The notes under the pieces: generated by a model | What the model was told of the DNA's origin: nothing | Database searches by the model: none | What the model saw: only the letters and a program-made list of their open reading frames with translations | Translations under genes and position numbers: made by a program | Shown here: piece after piece, positions 1 through 45,828 of the stretch | Numbering within the stretch: the first letter of the stretch is position 1 | Layout: every line of letters starts with the position of its first letter | NCBI GenBank assembly: GCA_009781635.1 | Contig: WQXU01000021.1 | Span: 1-45,828, forward strand | Direction: 5' to 3' | DNA: 45,828 nt | From: Treponema sp. | GTDB taxonomy: Bacteria; Spirochaetota; Spirochaetia; Treponematales; Breznakiellaceae

Positions 1-1140
1 AATACGTTTTTTGCTTCTTATGAATTTATCATCGTGAACTTTTACAAAGGCTGTCTCATCAACTCCTGATAATTTTACTCCAGTAGTGCGGTGTGCTTCA
101 TCACAGATTACAAGGTCAAAAAGAAAACTGTCGCCGCTACTTGTTGCGGATTTTTGTTTGTTTATAGATTTTTGAACATCGCTTATTACATCAATGGATT
201 GGTATGTAGAGAAAACTACGATATTACCGCTGTCTGTTTTTTGCGCTAATCGTGCCGCTTCTATTTGCCTTTTTATGTTTTTATCATGAGTAGATGCCGG
301 AAGAGCAAGATCAACGACACTTGCGGATAACACATCTTCGGTTTTAGATACTGCGGAATCAGAGCAAATACAAATAGCGTGAATTGGTTTTTTACATTGA
401 TTTTTCCATTCTCGCAAGGTTTGCCCCAATAGAGCAATTGAAGGTACAAGGAAAAGTACCAAACCGTTAGCATCGGTTTCTTTCTCGGCAATGCGTAAAC
501 TGGTAAATGTTTTTCCTGTACCGCAAGCCATAATGAGTTTTCCTCTATCATTTACTTTGAGGTAATTGTGAACTTCATCTATGGCAGTCTGCTGGTGCAG
601 TTTGGGATCGTATTTTAAAACAGTAGTTTTTTTGCCTTCGTCAAGTTTTATCCAGTCTACTGTTGAGTTTAGAAGATGATGAAAGCCTAATCGCCCTAGT
701 TCTGGAGTAAGATTGTGTATAGTTGCTTCTGCGGCTGAATTAAAACCTTTTTTTGTAGTGTCAATCCATAATCGGAATGAGAAAGTTACTTTCTTTCCTG
801 CTTCATTCACATCATAAAATGACTTGGCTGATGTCGCTATAAATGTGTCTACTTTGGGTTTGTCAATTACGGCATCTTCCTGATAACACTTGCATTGTAT
901 TGCCCAATAATCGCCGTTTACTGTTTTAGCTACAAGGTCAATTCCTAAGTCTTTATCGCCAGATCCAAAATCTGCTCTTGAAGGGAATTCATTCCATAGC
1001 CAGATAGAGGCAAACTGCCCTGAATAGTAGGGGTCTGTCTGAAGATAGGCTTTCATCAATTTTTCGAAGCGGTATCCTTTATCACGTTCGGAAAAGGATG
1101 TTTCTCGGTATTTTTGCAGGACTTGTTCAAAAGTAGTCAT
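1..1140 (-). CDS. Type ISP-like restriction-modification enzyme, N-terminal part (Mrr nuclease + helicase), truncated by window edge
   Basis: An open frame of 380 codons runs without a stop from an ATG at 1138-1140 to the window edge, so the C-terminal part is missing. Residues about 1-90 resemble an Mrr-type nuclease: GIDLV near residue 66 followed by IQCKCY near 81 gives the D...QxK pattern of that fold. A superfamily 2 helicase follows, with Walker A MACGTGKT at about 203-210, a STYQS motif near 310, and CDEAHRTTG (DEAH box) near 344. Nuclease followed by helicase in one chain is the order in LlaGI/LlaBIII type ISP enzymes, which continue into an N6-adenine methyltransferase and a target-recognition domain. 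That C-terminal part lies outside the window, so a methylase-free Mrr-helicase is the alternative. The product would cut foreign DNA in the cytoplasm. No strong Shine-Dalgarno is seen. Confidence 0.75.
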   Translation of the reverse strand, partial: MTTFEQVLQKYRETSFSERDKGYRFEKLMKAYLQTDPYYSGQFASIWLWNEFPSRADFGSGDKDLGIDLVAKTVNGDYWAIQCKCYQEDAVIDKPKVDTFIATSAKSFYDVNEAGKKVTFSFRLWIDTTKKGFNSAAEATIHNLTPELGRLGFHHLLNSTVDWIKLDEGKKTTVLKYDPKLHQQTAIDEVHNYLKVNDRGKLIMACGTGKTFTSLRIAEKETDANGLVLFLVPSIALLGQTLREWKNQCKKPIHAICICSDSAVSKTEDVLSASVVDLALPASTHDKNIKRQIEAARLAQKTDSGNIVVFSTYQSIDVISDVQKSINKQKSATSSGDSFLFDLVICDEAHRTTGVKLSGVDETAFVKVHDDKFIRSKKRI

Positions 1141-1235
1141 TAGCTCTATTTTAACAGAGTAATGAGCGTGGGTATAGCTGGAAATTTCTGTGTTTTTTGA
1201 AGAATTTACAAATATTCTTTAAAAATTATTACTAT

Positions 1236-1258
1236 TTGTGTCGCCAGTGGTGACACAA
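1236..1258. promoter_or_regulatory. Inverted repeat upstream of the restriction gene
   Basis: The arms TGTGTCGCCA and TGGTGACACA are separated by a single G, with one mismatch, and a further flanking T-A pair extends each arm to 11 bp. The site lies about 95 bp upstream of the restriction gene start, inside AT-rich sequence and without a following T-run. An operator for a dimeric repressor fits better than a terminator. The binding protein is unknown. Confidence 0.4.
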
Positions 1259-1314
1259 CCAAATTTATTGTTATAAAGACTGACTTTCCCTAAAAATTTT
1301 GTCCTTGTTGTTTA

Positions 1315-1512
1315 TTATCTGTTCACCTTAAAACCAATTGACTTATATCCCTTCAATCGTTTTCCGTACATTTTTGCTAATACTGGTTTTTTAAATATCC
1401 AAATGTTCGAGGCGTTCACTTAATACAAGGCATTCACGGCCTTCTCTGTACACATCAAGAATATCCTGAGCAATTAGTTTGTTTCTTAAGGTATATACCT
1501 TCCAAAACACTA
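1315..1512 (-). pseudogene. Decayed DEAD/DEAH helicase remnant
   Basis: One minus-strand frame reads RNKLIAQDILDVYREGRECL and on through VLSERLEHLDI to a stop at 1391-1393. A second frame directly downstream reads KPVLAKMYGKRLKGYKSIGF and ends at a stop at 1315-1317. Both resemble, from memory, segments of one DEAD/DEAH helicase family: an 'I..DI...Y.EGR..LVL.ER.EHL' block opening the second RecA domain, and a 'VPVL..M..KRL.GY...G' block at the C-terminus. In an intact protein they would lie over 100 residues apart. Here they abut in different frames, so an internal deletion plus frameshift is inferred. There is no start codon with a ribosome site. The rest of 1141-1623 shows no coding signal that I can see. 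Confidence 0.45.
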
Positions 1513-1623
1513 TTCGGTCAATAAATTTTTATTTTCTTGCCATTTTGCCTATTTAGGTTATGCCAAAAAATGACGCTTTAATTTTTACATGGAATTTGCT
1601 ATTGTATTTCCAGGAGTAAATGC

Positions 1624-1911
1624 ATGCAAATTGACGATAAATTGATTTCCTGCCTTGAGGATTTATCCTGCCTTGCGCTTTCAGAAGATGAAAAAAAACA
1701 TATTGCAAAGGATCTGCAGACTATACTGGACGGCATTTCAAAGATAGGCGAACTAAATACAGGCGGCGTGCCGGAGTGCAGTCATCCCTTCGATAATGTA
1801 AATGTTTTCAGGGACGATATTGCGCTCCCTTCCTCTGACCGTGAATTAATTCTGAAAAATGCGCCCTTAAAAAACGATGAAATGTTTATCGCGCCTAAAA
1901 CGGTAGAATAA
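1624..1911 (+). CDS. gatC: Aspartyl/glutamyl-tRNA amidotransferase subunit C
   Basis: This 95-residue protein has the normal GatC length and layout: an N-terminal helix region with 'LEDLSCLALSEDEK', a central 'ILDGISKIGELNT' segment, and a C-terminal 'FRDD...NAPLKNDEMFIAPKTVE' tail, which matches the family ending. GatC wraps around GatA and stabilises the GatCAB complex, which amidates misacylated Glu-tRNA(Gln) and/or Asp-tRNA(Asn) in the cytoplasm. A good Shine-Dalgarno (CAGGAG) lies 8 nt before the ATG. It is the first gene of gatC-gatA-gatB; gatA starts 16 bp after its stop. A weak promoter (TTTAAT, 17 bp, TATTGT, at 1577-1605) is possible. Confidence 0.93.
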   Translation: MQIDDKLISCLEDLSCLALSEDEKKHIAKDLQTILDGISKIGELNTGGVPECSHPFDNVNVFRDDIALPSSDRELILKNAPLKNDEMFIAPKTVE

Positions 1912-1927
1912 GAGCAGGAGAAAATAT

Positions 1928-3337
1928 ATGACAGCTTTGGAATTATCAGCGGCTATCCGGGCGGGAAAAATTGGCGTGCCCGAAGCGGCAAGCTCGTACA
2001 TAGACAGAATCGAGCAAAGCAACAATAAATACAATGCTTTTATAACAATAGCAAAGGAAAACGCTCTGCGGCGCGCGCAGGAAGTACAGGCGCGTATCGA
2101 TAATAAAGAGGAACTTTCACCTCTTGCCGGAGTGCCGGTCGCCCTGAAAGACAACATATCTACAGCCGGTCTGGAAACAACATGCGCATCAAAAATGCTT
2201 AAAGATTACAAGCCAATATACAACGCCGCAGTAACAGAAAAACTGGAACGCGCCGGAATGATAATGATTGGAAAACTTAACATGGACGAGTTTGCGCTGG
2301 AGCAGTCAGTGTCACTTAACGCAGCCCGCAATCCCTGGGATGAAAATTGCCCGGCGGGCGATGGCAGCGCTGCGGCGGTTGCTGCCGGAATGACACCCAT
2401 CGCTGTTGGTTCGGATACGGGCGGCAGTATACGCAGACCCTGTTCGTACTGCGGTGTTACCGGAATAAAACCAACATACGGCTCTGTGTCCAGGTTTGGC
2501 ATAGCAGCTTGCGCTTCATCTCTTGATCAGGGCGGGGCAATAGGGCAGGACATTGATGACTGCGCCGCCTTGTTGCAGCTTGTTTCCGGGCCGGATGAAA
2601 GAGACAGCACCTGTATTATTAAAGAAGCCTTTGATTTTAAGGAGCAGGGAAAAAGTCAGGGAATAAAGATTGGTTTTTATTTTTCCGGCGGTATAGACGA
2701 TGATGTAAAAAAGGCAGTTCTTGCGGCGGCGAAAGAGCTTGAGGATGCAGGCGCGTTAGTTGAAGAATTTGAAATGCCTTTAACGGATTACGTGATTCCT
2801 GCGTACAGTATTATAAGAGCGGCTGAAGTATCCTCTAATCTTGCGAAGTATGACGGCCTTAAATACGGTCACCGCAGCGCGGATGCAAAAACGCTTTCCG
2901 AAGTTTACAGGTTTTCCAGAAGCGAAGGTTTTGGATTTGATGTAAAAAGAAATATAATGCTTGGCTCCCTTGTGCTTTCATCGGATTATTACGATACCTA
3001 TTACAGAAAGGCACTGCAGGTGCGCTCTCTTATTAAAGACGCATATAATAAATTATTTACAAAATATGATTTGATACTTTCTCCTGTTACACCATACATG
3101 TCTGGCGCGAACTCAGACGACCCGATGCAAATATACATGGACAGTATTTATACAGCTTCTTCTGATCTTGCGGGGCTTCCCGCCGCTGCGCTTCCCTGCG
3201 GATTTAATAATCAGGGAATGCCCCTTGGCTTTCAGTTAATTGGAAATGCCTTTTCGGAAAAAATTATTGTCGATGCAGGGCGGGTTTATCAAAAGCGCAC
3301 TGAGCATCACAGAAGAAGACCGGGAGGCGTTCAATGA
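1928..3337 (+). CDS. gatA: Aspartyl/glutamyl-tRNA amidotransferase subunit A
   Basis: This 469-residue protein is the amidase-signature glutaminase of GatCAB, which releases ammonia from glutamine and passes it to GatB. The catalytic Lys lies in VALKDN (K74) and the nucleophile in SDTGGSIRRP (S167), followed by the normal TGIKPTYGSVSRFG segment. The Gly/Ser loop that carries the cis-serine (GGSSGGSAA in the family) is changed to CPAGDGSAA at 141-149, and the stretch between NPWD and the loop is three residues shorter than usual. This leaves A143 where the cis-serine should be. The frame is otherwise intact and sits in its normal operon, so I call it functional with caution. The start has a GGAG Shine-Dalgarno, and the stop overlaps the gatB start. 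Confidence 0.92.
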   Translation: MTALELSAAIRAGKIGVPEAASSYIDRIEQSNNKYNAFITIAKENALRRAQEVQARIDNKEELSPLAGVPVALKDNISTAGLETTCASKMLKDYKPIYNAAVTEKLERAGMIMIGKLNMDEFALEQSVSLNAARNPWDENCPAGDGSAAAVAAGMTPIAVGSDTGGSIRRPCSYCGVTGIKPTYGSVSRFGIAACASSLDQGGAIGQDIDDCAALLQLVSGPDERDSTCIIKEAFDFKEQGKSQGIKIGFYFSGGIDDDVKKAVLAAAKELEDAGALVEEFEMPLTDYVIPAYSIIRAAEVSSNLAKYDGLKYGHRSADAKTLSEVYRFSRSEGFGFDVKRNIMLGSLVLSSDYYDTYYRKALQVRSLIKDAYNKLFTKYDLILSPVTPYMSGANSDDPMQIYMDSIYTASSDLAGLPAAALPCGFNNQGMPLGFQLIGNAFSEKIIVDAGRVYQKRTEHHRRRPGGVQ

Positions 3338-4764
3338 AATGGGAGACTGTAATTGGCCTTGAAGTTCACGCTGAACTTTCAACTAAATCCAAAATATTCT
3401 GCGCCTGTTCAACTTCCTTTGGCTCAGGGCCGAATACCCATGTGTGCCCTGGCTGTGCCGGAATGCCGGGCGCGCTGCCTGTACTGAACCGCGCTGTTCT
3501 TGAGTATGCGCTGCGCCTTGGAATTGCGCTTGACTGTGAAATTACACGCTACAGTAAATTCGACCGTAAAAATTATTTTTACCCCGATCTTCCGAACGCA
3601 TACCAGATATCGCAGTTGTATGCGCCAATCTGCCGCAACGGTAATCTGGAAATAGAAACTGAAAGCGGCAAAAAGAAAATAGGCATCCATCAGATACACA
3701 TGGAAGAAGACGCAGGTAAACTTGTTCATGATCCCCGCAGCGGAGATACATTCATGGACTTTAACCGCTGCGGCATTCCGCTTTTGGAGATTGTTTCCCG
3801 TCCTGATTTCCGCAGCGCAGATGAAGTAATTGCCTACCTTGAGAAGTTACGCGAAACTCTTTTATATCTTGATGTGTGCGACTGCAAAATGCAGGAAGGC
3901 TCAATCCGCGCCGATATAAATTTGTCAGTGCGTCATCCCGGAGACGGACTTGGCGTACGCACAGAAACGAAGAACATGAACTCGTTCAAGGCTATTGTAC
4001 GCGCTATTGAATATGAGAGAGAACGCCAGATAGAAGTATTGGAAGACGGAGGAAAATTAATACAGGAGACCCGCCGCTGGGATGATGACAAGGGTATGTC
4101 ATACGGAATGCGGGCAAAGGTGAATGCGCAGGATTACCGCTATTTTCCGGATCCCGATCTTCTACCTCTGAGTATTGATGAGGACTGGCTTGCGCGTATC
4201 AGGGAAAGTCTTCCGGAACTTGCGTATCAGAAACGGGAAAGATATATACGCGATTTTGGGATATCCGAATCTTCGGCTGTTGTTCTTACCGTACATAAAA
4301 ATATTTCAGGTTTATTCGAGACTGTGTCGCAGCAAAGCGGAGCCGCAATCGAAGCTGCCAATTTGATAACAGGTGAAATAATGAGGCTGATGAACAATTC
4401 AAACTTGCTGCCGGAGGATCTCTGTATTGATGCCGGAAAATTATCGGCTCTTATAAAGCTTGTTACTGAAGGAAAAATAAACCGCAGCGCATACAAGGAA
4501 ACTGTAGAGGCTGTTTTTTCAGATAATGCGGATCCGCAAGAATACATTAAAGAAAAGGGACTTATGATGGTCAGCGATGACAAGGCGGTAACAGAAGCTG
4601 TAAACGCAGTCATAGCAGAGAATCAGAGTTCTGCTGCGGATTACCGCGCGGGCAAGGAAAAAGTTTTTGGCTTCCTTATGGGACAGGTTATGAAAAAACT
4701 CGGCAAGGGCGGAAATCCGGAGCTTGCAAAAAAAGCGCTGGAAGCTGCGTTAAAAATTATTTAA
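3334..4764 (+). CDS. gatB: Aspartyl/glutamyl-tRNA amidotransferase subunit B
   Basis: This 476-residue protein is a typical full-length GatB. It opens with [20 protein letters not shown], followed by the zinc-type cysteines (CAC...CPGC), the metal/ATP-site region [18 protein letters not shown] in the kinase core, and a C-terminal YqeY-like tRNA-binding tail ending in [16 protein letters not shown]. GatB phosphorylates the mischarged aminoacyl-tRNA and uses ammonia channelled from GatA to amidate it. The start codon lies inside the end of gatA (ATGA overlap) with GGAGG upstream, so translation is probably coupled. The last 8 bp overlap the 3' end of the convergent ATPase gene. Confidence 0.95.
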
Positions 4765-6277
4765 GGCTGCCCAATATTCCCCGCATAATGCTGTTGGCTG
4801 CGGTTCGCGTGGCAGTTTTAGCGGCAGCCTGAATAAGGCCGTCCCGCTTCCCGCCTCTTGGACCTGTTGAGCCAAACACAAAATCTTTCATGGCACTACC
4901 GACACCGCTGTTGGCTGGTTTTTTTACAGCAGGTTTAACCGCAGCATTGTTTGGTTTTTTGGCTGCAGGCTGCGCAGGCTGCTGTCCTGCCGATGTCTCA
5001 GTGCGCTGTACCAAAAGCTCATAGGCGGATTCCCTGTCTATTGCTTCTTCATATTTTCCGTAAACGGCGGAATGATTAATAAGGCCGTTTAGTTCATCGG
5101 ATGTAATGGGACCAAGCCTTGATCCGGGAGCAATGACCCAGCATCTTTGCACAATGGAAGGACTTCCCTTTTCATCAAGGAAGGAGATCAAAGCTTCTCC
5201 TGTACCCAAGTCCTGAATTGCCTGCTCAGTGTTGAAAGAAGGATTAGCTCTCATTGTTTGCGCGGCTGCTTTGACAGCTTTTTGATCTCTTGGTGTAAAT
5301 GCGCGAAGAGCATGCTGGACGCGGTTGCCCAATTGTCCCAGTATTTTATCGGGAACATCAAGCGGATTTTGTGTAACAAAATATATACCCACTCCCTTGG
5401 AGCGTATCAGCCGCACTACTTTTTCGATCTTGTCAATTAAAGCAGGCGGAGAATCGGAAAAGAGAAGATGCGCTTCGTCAAAGAAAAAAACAAGTTTAGG
5501 TTTATCAAGATCGCCTGCTTCCGGCAATTTGTCAAAAAGTTCCGACATCATCCATAAGAGCGTAATTGCATATAACTTCGGATAATTAAAAAGTTTGTCT
5601 GCAGAGAGGATATTTATGATTCCCTTCTTTGATTTATCGGTGCGGATAAAATCCATTAAATCGAGCATTGGCTCTCCCAGAAAAAAAGAGGCCCTCTGCT
5701 CTTCAAGAGTTAATAAACCGCGCTGTATTGCTCCCGCGGAAGCCGAAGCTATGTTTCCGTAAGTGGATGAAAATTCACCTGCATTTTCAGTAACAAACTG
5801 AGTCATGGCCCGCAGGTCTTTCAAATCCAATAGCAGCATTTCATGGTCATCAGCAATTTTAAAAATAATCTGCAGGAGGCCGGTTTGCACTTCATTCAAA
5901 TTTAAAAGACGCGACAGAAGCAGCGGCCCCATATCGGATACTGTGGCGCGTACAGGATGCCCTTTTTCGCCGAACACATCCCATAAAACAGATGGATTGC
6001 CATGCGGTTCCCAGTCTGTTACGCCTATTTTTTCCAGCCTTGCATCAAGTCTCTCGCTGGGAACTGCCGCCATTGCAATACCTGTAAGATCCCCTTTGAC
6101 GTCCGCTACAAATACAGGAACTCCTATCGATGAAAACATTTCCGCCATTTTTTGAAGGGTTACAGTTTTACCTGTTCCCGTGGCGCCTGTAATAAGTCCA
6201 TGACGGTTTGCTTTATCCGGCAATAATTCTATGTTTCCTGCTTCAGTATTTTTGGCTATACATAAAGGCTTACTCAT
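4757..6277 (-). CDS. HerA-like/YjgR (DUF853) P-loop ATPase
   Basis: This 506-residue protein is close in length to E. coli YjgR. Walker A is GATGTGKT at residues 31-38, a [10 protein letters not shown] segment follows near 56, and Walker B is [11 protein letters not shown] near 265-275. Motifs typical of the FtsK/HerA superfamily include [18 protein letters not shown] and [20 protein letters not shown]. The C-terminus has an Ala/Pro/Lys-rich linker (about 430-460) and then a short conserved tail with a Gly/Arg-rich patch ([12 protein letters not shown]). The family is predicted to use ATP on DNA, but its cellular role is not settled. No NurA-type nuclease gene is adjacent, which argues against a classical HerA-NurA resection pair here. 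The start has a GGAGA Shine-Dalgarno. The gene is divergent from aspS. Confidence 0.85.
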
Positions 6278-6307
6278 CTGATTCTCCTGTTTAATGAATG
6301 TTTATCA

Positions 6308-6336
6308 ATGCTATCACAAAAAGTTATATTTTGCAA
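6308..6336 (-). promoter_or_regulatory. Promoter of the HerA-like gene
   Basis: On the minus strand TTGCAA (6331-6336), a 17-bp spacer and TAGCAT (6308-6313) precede the gene by about 30 bp. This is a reasonable housekeeping-sigma promoter. Confidence 0.4.
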
Positions 6337-6377
6337 ATAATATGACTTAAAACGCCTTTTTCAATTCCCCTGACCAC

Positions 6378-6406
6378 TTGCAAGCAAATGGCCAGACAGG
6401 CATAAT
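6378..6406 (+). promoter_or_regulatory. Promoter of aspS
   Basis: TTGCAA (6378-6383), a 17-bp spacer and CATAAT (6401-6406) lie directly before the GGAGA ribosome site. The leader would be about 10-12 nt. Confidence 0.4.
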
Positions 6407-6423
6407 AAATCTGGAGATAAAAC

Positions 6424-8202
6424 ATGAACCAATACCGGACGCACACCTGCGGAGAATTGCGTGAAGAAAATGTAGGGCAGACAGTAAAATTGTCGGGCTG
6501 GGTAGATACCATCCGCGATCACGGCGGCGTAACTTTTTTTGACCTAAGGGATCAATTCGGCATTACGCAGATTGTTCTGCATGAGCCTCAGCAGGACGAT
6601 AATCAATCCTCCGATGAAAATTCCGTAAAGCATATAAGCAGGGAAAGCGTCATTACAATTTGCGGCCCTGTAAAAAAGCGGGCTGAAGAAACAATCAACT
6701 CAAAAATAGAAACAGGAATGGTGGAAGTCCACGCTGACAAAATAAACATACAAAGCAGGGCTGTGCGCGCACTGCCGTTTGAAATAAACGAATCCAAAAA
6801 CACACGGGAAGAAATCCGCCTGCGTCACAGGTTTCTGGATCTTCGCAACCCCGCAGTCAGAGACAATATTCTTCTGCGCGCAAAAGTTATAAGCCATTTA
6901 CGGACAAAAATGCAGGAGCTTAAATTTACGGAATTTCAAACGCCCATTTTAACTTCGTCTTCGCCGGAGGGCGCGCGGGATTATATTGTTCCAAGCCGCA
7001 AACACCACGGAAAATTTTACGCGCTGCCTCAGGCCCCGCAGATTTTTAAACAGCTTTTAATTGTTTCCGGTTTTGACCGGTATTTTCAGATTGCTCCCTG
7101 TTTCCGCGACGAAGATTCGCGCGCAGATCGTTCTCCCGGGGAATTTTATCAGCTCGATTTTGAAATGTCATTTGCGGAGCAGGAAGATGTTTTTAATGTT
7201 GCAGAGACTGTGATGTACGATACCTTTAAAACATTTTCAAAAAAAGAAATCGGTCCTGCGCCCTTCCGCCGTATTCCATACGCCGAGTCAATGTTAAGGT
7301 ACGGAACAGACAAGCCTGATCTGCGCAACCCCTTATTAATTGAAGATTTAACTCAATTTTTTGCGGATGTTGATTTTGCGCCTTTTAAAAATATTCCTGT
7401 CCGCGGCATTGCAGCTCCTGGAGCGGCAAAACAGCCAAAGTCCTTCTTTGAAAGAATGCTTGTCTTTGCAACAGACATCGGCATGAAAGGTCTTGGTTAT
7501 ATATCAATATCAGATGACGGCACTTTAAAGGGTCCTATTGTAAAATTTCTTTCCGGAGAGAAGCAGACAGAACTAATAGAAAAAATGCAGCTTAAAAATG
7601 GTGATACATTATTTTTTATTGCAGATAATCCCAAACTGGTTGACGGTCTTGCAGGGCAGATTCGTACTGCGCTTGGCGCTCAGTTGAATCTTGTCAGTAA
7701 GGACAGGTTTGAGTTCTGTTTTATTGTGGACTATCCGATGTTCGGTATAAACGAAGAAACGAAAGCGGTAGAATTTACACACAATCCTTTTTCTATGCCG
7801 CAGGGCGGATTAGAAGCGCTGGAAAATAAAAACCCCCTTGATATTCTTGCATGGCAGTATGATATCGTATGCAACGGCGTGGAACTTTCTTCCGGGGCGG
7901 TTCGTAATCATCTGCCGGAAGTGATGGTAAAAGCTTTTGAAATTGCAGGCTATACGCAGGATGTCCTCGAAGCAAAGTTTCCTGCTCTTTACAACGCATT
8001 CCACTACGGCGCTCCGCCTCACGCAGGCATGGCTCCAGGCATTGACCGTATTGTAATGCTGCTTGCGGAAGAAGAAAACATCCGCGAGGTGACTGCATTC
8101 CCTATGACAAGCAATGCCCAGGATTTATTAATGGAAGCTCCCTGCGAAGTTACAGAACATCAGCTGCGCGAAGTGCATATCAGGATACGGCAGAAAAATT
8201 AA
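6424..8202 (+). CDS. aspS: Aspartate--tRNA ligase, bacterial type
   Basis: This 592-residue class II synthetase charges tRNA(Asp), and possibly tRNA(Asn) if the enzyme is non-discriminating. The N-terminal OB-fold anticodon domain (about 1-110) includes LSGWVDTIRDHGGVTFFDLR. Motif 2 is CFRDEDSRADRSPGEFYQLD near 225. The bacterial GAD insertion occupies roughly 295-420, and motif 3 is GMAPGIDRIVML near 538-549. Length and GAD insertion mark it as bacterial rather than archaeal type. It has a GGAGA Shine-Dalgarno 8 nt from the ATG. With GatCAB nearby, Asn-tRNA formation by transamidation is possible, but discrimination cannot be judged by eye. Confidence 0.95.
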   Translation: MNQYRTHTCGELREENVGQTVKLSGWVDTIRDHGGVTFFDLRDQFGITQIVLHEPQQDDNQSSDENSVKHISRESVITICGPVKKRAEETINSKIETGMVEVHADKINIQSRAVRALPFEINESKNTREEIRLRHRFLDLRNPAVRDNILLRAKVISHLRTKMQELKFTEFQTPILTSSSPEGARDYIVPSRKHHGKFYALPQAPQIFKQLLIVSGFDRYFQIAPCFRDEDSRADRSPGEFYQLDFEMSFAEQEDVFNVAETVMYDTFKTFSKKEIGPAPFRRIPYAESMLRYGTDKPDLRNPLLIEDLTQFFADVDFAPFKNIPVRGIAAPGAAKQPKSFFERMLVFATDIGMKGLGYISISDDGTLKGPIVKFLSGEKQTELIEKMQLKNGDTLFFIADNPKLVDGLAGQIRTALGAQLNLVSKDRFEFCFIVDYPMFGINEETKAVEFTHNPFSMPQGGLEALENKNPLDILAWQYDIVCNGVELSSGAVRNHLPEVMVKAFEIAGYTQDVLEAKFPALYNAFHYGAPPHAGMAPGIDRIVMLLAEEENIREVTAFPMTSNAQDLLMEAPCEVTEHQLREVHIRIRQKN

Positions 8203-8231
8203 TTAACCATCTGTGGTAAAAAATTGGTTAA
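8203..8231 (+). other. Inverted repeat after aspS
   Basis: TTAACCA (8203-8209) and TGGTTAA (8225-8231) form a 7-bp stem with a 15-nt loop. A nested ACCA/TGGT pair (8206-8209 with 8214-8217) followed by an A-run is an alternative fold. There is no T-run, so a Rho-independent terminator is doubtful. Confidence 0.3.
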
Positions 8232-8356
8232 GAACATTGACATATTTTTTCTTTGCAGCGTTAGCTGAAATTATATACTTAAAGAAAGCGAAAAAGACAT
8301 TTGCATAGCATTAGTAAAGATATAATTTTTTGTTATATTAAGAAAAAATAATGCGC

Positions 8357-8385
8357 TTGACTTATCAAACAAAGAATGAGATAAT
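8357..8385 (+). promoter_or_regulatory. Promoter of the metallophosphatase gene
   Basis: TTGACT (8357-8362), a 17-bp spacer and GATAAT (8380-8385) end 30 bp before the start codon. This is one of the best sigma70-type matches in the window. Confidence 0.55.
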
Positions 8386-8415
8386 TCATGTTAAAAATCA
8401 AAGCGGAGTAAAAAA

Positions 8416-9732
8416 ATGAAAAAAAGCAGATTATGGGGATTAATTGTTATTATGATGGCAGTGACCTTGGTATTTTTTGCATGTCAAACGGATCCTAAGT
8501 CTTCTAATGTTTATACTGACAGTGTTATGGATAATATCACCAACAATTTTGGCCAGGATTCATCCCGTGAACTTTTGGTACAGTGGCATAAAGCCACAAA
8601 TGTGTCTACGCAGATACTGCAGATTGTGCCGGAGGAAGGCAGCTTTGATGATGCAAAAAGCATAACTGTAACAGGTGTACGCTGGAATCCGACAAGAAAC
8701 CCGCCGGCTCAGAGTGTTGGAAGTTATACGCCCAGAAATATTTTCAAGGCGCATGTGACAGATCTTAATCCGGGTACGCGGTATAAATACCGGGTGGGCA
8801 ATGCAGGAGACTGGTCAGAAACTTTCTATCATTTGACATCAGGCGGAGCCAATACAAATTTCAGTTTTACAGTGGTAGCTGATCCGCAGGACAATGTTTT
8901 TGACGGTATGCGCGTGACACTAAGAGCGGCAAATGAGTTTGATGCAAACAACAGATTTTTCCTTATAGCCGGTGACATCTCAGATTATCCCCAGGAGAAT
9001 ACTCTTGAGTTTATAAATTATACAAAAGCCGCAAATGAATTTAATGTGCGTAGACCTATCGCTGCAACCCAGGGCAATCATGACACCTACATCAATTCCA
9101 ATCCGGAAAACAGAGATCATTACATGTTTGGTTCGGCTGAAGTTTTTAACTCTTTTGTAACCTTCCCTGAAAACGGCTGGAATCAGGGGTCGCATCACGG
9201 CCCGCACAGGAGTAAATCATATTATTTTTACTACAACAATGTTCTTGTTATCATGCTTAACACTTTTGCTACGCAGAATCCCACAGGTCCGTCAGAACCC
9301 AATCATACAGCCCAGGCTAACTGGTTAAGGCAAATCCTGCAGCACGACCGTGATAATAAATTGAGTAAATACACCATTGTAGTTACGCATATTCCTTTCT
9401 TCGCAGGCCGCGGCAGCAGCAATAATAATGAGCCATGGCTGGTAGCGCCGACCCGTGAAGCATACGGAAAGATTTTGACTGACTTTGATGTTGATATTTT
9501 ATTTTCCGGACATGATCATGTGTACGCCCGATCCAATCCGATAAAGATCGGAACAAATCCCGACCTTACAAATATTAATTTTAATCCTACCGCTAACGGA
9601 ACAATTTTTACGATAGCAAGTTCGACAGGACCAAAAATCTATACATTCAGAAACCCCGAGGGAACTACCAATACTTTTATTCCGCGCTCTTACCCAGTAA
9701 GAACAGATACCCAGGCGCCCGGTGTATTCTGA
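8416..9732 (+). CDS. Purple-acid-phosphatase-like metallophosphoesterase lipoprotein
   Basis: This 438-residue protein starts with a lipoprotein signal (basic n-region, hydrophobic stretch, VFFAC lipobox near residue 23), so it is probably membrane-anchored outside the cytoplasm. Residues about 45-140 resemble the fibronectin-like N-terminal domain of purple acid phosphatases. The calcineurin-like domain follows with VVADPQD, AGDISDY, QGNHDTY, VVTHIPFF and SGHDHVYARS, giving the usual metal ligands for phosphate-ester hydrolysis. The substrate is unknown. GGAG precedes the ATG. The frame stops at a TGA (9730-9732) directly after APGVF, but stays open for a further 31 codons that look like the normal family C-terminus (see next entry), so the protein may be truncated. 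Confidence 0.8.
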   Translation: MKKSRLWGLIVIMMAVTLVFFACQTDPKSSNVYTDSVMDNITNNFGQDSSRELLVQWHKATNVSTQILQIVPEEGSFDDAKSITVTGVRWNPTRNPPAQSVGSYTPRNIFKAHVTDLNPGTRYKYRVGNAGDWSETFYHLTSGGANTNFSFTVVADPQDNVFDGMRVTLRAANEFDANNRFFLIAGDISDYPQENTLEFINYTKAANEFNVRRPIAATQGNHDTYINSNPENRDHYMFGSAEVFNSFVTFPENGWNQGSHHGPHRSKSYYFYYNNVLVIMLNTFATQNPTGPSEPNHTAQANWLRQILQHDRDNKLSKYTIVVTHIPFFAGRGSSNNNEPWLVAPTREAYGKILTDFDVDILFSGHDHVYARSNPIKIGTNPDLTNINFNPTANGTIFTIASSTGPKIYTFRNPEGTTNTFIPRSYPVRTDTQAPGVF

Positions 9733-9828
9733 AATGTTAAAGTAACAAATGAAAAAATGGTTGTGACGGCTATGCGTGTAGGCACTGCAACGCCGATTGA
9801 CAGCTATGAAGTAATGGCAAAAAGGTAA
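9733..9828 (+). pseudogene. In-frame C-terminal extension of the metallophosphatase beyond an internal TGA
   Basis: After the TGA at 9730-9732 the same frame continues NVKVTNEKMVVTAMRVGTAT and PIDSYEVMAKR to a TAA at 9826-9828. Such a terminal pair of strands ('V.V....M.V.....G...D.Y.V') is usual at the end of calcineurin-like phosphatase lipoproteins. A single TGG-to-TGA change (Trp to stop) explains it most simply. Readthrough is possible. Selenocysteine is unlikely because I see no clear hairpin just after the TGA. Confidence 0.6.
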
Positions 9829-9838
9829 TTTAATTTTT

Positions 9839-9866
9839 CCGGTTATGCGTTTAAGCGCATAGCCGG
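9839..9866 (+). terminator. Stem-loop after the metallophosphatase gene
   Basis: CCGGTTATGCG (9839-9849) pairs with CGCATAGCCGG (9856-9866) around a 6-nt loop, with one G-T pair. The flanks TTTTT and AAAA extend the stem. It sits 10 bp after the TAA at 9828, not after the TGA, which supports the longer frame as the ancestral gene end. A T-run after the stem is absent. Confidence 0.5.
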
Positions 9867-9935
9867 GAAAACGCTATCAATTATCAATCTGAAATTCTTT
9901 TCCCGAATCATAAAAAAGTTCTAATTTCCGCTTCC

Positions 9936-9981
9936 TTGACAAACTATGCCTGCTTTACTATTGTTATCCCCTTGTTATAAT
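9936..9981 (+). promoter_or_regulatory. Promoter region of type III glutamine synthetase
   Basis: Two overlapping candidates exist: TTGACA (9936-9941), 17 bp, TATTGT (9959-9964); and TTTACT (9954-9959), 16 bp, TATAAT (9976-9981). No sigma54 motif is seen. Confidence 0.45.
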
Positions 9982-10014
9982 GATGATTAGTACAGCGCAG
10001 ATTAGGGAGAAAAC

Positions 10015-12174
10015 ATGAAAGAAATAACAAGTCTGTTCGGCAGCATGGTCTTCAATGACACAGTAATGCAGGCGCGTTTGCCCGAAGATATTTATAAGGC
10101 CTTAAAAAAAACAATTTTGCAGGGTACGCATCTGGAACAGGGTATTGCAGATGCTGTTGCAAACGCAATGAAAGAATGGGCTGTTGAAAAAGGCGCGACT
10201 CATTATACGCACTGGTTCCAGCCTATGACGGGAACAACTGCGGAAAAACATGACAGTTTTATTACTCCTGCTCAGGACGGCAAAATTATAATTGAATTTT
10301 CCGGCAAAGAGCTTGTCCGCGGAGAATCGGATGCATCCAGTTTTCCGTCCGGCGGGCTGCGCGCTACTTTTGAAGCGAGAGGGTACACTGTTTGGGATAT
10401 AACTTCCTATGCATTTATCAAGGACGGCACGCTTTGCATTCCCACTGCTTTCTGCTCTTACTCAGGGGATGCGCTTGATAAAAAGACGCCGCTGCTTCGA
10501 TCCATGGAAGCAATCGACAAGCAGGCTCTTCGCATACTCAGGCTTTTCGGAAACACATCGGCATCCAGGCCGGAGGCAAAACGTGTAATTACAACTGTCG
10601 GGGCTGAACAGGAATATTTTCTTATAGACAAGGATATGTTCCTGCGGCGTCCGGATTTAATTTTTACAGGGAGAACTCTGTTCGGAGCGCGTCCGCCAAA
10701 GGGGCAGGAACTTGACGATCACTATTTTGGCTGTATAAAACCAAGAGTTTCCGCTTTTATGAAAGAGCTGGATGAAGAGCTCTGGAAGCTGGGTGTTTAT
10801 GCCAAAACCAAACATAACGAAACAGCTCCCGCGCAGCATGAACTTGCGCCTGTTTTTACTACAACCAATATCGCAACCGACCATAACCAGCTGACGATGG
10901 AATTAATGAAAAGCATTGCGAATAAACATGGTATGGCATGCCTTCTTCATGAAAAACCCTTTGCCGGCGTTAACGGAAGCGGCAAGCATATTAACTGGTC
11001 GATCACTACGGACACGGGCGTCAACCTGCTTGAACCCGGAGACACGCCGCATGATAACGCCCAATTTCTGCTGTTCTTTGCGGCTGTAATTAAAGCTGTG
11101 GACGAGTATCAGGATTTAATGCGTTTGTCTGCGGCAAGCGCGGCAAACGATCACAGGCTTGGCGCGAATGAAGCGCCGCCTGCAGTTGTGTCAATGTTTA
11201 TTGGCGATGAATTAATGAGTATTCTGGAAGCCCTTGAATCAGGTGCGGCTTACAAGGGAAAAGAAAAAGTGCAGATGGAAATTGGCGTAACGGCGCTGCC
11301 GCATTTTCCGAAGGACTTAACCGATCGCAACCGCACATCTCCCTTTGCTTTTACCGGAAACAAATTCGAGTTTCGCATGCCGGGCTCGGCGCTTTCAGTC
11401 GCAGGTCCCAGCATTGTGTTAAATACAATTGTCGCCGAAGTTCTTGGCCAGTTTGCAGATATTCTTGAATCCGTGCAGAATATAAGTTCAAAACCAAATG
11501 ACTTTACGGCAAAATTGGCGGAGCTTATAAAAAAGACATTTAATGAACACAAAAGAATAATCTTTAACGGGAACAATTATTCAAATGAATGGATTGAGGA
11601 AGCGCAAAAGCGCGGATTATCAAACCTGAAGACAACAGTTGATGCGCTGCCTGAGTTTATTTCAAAAAAGAGCGTAGAGTTATTTACAAAGCACCATGTG
11701 TTTACAGAAACGGAGATCCGTTCGCGTTACGGGATATTAATGGAAGCTTATTGCAAGACGCTGCATATCGAGGCTCTTACAATAATAGACTTGGTCAAAA
11801 GATATGTAGCTCCGGCCTGCGTGGATTATCAAAGGGAACTAGTGGATCTTTTCAGGCAGAAGAAAGCATACGGCGGTTTTGATGTTTCGCTTGAAGAGCA
11901 TTTTCTTGTCCGTATTACAAAACTTTCAGCTAACCTGCTGAAAAAATTAACTGTTCTTGAAAACGCGGTACAGGAATCCCCTAACAGAAAGTTATCTGAA
12001 ACCCGCAGCGGGGAGGATTTGAATCAGATTCTTGAGCAGGCGGGCTTCTGCCGTGACAGGATTAGCGCTGCAATGTCGGAATTACGGCTTATAATTGACG
12101 AGCTTGAAACACTTGTGGCAAAAAAGCACTGGCCAATTCCCACCTATGCGGAAATATTATATAGTGTAATTTAA
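10015..12174 (+). CDS. glnN: Glutamine synthetase type III
   Basis: The 719-residue length and motifs are those of GSIII rather than the ~450-residue GSI. The ATP/glutamate-site segments are present: THWFQPMTG near 61-69, [12 protein letters not shown] near 197, [18 protein letters not shown] near 265-282, [17 protein letters not shown] near 314-330, and the family-specific [16 protein letters not shown] near 436-451. The C-terminal part is mostly helical, as in the family. It condenses ammonium and glutamate with ATP in the cytoplasm. GGGAGA precedes the ATG. It is the first of two unrelated-class glutamine synthetases in the window; the other is GSI at 16660-18090. Confidence 0.95.
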
Positions 12175-12258
12175 ATGACAGATAATGATAAAAGATTGTG
12201 CAATTTCTGATTTGTTTGTTGTTTAAATTAATAGAAACAAAATCACAGGAGGCAAAAG

Positions 12259-13122
12259 ATGAAAAAGTTTCTAGTTTTTTTATGGGTGCTGGTCATGATT
12301 ACAGGACTGGCTGCCGCAGAAGGCATCGGTTTTACTGCCGGTTTGGAAGCAGTTATTTATGATATAAATAAACCGAATGAAAAAGAAGATGCAGAGCCGT
12401 ATATTCAGGCCAATATTATTTACGAGAATGCTTTCATTGATGAAGCGCTGGATTTATACGTAGAGCTGGCTTATGCTATCGGTCTTACAAAAGATGAATA
12501 CGATGATAAAAATCCTCAGGAATTGTATTTTGATATAATGGCCGGATACAATATCGGTTTAGGCGATTCATCAATATTAACTGTAATTCTGGAAAACGAA
12601 AATTTTATGTTGCTTTCACAGGATGAGGATAATGCAGCAGGTATTTTACGGCCGGGCGTCAGATTTAATCAAAGCCTTGATGCAGGCGATATTTATATCC
12701 AGGCGGATGTTCCCTTTGCATATATGTATTTCGGCCTTGATTCATTCATGGGTCTTGATATTACCGCAGGCTGGGAAAGCGAATTTGGCTTGGGTCTTAG
12801 CGTTACAGGTCATATGCTGTTTTCGGATGTATGGGGCGATGACAGCAATGGTTTTACAGGTCTGAGCCTGGCTGCTTCATATGAAACCGGCCCTTTTTAT
12901 ATGGAGTTACTCGCTACAATCCCGGTGAAAGAAGAAGTTGCCTATACTTACTTCGATTCAACAATGATGTCATTAATTGAAGGTATTTCAATTACTCCAT
13001 TGTTTAAATTTACCGTTATGCCCGGGCTTAAGATTTATGCAAGCTGCCGGTTTGATCAAATTAACGTAGAAGGTGTCGATATGGGTATAAGCCCTGGTAT
13101 AGGAATTACCTTCAGCTTCTAG
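12259..13122 (+). CDS. Probable outer-membrane beta-barrel-like protein
   Basis: This 287-residue protein begins with a signal peptide (MKKFLVFLWVLVMITGLAAA, likely cleaved before EG). The mature part is rich in alternating aromatic/polar strands and acidic turns, for example LDLYVELAYAIGLTKDEYDD and MELLATIPVKEEVAYTY. It ends in GIGITFSF, a terminal Phe common in outer-membrane barrels. The family is not recognised. A strong AGGAGG lies 9 nt before the ATG. It follows type III glutamine synthetase by 84 bp and may be cotranscribed, since I see no terminator between them. Transport or a structural role is possible but not shown. Confidence 0.6.
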   Translation: MKKFLVFLWVLVMITGLAAAEGIGFTAGLEAVIYDINKPNEKEDAEPYIQANIIYENAFIDEALDLYVELAYAIGLTKDEYDDKNPQELYFDIMAGYNIGLGDSSILTVILENENFMLLSQDEDNAAGILRPGVRFNQSLDAGDIYIQADVPFAYMYFGLDSFMGLDITAGWESEFGLGLSVTGHMLFSDVWGDDSNGFTGLSLAASYETGPFYMELLATIPVKEEVAYTYFDSTMMSLIEGISITPLFKFTVMPGLKIYASCRFDQINVEGVDMGISPGIGITFSF

Positions 13123-13131
13123 ATTATACGA

Positions 13132-14736
13132 TTAAGACGGCGCTGCGCTTGCCACCTTTGCGGGGTACCATTTTGCAAACCATGCTGTAAATATGCCGAG
13201 TAATGCAATTGGTATATTGGCTATGATACCCCAAAAAGGAACAATACTGCTTCCGGCAATAAACAGCGCCGCAGTTCCTGTTAATATGTTAGTAATACCC
13301 CACATAACTGTTAAGATTCTGTTTGTTTTTATAAAAAGAGGATTTTTGAATGCGTCCTCTCCGCCGTAACTATTGCAGGAGTAATAGGCGGAAAGCGGGA
13401 TGCGGAAAAATGCCGAAGCAAGCCATAATATGCCAAAAGTAAATGAAGCAAGTGATATGCGCCATTCACCGGCGCCGGAAATTAATATGTAAAGGCAAAT
13501 TATTGTTATTATAAAGGCGCCGGTTCTTTCATATGGAGTTGGTTTCAGCCAAAAGTGCAGAAGACATGAAAATGCAGCAGCGCCGATTGCAAGCATAGCT
13601 CCAATATGACTGCTGACAGGCAGAAAAATCCAGAGCGCCAAAAACGGCAGTAAAAGAACAAGCATGTTGGATTTTTTATTGATGCCGGAACCTGTCAGTT
13701 TGTCCTGCCTCTTTTTCCCGAAAAGTTCATCCATTTTTAACATTGTATTAAAATCGCCCAGTGTTCTGTATTGACGATCCATCATGGCCTGCGGGCCGCT
13801 TTTTCTTCCTTCTGAAATATCCAGCCAGACATCAAAGGCAGTTTCTATTTTTGTTGTGTAGGGCGTAAAATTATCAGTTTTTAAAACACATTTTTCTTTT
13901 CCAAGCAATAATTGATAAGTTTTATCAAGATCTGAAAAATGTATTTCCAGGCAGATATCTTTTGTATATGCGTCCGGATTGTAAACAGCCGCCATCTGGC
14001 GCATGAACCTGTACGATTTGTCCGCCTCCTGACTGCCGGATTCATCTGTTTTTGCGATATTCCAGCTTGCATTTGCCAGCTCTGTAAATATTTCCGGCGG
14101 ATATAAAAGCTCATCCAGTTTGCTCTGCGTTTCCGCAGAAAAACTTCCCTTCAGTAAAAACTCATTCCCCGCTTTTTTTACATAAGAAAGATATTCATCT
14201 GTTCTTGCGGATAACTGCGGAATGCGGAAAAGTTCTCCTTCCGGGCAGATAATCTTTGTTAATCTGCTGCCGAAAATAATTTCAAATTGACGCAGCAGCG
14301 CATCATAATTATTTTCTGTTCGGCAGAAACCGCAGGTAGATATTAATACATGACGCTGATGCGAAAGATCGTACCGCGGGGGATGACTGCCCCTGTCATT
14401 AATTTCAGGTAAACTAAGCGGCAGCAGCCTGTCAAGAAACCCCTTGATTTTTGACGGCATGCCGTAATAATAAAGCGGAAAACTCCAGATTATTAAATCA
14501 GCATTCATATACTGCTGTAAATAATCCTGCATATCATCTTTTATGCAGCAAATGCCTGGTGTTTTCGTCCAGCATGTATAACATCCAAGACATGGTTCTA
14601 TTCCCGAATCGCCAATCGTTATTGTCTGCACGGGGTTATTCTTGTTTGGATTTAAGCCGTCCAGAAAGGCATTAGTCAGCTTTAAGGTATTGCTTTTTTC
14701 TTTTTTTGGACTGCCGTTTAACACAAGTATTTTCAT
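13132..14736 (-). CDS. NADPH-dependent FMN reductase/flavodoxin-like domain fused to a membrane domain
   Basis: This 534-residue protein combines two parts. Residues 1-200 match the NADPH-dependent FMN reductase or iron-sulfur-flavoprotein group: LVLNGSPKKEKSNT at the FMN phosphate site, a GCYTCW..TPGICCIKDD cysteine segment near 52-70, and WSFPLYYYGMPSKIKGFLDR near 89-108. Residues 200-350 form a soluble linker. Residues about 350-534 hold five or six hydrophobic segments (for example LLLPFLALWIFLPV and AFIITIICLYILI). A flavin reductase joined to an integral-membrane domain suggests electron transfer at the inner membrane; this is inference. It is the last gene of the minus-strand run, preceded by 12-bp direct repeats and a TATAAT box. 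The ribosome site is weak (CGGCGGAGT). Confidence 0.7.
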   Translation of the reverse strand: MKILVLNGSPKKEKSNTLKLTNAFLDGLNPNKNNPVQTITIGDSGIEPCLGCYTCWTKTPGICCIKDDMQDYLQQYMNADLIIWSFPLYYYGMPSKIKGFLDRLLPLSLPEINDRGSHPPRYDLSHQRHVLISTCGFCRTENNYDALLRQFEIIFGSRLTKIICPEGELFRIPQLSARTDEYLSYVKKAGNEFLLKGSFSAETQSKLDELLYPPEIFTELANASWNIAKTDESGSQEADKSYRFMRQMAAVYNPDAYTKDICLEIHFSDLDKTYQLLLGKEKCVLKTDNFTPYTTKIETAFDVWLDISEGRKSGPQAMMDRQYRTLGDFNTMLKMDELFGKKRQDKLTGSGINKKSNMLVLLLPFLALWIFLPVSSHIGAMLAIGAAAFSCLLHFWLKPTPYERTGAFIITIICLYILISGAGEWRISLASFTFGILWLASAFFRIPLSAYYSCNSYGGEDAFKNPLFIKTNRILTVMWGITNILTGTAALFIAGSSIVPFWGIIANIPIALLGIFTAWFAKWYPAKVASAAPS

Positions 14737-14763
14737 ATTTACTCCGCCGGTTTATATTTTTTG

Positions 14764-14834
14764 ATTATAGGAAGTTATATATGTTCAGGGAATAAAATAA
14801 TTACCAAGATGCAAAATTGCTGTACCAAGATGCA
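14764..14834 (-). promoter_or_regulatory. Promoter with two 12-bp direct repeats before the flavodoxin/membrane gene
   Basis: Read on the minus strand, TGCATCTTGGTA occurs twice (14823-14834 and 14802-14813), identical and exactly 21 bp apart. A TATAAT box follows at 14764-14769 with no good -35 (TTCCCT at 17 bp). Direct repeats about two helical turns apart upstream of a promoter lacking a -35 are the known arrangement for LytTR-domain activators such as AgrA and ComE. A LytTR gene lies 0.4 kb upstream in the same run. Confidence 0.6.
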
Positions 14835-14836
14835 GA

Positions 14837-15235
14837 TTAGTCTTGTTTTTCTTTTCGTTTTTGCAGAAGTTCGTTTATTTCTTTTGTTTCTTTATTTATT
14901 TTTGTAATACTAAGTATTATTGCAAGCATGTAAATCGCAATTGCCATAACGACAAGAACCCATACGGGTATTGAGGAATACCAGTCAAATATTAATCCGA
15001 ATGTGACAAGGACAGCGATTATATAGCATATATCTATCAGGTACTCCAGAATTAAATATTGAATTTCAAGTTTCTTAAGCAAATGGAGACCGGCAATAAT
15101 AACTGTGTTTGCGCCGAATATCTGAAAAATAGTTTCTGTAAAGATTGTTTCAATTTTAAAGAATGCAAAGAAACCGGCAAGAATAACCAATGCAGCGCCG
15201 TTTATAAACATTATGTAAATAACTATTTTTTTCAT
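14837..15235 (-). CDS. DUF3021-like four-helix membrane protein
   Basis: This 132-residue protein has four predicted membrane segments (about 5-25, 36-52, 66-84, 92-112) and a charged Lys/Glu-rich C-terminal tail ending KRKEKQD. Size, topology and position directly after a LytTR gene match the DUF3021 proteins that pair with LytTR regulators in Firmicutes and restrain them at the membrane. The sequence match itself is judged by eye and is weak. The inferred role is a membrane partner or inhibitor of the LytTR protein encoded at 15279-15719. The gap to the LytTR gene is 43 bp and a GGA-rich site precedes the ATG. Confidence 0.55.
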   Translation of the reverse strand: MKKIVIYIMFINGAALVILAGFFAFFKIETIFTETIFQIFGANTVIIAGLHLLKKLEIQYLILEYLIDICYIIAVLVTFGLIFDWYSSIPVWVLVVMAIAIYMLAIILSITKINKETKEINELLQKRKEKQD

Positions 15236-15278
15236 TTTTCCATCCTGTATTTCAAAATAACCTCAACTCAGGGCAATC

Positions 15279-15719
15279 CTATGTTTCAAGAAGTATTTGT
15301 TTTATATTGGCAAGATATTTTCTTGTAACATAAAGGCATTTTCCGTTTGAAAGAACCGCTTCCAGGTGACTGTTTACAAGCGGTTTTATTCTTTCAAGCT
15401 TATTTATATTGACAATGCAATATTTGCTAATCTGTACAAACCCGTTATTTTTAATTTTCTCGTGTATCTGATATAAACGGTTTTTGTTTTGATAATTTTC
15501 ATTCTCGCAGCAGACAATTGTTTTTTTATCCACGCTTTCTATGTAAAAAATATCACTGATATTAACAAGTTTTAATTCATCGTCTGAATAACATTCAATT
15601 TGCATTTCAGCGGATTTTACCAGTGAGACAATGCGTTCAACAATTTTATTCTTTACAGGATACGTAATTAATACTTCGATATCTTTTTGCGCTGTATTTT
15701 GTTCAAGTTTAATTATCAT
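15279..15719 (-). CDS. LytTR-family DNA-binding regulator without receiver domain
   Basis: This 146-residue protein carries a LytTR domain in residues about 45-146, with LVNISDIFYIESVDKKTIVC, RLYQIHEKIKNNGFVQISKY, NINKLERIKP and YVTRKYLANIKQIL. There is no N-terminal response-regulator receiver, so control must come from elsewhere, plausibly the small membrane protein encoded next. Such receiver-less LytTR/membrane-protein pairs form LytTR regulatory systems in streptococci (BrsRM, HdrRM). The gene begins 16 bp after the outer-membrane-like gene, whose last codons contain a GAGGAA that can serve as ribosome site. Likely targets are its own neighbourhood: 12-bp repeats lie before the flavodoxin/membrane gene. 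Confidence 0.85.
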   Translation of the reverse strand: MIIKLEQNTAQKDIEVLITYPVKNKIVERIVSLVKSAEMQIECYSDDELKLVNISDIFYIESVDKKTIVCCENENYQNKNRLYQIHEKIKNNGFVQISKYCIVNINKLERIKPLVNSHLEAVLSNGKCLYVTRKYLANIKQILLET

Positions 15720-15735
15720 TCTGAAATGCTGTTCC

Positions 15736-16638
15736 TCAAAACCGGTAAGTAACTACGGCGGCAATCCTGTAAAATTCCAGATGCACGGGATTTGATGTAT
15801 CAACTGTCCGGCTGCGGTAATACAGATCATTCCAGTTTGATTCAATAAAGTTTCTGCGCGTCCTGCATTGCGTAAGAAGCGTAATGTCCAGATAATTTGT
15901 TACGGAAAAATTAAAAACGCAGGAAAAAATCCAGCGTACAATGTCGTCTCCCCATTTCTCGCGTCCCGGGGTATCGTACAGGTAAAGGTCTGCTTCTGCA
16001 AGAAGCGCCGCCATGCTAAGAATGATGGGCATTTGATACCCGATTACAAAATTACCGTAATAATTCAGTCCGTTGCAGTTTTCTCCGTCATTTTCAAAGT
16101 ACCATGCTTCGCCTGCTTTTGCGCGCGTATTGCCGTGTATGTTAATTTCATGATACGTCCGCGCAATAATATTGTTCCAGTCTCCGGGAAAAATTGCAGC
16201 TAAACTGAACTGAAGCGCGGCTCCTGCATAGGCTTTCCAGAGAAGGGCGTCAAAGGCGCTGCCCTCATGTTCATTGCCGGGAAGATTTAATCCGATTCCG
16301 TATAAATTACTGCCAAAAAGATTTACCGGCCAGCCGGAACCAAGCCTGCCTCCGGCGGATAATTCTGCAAATGCAACCGGCGTCAATATAAGGTCCAAAA
16401 GCCCGTTTACAGAAATGGGAGTCAGCTGGCCTGACAGCGTAAACTTTATATTGTTATCCGCCATTAAAGGATTATCGCTTTGTAAAAACGGGTATATAAA
16501 ATGCCTTTTATATTCAAGTTTTGCTTCCGGCATTGAAGTAGCCTGCAGTACAAGCTCGTTTGCAGGCGCAGTATTTTCGTTTGCAAATAGCGCCTGTGCA
16601 AAAAAAGGAAGGATTAATAAAATTGCAATTTTTTTCAT
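15736..16638 (-). CDS. Probable outer-membrane/porin-like protein
   Basis: This 300-residue protein has a signal peptide (MKKIAILLILPFFAQALFAN, cleavage probably after LFA) and a mature part full of short amphipathic strands, such as FTLSGQLTPISVNGLLDLIL and EFYRIAAVVTYRF. It ends with Phe, as many outer-membrane barrels do. The family is not recognised. AGGAGG precedes the ATG. The gene follows type I glutamine synthetase by 21 bp and precedes the LytTR gene by 16 bp, so it is probably cotranscribed with both. It could be a surface component monitored by, or regulated with, the LytTR pair. This is inference from position only. Confidence 0.6.
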   Translation of the reverse strand: MKKIAILLILPFFAQALFANENTAPANELVLQATSMPEAKLEYKRHFIYPFLQSDNPLMADNNIKFTLSGQLTPISVNGLLDLILTPVAFAELSAGGRLGSGWPVNLFGSNLYGIGLNLPGNEHEGSAFDALLWKAYAGAALQFSLAAIFPGDWNNIIARTYHEINIHGNTRAKAGEAWYFENDGENCNGLNYYGNFVIGYQMPIILSMAALLAEADLYLYDTPGREKWGDDIVRWIFSCVFNFSVTNYLDITLLTQCRTRRNFIESNWNDLYYRSRTVDTSNPVHLEFYRIAAVVTYRF

Positions 16639-16659
16639 GGCATTCCTCCTTAATGATGT

Positions 16660-18090
16660 TTACAGATCAAAGTATGTTTCAAATTCAACCGGATGAGGAA
16701 GCTGCTTGTAGCGCACAGCTTCCTTTTTTTTATTTTCGATCCAGATATCGATTAGCTTCTCTGGAAATACGCCGCCCTGGGTTAAAAAACTGCGATCCTT
16801 TGCAAGCGCATCAAGGGCTTCATCAAGGCTTTGAGGCAGAAATTTTATTTTTGCCTGATCTTTTTTTGACAAATTGTAGAGGTTGAAATCATAGGGGCCG
16901 TAGCCTTCTTTTTTTGGATCGATTTTATTTTTAATGCCGTCAATGCCTGCCATTAATATCGCAGAATACGCATAATAGGGATTGCATGTTCCGTCCGGGC
17001 TTCTAAGTTCGAAGCGCTTGCTGTCAGGCTCTTTTGCATAGGCCGGTATGCGGATAACGGAACTCCGGTTTGATGTAGCGTAACCGATTGTAACCGGCGC
17101 TTCGTAACCGGGAACAAGTCTTTTGTAGGAGTTTGTGCTGGGATTTGTAAATCCGCACAGCGCGCGGATATGTTTTAAAATTCCGCCGATAAAATAAAGG
17201 GCAGTTTCGCTAAGCTGCGAATAACCTTTTGCATCGTAGAACAGGGGTTTATTGTTTTTAAACAGATGCATGTGTACATGCAGGCCGTTTCCGGCTTCTC
17301 CGTAAATTGGCTTTGGCATGAAGGTAACTGTTTTATTTTCCGCGTATGCTGCGTTTTTTAAAATATATTTTGTCAGCATTGTTTTGTCGGCCATTTCAAG
17401 AAGGCCGCCGAATTCAACTTCAATTTCTACCTGGCCGGGACCGGCCACTTCATGATGATGGTACTTTACAAGTATACCCATATCTTCCATTATCATGGAC
17501 ACTCTGCTTCTGAAATCTCCGAGCCTGTCCAGGGGCGGAGCGGCATGATAGCCGCCCTTTACAGGTATCTTGTAACCAAGGTTTGCAGACTTTGAACTTG
17601 TATTCCACTCAGCCTGATCCGCATCAATTTTAAAGCTGGATGAATGGCTGCGGATGGAATAGCTGACATGATCAAATACATAAAATTCAAACTCCGGCCC
17701 TATTCTCATTTCATCGGCAATTCCGGTAGAGAGAAGATATTTTTCTGCGTTAATTGCAACATTGCGGGGATCCTGATCAAAGCGCCTGTTTTCCGGAAGG
17801 TCGATCACATAGACATCGCCAATCATGTAAAGTGTTGGGACTTCCGCAAAAGGATCAATTTGAGCGCTGTTTAAATCCGGAATGAAAACCATGTCGCTTT
17901 TTTCTACAGGCGCAAATCCGTAATTTGAACCGTCAAAGCCGACTCCGTTTTTTAATGTCTCTTCGGTTAACCTGCCGATGGGCATTGTAAGATGCCGCCA
18001 GCGTCCGGTTAAATCTGTCATCATAAAGTCTGCCATCTTTATTTTGTTTTCTTCGCAGCGTTTCTTAATTTCATCAAAAGTTACCGGCAT
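16660..18090 (-). CDS. glnA: Glutamine synthetase type I
   Basis: This 476-residue protein is a standard-length GSI. Motifs in order: FMMTDLTGRWRHLTMP and VGFDGSNYGF (beta-Grasp domain, about 22-60), RIGPEFEFYVFD near 129, GGYHAAPPLDRLGDFR near 178, KPIYGEAGNGLHVHMHLF near 260-277 (glutamate and metal ligands), NPSTNSYKRLVPGYEAPV near 316-333, RIPAY near 347, and NLYNLS near 401 carrying a Tyr where GlnE would adenylylate GSI-beta enzymes. It makes glutamine from ammonium and glutamate. The start has GGAGG 8 nt upstream. A promoter lies at 18108-18137. No glnB or glnE gene is in the window. Confidence 0.95.
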   Translation of the reverse strand: MPVTFDEIKKRCEENKIKMADFMMTDLTGRWRHLTMPIGRLTEETLKNGVGFDGSNYGFAPVEKSDMVFIPDLNSAQIDPFAEVPTLYMIGDVYVIDLPENRRFDQDPRNVAINAEKYLLSTGIADEMRIGPEFEFYVFDHVSYSIRSHSSSFKIDADQAEWNTSSKSANLGYKIPVKGGYHAAPPLDRLGDFRSRVSMIMEDMGILVKYHHHEVAGPGQVEIEVEFGGLLEMADKTMLTKYILKNAAYAENKTVTFMPKPIYGEAGNGLHVHMHLFKNNKPLFYDAKGYSQLSETALYFIGGILKHIRALCGFTNPSTNSYKRLVPGYEAPVTIGYATSNRSSVIRIPAYAKEPDSKRFELRSPDGTCNPYYAYSAILMAGIDGIKNKIDPKKEGYGPYDFNLYNLSKKDQAKIKFLPQSLDEALDALAKDRSFLTQGGVFPEKLIDIWIENKKKEAVRYKQLPHPVEFETYFDL

Positions 18091-18107
18091 TATCGTCCTC
18101 CAATGTT

Positions 18108-18137
18108 TATATGTTAATCAATAATCAAATTTGTCAA
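18108..18137 (-). promoter_or_regulatory. Promoter of glnA (type I)
   Basis: On the minus strand TTGACA (18132-18137), an 18-bp spacer and CATATA (18108-18113) end 17 bp before the start codon. A short GCGTT/AACGC hairpin at 18148-18161 lies just upstream. Confidence 0.5.
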
Positions 18138-18171
18138 GTCTGAATCCGGCGTTATAAAACGCGCCTTCCTG

Positions 18172-18912
18172 TTATTCTCCCATTATTTCTTTACGGAGCG
18201 CAAGGGCAATATCCGGTCTGTCTGTAATTATTCCGTCTGCTTTGCAATGAAGCATCATCCTTATTGCATCCGGATTATTAACAGTCCATACATTTACCTT
18301 AATGCCGTTTTCATGGCAGCATCCGACAGTTTCCGGGAGCGCTGCGATTACATAATAGTGCGGGTGAATTGCATCAGCCTTTACATAGCCGGCATAAACC
18401 CAGGGGTCTACAATTCCTGATTCGTATAAAAGCCCTGTTTTTACCGAAGGTTCTATTTGCTTTAAATGCTGCAGCGAATAATGGTTGAATGAGGAATATA
18501 TAATTTTGTCTTCCATTCCGTGCTTTTTTGCCATGTCAATCAATTTTGCAGGCAGTTCCGGATACAGGCGCTCTGTTGTTTTTAGTTCTATATTAACGGT
18601 AATCCCAAAGGGTTTTATGAGCGAGAAAACATCGGATAGCAGGGGAATACGGCATGCCGGTTTTTTGGGAAACTGTTTGCCGAAATTCAATAAGCTTAAT
18701 TCGTCTAAGGTATGATCGTTTAAATAACCTGTCCCGTCTGATACCCGTTCCAGCCTGTGATCATGCGCAACAACAACGTGACCGTCTTTTGTAAGGTGCA
18801 CATCAAGTTCAATGCCGTCAGCTCCCATATCAATGGCGGCGGAGAACGCTTCCATTGTGTTTTCCGGGCAGCATTCGCAAGCGCCGCGGTGCGCCTGTAT
18901 AAGGGTTTTCAT
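18172..18912 (-). CDS. Glycerophosphodiester phosphodiesterase
   Basis: This 246-residue GDPD of the short cytoplasmic UgpQ/GlpQ type has the full catalytic set: AHRGACECCPENTMEAF (residues 8-24, catalytic His and Glu), GIELDVHLTKDGHVVVAHD (35-53, metal ligands and second His), NIELK near 109, and NVWTVN/ADGIITDRPD near the C-terminus. There is no signal peptide. It hydrolyses glycerophosphodiesters to glycerol-3-phosphate and an alcohol, feeding phospholipid turnover. It starts 5 bp after the yjbQ-like stop, so the two are translated from one message. It is separated from glnA by 81 bp that contain the glnA promoter. Confidence 0.92.
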   Translation of the reverse strand: MKTLIQAHRGACECCPENTMEAFSAAIDMGADGIELDVHLTKDGHVVVAHDHRLERVSDGTGYLNDHTLDELSLLNFGKQFPKKPACRIPLLSDVFSLIKPFGITVNIELKTTERLYPELPAKLIDMAKKHGMEDKIIYSSFNHYSLQHLKQIEPSVKTGLLYESGIVDPWVYAGYVKADAIHPHYYVIAALPETVGCCHENGIKVNVWTVNNPDAIRMMLHCKADGIITDRPDIALALRKEIMGE

Positions 18913-18917
18913 AACTC

Positions 18918-19322
18918 TTAATCGCCCGATACGCGCACATGCACCTTGCGTGTTCTTGGCCCGTCGTACTCATTGAACCAGATTCCCTGCCATGTGCCCA
19001 ATAACAGCCTGCCGCCTGTAACAATCAATGTGATTGAAGGCCCTACAAGGCTTGTTTTGGTGTGCGCGGCGGAGTTGCCTTCACCGTGGCGGAATTCGCG
19101 GCGATCCGGAGAGATCATGTTTAAAGCAAAATTTACATCGCGGGACACATCGGGGTCTGCATTTTCGTTAATTGTTACTGCGGCAGTTGTGTGCGGTATA
19201 AAAACTACGCAAATCCCTTCGCGTATGCCGGAAGCGGCGACTTTCTTTTGCACATCGCCTGTAATATTAATCCAGTCAGTTTCACCGCCTGAGCGTACAT
19301 TGAATTCAGATAATGCTGTCAT
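18918..19322 (-). CDS. YjbQ/UPF0047 family protein
   Basis: This 134-residue protein matches the YjbQ (secondary thiamine-phosphate synthase-like, UPF0047) family in length and motifs: GICVVFIPHTTAAVTINENADPDVSRD (about 38-64), the HGEGNSAAHTKTSLVGPS stretch with the conserved metal-binding His residues, and GTWQGIWFNEYDGPRTRKVHV near the end. Weak thiamine-phosphate synthase activity is reported for the family, but the physiological role is unsettled. No strong Shine-Dalgarno is evident. The promoter is at 19331-19359. Confidence 0.9.
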   Translation of the reverse strand: MTALSEFNVRSGGETDWINITGDVQKKVAASGIREGICVVFIPHTTAAVTINENADPDVSRDVNFALNMISPDRREFRHGEGNSAAHTKTSLVGPSITLIVTGGRLLLGTWQGIWFNEYDGPRTRKVHVRVSGD

Positions 19323-19330
19323 ATCAATTC

Positions 19331-19359
19331 AGATTAAAATGATACAAGGCTATTGTCAA
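19331..19359 (-). promoter_or_regulatory. Promoter of the yjbQ-like gene
   Basis: On the minus strand TTGACA (19354-19359), a 17-bp spacer and TAATCT (19331-19336). A second TTGACA lies 12 bp upstream in the tandem repeat at 19352-19375. Confidence 0.5.
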
Positions 19360-19375
19360 GAATATTGTCAAGAAT
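19352..19375. repeat. 12-bp perfect tandem repeat
   Basis: ATTGTCAAGAAT occurs twice without a gap (19352-19363 and 19364-19375). On the minus strand each copy contains TTGACA, so the repeat doubles the -35 element of the yjbQ-like promoter. Confidence 0.7.
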
Positions 19376-19416
19376 TAAAACCTGCGGAAAATCATGATAA
19401 AACCGCATTTTTACTT

Positions 19417-19444
19417 TTGACTTTTAATCAATCTATATTATAAT
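19417..19444 (+). promoter_or_regulatory. Promoter of the repeat/SUMF lipoprotein gene
   Basis: TTGACT (19417-19422), a 16-bp spacer and TATAAT (19439-19444). Transcription would start near 19451, leaving a leader of about 83 nt before the likely start at 19534. Confidence 0.55.
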
Positions 19445-19507
19445 GTACCAAGGCATTTTAATTTAAAAGCTTTATGAATAAAATAATTTGTTTTATAAGG
19501 AGATATT

Positions 19508-19537
19508 TTGATTATTCAAAATACATGGTTATTATGA
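19508..19537 (+). promoter_or_regulatory. Possible coupled leader mini-ORF
   Basis: AAGGAG (19497-19502), the only good ribosome site here, is 5 nt before a TTG that opens a 9-codon frame (LIIQNTWLL) ending in TGA at 19535-19537. That stop overlaps the ATG at 19534 (ATGA), the start that gives the best lipoprotein signal. This looks like translational coupling. Confidence 0.4.
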
Positions 19538-22500
19538 AAATATTTAACAAAAAAAGTTTTAACTGCATTGCAGTTTTTTTGATTGTACTGTTCTGCATTT
19601 TTTCTTCTGCATGTCAAAATCCCATAATGGAAAAATGGTGGCCGGAGTCCGAGTCCGAAGCCGAAAGCGAAACAGAGGAGCCTGCAGAACCCGGAGGAAA
19701 GGGAGATAATTTCGGCGTTGTGCGTTTTGATCTTGGTTTTGAGCCGAATATTTTGTTAGGTGAAGGGCCGCAGCCAAGAGACCTGACAATAGCCTGGGAC
19801 AGCATAATCGGAAGGCTGCGCCCGGTAAACAGAAACGGATTTGGTTTTCTTGGATGGTTTGACGAGAATAATATCGAGTGGAATGTTGAGACGCGGCCTG
19901 TAACGGAAGCAGACGACACAGACAGTGACGGATATATAACTCTTACTGCCGTGTGGAGCGTTGATAAATATATTGTCAGTTTTGTAACTGAGCCATCTGA
20001 TGCTGAAATATTTCCTCAGTTAGTGGCTGCAGGCGGAAGAGTTATTCAGCCTGTGAATCCGCCGCAGCTTCCGGACAGCCGAGGTTTTGCCGGCTGGTTT
20101 GCAGATCCGGAATATACCGCCGCATGGAACTTTAATACTCCGGTTAATGATAACATAACTCTTTACGCCAACTGGGTTCTTGATATACGCAATGTAAAAT
20201 TTGAAACTGACGGCGGAAGACGCCCCGACGGCTCATTATTAACCCGCACAGAAATTGTTGTGCCTTATAACGGCTTTGTTCAGGATCCCGGCCCGGTTAT
20301 AAAAACAGGTTATTCATTCGACGGCTGGTACACGGAAGATACATATCAATATAAATGGAACTTCTCAAATTATCCTGTTCAAAACGATATGATTCTTTAT
20401 GCAAAGTTTGTGCAAAACATTTACATTGTCAGTTTTATAATAGCTCCTTCGGCATTAGTTGCACCTCACCCTCAGACAATAGCTCATGGAGATCCGGTTA
20501 ACCGGCCTGACGATCCGGCTAAGCTCGATGATGGCCGCGTTTTTGCCGGCTGGTATACAGTCAACGGAGAAACACATGAAGAAGGATGGCATCTAAAGTA
20601 TCTATGGAATTTTGATACGCCGGTGACAAGTAACAGGATACTTTACGCAAAGTTTGTGCAAAACGTATATAATGTCAGTTTTATAATAGTTCCTTCGGCA
20701 TTAGCTGCGCCTCCTTCTCAGACAATAGCTCACGGCAATACAATTGTCAGACCTAACGATCCGGCTAAGCTCGATGATGGCCGCATTTTTGCCGGCTGGT
20801 ATACAGTCGACGGAGAAACACATGAAGAAGGATGGCATCTAAAGTATCTGTGGAATTTTAATACGCCGGTGACAGATAACAGGATACTTTATGCCAGATG
20901 GCTGTCTCAGACAGAGCCTGTTGAACCTGTTATTCCTGTTGAGCCTCCCGTAGAACCCGGAGGAAAGGGAGAAAACTTCGGCGTTGTGCGTTTTAATCTG
21001 GATTTTGAGCCTAATATTTTACTGGGAGAAGGGCCGCAGCCAAGGGATTTGAATATAGCCTGGGGCAGCACAATTGGAAGACTGCGTCCGGTAAACAGAA
21101 ATGGCTATGGTTTTCTTGGATGGTTCTGCGAGAAAAATACAGAATGGGATGTTGAGACGCGGCCAGTAACGGAAGAAGACGATGTAGATGATGATGGTTT
21201 TATTACGCTTACTGCCGTATGGAGAGTAAGCAGATATGTTATAAATTTTGTAACGATTCCCTCTGACACTGTTATATCTCCCCAGGTAGTGGCAGCCGGC
21301 GGGAAAATTATTCAGCCTGTCAATCCGCCGCAGCTGGAAGACACAAGCGGTTTTGCCGGCTGGTATACGGATCCGGATTATACTGAAGAATGGGACTTCA
21401 GCGCTCCGGTTAACAGCAACAGAACGCTTTATGCAGGCTGGGCTCTTCATACCCATAATGTAAGATTTGAAACTAACGGCGGAAGACGCCCCGACGGCTC
21501 GGAAATGTCGCGTACGGAATTTGCCGTGCCTCATGACGGCCTTGTTCAGGATCCGGGCCCTGTTGTCAGAACAGGTTATTCATTCGACGGCTGGTACACG
21601 GAAGATACATATCAATATAAATGGAACTTCTCAAATATTAATTACCGCGTTAACGAAGATATGGTTCTTTATGCAAAGTGGGTTATAAACATCTATATTG
21701 TTAATTTTGTGATAACTCCTTCTGCCGCATCCGCTCCTGCAAATCAGTCAATAATACACGGCAATTTTATTTCCCAGCCTGGCAATCCGCAGTCAGGAGA
21801 CGGCCGGGTCTTTGCCGGCTGGTATACAGTTAACGGAAGCATGCACGCAGAAGGGTGGCATTTAAAATATCTATGGGACTTTAACACTCCGGTCACAGAG
21901 AACATGACGCTTTTTGCAAGGTATGCGCCTGTGACCCGCACTGTTGTTTTTAAAGTAAACGGCGGCAATGATATGCCGCGTACTAATTTTACAATTCCCA
22001 TAGGCAACTCAATCTTATATCCTGGCGCGCCGTCAAGGCCGGGGTATAGTTTCAGAGGCTGGTTTTTTGATCCGGCTTGTACTCCCGGCAGTGAAATTAA
22101 TTTTTCAGCATACAGAATAGAAGAGCCCGATGAAATTATTGGAATTGATCCGCTGTATCTTTACGCCGGATGGAGCATGAATCCGTACAGAATTACTTTC
22201 AATTCAGATGACGCTGATGATGTTGCTGAACCTCAATATGTTTATCACGGTGAAATGATTCATATGCCGGTTATCACCGCTCCTCCAAGACCTGGTTACT
22301 ATCTGAATGGCTGGTACACGGACACAACTTATGCCGATGAAAGACGCTGGGACTTTAACGGTATAGTGACATCTAACAGAACTCTGTATGCCAGATGGGA
22401 GAGTTCAGATTATGTTGTCAATTTCTTTTTAGGGAATCCAAGCGGAGGATCGCCTCACCAGGTTTATATTGATGCCTTGCTGGAAATACAGCATCATAAT

Positions 22501-23616
22501 TTCCAGGATAAGGTAATTGAACCTTTTATGCCGCCTCTTCCGGCAGGAGATACATCAAACTGGTCATTCCTGCGCTGGGACTATCATCCTGATCGCAACG
22601 CTAATCCTGTAAATGTAAATAATCCGGCTTTCCGCTCCGTTCTTGAGCCCTGGGATTTTGATACCGGATTAGACGATAACAATACAAGCGATCCGACAGG
22701 CGAAGGCGCCAAGATTCTTAACCTCTACGCCAGATGGGTTCCGCCTGAACCTGATATGGTTTGGGTTCCAAGAGGAAGTTTTATCATGGGCGATTCAGGC
22801 GTAGCAGGCAGCCCTGTGGCTTATCATTCCTACCCGGTACGCAGAGTAACCCTGGATGGTTTTTATATCAGCAGATATCCTGTGACTCAAATAAATTCGC
22901 CGGATACAAACAGAGGGTATCATTATTTAATGAATGTTAACCCCAGTCAATTTAACAGAAATACTTTCCGCCCCGTGGAGAGGGTGTCCTGGTATGATGC
23001 AATTGAATACTGCATTGAACTTACAAGGGTAAATGCCGGGCTTGATCAGGTTTATACAATGACAGGCATAAGCAGGCCTTCTGCAGCTCTGCCCGGAACT
23101 CCTCCGTATACGATTTATCCGATAAACGATGCTGCTGTGACTTGGAACAGCGGCAATCCTAACGGTTACCGCCTTCCGACAGAGGCAGAATGGGAATATG
23201 CGGCAAGGGGAGGAAACGGCACACCCGGAAATTACATATATTCAGGCAGCAATAATGCAAGCGATGTAGCGTGGTACAATGAAACAGTCAGAGCGGAGCC
23301 GTCAGGTTATCAGGCTACTCAAACGGTAGGATCGAAAGCTCCGAATGCCCTGGGCATATACGACATGAGCGGGAATGTGTCCGAATGGGTCTGGGACAGA
23401 TTTATTTCATATAAAGATTATATAGCTTCAAATCCTGCTGATCTTCACGATAACCCGAGAGGCCCTTCCAGCGGAGCTGAACGCGTAAGGCGCGGCGGAG
23501 GCTGGAGCAATGCTGCAGGTAACGTGCGAAGCGTAGTCCGGAACAGTGACAATCCCGGTTCAGCTAACTGGGTAATTGGATTCCGTATTGTCCGCGGCCC
23601 AATGGAAATTTACTAG
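19534..23616 (+). CDS. Multi-module Listeria-Bacteroides-repeat lipoprotein with C-terminal formylglycine-generating-enzyme (SUMF) domain
   Basis: From the ATG at 19534 the protein has 1360 residues. An in-frame upstream ATG at 19474 gives 1380, but lacks a ribosome site and adds a hydrophilic leader. With the later start the N-terminus is an ideal lipoprotein signal (MKIFNKK, hydrophobic core, SSAC at residue 27). About 12 modules of 70-90 residues follow, each ending 'GW(Y/F)....W(N/D)F..PV..(N)..LYA(R/K)W', the Listeria-Bacteroides/InlB B-repeat pattern. The last ~285 residues, from MVWVPRGSFIMGD, are a SUMF/FGE-sulfatase domain with RLPTEAEWEYAARGG, YDMSGNVSEWVWD and RRGGGWSN. Bacterial SUMF domains of this kind are often non-catalytic binding domains. 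It is probably exposed on the cell surface. A terminator follows. Confidence 0.85.
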   Translation: MKIFNKKSFNCIAVFLIVLFCIFSSACQNPIMEKWWPESESEAESETEEPAEPGGKGDNFGVVRFDLGFEPNILLGEGPQPRDLTIAWDSIIGRLRPVNRNGFGFLGWFDENNIEWNVETRPVTEADDTDSDGYITLTAVWSVDKYIVSFVTEPSDAEIFPQLVAAGGRVIQPVNPPQLPDSRGFAGWFADPEYTAAWNFNTPVNDNITLYANWVLDIRNVKFETDGGRRPDGSLLTRTEIVVPYNGFVQDPGPVIKTGYSFDGWYTEDTYQYKWNFSNYPVQNDMILYAKFVQNIYIVSFIIAPSALVAPHPQTIAHGDPVNRPDDPAKLDDGRVFAGWYTVNGETHEEGWHLKYLWNFDTPVTSNRILYAKFVQNVYNVSFIIVPSALAAPPSQTIAHGNTIVRPNDPAKLDDGRIFAGWYTVDGETHEEGWHLKYLWNFNTPVTDNRILYARWLSQTEPVEPVIPVEPPVEPGGKGENFGVVRFNLDFEPNILLGEGPQPRDLNIAWGSTIGRLRPVNRNGYGFLGWFCEKNTEWDVETRPVTEEDDVDDDGFITLTAVWRVSRYVINFVTIPSDTVISPQVVAAGGKIIQPVNPPQLEDTSGFAGWYTDPDYTEEWDFSAPVNSNRTLYAGWALHTHNVRFETNGGRRPDGSEMSRTEFAVPHDGLVQDPGPVVRTGYSFDGWYTEDTYQYKWNFSNINYRVNEDMVLYAKWVINIYIVNFVITPSAASAPANQSIIHGNFISQPGNPQSGDGRVFAGWYTVNGSMHAEGWHLKYLWDFNTPVTENMTLFARYAPVTRTVVFKVNGGNDMPRTNFTIPIGNSILYPGAPSRPGYSFRGWFFDPACTPGSEINFSAYRIEEPDEIIGIDPLYLYAGWSMNPYRITFNSDDADDVAEPQYVYHGEMIHMPVITAPPRPGYYLNGWYTDTTYADERRWDFNGIVTSNRTLYARWESSDYVVNFFLGNPSGGSPHQVYIDALLEIQHHNFQDKVIEPFMPPLPAGDTSNWSFLRWDYHPDRNANPVNVNNPAFRSVLEPWDFDTGLDDNNTSDPTGEGAKILNLYARWVPPEPDMVWVPRGSFIMGDSGVAGSPVAYHSYPVRRVTLDGFYISRYPVTQINSPDTNRGYHYLMNVNPSQFNRNTFRPVERVSWYDAIEYCIELTRVNAGLDQVYTMTGISRPSAALPGTPPYTIYPINDAAVTWNSGNPNGYRLPTEAEWEYAARGGNGTPGNYIYSGSNNASDVAWYNETVRAEPSGYQATQTVGSKAPNALGIYDMSGNVSEWVWDRFISYKDYIASNPADLHDNPRGPSSGAERVRRGGGWSNAAGNVRSVVRNSDNPGSANWVIGFRIVRGPMEIY
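19684..20646 (+). repeat. Internal duplication, copy 1 (modules 1-4)
   Basis: This stretch recurs 1266 bp (422 codons) downstream, for example the AACCCGGAGGAAAGGGAGA start and the GGCGGAAGACGCCCCGACGG segment. Nucleotide similarity is high, which suggests fairly recent duplication. Confidence 0.8.
20401..20892 (+). repeat. Tandem duplication of an 82-codon module (modules 4 and 5)
   Basis: Two 246-bp units (20401-20646, 20647-20892) are nearly identical, sharing long runs such as GGATGGCATCTAAAGTATCT. The second large copy has only one such unit. Confidence 0.8.
20950..21915 (+). repeat. Internal duplication, copy 2 (modules 6-9)
   Basis: Counterpart of 19684-20646 at an offset of 1266 bp. 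Modules 6, 7, 8 and 9 correspond to 1, 2, 3 and 4. Confidence 0.8.
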
Positions 23617-23620
23617 AAAG

Positions 23621-23660
23621 GCAGCTGTTCTATTTTTGGAACAGCTGTCAATATTTTTGG
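23621..23660 (+). terminator. Terminator of the repeat/SUMF gene
   Basis: CAGCTGTTC (23622-23630) and GAACAGCTG (23639-23647) form a perfect 9-bp stem with an 8-nt loop, beginning 5 bp after the stop. A T-rich stretch (AATATTTTTGG) follows. Confidence 0.65.
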
Positions 23661-23677
23661 TTTGTAAATTAATCATC

Positions 23678-23711
23678 AACATATTCTCATAAAAATGGTG
23701 TAATATAGTAA
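23678..23711 (+). promoter_or_regulatory. Repeated 34-bp promoter block, copy A
   Basis: The consensus AACAWATTCTYATARAAATR followed by GTGTAATATAKTAA is shared with 24499-24532, with 5 differences in 34 bp. TAATAT is the likely -10. It lies 62 bp before the DUF3592-like gene. Confidence 0.55.
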
Positions 23712-23773
23712 AAAGAAAAAATAAATACAGGGAAAAATGTAAACTGTATTAAAATTTTTTAGGAAGGTATGAA

Positions 23774-24496
23774 ATGAAAAATAATGCAAATTTCGCTATT
23801 ATCTTTGTAGGCTCAGTCTTTATTTTTTTAGGTTCGTTTCTTGCTGTAATGGGTTTTAATTTGATAAAAACCAACGCCCGTTTCAATGCTGAAGCCGTTT
23901 CAGTCGAGGGTGTTATTGTTGATATTGGAGTTGAAAGATACCGCAGCGGCAACGAAACACGCACACGCCGTATTTTAAGCGTTGATTATGTGGTAAACGG
24001 CGTGAAATATGAAAACACAGTGAGCTTCCAGTCGGGTGTTAGTATAGGCGATGAAATCACCCTTTATTACATTCCGGGCGAACACTGGAATGTCAAAACC
24101 GGATCGAAGGGTGATACTGCTGTGGGACCCTTCTTTATCGGTGTAGGCGGTTTTTTCTTTATTATGGGGCTTTTCTTTCTTAATAATGTCAGGAGGAAAG
24201 GAGCGCTCAAAAAGTATCTTAAGCAGCATGGCAAAACGGTATATGCGCAGGTAATTGCTGCTGAAAAAGACTATTCAGTATCGGTATCTTACGGGGGAGC
24301 GAGTACCCATCCCTACTATTATATTAAATGTGCAGTTATGGAACCGGTCACAGGTGAAATTAAGGGAACCTACAAATCATGGAGCATTAAGAATGATAAC
24401 CTTGAAATTTATATAGGAAAGCAGGTAAAGGTTTATCTCCACCCGCAGGATGATAGAAAATATTATGTGGATTTAGAGGGTTTGACCGGGAATTAA
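23774..24496 (+). CDS. DUF3592-like membrane protein
   Basis: This 240-residue protein has two membrane segments (about 8-30, FAIIFVGSVFIFLGSFLAVMG, and about 118-137, FFIGVGGFFFIMGLFF) enclosing an extracytoplasmic domain. In that domain VEGVIVDIGVER, SVDYVVNGVKYENTVSF, VSIGDEITLYYIPG give the pattern of DUF3592 ('v.G.V......R....p.v.y..nG....' then 'GD.V.v.YdP'). A second, related beta-rich copy follows the second helix (VYAQVIAAEKDYSVSVSYGG ... YIGKQVKVYLHPQDDRKYYV). The function is unknown. AGGAAGG precedes the ATG by 6 nt. It starts a row of same-strand envelope genes. Confidence 0.65.
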   Translation: MKNNANFAIIFVGSVFIFLGSFLAVMGFNLIKTNARFNAEAVSVEGVIVDIGVERYRSGNETRTRRILSVDYVVNGVKYENTVSFQSGVSIGDEITLYYIPGEHWNVKTGSKGDTAVGPFFIGVGGFFFIMGLFFLNNVRRKGALKKYLKQHGKTVYAQVIAAEKDYSVSVSYGGASTHPYYYIKCAVMEPVTGEIKGTYKSWSIKNDNLEIYIGKQVKVYLHPQDDRKYYVDLEGLTGN

Positions 24497-24498
24497 AA

Positions 24499-24532
24499 AA
24501 CAAATTCTTATAGAAATAGTGTAATATATTAA
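24499..24532 (+). promoter_or_regulatory. Repeated 34-bp promoter block, copy B
   Basis: Second copy of the block at 23678-23711. It ends 17 bp before the lipoprotein start at 24550, with an AAAGGAG ribosome site between. Confidence 0.55.
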
Positions 24533-24549
24533 TGGCGAAAGGAGATTTT

Positions 24550-25692
24550 ATGAAAAAATATTTAAATATAACAACAATCGCAGCAATTGTAGCAATTGCA
24601 GTTATAGCGATTTTACTAATGGCTTGTACGCGCAAGGCTGCGGACGCAGATTTCAGCATCTACGGGCAGTGGCGTTACACAGGAAGCGCCGATGTAGAAC
24701 ACGATGAAACATGGCACGAAGACGGGTTAAACATAATAACCATACACGACGGCGACGGCAGTTGCATTATCGAATTCGCAAACTCTGTTTATTACGGGCT
24801 TCTTCTGGGAGGCAATGATAATTGGTATCAATTTAACGCTTATTCCCGTTTAGATTTAGAGAGCGGAGAAATATTTAATATTGAAGGTCAAGGCCCTTAT
24901 ACATTTATTTTTGGATACGATGCGGTAAAAAAGCGGCTCATTGAAGCAGACCATACAGTGGAACGATATTTTGAATGGGCGGGATATGCAGGCTCTCCCC
25001 CCGTAGCTCCTTCCGGAACTGCAGCTTCTGCAAGTGCGGCCACTAGCGACTATAATATCTACGGTGAGTGGCGTTATGTTATAACCGGATTTAATACCGG
25101 AGATATTTACGCAGAAGACTGGAAGCACGGGTCTGTATTACGTATATTTGAAAACGAAAGTTCCAGTGCAATAGTCGAATTTGTAAGAGGCGAAAATATT
25201 TATTACGGGGATTTAACGGAAACAGGAAATTACGTTTATCGTTTTACTTATTTGTCGGTAAGTGAATACGGTGAATATGTAATGACCGATACTCTTACAT
25301 TCGATCCGGCTACCGGGCGTTTCGGTCAGGAAGACGGTGAGAGCATGATGTCTGTATCATATTATGAATGGGCCGGACCTGCAGGCGCTCCGCCTCAGGC
25401 GCAAAATCAGAACAGCCGCTTGCATGGAACCTGGGTAAGTGATTTAAATACTCTAATGTTCCTGGAACCGAATATTTTTCATGAGGAAGGAGGGACTTCT
25501 GTTGCAGGAGGCAGGAATACTTTTACATACAATTTTGACGGAAGAACACTGACGATTAGCACGGGTAATGATGATAGTTCGCATGCAAAGGCAACAATAA
25601 ACGGCGATGTTTTGGAAATAGGATCCTTTGAAGGGGACCATGAATGGCATTACAATACTTTCCTGTGGGGAACATTCAGAAAAACACAATAG
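24550..25692 (+). CDS. Lipoprotein with two copies of an unrecognised ~115-residue domain
   Basis: The start is taken at the ATG at 24550, directly after AAAGGAG; an in-frame ATG 18 bp upstream has no ribosome site. The 380-residue protein has a lipoprotein signal (hydrophobic core rich in Ile/Ala, LLMAC at about residue 26). Two repeats follow, each opening with (F/Y)(S/N)IYG(Q/E)WRY and closing with (F/Y)EWAG.AG.PP, at about 35-152 and 171-288. The repeats hold a shared 'YYG.L' core. The last ~90 residues (RLHGTWVSDLNTLMF to LWGTFRKTQ) look like a lipocalin-type or DUF-style beta fold. I recognise no family and assign no function. The same domain occurs in the next gene. Confidence 0.7.
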   Translation: MKKYLNITTIAAIVAIAVIAILLMACTRKAADADFSIYGQWRYTGSADVEHDETWHEDGLNIITIHDGDGSCIIEFANSVYYGLLLGGNDNWYQFNAYSRLDLESGEIFNIEGQGPYTFIFGYDAVKKRLIEADHTVERYFEWAGYAGSPPVAPSGTAASASAATSDYNIYGEWRYVITGFNTGDIYAEDWKHGSVLRIFENESSSAIVEFVRGENIYYGDLTETGNYVYRFTYLSVSEYGEYVMTDTLTFDPATGRFGQEDGESMMSVSYYEWAGPAGAPPQAQNQNSRLHGTWVSDLNTLMFLEPNIFHEEGGTSVAGGRNTFTYNFDGRTLTISTGNDDSSHAKATINGDVLEIGSFEGDHEWHYNTFLWGTFRKTQ

Positions 25693-25716
25693 GGGCAATG
25701 GATAAGAGGAAACAGT

Positions 25717-26754
25717 ATGAAAAGGCATTCAATAGCAGCCGCCGCAATTATTTTAATTTTGGCATTAACTTTTACAGCTTGTACGCGCAGGGCTGAACCA
25801 GCCGGCGGCGATTTTAGTATCTTCGGCGAGTGGCGTTATATTGAAAGCAGCGATAAAATATCCGGAGATACTTACGAAGAAGAAAGGCTTACATATCCAA
25901 CTACATCTGTATTGAGTATATTAAAAAATTATGAAGGCGTAGTTTATACTGATATATTCTCTTATGCAGGAATGTTTGTTTATTACGGATTTTTATCCAA
26001 AGCGGATAATTACATTTATCATTTTAGCTCCGGTTATATGCAGGAAATTGGCACGGGTTATGCTGAAATGAATAATGAGGCTTTTATTTTTACATACGAT
26101 CCTGCAACAAGGCGTCTTGCCTGGGATGATCAGAATATGTATTTGATGCGTTATTATGAATGGGTTGGGCCTGCAGGTGATCCGTCTCAATTTTCCTTTA
26201 CATATGAAAGCTCTGATGAAATTTACTATGAAGAAGGAGACCCAACAGTATTGGCAAGGCAGGCTTTTTATCAAATTATGCGGCAAGGCAGCGTTGATAT
26301 ATTTTTTACAGGAGAGAGCATACCTTTTAATATAGACGATTATTCGATAAGAGAAGGTATTATGCTAAGAGGCTATGAAGGGGATCCTGATATTTATGAG
26401 TATCCCTTATATTTGGTTCAAAAAAACGGGCATGATTTAATGAATATCTTCGGGGAAGAGATACTGGTAATATCCGATATGGTTAAAACAAATAAAAGTA
26501 TTGGAGTTAATTCAACCATAGAAGAATTTGCAGGCGCTTATCCCGATTTTGGTATTTTTTATACATATGTAAGCGACAAGTGCTGGCTGGAAACGGATCA
26601 ATACCCAAGAATTCAATTCCTATTGGACAAAAGCGATTTTTTGACAGAGTGGGACGGAAGTACAATTATGGAACTTGAAGTATCAGATTTTAACCCAGAC
26701 AGCAGAATTAATAAAATAAGAATCTACGGCGATGAAATGTTGTTTTTACATTAA
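25717..26754 (+). CDS. Lipoprotein with one copy of the same unrecognised domain
   Basis: This 345-residue lipoprotein (signal MKRHSIAAAAIILILALTFT, Cys at about 22) carries one copy of the domain seen in its neighbour, from FSIFGEWRY (about 32) to YYEWVGPAGDPS (about 146-157). A different C-terminal region follows (about 190-345), with 'IGVNSTIEEFAGAYPDFGIF' and a beta-rich end (INKIRIYGDEMLFLH). The N-terminal 'CTRRAEPAGG' is also alike in the pair (CTRKAADA), so the two arose by duplication and diverged at the C-terminus. It begins 24 bp after the previous stop with a GAGGAA site, so one transcript is likely. Confidence 0.7.
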   Translation: MKRHSIAAAAIILILALTFTACTRRAEPAGGDFSIFGEWRYIESSDKISGDTYEEERLTYPTTSVLSILKNYEGVVYTDIFSYAGMFVYYGFLSKADNYIYHFSSGYMQEIGTGYAEMNNEAFIFTYDPATRRLAWDDQNMYLMRYYEWVGPAGDPSQFSFTYESSDEIYYEEGDPTVLARQAFYQIMRQGSVDIFFTGESIPFNIDDYSIREGIMLRGYEGDPDIYEYPLYLVQKNGHDLMNIFGEEILVISDMVKTNKSIGVNSTIEEFAGAYPDFGIFYTYVSDKCWLETDQYPRIQFLLDKSDFLTEWDGSTIMELEVSDFNPDSRINKIRIYGDEMLFLH

Positions 26755-26776
26755 AAATCACAGGAGGTAATTGAAA

Positions 26777-27136
26777 ATGAGAAAAATCTTTTTAGGTCTG
26801 CTTTTATTTGTCTTAATTGCAGGTTTCGCATCAGCGCAGCAAACTGCATTTCCGGAAATAACAATCGTTAATAATACAGGATATCCTATGTACGAAATGT
26901 ATATCAGTCCTGATTTTGATGATTATTGGGGACAAGACTGGTTAAAAGGCAGAACTGTCAGGAACGGCGAGTCTGTAACTTTTAGAATGGAATGGCCTTT
27001 ATCTGAAGCAAGCGTTTACGATATTTGTCTTGTTGACACAGATGATGATACATACACAAGAATGGGCGTTAATATAACGCGGGCACAGGACAGAAGGCTT
27101 ACATTCACTTTTGACGATTTTGATTATGACGACTAA
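26777..27136 (+). CDS. Small secreted protein of unknown function
   Basis: The start is taken at the ATG at 26777, 9 nt after AGGAGG; a TTG 6 bp earlier is too close to it. The 119-residue product has a clean signal peptide (MRKIFLGLLLFVLIAGFASA, cleaved before QQ). The mature part opens with FPEITIVNNTGYPMYEMYIS, followed by short acidic strands (DFDDYWGQDWL, FTFDDFDYDD at the end). The 'I.NNTGY.I...YISP...D.WG.D.L' pattern recurs in many small bacterial secreted beta proteins of unknown role. It is in line with the two lipoproteins and is probably cotranscribed with them. Confidence 0.7.
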   Translation: MRKIFLGLLLFVLIAGFASAQQTAFPEITIVNNTGYPMYEMYISPDFDDYWGQDWLKGRTVRNGESVTFRMEWPLSEASVYDICLVDTDDDTYTRMGVNITRAQDRRLTFTFDDFDYDD

Positions 27137-27151
27137 GATATTAAGGAATTT

Positions 27152-29476
27152 ATGAGTGATCAAATTGAACAGGCAAAGAAAGCTGTAAAGGAACAATTAG
27201 CTGTCAATTATGCAGGTCAGCCTGATAATATTCCAAACATGATTTTTAACGGTCTTGAAATCCAGGGTGATATTTTCCCTGCTTCTAAAAAACTTGATTT
27301 TTGGGTGAATGCGCTGAAAGGCATTGGCGGTACACCCGGCGCCTGGGCAGCGCAGGAAGAAGCGGTAAAAGCTGCAGCTCCGGAACCTGCCGCTGCTCCG
27401 CAGGTTAAGTATGTTCCAGCAGTATGCAACTGCGGAAAAATGCCAACAGAAAAACAATGGTTTTGCAGTGAATGCGGTGCACGAACAGGTCTTGCAGAAC
27501 CATTTGTTGATCCGTCACTTGATCCTTCGAATTTATCTGATAAATGGAAAATAGGAGATGCAGAAAGTCTTATAAAGAAATTTGAAAAAGAGAAAGCAGC
27601 AGCAGGGGAAACAGCCAATAAGTACAATGCTGCGAAAGTATATAAAGACGGATTCTGGTTATACAAAATAAGCGGCAACTGCGCAGTAATAACAGGTTAT
27701 GAGGGAACATCAGCCTCCGTTGAGGTACCGCCGCAAATTCAGGGAATGCCTGTTTTTGAAATCGGCGAAAGCGCATTATCAAAAAAAGGACTTACAGGCG
27801 TAACAATACCTGCAGGCATTACATCTATCGGAAAGTGGGCGTTCTATGATAATAAACTTACTGCTGTAAATATTCCCGGCAGCGTCGCATCAATTGCCGA
27901 GAGCGCGTTTGCGAATAACGAATTTGAAAACATAGTCCTTGGAGAGGGAATTAAAGAAATCGGCGAAGAGGCGTTTACAAATGTCAAAAGAATAAATGAT
28001 GATAAAAGTAAAATCGCCAATATTGTCATACCCGGCAGTATCAAAAAAATCGGAAAAAAAGCATTTTACAGTATCAGCGCAGCGAGTATAACAATTTCAT
28101 CCGGCGTGCAGAGTATCGGTGAAGATGCGTTCAGGAGCAATCAGCTTAAGGAAGTTACAATCCCCGAAGGCGTTACCGAAATCGGAGATGGCGCGTTTTT
28201 TGCAAACTTTATAACAAAAGTATCTTTTCCAAACAGCCTGACAAAAATAGGTGAGTCGGCATTTGCAGGCAGCGGCAGTAAAAGTCTCGGTAACAAGATT
28301 CCTTCTCTTGCGCTCCCTCCCAATCTTAAAACACTTGGCGAGGCTGCATTCAGGGAAAACAAGCTGACAGAAATTACCATTCCATCCGGCGTAAAAACTA
28401 TCGGAAAAAGCGCGTTTGAAAGCAATGAACTTATGCGCGTAACGATTTGTGACGGTGTTACAACCATAGGGGCAGGGGCATTCAGAAGAAATAAACTTGC
28501 AAATATAACGCTTCCGGCAAGCGTCACAACAATTAAGGATAGCGCATTTTCGGCGAACGAGCTTTCCGGCAATATAACAATTCCAGAAACAGTTAAAAAA
28601 ATCGGAGAAAATGCGTATATAGACAATAAACTTACCGGAGTAGAGATCAGGGGCGCAACGGAAATCGGCAAATCTGCTTTTCCGGGTCTGGAAATAACTA
28701 AAGTTATTTTAGGCAGCCGTGTAGTGTCCGCCGGCAGGTTTGCGTTTTCAAGCAAGCTGCTGATTGGCGTAACAGTTCCCGCCGGCGTAAAGCTCGATGA
28801 AAATGCCTTTCATGACCAGGTTTATGTAGCAAGAGGAGATACAAAAGAAATTAGTTTTGGCAATACAAAATACTGGCAGGATCTGGAAAAAATGGTTAAA
28901 GCGGATAAAGAGGCAAGAACACCATCCAAAGAAACATCAATTACATGCCATGATGCAAGCGGTAATCTGATTGGCTCGATAAGCAGCGGCGATTATAGGG
29001 GCTGGCAGAGCAGCGGGGATCCTTTCCGCACCAGCGAAATTACTTACAGAAACAGAAGAGGCCACGTTTATATTTTCGATACAAATCGCCACATACGTTA
29101 TCAGGGACAAATATTTGTTAATGCTCCTTTTAACTTTGATGATGATTCCTGCGTTATTAAAAACTTTGCCAGCATGACTGCCATGGGCGGTGAAATGGTT
29201 CAGATTGACAGCGCTGTCACATCAGACGGAGTTGTTTTGTTCAAAGGTGATAAGAAAGGGTTTCCGCGCGACGATATGATGTCGGCAGGCATTTGTAAAA
29301 CAGAGGCAAAAGCGAAAGAGCTTATCGAAGAATATAAAATAGGCACTGTTAAGGTAGAGGGTAATGTTGGGGTAGCGTATAACAAAGCAGGCGCAAAGGC
29401 AGGCGAAGTAAGAAACGCCAAAGAGTTTGCGCTGGTTTGCGCAGGAGCGCTGCTGAGATTCCTGATAAAACAATAA
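27152..29476 (+). CDS. Zinc-ribbon and BspA-like leucine-rich-repeat protein without signal peptide
   Basis: This 774-residue protein starts MSDQIEQAKKAVKEQL and has no signal peptide or lipobox, unlike most BspA-type proteins. A treble-clef-like zinc ribbon (VCNCGKMP...WFCSECGAR) lies at about 91-113. About 15 leucine-rich repeats of the LRR_5/BspA type follow (about 180-580), with 'IP.GV..IG..AF..N.L..V.IP' signatures. The last ~180 residues (from SITCHDASGNLIGSIS, about 592) are a separate domain with alternating strands, 'SSGDYRGW' and 'RGHVYIFDTN', and no family I recognise. The start has an AAGG site 8 nt upstream and lies 15 bp after the previous stop. Confidence 0.75.
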   Translation: MSDQIEQAKKAVKEQLAVNYAGQPDNIPNMIFNGLEIQGDIFPASKKLDFWVNALKGIGGTPGAWAAQEEAVKAAAPEPAAAPQVKYVPAVCNCGKMPTEKQWFCSECGARTGLAEPFVDPSLDPSNLSDKWKIGDAESLIKKFEKEKAAAGETANKYNAAKVYKDGFWLYKISGNCAVITGYEGTSASVEVPPQIQGMPVFEIGESALSKKGLTGVTIPAGITSIGKWAFYDNKLTAVNIPGSVASIAESAFANNEFENIVLGEGIKEIGEEAFTNVKRINDDKSKIANIVIPGSIKKIGKKAFYSISAASITISSGVQSIGEDAFRSNQLKEVTIPEGVTEIGDGAFFANFITKVSFPNSLTKIGESAFAGSGSKSLGNKIPSLALPPNLKTLGEAAFRENKLTEITIPSGVKTIGKSAFESNELMRVTICDGVTTIGAGAFRRNKLANITLPASVTTIKDSAFSANELSGNITIPETVKKIGENAYIDNKLTGVEIRGATEIGKSAFPGLEITKVILGSRVVSAGRFAFSSKLLIGVTVPAGVKLDENAFHDQVYVARGDTKEISFGNTKYWQDLEKMVKADKEARTPSKETSITCHDASGNLIGSISSGDYRGWQSSGDPFRTSEITYRNRRGHVYIFDTNRHIRYQGQIFVNAPFNFDDDSCVIKNFASMTAMGGEMVQIDSAVTSDGVVLFKGDKKGFPRDDMMSAGICKTEAKAKELIEEYKIGTVKVEGNVGVAYNKAGAKAGEVRNAKEFALVCAGALLRFLIKQ

Positions 29477-29487
29477 ATTGCTTTTAT

Positions 29488-29877
29488 TTATTGTTCGAGC
29501 CTCTGCCTGGCTCTTTCACGAATTTCGTGATCTGCAGCTTCATCTCCGTCTGCGAACCCCTGCCTTATTTCCAGCCACAAATTCTCACTGTTTGTTGTTG
29601 AGTAATTCGGCGTTAACGAAGGAAACACGGACGAAGATGAGGAATCAGATGATGATGCCGGGGAGGAAGATGGAGCCATCTCGTTTTCTTCCGGCGTTAA
29701 TTCTGTACCGGCAATGACTTCCGCTGTTTGTCTTATTTTTGTAAGAAGCGATTGAGCCTTATCATTCGAAGAGACAAATAAGGCTATCAATACTAATGCA
29801 ATAATCCCGATAATCTGCGTAGATTTTTTCTTGCCTTTAAAAAAACTAATTTTATTAAGAATATTCGATATATTCAT
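29488..29877 (-). CDS. Small single-pass membrane protein with Ser-rich linker
   Basis: This 129-residue protein has a Lys-rich cytoplasmic N-terminus (SFFKGKKKSTQ), one membrane segment (about 22-36, IIGIIALVLIALFVS), a polar stalk with a Ser-rich run (about 69-84), and a charged helical end (ADHEIRERARQRLEQ). It resembles no family I know. AAGGAGG precedes its ATG. It is convergent with the LRR gene, the ends being 11 bp apart. Likely promoter TATAAT at about 29918 on the minus strand has a poor -35. Confidence 0.6.
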   Translation of the reverse strand: MNISNILNKISFFKGKKKSTQIIGIIALVLIALFVSSNDKAQSLLTKIRQTAEVIAGTELTPEENEMAPSSSPASSSDSSSSSVFPSLTPNYSTTNSENLWLEIRQGFADGDEAADHEIRERARQRLEQ

Positions 29878-29969
29878 TTTAATCCTCCTTAATATACGCG
29901 CAATTCATTCTATTATACCCCTGCATTGCCGTAAAGTACAGCATACTGTCTTCTGTTAACAGTTTAATA

Positions 29970-29998
29970 TTGACACATCAATATTAATGCAATATACG
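29970..29998 (+). promoter_or_regulatory. Promoter of the beta-glucuronidase gene
   Basis: TTGACA (29970-29975), a 17-bp spacer and TATACG (29993-29998). Transcription would begin near 30005, next to the ATG at 30007, which implies a leaderless mRNA. Confidence 0.5.
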
Positions 29999-30006
29999 TG
30001 AAAGTA

Positions 30007-31788
30007 ATGAAAGAAAAACCGGAGAACTTCACCCCAGGCATTCATAACAGCGATTATGAAAATGAGTATCTGCAGTCCCGCCTTACAGCTTCGCAGCTTG
30101 TAAACATTACCGGGCGAAGGACTGAATCCCTAAACGGCAAATGGAGATTTGCAGCGGATCTCTACGACACCTGCCGCAGACAAGGCTGGTTCAGACAGGG
30201 ACGCTTAAACGCAGAGGGACGCGAGCTTCCTCTGGATTTTGACTGGGAAAGCCTGGAGCAGATTACTGTTCCTTCTTCCTGGAATTTATTAAAACCGGAA
30301 CTTTATTACTTTGAGGGCTTTGGAGTTTACACAAGAACTTTCAGATATTTTGCGCAGGAAGAAGGAGAGCGCTTGCTGCTTCGTTTCGAAGGAGCGGCGT
30401 ACAGGACAACGGTTTTTCTTAACGGGAAAATTGCGGGAACGCACGACGGCGCTTCCACTCCGTTCAATGCTGATATTACAGATATTGTAAACCGCGGAGA
30501 CAACCGCATAGTAGTATCAGTTGATGCCCGCAGAAGTCCTTTGCGCCTTCCCATGGAAAATACGGACTGGTTTAATTACGGCGGCATTTACAGGGACATT
30601 TATCTTGTCCGTCTTCCGCCTGTTTACATTAAGGACTGGTTTGTCCGGCTTGATTCTTCTGCAATATCAGCGGATGTATATATTGAAAATACCAAAGATG
30701 GGCAGCTTAACGCAAACCTTCGCATGGAAATCCCCGGCCTTAATATATGTAATGATATTCCTGTAATAAACGGAAAAGCAAAAATAAAAATTCCTGCCAG
30801 TCCGCAGTTGTGGAGCCCTGAAAATCCAAAGCTCTACGATGTCACGTTTACCCTGGATGCAAATGCGCACAGCGATACTGTAAATGATAGAATCGGCTTT
30901 AGAATAATCGAAGCGAAAGGACAGGAAATATTTCTTAACGGAAAGAAAATATTTTTAAAGGGTGTCTGCGTTCACGAAGATCATATTACTCTTGGTAAAA
31001 CAACCACAGAGAAAATAATCCGTAAGACAATCCGCGATTTAAAAGAGATGAACGGCATGTATCTGCGGCTTGCGCATTATCCCCACGATCCGCGTTTCGC
31101 CCGCATTGCCGATGAAGAAGGCGTGCTGTTATGGGAAGAAATTCCGGTTTATTGGGCAATAGCCTTTGACAACCCGGACACATATAATGATGCGGAAAAT
31201 CAGCTTGCAGAACTTATACTAAGGGATCGAAACCGCGCAAGCGTAATAATATGGTCAATAGGAAATGAAAATGCCGACACCGATTCGCGCCTTTCATTTA
31301 TGTCACGCCTTGCGGAAAAAGCGAAGGCACTTGATGAATCCCGCCTTGTATCAGCGGCCTGTCTTATCAAACATGAAAAATTAAAAATTGAGGACAGGCT
31401 TATAGATCACCTTGATGTAATAGGCATAAACGAATATTACGGCTGGTACGATCCGGATTTTGATAAACTGCCGAAGATGCTGGAAATTTCAAATCCGGAA
31501 AAACCTGTTGTCATATGCGAGTTTGGAGGCGATGCCCGCCTTGGACACCGCGGAACCGCAGAAGAACTGTGGACAGAGGACAAGCAAAAACACATTTACG
31601 AAAAACAGGTTGAGACATTTAAAAAATGCCCGTACATTGCCGGAATCACCCCGTGGATACTCTACGATTTCCGCTGCCCGCGCAGGTTCAACCGCTATCA
31701 GGAAGGTTTTAACCGTAAGGGTTTGATAGACGCAGATCGCAAGTCAAAAAAACCAGCCTTCTATGTCATGCAGGAGTTTTATTCTTAA
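30007..31788 (+). CDS. uidA: Beta-glucuronidase, GH2
   Basis: The 593-residue protein (ATG at 30007; an in-frame GTG at 29998 overlaps the -10 box) matches E. coli UidA in length. It has the GH2 jelly-roll (LNGKWRF near 40, through NWFNYGGIYRDIYLV), the immunoglobulin-like domain, and a TIM barrel. Acid/base Glu is in IIWSIGNEN (E421) and the nucleophile in PVVICEFGG (E505). The NRK at FNRKGL near 571 is the N-x-K motif that marks glucuronidases, and GINEYYGWY matches the UidA active-site region. It cleaves beta-glucuronides; without a signal peptide it acts in the cytoplasm on imported substrates. No ribosome site is seen. The stop is 2 bp from the end of the convergent htpG. Confidence 0.85.
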   Translation: MKEKPENFTPGIHNSDYENEYLQSRLTASQLVNITGRRTESLNGKWRFAADLYDTCRRQGWFRQGRLNAEGRELPLDFDWESLEQITVPSSWNLLKPELYYFEGFGVYTRTFRYFAQEEGERLLLRFEGAAYRTTVFLNGKIAGTHDGASTPFNADITDIVNRGDNRIVVSVDARRSPLRLPMENTDWFNYGGIYRDIYLVRLPPVYIKDWFVRLDSSAISADVYIENTKDGQLNANLRMEIPGLNICNDIPVINGKAKIKIPASPQLWSPENPKLYDVTFTLDANAHSDTVNDRIGFRIIEAKGQEIFLNGKKIFLKGVCVHEDHITLGKTTTEKIIRKTIRDLKEMNGMYLRLAHYPHDPRFARIADEEGVLLWEEIPVYWAIAFDNPDTYNDAENQLAELILRDRNRASVIIWSIGNENADTDSRLSFMSRLAEKAKALDESRLVSAACLIKHEKLKIEDRLIDHLDVIGINEYYGWYDPDFDKLPKMLEISNPEKPVVICEFGGDARLGHRGTAEELWTEDKQKHIYEKQVETFKKCPYIAGITPWILYDFRCPRRFNRYQEGFNRKGLIDADRKSKKPAFYVMQEFYS

Positions 31789-31789
31789 G

Positions 31790-33724
31790 TTATTTTGACA
31801 GCAGGCGGTTCAGCCGTTTGACAAAATCCGCAGGGTCTTTCAGTTTAACGCCTTCAACCAAAAGCGCCTGATCGAATAACACTCCGGAAACATCCGCAAT
31901 GCGCTCTTCATCTTCAATGTCCCTAAGGCTCATAACAACAGGATGCTCGCCGTTTACTTCCAGAATTGGCTTTATTTCCGGCATCGAAGTCTGCCCCATT
32001 GCCTTAAGCATCTGGGCCATCTGCATTGACGGATCGTTTTCATCGGCCACAATGCATGAGGGCGAATCATGAAGCCGGCGGGAAAGTTTTACATCTTTTA
32101 CGCGGTCTCCAAGGGCCTTCTTTATTTTTTCAATAACAGGCTTTGCTTCTTTTTCAGCTGTCTTGTCCTTCTTTTCACCTAACTCTTCGTCGGCGCCCGC
32201 GCGGTTAACAGCTTTTAAATCCCAGCTCTGGCTTTCTGTTTTGTTATCTTCGCCGGGTATTTCCTTACGGTAGCTGTGAAGCGTGGGAATAATAAGATCG
32301 TCAATATCATCATCCATAATAAGGACTTCGATATCTTTTGCGCGGTATGCTTCCAGTAACGGAGAAGAGCGGAGGGTTCTTTCATCGCCGCCTGTTATGT
32401 AATAAATGTGCTTTTGATCGCTTTTCATGCGGTTTACATAATCGGCAAAACTTGTCCAGCCTTCGGTTGTAGTGCTTTTGAAACGTACAAGTTCCTGAAT
32501 GGCTTCGCGGTTCGCAAAATCCTGATAAAGCCCTTCTTTGAGCGGACGGTTGAACTGTTTAATAAAAGTTTCCCATTTTTCTTTAGCCTCATCTCCGCCG
32601 GAGACTGCGTTATCCGCCATGTGCCTGAACTCGGAAAGCAGTTTTTTTACGGAAGCGTTCTTAATATTATGAAGTATTTTATTCTGCTGCAGAATTTCAC
32701 GGCTTACATTGAGGGGAAGATCTTCAGAATCGATGATGCCGCGTACAAAACGCAGATATGTCGGCATCAATTCCTTGTCGTCGTCTGTTATAAATATCCG
32801 TTTCACATAAAGTTTAACGCCGGGCTTGTAATCAACATTGTATAAATCAAAAGGCGCTTTCTTCGGAACATAGAACAAAGTGGAGTACTCCAGGGTTCCT
32901 TCGGCTTTTGTATGAATGTAGTGCAGGGGAGCATCGCTGTCATGGCCGAGCTGTTTGTAAAATTCATTGTAGTCATCTTCTTTTAATTCCGACTTTGCGC
33001 GCCGCCATATAGCTGTCCCGGAATTGATTCTGTCAGTTTTTGTTTTGCTGCCTTTTTCGCTGCCCTTATCGTCCCACTCTTTTTCATCATAGGTAAGGTA
33101 AATGGGGAATGCCACATGGTTGGAGTAGCGTTTAATAATATCCTCGATTGACCATCTGTTAGCGTATTCTGTTCCCTCATCTGTGAGGTGCAGAAGCACT
33201 GTTGTGCCCTGGCTGTCCCGCTGGGCGCCTTCAATCTCAAAACCCTCTCTGCCGTCGCTTGACCATTTCCAGGCAGTATCTTCATTTGCCTTGCGGCTTG
33301 TCACTTCGATTTTGTCCGCAACCATAAAGGCCGAATAAAAACCCACGCCGAACTGCCCGATCAGGTTGGAATCTTTTTTTGCATCCTCGGCAAGTTTTTC
33401 AAGGAATGCCTTTGTACCGGAACGCGCAATAGTTCCAAGGGAGTCGATAAGATCAGCCTCATTCATGCCGATTCCGTTATCGGAAATGCTAAGCGTTTTG
33501 CCTTCTTTATTGAAGGAAATATCGATTCTGGGATCGAAATTGAGCGATTTGTAAGCTTCATCCGCTACGGTAAGATATTTAAGTTTGTCCAGCGCATCTG
33601 ATGCATTGGAAACAAGCTCCCGCAGAAAAATTTCCCTGTTGGAATAAAGGGAGTGAATAATAAGGTGCAGCAACCGGCTCACTTCGGTCTGAAATTGATA
33701 CGAACAGGGTTCGCGCTGTGCCAT
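31790..33724 (-). CDS. htpG: Chaperone HtpG (Hsp90)
   Basis: This 644-residue protein is a full Hsp90. The GHKL ATPase domain shows ELVSNASDALDKLKY (about 36-50), SISDNGIGM (about 77-85) and GQFGVGFYSAFMV (about 120-132). The middle domain follows, with KLYVKRIFITDD and LPLNVSREILQQN, then the C-terminal dimerisation domain. It acts in cytoplasmic protein folding under stress. AAGGAG lies 7 nt before the ATG. I see no CIRCE element upstream (33725-33847), so HrcA control is not supported. It sits between two glycosidase genes and is convergent with the first. Confidence 0.97.
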   Translation of the reverse strand: MAQREPCSYQFQTEVSRLLHLIIHSLYSNREIFLRELVSNASDALDKLKYLTVADEAYKSLNFDPRIDISFNKEGKTLSISDNGIGMNEADLIDSLGTIARSGTKAFLEKLAEDAKKDSNLIGQFGVGFYSAFMVADKIEVTSRKANEDTAWKWSSDGREGFEIEGAQRDSQGTTVLLHLTDEGTEYANRWSIEDIIKRYSNHVAFPIYLTYDEKEWDDKGSEKGSKTKTDRINSGTAIWRRAKSELKEDDYNEFYKQLGHDSDAPLHYIHTKAEGTLEYSTLFYVPKKAPFDLYNVDYKPGVKLYVKRIFITDDDKELMPTYLRFVRGIIDSEDLPLNVSREILQQNKILHNIKNASVKKLLSEFRHMADNAVSGGDEAKEKWETFIKQFNRPLKEGLYQDFANREAIQELVRFKSTTTEGWTSFADYVNRMKSDQKHIYYITGGDERTLRSSPLLEAYRAKDIEVLIMDDDIDDLIIPTLHSYRKEIPGEDNKTESQSWDLKAVNRAGADEELGEKKDKTAEKEAKPVIEKIKKALGDRVKDVKLSRRLHDSPSCIVADENDPSMQMAQMLKAMGQTSMPEIKPILEVNGEHPVVMSLRDIEDEERIADVSGVLFDQALLVEGVKLKDPADFVKRLNRLLSK

Positions 33725-33819
33725 GAGAGGGCTCCTTAAAAATTTATTATTGGTATTTAGTTTCTCAAAACCAGGTTCATTTTATTTAATTAATAAAAAA
33801 ATGTCAAATATGAAGATTC

Positions 33820-33849
33820 TGTACAAAAACGGCCATTCATCATTATAAT
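33820..33849 (+). promoter_or_regulatory. Promoter of the GH3 gene
   Basis: TGTACA (33820-33825), an 18-bp spacer and TATAAT (33844-33849). The -10 overlaps an in-frame ATG at 33848, so the ATG at 33857 (7 nt later) is the better start. The mRNA would be leaderless. Confidence 0.5.
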
Positions 33850-33856
33850 GATAATT

Positions 33857-36826
33857 ATGAATTTTCAATTTCCTTTTAATAATCCTTCTTTACCGCTTAA
33901 GGAACGCATTTGCGATTTAATTTCCCGGCTTACCCTTGAAGAAAAATCCGGCTTTATACCGGTTCATAACCAGGCGGTAGAACGGCTTGGTATTGCAGCC
34001 TGGAAAATCGGGGCTGAAGGCGCTCATGGTTTTGTGGATCGCGAAGGGCACAATACAACTTTTCCCCAGACCATAGGGCTTGCCGCCGCATGGGACAGGC
34101 AGCTGCTAAAAAAAATCGGCGAGGCAGCCGCAGTCGAAGCCCGCGTTTACTACAAGATCCATGACAGATCGGGCGGGCTTGCCATTTGGTCGCCTACAAT
34201 AGATTTGGAGCGGGATCCGCGCTGGGGCCGCACGGAAGAAGGTTACGGAGAGGATCCCTTTCTTACAGGCGAATTATCATCTGCATATATACGCGGCGCT
34301 CAGGGAGACGATCCTTTTTACCTGCGTGTAAGCTGCGGGCCAAAACATTTTTTTGCGAATAACAACGAAAAAGACAGGGGAAGCTGTTCATGTTCCATCC
34401 CTGTGCGCTGCATGCATGAGTATTATCTTGCTCCTTTTAAAACAGCAATAAAAGATGCAAAGGCAGTTTCATTAATGACAGCTTACAATGAAGTCAACGG
34501 TATTCCCATGATGCTTCATCCCATGTTAAACAGCATTGTAAAAAATGAATGGGGACTTGAAGGGCATGTTGTAACCGACGGCAAAGATTTTCTGCAGACT
34601 GTTACCATGCACCATTATTTTGATGCTCATGCGGAAACCCTGGCAGCATCTCTTAAAAACGGTGCGGATAACATGACAGATTCACCTGAACATGTTCTGC
34701 CTGCCGTAAAGGAAGCGCTGGACAGGAAATTGATTAGTGAAGAAGATCTGGATGAACATTTAAAGCGAATACTTTCCATCAGGTTCCGCCTTGGTCATTT
34801 TGATCCGCCCGGACACTGCCCCTATGATGCGATTGATGAAAGCAGTCTTATGAAGGATGAGTACTGCAGGCTGTCACGCGAGGCTGTCAGAAAATCTGTT
34901 GTACTGCTTAAAAATAATGGCATGCTTCCTATAAAGCCGGATTCTGTAAAAGGAACAATCGCTGTAATCGGGCCCTTGTCCGGCGTTGTTCATCTTGACT
35001 GGTATACAGGTTTTCCAAAAAGCGTTGTTACTCCCCTGGAAGGCTTGCAGGAATTGTACGGCAGGAACAGGATAATCCATGCCGATTTCCGCGATATTGT
35101 TTCCTTTTCTTCAAGCGACGGAAGGCCTGTTGTGTTAGCTGACACCGGCAATAAAAAAGGCAGGCTGCTGTGTATAGGAAAGCAGGGGCAGACTCCTGCG
35201 CGTTTTTACAGGGAAGACTGGGGCTGGGGTGCGCAAACGCTTACCGATGTTGAAAGCGGCCTGCTGCTGGAATCTCCTTACTGGCGAAGGGACCCGGGAA
35301 AAGCTGAGCCTCCGCCGGTTCCAGAGCAGGTGCTTAAGAGTCTAAGCAGGGATGAAGATCAATGTATAATTACAGCCAGCGGAAAAAGTTCTCATTCATG
35401 GTTTAATTTTTCGATTTTTAATCTGGTGCCTCAGGAAGACGGCCTTGTGCTGCTGCGTACATTTGACAACCGCAGCCTTGCCGCGCCGGAGCATGAGGGA
35501 AAAATTCTGTTACACGATGATCCTCTGCCGGCTAGCGGTGAATTGTTCAGGATGAAAACAGAACATGAATGTCTTCCCGGCATTGTTGAAGCTGCGGCAA
35601 AAGCAGAGCAGGTTATATTTGTTACGGGAAACAATCCGATGATAAACGGCCGCGAGTGCATAGACAGGCCGGGCATGAATCTTCCTCCCAGACATGAGGA
35701 ACTTTTAAATCATGTTCTGGATGTTAATAAGAATCTGGCGCTGGTGTTGATTTCCGGATATCCGTATACATGCAAAGATATTTCAGAAAAAATTCCTGCG
35801 ATAATATGGATGGCTCCCGGCATTCAGGAGACAGGAGGCGGCCTTGCGGATATTATCGGCGGCAGCCATTCTCCCGCAGGAAGGCTTCCCCTTACCTGGT
35901 ACGAGGATGAAAAACAGCTTCCGTCTATAATGGAGTACGACATTATCTCCGCCGGTACCACGTATCAATATTTTACAGGAAATGTTTTATGGCCCTTCGG
36001 CCACGGATTGAGTTACAGCGATTTTACCTATTCGGATTTGGTTCTGGATAAAACTGCCGCGGGGGAAAATGATACTGTTGCCGTTTCTTTTAAATTAAAA
36101 AACAAGGGAATGGATGCAGAGGAAGTTGCGCAAGTTTATGTCAGCATTTCCGGCTCTGTTTTCCGCCGTCCGAATAAAAGCTTAAAATGTTTTGACAGGC
36201 TTTTTCTTGCTTCAGGCGAAGAGAGGATTGTCCGTTTTGAGTTAGCTGTAAAAGAACTTGCAGTCTGGGACAGTTACCGCGGATGTTTCTGCGTTGAATC
36301 ATGTTATTGTACAGTTCTTGCCGGCGCATCATCACAGGATATACGCTTGACAGGCGGCTTTGAAATTAAGGGTGAGAATTTATTTCCGCGGAAAATTTCC
36401 GGCCAAATTTATGCGGAAAGATTCGATGATTACTCAAACTGTTTTCTTCACGAAAAACGCGGCAGCGGCATTGCCGCTGTGTTTAACAATGAACGCGAGA
36501 AAGCAAGCGGCTGGATTCGTTATGCAAAACTGGATTTTTCTGCGGGTGTTTCGCATTTTTCCGCCATTGTTCAGGGCACAAGCCGGATACCCGGTCTTGA
36601 AGCCAGCCGCATAGAGATTCGCCTTGATGCGCCGGACGGGGATCTTGCAGGAACCGTAAATGTTCCGGACACAGGTGAAATAAGCTTTTATGAGTTTGAT
36701 CCCAACAGCCCGCGGCGCCGGCCTGTTTGGGCCTATGCCGGAACAAGCCTGAAGAAAATTTGCGGCATACATGATCTTTATCTTGTATTGTACGGAAAAA
36801 CCGGCATCTGGCGTTTTGGTTTTTAA
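33857..36826 (+). CDS. Glycoside hydrolase family 3 with inserted and C-terminal carbohydrate-binding-like domains
   Basis: The 989-residue protein (start MNFQFPF) is larger than plain GH3 beta-glucosidases (~700-800). The N-terminal TIM barrel shows DRDPRWGR-like LERDPRWGRTEEGYGEDPFL near 113, GPKHFFANNNE near 158, and the nucleophile in GHVVTDGKDF (D241). The alpha/beta sandwich starts about 340 (SVVLLKNNGMLPI). An insertion at about 420-575 separates its strands. The fibronectin-like domain (about 730-835) precedes a last ~130 residues beginning AERFDDYSN, resembling a family 6 type binding module. It has no signal peptide, so it probably acts on imported oligosaccharides. Specificity (glucosidase, xylosidase or other) cannot be read from sequence. 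Confidence 0.85.
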   Translation: MNFQFPFNNPSLPLKERICDLISRLTLEEKSGFIPVHNQAVERLGIAAWKIGAEGAHGFVDREGHNTTFPQTIGLAAAWDRQLLKKIGEAAAVEARVYYKIHDRSGGLAIWSPTIDLERDPRWGRTEEGYGEDPFLTGELSSAYIRGAQGDDPFYLRVSCGPKHFFANNNEKDRGSCSCSIPVRCMHEYYLAPFKTAIKDAKAVSLMTAYNEVNGIPMMLHPMLNSIVKNEWGLEGHVVTDGKDFLQTVTMHHYFDAHAETLAASLKNGADNMTDSPEHVLPAVKEALDRKLISEEDLDEHLKRILSIRFRLGHFDPPGHCPYDAIDESSLMKDEYCRLSREAVRKSVVLLKNNGMLPIKPDSVKGTIAVIGPLSGVVHLDWYTGFPKSVVTPLEGLQELYGRNRIIHADFRDIVSFSSSDGRPVVLADTGNKKGRLLCIGKQGQTPARFYREDWGWGAQTLTDVESGLLLESPYWRRDPGKAEPPPVPEQVLKSLSRDEDQCIITASGKSSHSWFNFSIFNLVPQEDGLVLLRTFDNRSLAAPEHEGKILLHDDPLPASGELFRMKTEHECLPGIVEAAAKAEQVIFVTGNNPMINGRECIDRPGMNLPPRHEELLNHVLDVNKNLALVLISGYPYTCKDISEKIPAIIWMAPGIQETGGGLADIIGGSHSPAGRLPLTWYEDEKQLPSIMEYDIISAGTTYQYFTGNVLWPFGHGLSYSDFTYSDLVLDKTAAGENDTVAVSFKLKNKGMDAEEVAQVYVSISGSVFRRPNKSLKCFDRLFLASGEERIVRFELAVKELAVWDSYRGCFCVESCYCTVLAGASSQDIRLTGGFEIKGENLFPRKISGQIYAERFDDYSNCFLHEKRGSGIAAVFNNEREKASGWIRYAKLDFSAGVSHFSAIVQGTSRIPGLEASRIEIRLDAPDGDLAGTVNVPDTGEISFYEFDPNSPRRRPVWAYAGTSLKKICGIHDLYLVLYGKTGIWRFGF

Positions 36827-36907
36827 TGGCTCCCGTATACTATTTGCTGATTTCTGGACATAATGTTACCGGATATGTTGTTTGACGATTATAAGAGGAG
36901 ATACAAT

Positions 36908-37915
36908 ATGATAGCGGTAATAAAACCGGAAGCAACGGAGCAGCAGATAGAGGGCCTGGTGTCATGGTTTCAGGCGCGCGGATTAAAGACGCATCTTTCC
37001 GAAGGGGAATTTCAGACAATCATCGGTTTAATCGGAGACACAAGCAAGGTTGATGTTGATCTTGTAGAAGGACTTGATATCGTAGAATCCGTTAAACGAA
37101 TCTCGGAACCGTTTAAAAGCGCTAACAGAAAATTTCATCCCAGGGATACTGTAATAGAAATCGGCGGATATAAAATCGGCGGCGGTAATTTTCAGGTGAT
37201 TGCAGGTCCCTGTTCGGTGGAATCGCCTGATCAGATTATAAGCGTGGCTGAAAGCGTTAAGGCTTCCGGGGCCGCACTGCTGCGGGGCGGAGCTTTCAAA
37301 CCGCGCACATCACCCTATGCCTTCCAGGGCCTGCGCTCCGAGGGTATCGAGCTTTTACTTGAAGCCAAAGCCAGAACCGGCATGCCGATTGTTACGGAAA
37401 TTATGAATGCTGTTCATCTGCCCTTATTCGAACATGTTGATGTAATCCAGGTTGGCGCGCGCAATATGCAGAACTTTGAATTGTTAAAAGAACTGGGACA
37501 GGTTAAAAAACCGATTCTCCTGAAACGCGGATATGCAAATACGCTGCAGGAACTTTTAATGAGCGCCGAATATATCATGGCGGAAGGAAATAAGGATATA
37601 ATTCTGTGCGAAAGAGGGATAAGAACTTTTGAAACATATACAAGGAACACGCTCGATCTGTCCGCAGTCCCCGTGCTGCGCGATTTAACGCACTTGCCTG
37701 TAATAATTGATCCAAGCCATGCGATAGGCGTGTCCCGTTATGTGAAATCACTTGCTCTGGCCGCTGTTGCATGCGGCGCGGACGGACTGATTATCGAAGT
37801 GCACAATGATCCGCAGAATGCAGCGTGTGACGGCGCGCAGTCTCTTACGCCGGAACAATTCGCGGACCTTGCCGAAGGAATCCGGCGGATACGCAAGGTG
37901 ATCGAAACATTATGA
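36908..37915 (+). CDS. aroF: 3-deoxy-7-phosphoheptulonate synthase (DAHP synthase), type I with N-terminal ferredoxin-like domain
   Basis: The start is taken at the ATG at 36908, after GAGGAG; an in-frame ATG at 36863 has no ribosome site. The 335-residue protein has an N-terminal regulatory-type domain (about 1-70, MIAVIKPEATEQQIEGL), as in Thermotoga DAHP synthase, followed by the barrel: VIAGPCSVES near 98, RGGAFKPRTSPYAFQGL near 127-143, QVGARNMQNFELL near 180, PILLKRGYANT near 200, and IDPSHAIGVSRYV near 267. It joins phosphoenolpyruvate and erythrose-4-phosphate, the first step of the shikimate pathway. Its stop overlaps the next start by 4 bp. Feedback sensitivity may lie in the N-terminal domain. 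Confidence 0.93.
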   Translation: MIAVIKPEATEQQIEGLVSWFQARGLKTHLSEGEFQTIIGLIGDTSKVDVDLVEGLDIVESVKRISEPFKSANRKFHPRDTVIEIGGYKIGGGNFQVIAGPCSVESPDQIISVAESVKASGAALLRGGAFKPRTSPYAFQGLRSEGIELLLEAKARTGMPIVTEIMNAVHLPLFEHVDVIQVGARNMQNFELLKELGQVKKPILLKRGYANTLQELLMSAEYIMAEGNKDIILCERGIRTFETYTRNTLDLSAVPVLRDLTHLPVIIDPSHAIGVSRYVKSLALAAVACGADGLIIEVHNDPQNAACDGAQSLTPEQFADLAEGIRRIRKVIETL

Positions 37916-38745
37916 ACATAGGTATTACAGGGCTTGGGCTGATTGGCGGTTCTTTCGCCAAGGCATATAAGGCTGACGGGCACACGGTATTTGCGCACGA
38001 CACTGATAAAAGTATAATGGATTTTGCAGTTCTTTCAGGTGCAGTTGACGCTCCTCTGGACAATGATACGCTGCGCAAATGTGAACTTATCGTTATAGCG
38101 CTGTATCCGCAGGCTGCGGTAGAGTACTTGAATAATACTGCAGATAAAATACCGCCGGAAACGACAGTCATAGACTGCTGCGGTACAAAGAAAAATGTAT
38201 GCAGCACGGGGTTTCAGCTGGCGGCGCGGTATGGATTTACCTTTGTCGGCGGTCATCCGATGGCAGGCACAGAACAGTCAGGATTTAAACACAGCAAGGT
38301 AAACATGTTTAAAGGCGCATCCATGATAATTGTACCGCCCGTGTTTGACGATATCCTGTTTCTTGAGAAAATAAAAAATCTGCTTGCGCCGGCGGGTTTT
38401 GGAAAGCTGACCGTTACCACTGCGGAAAAGCACGATGCAATGATAGCGTTTACTTCGCAGATGGCGCATCTTGTATCCAATGCGTTTATTAAAAGCCCGA
38501 CTGTATTTAAACACAAGGGTTTTTCCGCAGGGAGCTACAAGGACTTAACGCGCGTTGCCTGGTTAAACGAAAAAATGTGGACAGAGCTTTTTATGGAAAA
38601 CCGTGAAAATCTATTAAATGAACTTGATTTGTTTATTGCATCCCTGACGCAATACAGGGACGCGCTTCTGTCAGAAAATAACGATATGCTTCAATCCCTG
38701 CTATACGACGGAAAGTGCCTGAAGGAAGATGTGGACAGACGTTAA
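37912..38745 (+). CDS. tyrA: Prephenate dehydrogenase
   Basis: This 277-residue protein has the Rossmann nucleotide site GITGLGLIGGSFAKAYKADG (residues 3-22) and an acidic residue at the end of the second strand (FAHD), as in NAD enzymes. The active-site segment is GGHPMAGTEQSGFKHS near 113-128, and the C-terminal helical dimer domain contains HDAMIAFTSQMAHLVSNAF and FSAGSYKDLTRVA. It oxidatively decarboxylates prephenate to 4-hydroxyphenylpyruvate for tyrosine. There is no chorismate mutase or ACT domain. The ATGA overlap with the DAHP synthase gene implies translational coupling; chorismate-to-prephenate steps are encoded elsewhere. Confidence 0.93.
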   Translation: MNIGITGLGLIGGSFAKAYKADGHTVFAHDTDKSIMDFAVLSGAVDAPLDNDTLRKCELIVIALYPQAAVEYLNNTADKIPPETTVIDCCGTKKNVCSTGFQLAARYGFTFVGGHPMAGTEQSGFKHSKVNMFKGASMIIVPPVFDDILFLEKIKNLLAPAGFGKLTVTTAEKHDAMIAFTSQMAHLVSNAFIKSPTVFKHKGFSAGSYKDLTRVAWLNEKMWTELFMENRENLLNELDLFIASLTQYRDALLSENNDMLQSLLYDGKCLKEDVDRR

Positions 38746-38772
38746 AAACAAGAATATAAAATAAACAAATGC

Positions 38773-38802
38773 TGGACAAAATCCGGTAAACCATGATATA
38801 CT
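38773..38802 (+). promoter_or_regulatory. Promoter of the 125-residue protein gene
   Basis: TGGACA (38773-38778), an 18-bp spacer and TATACT (38797-38802), followed by AAGGAG (38818-38823) and the ATG at 38833. Confidence 0.5.
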
Positions 38803-38832
38803 AACTATCATTTCAATAAGGAGAAGCCATTT

Positions 38833-39210
38833 ATGTTAATTAACAAGGCGGACAAATTAGTAAAAAAGCTTGATTTTCGCGGCACAAAAATTGAGTACCT
38901 CGACAAGGTATCGTCGAAGGATTTGCTCTTGATAGTAACTGCGATGGAGCAACAGGTTAACGTGCTGGAAAAGTTTAAGGCAACAGACCTTACACCCAAA
39001 GAAGGCTGCTGGTCACAGACCGTATACAATCCCATTATGGAAGCCTGCAAACAGTGCGTAAAAGAACCGGAAAAAGCAAAGAGCAATGCCAACCGCTTGC
39101 TGGGAGTTATTATAAAATCAGCGCTTATAATGTCACCGCTTTTATTCCGCCAAACAAGTGAAAAAGAATTCGAAGGCGCTACATACGCAAGAGAAGCGCT
39201 GGATATCTAA
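38833..39210 (+). CDS. Small helical cytoplasmic protein of unknown function
   Basis: This 125-residue protein has no signal peptide or membrane segment. It is lysine-rich and mainly helical (LINKADKLVKKLDFRG, LLLIVTAMEQQVNVLEKF, PIMEACKQCVKEPEKAKS). It has its own promoter, a strong ribosome site and a clear terminator, so it is a well-expressed single-gene unit. The three Cys residues do not form a recognisable metal site. I do not recognise the family. It does not look like tyrA-pathway machinery despite its position. Confidence 0.65.
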   Translation: MLINKADKLVKKLDFRGTKIEYLDKVSSKDLLLIVTAMEQQVNVLEKFKATDLTPKEGCWSQTVYNPIMEACKQCVKEPEKAKSNANRLLGVIIKSALIMSPLLFRQTSEKEFEGATYAREALDI

Positions 39211-39229
39211 AATAAAAATTTTTAATTGA

Positions 39230-39268
39230 GGCTGTCCAGGGAAGTAAATCCTGGGCAGTCTTTTTTTT
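39230..39268 (+). terminator. Rho-independent terminator
   Basis: GGCTGTCCAGG (39230-39240) pairs with CCTGGGCAGTC (39250-39260) over 11 bp with two G-T pairs and a 9-nt loop. A run of eight T follows. It is the best terminator in the window. Confidence 0.85.
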
Positions 39269-39363
39269 ATGCCCGAAATGCTGCAAATATTTAACATATT
39301 TATGAATAACCGCCATTTGCCTGCAGGTTTTTGTTTAAAATATAAATTTTTGTTTTATTCTTC

Positions 39364-39392
39364 TTGAAAAATGTTGCTTTATCGGTTATCAT
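39364..39392 (+). promoter_or_regulatory. Promoter of the hybrid histidine kinase gene
   Basis: TTGAAA (39364-39369), a 17-bp spacer and TATCAT (39387-39392), ending 6 nt before the GTG start. There is no room for a leader. Confidence 0.5.
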
Positions 39393-39398
39393 AAAAAG

Positions 39399-42017
39399 GT
39401 GTTTATTAAGAATAATCGCAGAAAACCGCATGTATCACCCTATTTTATTATCTCTATTTTTATAATAGCGGCGCTGCTTGTCGTAATTCCCATGATAACT
39501 ATTTATATACTAACTCAGGCATATGACAGTCAAATCAAGAACGAAACGCGCAAGGTATCTGTCTCCATTCAGCAGACAGTGAATTCCTTTATGAAAGGCG
39601 CATATAATTTAAGTTATGAGCTGTCATTAAACCGTAATACGCTTCATGCGCCTGCAAACGGTCCCAACGCAGGGATATCTCCGATACTCGCATACAGCGC
39701 AGAACGCAATGATTTTTTGGAACTTTTATATGTAACGAATACAATGAGGGACTCGTTAACCCATAATTACGGCTTTCAGGTTTCCAGATCGGAAGGGACA
39801 TTGGGCGACCGCAGCAACCGGTGGTGGTTTTTGCAGATAACAAAAACCATGCAGCCCTTTGTCGCACGTTCATATATATCCGTGACAACAGATATGCCGT
39901 GTACGTCTGTTTTTATTCCCATGTACAATGATCATGGCGAGATGACGCATATTTTCGGCGCTGATATAAGCCTTGCGTATATGCAGGAGCTGGTTAATAA
40001 ATTTGCCAATCCCGGCGGCGGGATGTTTTCGTTTATAATTGACGGCGAAGGCGTTGTGATTGCGCATCCTGATGATAAATATCTGGAGACGCTTACAAAC
40101 TATAAAACGCTGGTTCGCACATCTGCTGTAATGGATGCGTCGGGAAAAGCGCTCCGGGGTTCGGACGGAAACATTATCACTGAAGATGAAGAGTTTTATA
40201 TCTCTGATGGTTTTAAATCTGTAATTACAACAGTAATGAACGGGAACCGCGGTCTTGAATTGGTTAATTATAAAGACGTAATTTATTACATGAGCTATGA
40301 GCCGATTACCCTGCCAGGCTTTTCGGATTCATGGTCTGTTTTAACGCTGCAGGACAGAGATGCTGCAATGCGCGTAATATCGCAGCTTTTTATTCAGGTG
40401 ACCCTGATAATTATAGTTGTGCTGATAGTTTTTATTATTTTGATTTTTAGATTTCAGGAAAAACTGGCGGCGGAAAGCTCTACGCTCCAGATGATGTTTG
40501 ATTCCATTCCTGATTTGTTATTCTGCAAGGATCTGGATTTAAATTATTCGCGGTGCAATAAAAGTCTTTTAAATTATTTTAACATAAATGATAAAAATGA
40601 TCTTGTTGGAAAAAATGATGAAAGCGGACTTGGGATGCCGGAAGTTATGGCGGATGAATTCAGGTCTATGGATCGTAAGGTCATACAGGAGAATAAGGTA
40701 CATAAATATGAGGAATACGTTACAGCCCATGACGGAACTGTCCGGCTTTTTGAAACAAATAAAATTCCTCTTTCATTAAATAGCAAGCTGGTGGGAATAT
40801 TGGGAATTTCCCGTGATATAACAGAACGAAAATCGATGGAAGAGGCCGCGAAGAAAGCCAATAAAGCAAAAAGCGCTTTTCTAAGCACAATGAGCCATGA
40901 AATCCGCTCTCCCATAAACGCCATAAGCGGAATGACAACAATCGGCAAATTATCCGCCAGCACAGAAAAAAAAGACTATGCCTTTGACAAGATTGAAGCG
41001 GCTTCAAAGCACCTTCTTGGCATAATTAACGATGTTCTTGATATGTCCAAGATTGAAGCTGATAAACTTGAGCTTTCGCCTGTCAGCTTTGAATTTGGAA
41101 AAATGATACAGACTGTTATTGACATCAGCAATTACCACGTTGTCAAGCGCAGGCAGAATTTTTGCGTAAACACCGATGAAAATATACCGGCTGTGCTGAT
41201 CGGCGATGATCAAAGGCTTTCGCAGGTCATAACAAATCTTTTGTTTAACGCTTTCAAGTTCACGCCGGAAGAGGGTTCAATTCAGCTTGATTCGCAGTTA
41301 ATAAAGGAAGAAGACGGCAATTGCTTGCTGCAATTCTGTGTTTCAGATAACGGAATCGGCATAACTGAAGAACAAAAAGAAAGGCTGTTTTGGTCTTTTG
41401 AACAGGCCGATGCCAGCACATCGCGAAAGTACGGCGGTACGGGTCTTGGACTTCCCATTTCAAAGCGCATAGTGGAATTGATGGACGGCAAAATATGGGT
41501 TGAATCCGAACCCGGAAACGGAAGCAAATTCATATTTACAGTTATGCTGAAACGCGGCGAAAAAAACGAGGCGGATAATGATACAAAAACTGCTTTCGTT
41601 CATAACGGTTCTGCTGATGATTTATCGGCTTATACAATACTGCTTGCAGAGGATATAGAAATAAACCGCGAAATTATTCTTGAATTTCTCAAACCGACTA
41701 ATTTGAATATTGATTGCGCAGAGAACGGAGAAGCGGCAGTTCGTTTGTTTTCCGAATCGCCGGATAAATACAATATGATTTTCATGGATATACAAATGCC
41801 TGAAATGGACGGGTATAATGCAACACGCGCAATAAGAAGCATAGAGGCGAAATTGGCGGAAAGCGGAATTAGAAAGCAGATTCCCATAATAGCAATGACA
41901 GCAAATGTTTTCCGTGAGGATATTGAAAAATGCCTTGAAGCCGGCATGAACGGGCATGTCGGAAAGCCCGTTGATTTCAGCGAAGTGATTTACCACCTGC
42001 GGCAGCATTTGCATTAA
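39399..42017 (+). CDS. Membrane hybrid histidine kinase (Cache, PAS, HisKA, HATPase, receiver)
   Basis: This 872-residue protein (GTG start) has a first membrane helix at about 14-38 and a large extracytoplasmic sensor (about 40-328) of double-Cache type, with [20 protein letters not shown] and [16 protein letters not shown] second helix (about 330-350) is followed by a PAS domain (about 365-470, [20 protein letters not shown]), HisKA with H500 in [12 protein letters not shown], and HATPase with [21 protein letters not shown] and [13 protein letters not shown] receiver domain ends the protein, with the phospho-acceptor Asp near 797 in [13 protein letters not shown] and K in VGKPVD. There is no HPt domain, so onward phosphotransfer needs a partner encoded elsewhere. 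Start and promoter indicate a leaderless mRNA. Confidence 0.92.
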
Positions 42018-42066
42018 ACATTCAATAATGGGAGGCTGCGTATAGCTTTTATCCCTTCATAATCCA

Positions 42067-42077
42067 TATACCGTATA
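42067..42077. promoter_or_regulatory. Palindromic site upstream of the MalT-like gene
   Basis: TATACCGTATA is an 11-bp palindrome around C at 42072. It lies 10 bp upstream of the -35 box, centred about -51. The same 11-mer occurs at 45714-45724. Confidence 0.5.
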
Positions 42078-42087
42078 GGTTTTTCTT

Positions 42088-42116
42088 TTGCTTTTTTCGT
42101 GAAATAGTGATATAAA
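42088..42116 (+). promoter_or_regulatory. Promoter of the MalT-like gene
   Basis: TTGCTT (42088-42093), a 17-bp spacer and TATAAA (42111-42116), ending 5 nt before the ATG at 42122, with no ribosome site. Confidence 0.5.
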
Positions 42117-42121
42117 GAGTA

Positions 42122-44683
42122 ATGTTAACTCTTGTAAATGATAAGTGCATTCCTGCCGATTTGCCGGAAATTCATATCTCCAGAACAGAATTAATGAAAA
42201 AACTCAAAATAGCGGCTCTGGGTCTTTATATATATATCGGGGCTCCGGCAGGTTCCGGAAAAACGGTAACCGCGCTTCTTTGGAATTCTATCTGCGGGCG
42301 GAAACCGCTTTGGATTAGCCTTGATGCCTATGATAATGCGCCTTCTGTGTTCTACAGGCAATTATCTGCGGTTCTGTGTTCTACGCAGCCCAAAAATAAA
42401 AACATGCTTTCTATTCTGGAAGATACCGCTTTTTCATCATCGCCTGTTGAAAATACAATCAGGATAATTGCGGAAATGCAGTTAGATGATAAAAATTTAT
42501 ACACATTAACCCTGGACGATCTTCATCTGATAAGCAATATGGATATACTTAATTCTCTTCCTGCGGTGCTAAAGAGGCTTCCCCGGTCTTTTATTGTATT
42601 ATTTTTATCGCGTAACGCGCCGCCTGAATCTTTTTTTAATACAAAGACAGGAATATTAAAACAGGAAAATAGCGTTATAAACATGGAACACCTGCGCTTT
42701 TCGGAAAAAGAATTAAAATCCTATTTTTTAAAACTTGGCCGTGTTATTACAGAGGAAGAGACAGCTCTTGTTCTGATGGTAACAGAGGGGCTTGCTATCG
42801 GCATTAACGCTATCGCAAAAAGCAAAAAAATAGAAAGCGGCAATACCGAATATGAATTTGCAAATTATATACGCGAACATCTGTGGGAAAGCTGGGACAG
42901 TGATTTACGCGATTTTATGTTAAAGACTTCGATTGTTAGTGAAATAAACGAAAAACTTGCAGTTACTTTAACAGGACTAAAAAATGCAGAGAAAACATTA
43001 CAGAACCTCTGCGCCGCAAATATTTTTATAAGTCATGTTGGAAAAGATATGTACCGTTATCATCATCTGTTTCTTGCATTCCTGCGTGATATGGCAAAAG
43101 AGAGTAAGATTAATCTTGCCGGTTTAAATAAAGCGGCGGCAAAATATTACCTTGATGCGAGACAGTACCTTCTTGCCAGGCATTATGCTGTGCAAAGCGG
43201 AAATGATAATATGATTTTCAAGGTTATACATCAGTTTAATCAATATACAAACCCTGCGTTTGACGAGTATGAGGCATTTTCCAGATTGTTCAACCGGAGC
43301 ATCCTGGATAAAGGAATCTGCGACAGTCATCCTTATCTTTATACATCTATGATGGAAGCGGCATGGATTTCCGGTGACAGAGAAGCAGTAGAACTTTACT
43401 GGGACAAGCTCAGGCACTACCTTCCCGTAATTGCCGTGAAATATCCAAAAATTCTGGAAACGGTAATTTTAGAACTTGCCGCAGATTATCGTAAACCTTT
43501 TCCCCAGCTTGTGGATGAATTCAACAATATGCCGCCCATCCCCCGCCTTGACAAACATTATCAGGTTTCTACCTTTTCTCTTCAATTGCCTTTTATCCAC
43601 CGCAGCCTGAGGGATTTCTCTGATTTATCCGAATATGCAGACAAGGGCATGATGGAAAAACTTGATAAAAGTTTTGGGCTGTTGTTAAAAGATATGTATA
43701 AAACGATAATGTCAAGTTTTTTTTCCGCTATCCTTCTGGAAAGAAACAAGATTGAGGAAGCCTTAAAGCTTGCCATTCAGGCTAATGAAGAAGCGGCAAA
43801 AGTAAAAAACCCGGAAGCGATTTTTACAGCTTACAACCATCTTTCTGCCGTATATTTTGCAATGGGAAACGAAGTTTTACTGAGAGAAACGCTGGCAAAA
43901 ACAGAAAATTATATAGCGCAGTCAGGCGCAAGATTTTTGGATCGTAATTTTCTTGCATGGAAAACAAAAATAAAACTGATGGATGCGGATAAACATGCGG
44001 CCGAGGAATGGCTGGATAATTATTTTGTCAATGATGATGATGACAGCAAGCAAAGTTCAACTGTTCCCCTGTATAAAATCTTTCAGTGTTTTACTACTGT
44101 CCGCGCTTTAATTATTTTAAACAGGGGCTCAAGGGCAATGGCTCTTATTAACAGGATTATTCAATTTGCCCGCGACTATCGCCGTCCCATGGATTTAGCC
44201 GAAGCGCTTACATTAAAGGCCTGCATGGAGTGGGCGTCCGGCCGCCGCGCCGAAGCTGCCGGCATTCTGGAAGAAGCGCTGCTCCCGATGCAGGAAAAAC
44301 GTTTTATCCGCATAATTGCCGATGAAGGCGCGGCAGTTGTTCCAATACTTAAACGCATCGCTTCTTCATTGGGTGAAAGTCCGGCTGCTCTTGACAGAAC
44401 TTATATAACAGAAGTAATTTTAGCGGCCAGCGAAGTTGCAAACCGGTGCTGCGGCATTTTGGCTTTTTTCAAAAAAAGCGGCAAGCCTGTAAAGCTTTCC
44501 AAACAGCAGACAAAAATGCTTGAACTTTTGGCAAAAGGATATAAAAATGCGGAAATCGCCAAAATGACAAATGTTTCCGTCGCAACTGTAAAGTGGCACT
44601 TAATGCATGCCTACGAGAAACTGGATGTTAATAATTCAATAGACGCTCTTTTAAAAGCAAAGTCGCTTGGCTTGCTGAAATGA
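42122..44683 (+). CDS. LuxR-family transcriptional regulator, MalT/LAL type
   Basis: This 853-residue protein has the layout of large ATP-binding LuxR regulators. A STAND-type P-loop is at 40-48 (GAPAGSGKT), a Walker B-like LYTLTLDDLHLI lies near 131-142, and winged-helix and arm regions follow. TPR-like helices occupy about 390-770, and a C-terminal LuxR HTH about 790-853 (LSKQQTKMLELLAKGYKNAE, IAKMTNVSVATVKWHLMHAY). In this family ligand and ATP drive oligomerisation and activation of specific promoters. The ligand is unknown; the neighbouring kinase is a possible functional partner, but the protein has no receiver domain. A palindrome upstream suggests autoregulation. Confidence 0.9.
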   Translation: MLTLVNDKCIPADLPEIHISRTELMKKLKIAALGLYIYIGAPAGSGKTVTALLWNSICGRKPLWISLDAYDNAPSVFYRQLSAVLCSTQPKNKNMLSILEDTAFSSSPVENTIRIIAEMQLDDKNLYTLTLDDLHLISNMDILNSLPAVLKRLPRSFIVLFLSRNAPPESFFNTKTGILKQENSVINMEHLRFSEKELKSYFLKLGRVITEEETALVLMVTEGLAIGINAIAKSKKIESGNTEYEFANYIREHLWESWDSDLRDFMLKTSIVSEINEKLAVTLTGLKNAEKTLQNLCAANIFISHVGKDMYRYHHLFLAFLRDMAKESKINLAGLNKAAAKYYLDARQYLLARHYAVQSGNDNMIFKVIHQFNQYTNPAFDEYEAFSRLFNRSILDKGICDSHPYLYTSMMEAAWISGDREAVELYWDKLRHYLPVIAVKYPKILETVILELAADYRKPFPQLVDEFNNMPPIPRLDKHYQVSTFSLQLPFIHRSLRDFSDLSEYADKGMMEKLDKSFGLLLKDMYKTIMSSFFSAILLERNKIEEALKLAIQANEEAAKVKNPEAIFTAYNHLSAVYFAMGNEVLLRETLAKTENYIAQSGARFLDRNFLAWKTKIKLMDADKHAAEEWLDNYFVNDDDDSKQSSTVPLYKIFQCFTTVRALIILNRGSRAMALINRIIQFARDYRRPMDLAEALTLKACMEWASGRRAEAAGILEEALLPMQEKRFIRIIADEGAAVVPILKRIASSLGESPAALDRTYITEVILAASEVANRCCGILAFFKKSGKPVKLSKQQTKMLELLAKGYKNAEIAKMTNVSVATVKWHLMHAYEKLDVNNSIDALLKAKSLGLLK

Positions 44684-44758
44684 TACCATCAAAATAATAA
44701 AAGAATTTATCTGTTTTTCAAATGAACGGTAAGCGTAATGCGGGTTTTTGAATGATGT

Positions 44759-45583
44759 TCATTTACCTTTAGGCAATAATAATCTATTATCTGCTTCAAG
44801 TAAAACTTTTAGCTGTTGTCTTGCCATTTCATTAAGTCTAACAAGCCGTTCCTGTTGTGGTACTTTATCATTTATTAAGATTGAGTTGTAACTTTCCATA
44901 TTCGCAAGTACAAGTAATTGATGTACTGTTGAAAAATCTCTGATATTGCCTTTTTTATCTGTATTTTTTTCACGCCATTCTTTTGCGGTTTTGCCAAATA
45001 GAGCAACATTTAATAAATCCGCTTCATCAGCATATATAAAAGATTTTTGTTTTTTAGTAAGGGTTGGAACAATCAAATTTTCTTTGATAGCATCCGTGTG
45101 TATATGATAATTGACTTTCGCAAGTTCCCGTTTTGCCGACCATTGTAATTGTGCCTGTTCTTGTTCCTTTAACCGTTGAAATTCAATAATCATGTACATT
45201 TCAAATTCCACAGAAAGCCAGCTTGCGAATTTGAAAGCAACATCCTTATGTGCAAGTGTATCGGCATATCGGCCCATACCGCCTGAAGTTATACCTATTG
45301 CGTTAACAGTCTCGCACCACCTCTTTGGGGTCATAACAAAACCGTTTCGGCCTGCGTCCTTTTCAACTCTCTCAAATTCGAGGGAGTTGAATTTTTCATT
45401 ATGTAAACGTTCCCAAATTCCAAGGAATTCAATTGTGTGTCTGTTTCTTAACCAGTCGTTTATTACATCGCTTGGATACTCATTTTCCCGAAAGCGGGCA
45501 ATATCACTTATGGAAATGTAATCGTTTTCGTTAAGACGTTTGTGCTTTATAGAAATTCCCTTGACTTCAAACTTCACACTCAT
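44759..45583 (-). CDS. KilA-N domain protein
   Basis: This 274-residue protein carries an N-terminal KilA-N domain (about 10-150): ENDYISISDIARFRENEYPS, VINDWLRNRHTIEFLGIWE, RWCETVNAIGITSGGMGRYA and DVAFKFASWLSVEFEMYMI. A polar, mostly helical C-terminal part follows. KilA-N is a DNA-binding domain common in phages, large DNA viruses and bacterial accessory regions; here it stands alone with no phage genes next to it in the window. The start at 45583 lacks a strong Shine-Dalgarno. It is convergent with the MalT-like gene and divergent from the terminal lipoprotein. Function is unknown. Confidence 0.85.
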   Translation of the reverse strand: MSVKFEVKGISIKHKRLNENDYISISDIARFRENEYPSDVINDWLRNRHTIEFLGIWERLHNEKFNSLEFERVEKDAGRNGFVMTPKRWCETVNAIGITSGGMGRYADTLAHKDVAFKFASWLSVEFEMYMIIEFQRLKEQEQAQLQWSAKRELAKVNYHIHTDAIKENLIVPTLTKKQKSFIYADEADLLNVALFGKTAKEWREKNTDKKGNIRDFSTVHQLLVLANMESYNSILINDKVPQQERLVRLNEMARQQLKVLLEADNRLLLPKGK

Positions 45584-45713
45584 ATTTCATTTTAATAAAG
45601 TACTTGTTTTTTGTATAGTCGCTTGGACTGCTGGCATTAAATCAAACCCTGAAATGATACAGCATACCGAAATGAATGTTTCGATATAAGGCAAAAAAAA
45701 TAAATAAAAACCC

Positions 45714-45724
45714 TATACCGTATA
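45714..45724. promoter_or_regulatory. Palindromic site upstream of the terminal lipoprotein gene
   Basis: TATACCGTATA as at 42067-42077, extended here to CTATACCGTATAG. Both sites also have an A5CC block on one side (reverse orientation at the first site). Confidence 0.5.
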
Positions 45725-45725
45725 G

Positions 45726-45754
45726 TTGTAAAACATTGCAAGCGGGTTAATAAT
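45726..45754 (+). promoter_or_regulatory. Weak promoter of the terminal lipoprotein gene
   Basis: TTGTAA (45726-45731), a 17-bp spacer and AATAAT (45749-45754), ending 6 nt before the ATG. The palindrome touches the -35, as expected for an activator site. Confidence 0.35.
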
Positions 45755-45760
45755 ATACAC

Positions 45761-45828
45761 ATGAAAAGGATAGTAATATTTTTGTTATTGTGTCCGCTGC
45801 TGCTTGCAGCCTGCGAGCTATTCGACGG
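45761..45828 (+). CDS. Lipoprotein, N-terminal part, cut by window edge
   Basis: Only 22 codons are present: a basic n-region (MKRIVIF), a leucine-rich core and the lipobox LLAAC with Cys at residue 18, then ELFD. This is a textbook lipoprotein signal peptide. Nothing more can be said of its function. There is no ribosome site, and the upstream palindrome is shared with the MalT-like regulator gene. Confidence 0.7.
   Translation, partial: MKRIVIFLLLCPLLLAACELFD

Follow-up and report, generated by a model that had tools for sequence, protein, structure and literature searches.

A LytTR regulatory system variant in Treponema with the predicted operator behind the regulator pair, facing a flavodoxin-SCP2-membrane gene

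LytTR regulatory systems and the locus in Treponema sp.

Response regulators of the AgrA/ComE type carry a LytTR DNA-binding domain, and their operators are direct repeats spaced about two turns of the DNA helix apart. The combination of a LytTR regulator, a DUF3021 protein and 9-bp repeats with a 12-bp spacer has been described as the LytTR Regulatory System, LRS (Zou 2018, PMC6193735). In these switches, known from streptococci, the membrane protein presumably restrains the LytTR regulator. In HdrRM and BrsRM of S. mutans and in other LRS, a receiver-less LytTR regulator is followed by a small membrane protein, which belongs to DUF3021 in several cases (PMC6193735). In the S. mutans systems, a 12-bp spacer separates the 9-bp direct repeats, and the -10 region is about 33 bp away; in the general LRS geometry, the repeats are followed by about 10 bp, the -35 region and 17 bp to the -10 region (PMC6193735). 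Autoregulatory repeats upstream of the operon are treated as a hallmark of LRS, and positive autoregulation is found in nearly all of them (Zou 2018, PMC6193735). The published survey includes an example from Treponema, T. bryantii, with the repeats ACCACTTAT/GCCACTTAT and 11 bp between them, which shows that LRS occur in spirochaetes (PMC6193735).

The stretch of DNA analysed here, called the window, comprises 45,828 nucleotides of a Treponema sp. contig (WQXU01000021.1). Between the positions 13132 and 15719, it encodes on the minus strand a LytTR regulator, a DUF3021-like protein and a flavodoxin fusion protein, in this order. A preliminary description of the locus had named these three consecutive genes, and all of its parts were found where they had been placed. 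The lytTR gene (15719-15279, minus strand) codes for 146 amino acids with a Pfam LytTR domain at the residues 48-143 (E 1.8e-21). No other Pfam domain was above the cut-off, hence the regulator is receiver-less, as had been claimed. The absence of a receiver domain, and of a histidine kinase gene at the locus, distinguishes it from the AgrA/ComE-type regulators. The genome has four LytTR genes, all of them receiver-less and each followed by a gene for a small membrane protein.

After a gap of 43 bp, lytTR is followed by the DUF3021-like gene (15235-14837, minus strand), which encodes a small membrane protein of 132 amino acids, the presumed inhibitor of LytTR, recognised by its orthologue matches and hydrophobic segments. 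When compared with Pfam DUF3021, the protein scored 20.3 bits (E 6.6e-4), under the curated cut-off of 24.7, and is therefore named DUF3021-like. The domain was matched by 15 of the 18 aligned orthologues at E <= 0.01 (best 6.9e-7), and the kinship proposed in the preliminary description holds through them. The same description had assigned four helices; a simple hydropathy scan gave three clear hydrophobic segments and a fourth is plausible, which leaves the count unsettled. The locus has a LytTR-family regulator without a receiver and a small transmembrane protein directly downstream, as LRS do. The layout with LytTR, DUF3021 and the same repeat geometry is published (PMC6193735); therefore the earlier statement that no described system pairs these parts fails for the first two genes.

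Upstream of lytTR, a gene for a predicted exported protein (16638-15736, minus strand) ends 17 bp before the regulator gene. The locus is flanked by two glutamine-synthetase-like genes at 10015-12174 and 16660-18090 (719 and 476 amino acids), and a 1380-residue protein, in which InlB-like stretches recur and whose C-terminal part resembles a formylglycine-generating-enzyme domain, is encoded at 19474-23616; these names were given by sequence reading only. Besides the repeats described below, the window has another exact short direct repeat of 12-13 bp with a 29-bp period at 42343.

The predicted operator and its position in relatives

Behind the DUF3021-like gene, the sequence TGCATCTTGGTA is present twice on the minus strand, at 14834-14823 and 14813-14802. 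Both copies are exact and have a period of 21 bp, as originally reported. Written as 9-mers, the core of this predicted LytTR operator (14834-14802) consists of GCATCTTGG twice with a 12-bp spacer. A -10 box, TATAAT, follows 34 bp past the operator at 14769-14764 on the same strand. At the -35 position before the flavodoxin gene we found a degenerate TTCCCT, and since it matches at 3 of 6 positions the description of a promoter with a TATAAT box and no -35 was fair. The 9-bp repeats, the 12-bp spacer and the 34 bp to the -10 box are equivalent to the LRS spacing (PMC6193735), which agrees with the claimed geometry of LytTR activators. The direct repeats of LRS, 9 bp long with a spacer of 11-13 bp at a fixed promoter distance, are present here, at the next gene's promoter. 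Repression of the flavodoxin promoter by LytTR, instead of activation, is very unlikely, since the conserved site is upstream of the -35 region with the spacing of an activator, a good -35 is absent and the geometry is that of LytTR-activated promoters (PMC6193735).

An exact 12-bp pair at a period of 20-22 occurs as a single case in the window. In sixty dinucleotide shuffles, period 21 gave no pair and the period range 20-22 gave 0.08 per shuffle, and the full window motif, with up to 3 mismatches allowed, was found once in the genome.

In contrast to the S. mutans LRS, the operator in the window follows the regulator pair and is directed at the next gene, and none was found before the pair. 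Repeats with a period of 21 bp were absent from the 430 bp upstream of lytTR and from the regions before the preceding genes. Since there is no such site before lytTR, the autoregulatory promoter that counts as a hallmark of LRS appears to be absent, although an operator of another motif may be present there. A whole-genome motif scan was included in the search and no operator upstream of the pair's own operon was found; the locus is therefore an LRS-like variant rather than a standard LRS. In the own-genome scan the sites of all four LytTR loci were within the best seven and the total was near the control level; beyond these four loci, the matches in this genome were at control level only.

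The LRS regulators of the genus were analysed with a maximum-likelihood tree. They split into a clade A and a clade B, each with a support of 99/97; the LytTR tree has long branches, and its deeper order is unsure. The regulator of the window belongs to clade B, which has 18 orthologues, and the four LytTR loci of its genome comprise two of clade A and two of clade B. In clade A, the repeats directly precede lytTR, and most loci have a -10 box 34 bp downstream of them or close to this distance; this is the classic layout for autoregulation. In nearly all clade-B loci, the repeats are found at the DUF3021 gene's 3' end, before the next gene. In twelve clade-B loci (L080, L081, L082, L084, L085, L086, L091, L093, L244, L216, L217 and L218) half-site 1 starts 9 nt before the end of the DUF3021 gene, and GCA TCT TAG or a close variant closes the reading frame. 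Half-site 1 starts 3 nt after the end of the gene in the window and in L089, 21 nt after it in L094 and 262 nt after it in L090. Two loci are exceptions. In L083, the site is before the operon, where likely outputs come first and the LytTR-DUF3021 pair last, and in L087 the site faces a divergent gene. Among the described LRS, that of Listeria monocytogenes lmo0984-lmo0985 shares the motif GCATCTTAG, and its repeats, GCATCTTAG-12-GCATGTTAC, are nearly the clade-B motif (PMC6193735). The repeats of the Listeria and T. bryantii LRS are upstream of the LRS operon, unlike those of the window (PMC6193735).

Conservation of the repeats in relatives had been set beforehand as a test, and the repeats were found at the same place with respect to the LytTR and DUF3021 genes, also in three other genera of the same family (L216-L218). 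In many relatives, half-site 1 reaches into the end of the DUF3021 gene, and part of this conservation could therefore be coding. However, half-site 2 is non-coding and is also conserved. Throughout the relatives, the half-sites are conserved, the spacer sequence is variable and the spacing is constant.

Forty genomes of the genus were scanned for two TGCATCTTRG half-sites separated by 11 free bases, with up to 2 mismatches allowed. The scan returned 12 sites and the reversed control none. Ten of the sites are at clade-B LRS loci; the remaining two are found before a TraX-type gene (L245) and inside a transporter gene (L238). At the genome level, the presence of a site was associated with the presence of a clade-B regulator (Fisher p 1e-5). 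A TATAAT-like box stands exactly 33 or 34 bp past the repeats in 10 of 18 sites, whereas shuffles gave a mean of 0.8 boxed sites and a maximum of 5 in 5000. L217 also has a TATAAT at 33 bp, as read by eye. The L245 site (L245:1504-1534; G005:C204:10972) is a clade-B operator before a gene for a TraX-type membrane protein, and a LytTR gene was absent within the fetched 3 kb; it is possible that this gene is a distant target of the same regulator.

Taken together, the conserved site and its spacing support a real activator site, as predicted from the sequences. Two other readings of the repeats have to be weighed against this. Repeat pairs can occur by chance, and the repeats might also be an RNA feature such as a riboswitch or an attenuator. 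This is hardly credible, as exact pairs at period 21 were absent in the shuffles, no Rfam family was found in the window, and the conserved half-sites with a variable spacer sequence and a constant spacing contradict it. It might also be that the locus is a classic LRS with positive autoregulation, in which the pair would regulate the operon it belongs to, the downstream gene being transcribed by simple read-through. Upstream autoregulatory repeats are what Zou 2018 (PMC6193735) would lead us to expect, and in clade A, the sister clade from this genus, the sites precede lytTR. We consider this quite improbable, because no 21-bp repeats are present upstream of lytTR or the preceding genes of the window, the pattern scans gave none there, and the site with a properly spaced -10 box stands after the pair. 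We conclude that the LytTR-DUF3021 pair and its operator are a real, conserved regulatory unit and a variant of the described LRS. The variant, an LRS operator behind the regulator pair that faces the next gene, seems to be new.

The flavodoxin-SCP2-membrane protein and the genes behind other operators

The gene behind the predicted operator (14736-13132, minus strand) encodes a predicted flavodoxin-type NAD(P)H:FMN/quinone reductase of 534 amino acids with a C-terminal multi-helix membrane domain. Its flavodoxin part matches Flavodoxin_2 (4.2e-16) and FMN_red (1.9e-15) in Pfam. Between the flavodoxin and the membrane parts is an SCP2 domain. Its profile was matched at E <= 0.1 by each of the 9 family members, with 8.1e-9 as the lowest value; taken singly, the protein of the window reached 0.0025, under the curated cut-off, and the domain is assigned through the family. 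The fusion of a flavodoxin-type reductase to a membrane domain had been recognised correctly in the preliminary description, which overlooked the SCP2 domain. A structure model of the protein had a mean pLDDT of 85.5 and a pTM of 0.73. The structure comparison covered the residues 1-198, which resemble the AzoR/NQO structures of FMN-dependent azo/quinone reductases (best Z 15.8, rmsd 3.3-3.8 over 179-187 residues), and the alkylsulfatases that Foldseek also returned for the model; the latter matches probably reflect the SCP2-like part, which alkylsulfatases carry. The protein is likely to work as an NAD(P)H:quinone-type reductase that is bound to the membrane and has a lipid-binding module.

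Proteins with the same three parts are found mostly in Clostridia and in spirochaetes and have a full-length identity of at most 58-59% to that of the window. Among the 90 homologues with a readable context, a PadR gene adjoins at least 56, and start and stop usually overlap; the count is a lower bound, as some contigs are short and some loci partial. A LytTR gene was present in the fetched neighbourhood of none of the 90; the neighbour in the window is the LytTR-DUF3021 pair. A LytTR neighbour was also sought from the flavoenzyme side in a phylum search and in the genome collection, and none was found. The exact trio, for which a search had been proposed, was therefore found in the window only, and the usual partner of the fusion is PadR. 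In G263 (L215, G263:C23), a LytTR and membrane protein pair lies about 2.3 kb past a flavodoxin-SCP2-membrane gene; this candidate for a second trio was rejected, as unrelated genes are between them and no such operator was found. We found no published name for the PadR-linked proteins, and our literature searches on a flavodoxin-SCP2-PadR system and on Treponema LytTR, which covered subscription papers in part, gave no description of the arrangement. In the tree of the fusion, the window protein groups with a short version from the relative G022 (99/90), and the sister of this group is [Clostridium] symbiosum (100/99), a placement that suggests a transfer between phyla.

The genes behind the other clade-B operators vary. 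DUF2141 is found next, often with an Fe-S membrane protein, or the Fe-S membrane protein follows directly; other next genes are TraX (L217), DUF2807 and a beta-barrel-like protein with a peptidase-like gene, and envelope proteins are among them. In L080:365-3293, LytTR, DUF3021 and the operator precede a pair of flavodoxin-type genes and a TraX gene, which is a second, separate link of an LRS to flavodoxin-type proteins and the nearest parallel to the trio of the window. The names beta-barrel-like, peptidase-like and NlpC/P60-like, as well as the first L080 flavodoxin, are readings of sequences with no Pfam match. Since the trio was found in the window only and other genes follow elsewhere, the conserved unit is the regulator pair with its operator, and the flavoenzyme is one output among several. 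It is therefore the local promoter by itself that points to the flavoenzyme as the regulated output.

In G022, a homologue of the gene upstream of lytTR in the window (56% identity) is directly beside the short flavodoxin gene and the LRS pair is absent; a YjbQ-like flanking gene is common to both loci. The cassette was therefore inserted in the window genome or lost in G022. In L232 (G044:C46), a shortened LytTR frame of 112 amino acids is followed directly by a beta-barrel-like gene and the DUF3021 gene is absent, which is possibly a decayed cassette. A broader proposal, to which we give somewhat less than an even chance, is that in one spirochaete family the LRS is a portable open-loop switch. 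The lytTR gene, the DUF3021 gene and the operator fused into the stop codon of the inhibitor would travel as a cassette before different membrane or redox genes and switch each of them privately; in the window, the cassette would have come to a gene with mostly PadR-linked relatives.

A predicted open-loop switch

Our preferred reading, with a probability of about 0.78, is that the window encodes an LRS with an output-directed layout. The DUF3021 membrane protein would hold the LytTR protein inactive until a signal relieves this restraint. The freed LytTR would then bind to the two half-sites at 14834-14802 and activate the promoter whose -10 box is at 14769-14764, from which the gene for the flavodoxin-SCP2-membrane reductase would be transcribed. 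Since the operator is after the regulator pair and none is before it, positive feedback is not expected and the circuit would be an open-loop switch, unlike the streptococcal LRS with their positive autoregulation. Its output, a flavodoxin-SCP2-membrane fusion, is a further difference to the S. mutans systems. The self-contained LytTR circuit of the preliminary description, whose membrane protein would check the regulator and whose output would be the flavin enzyme, fits these results and its repeats are conserved; its novelty is reduced to the extent that LytTR with DUF3021 was already described, and the trio was found in the window only.

The BrsRM LRS of S. mutans is activated by transposon insertions that hit two genes for NADPH-dependent FMN reductases. 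By analogy, a flavin or redox signal may be worth considering for the LRS of the window. The same observation is in line with another reading, in which the membrane flavoenzyme is part of the sensor: the DUF3021 protein would read the redox or lipid state of the enzyme and the operon would be a feedback loop. Both proteins are predicted to be located in the membrane, and some other clade-B outputs are Fe-S membrane or flavodoxin-type proteins. However, other clade-B loci have unrelated next genes (TraX, DUF2807, beta-barrel-like, DUF2141), from which it follows that the circuit needs no flavoenzyme, and we regard a sensor role as unlikely.

The output-directed layout makes clades A and B a natural comparison, in which one type of regulator is seen with feedback and without it, in one genus and even in one genome. 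The strict clade-B motif predicts targets of LRS. Some LRS are linked to membrane redox proteins, which bears on what these systems sense.
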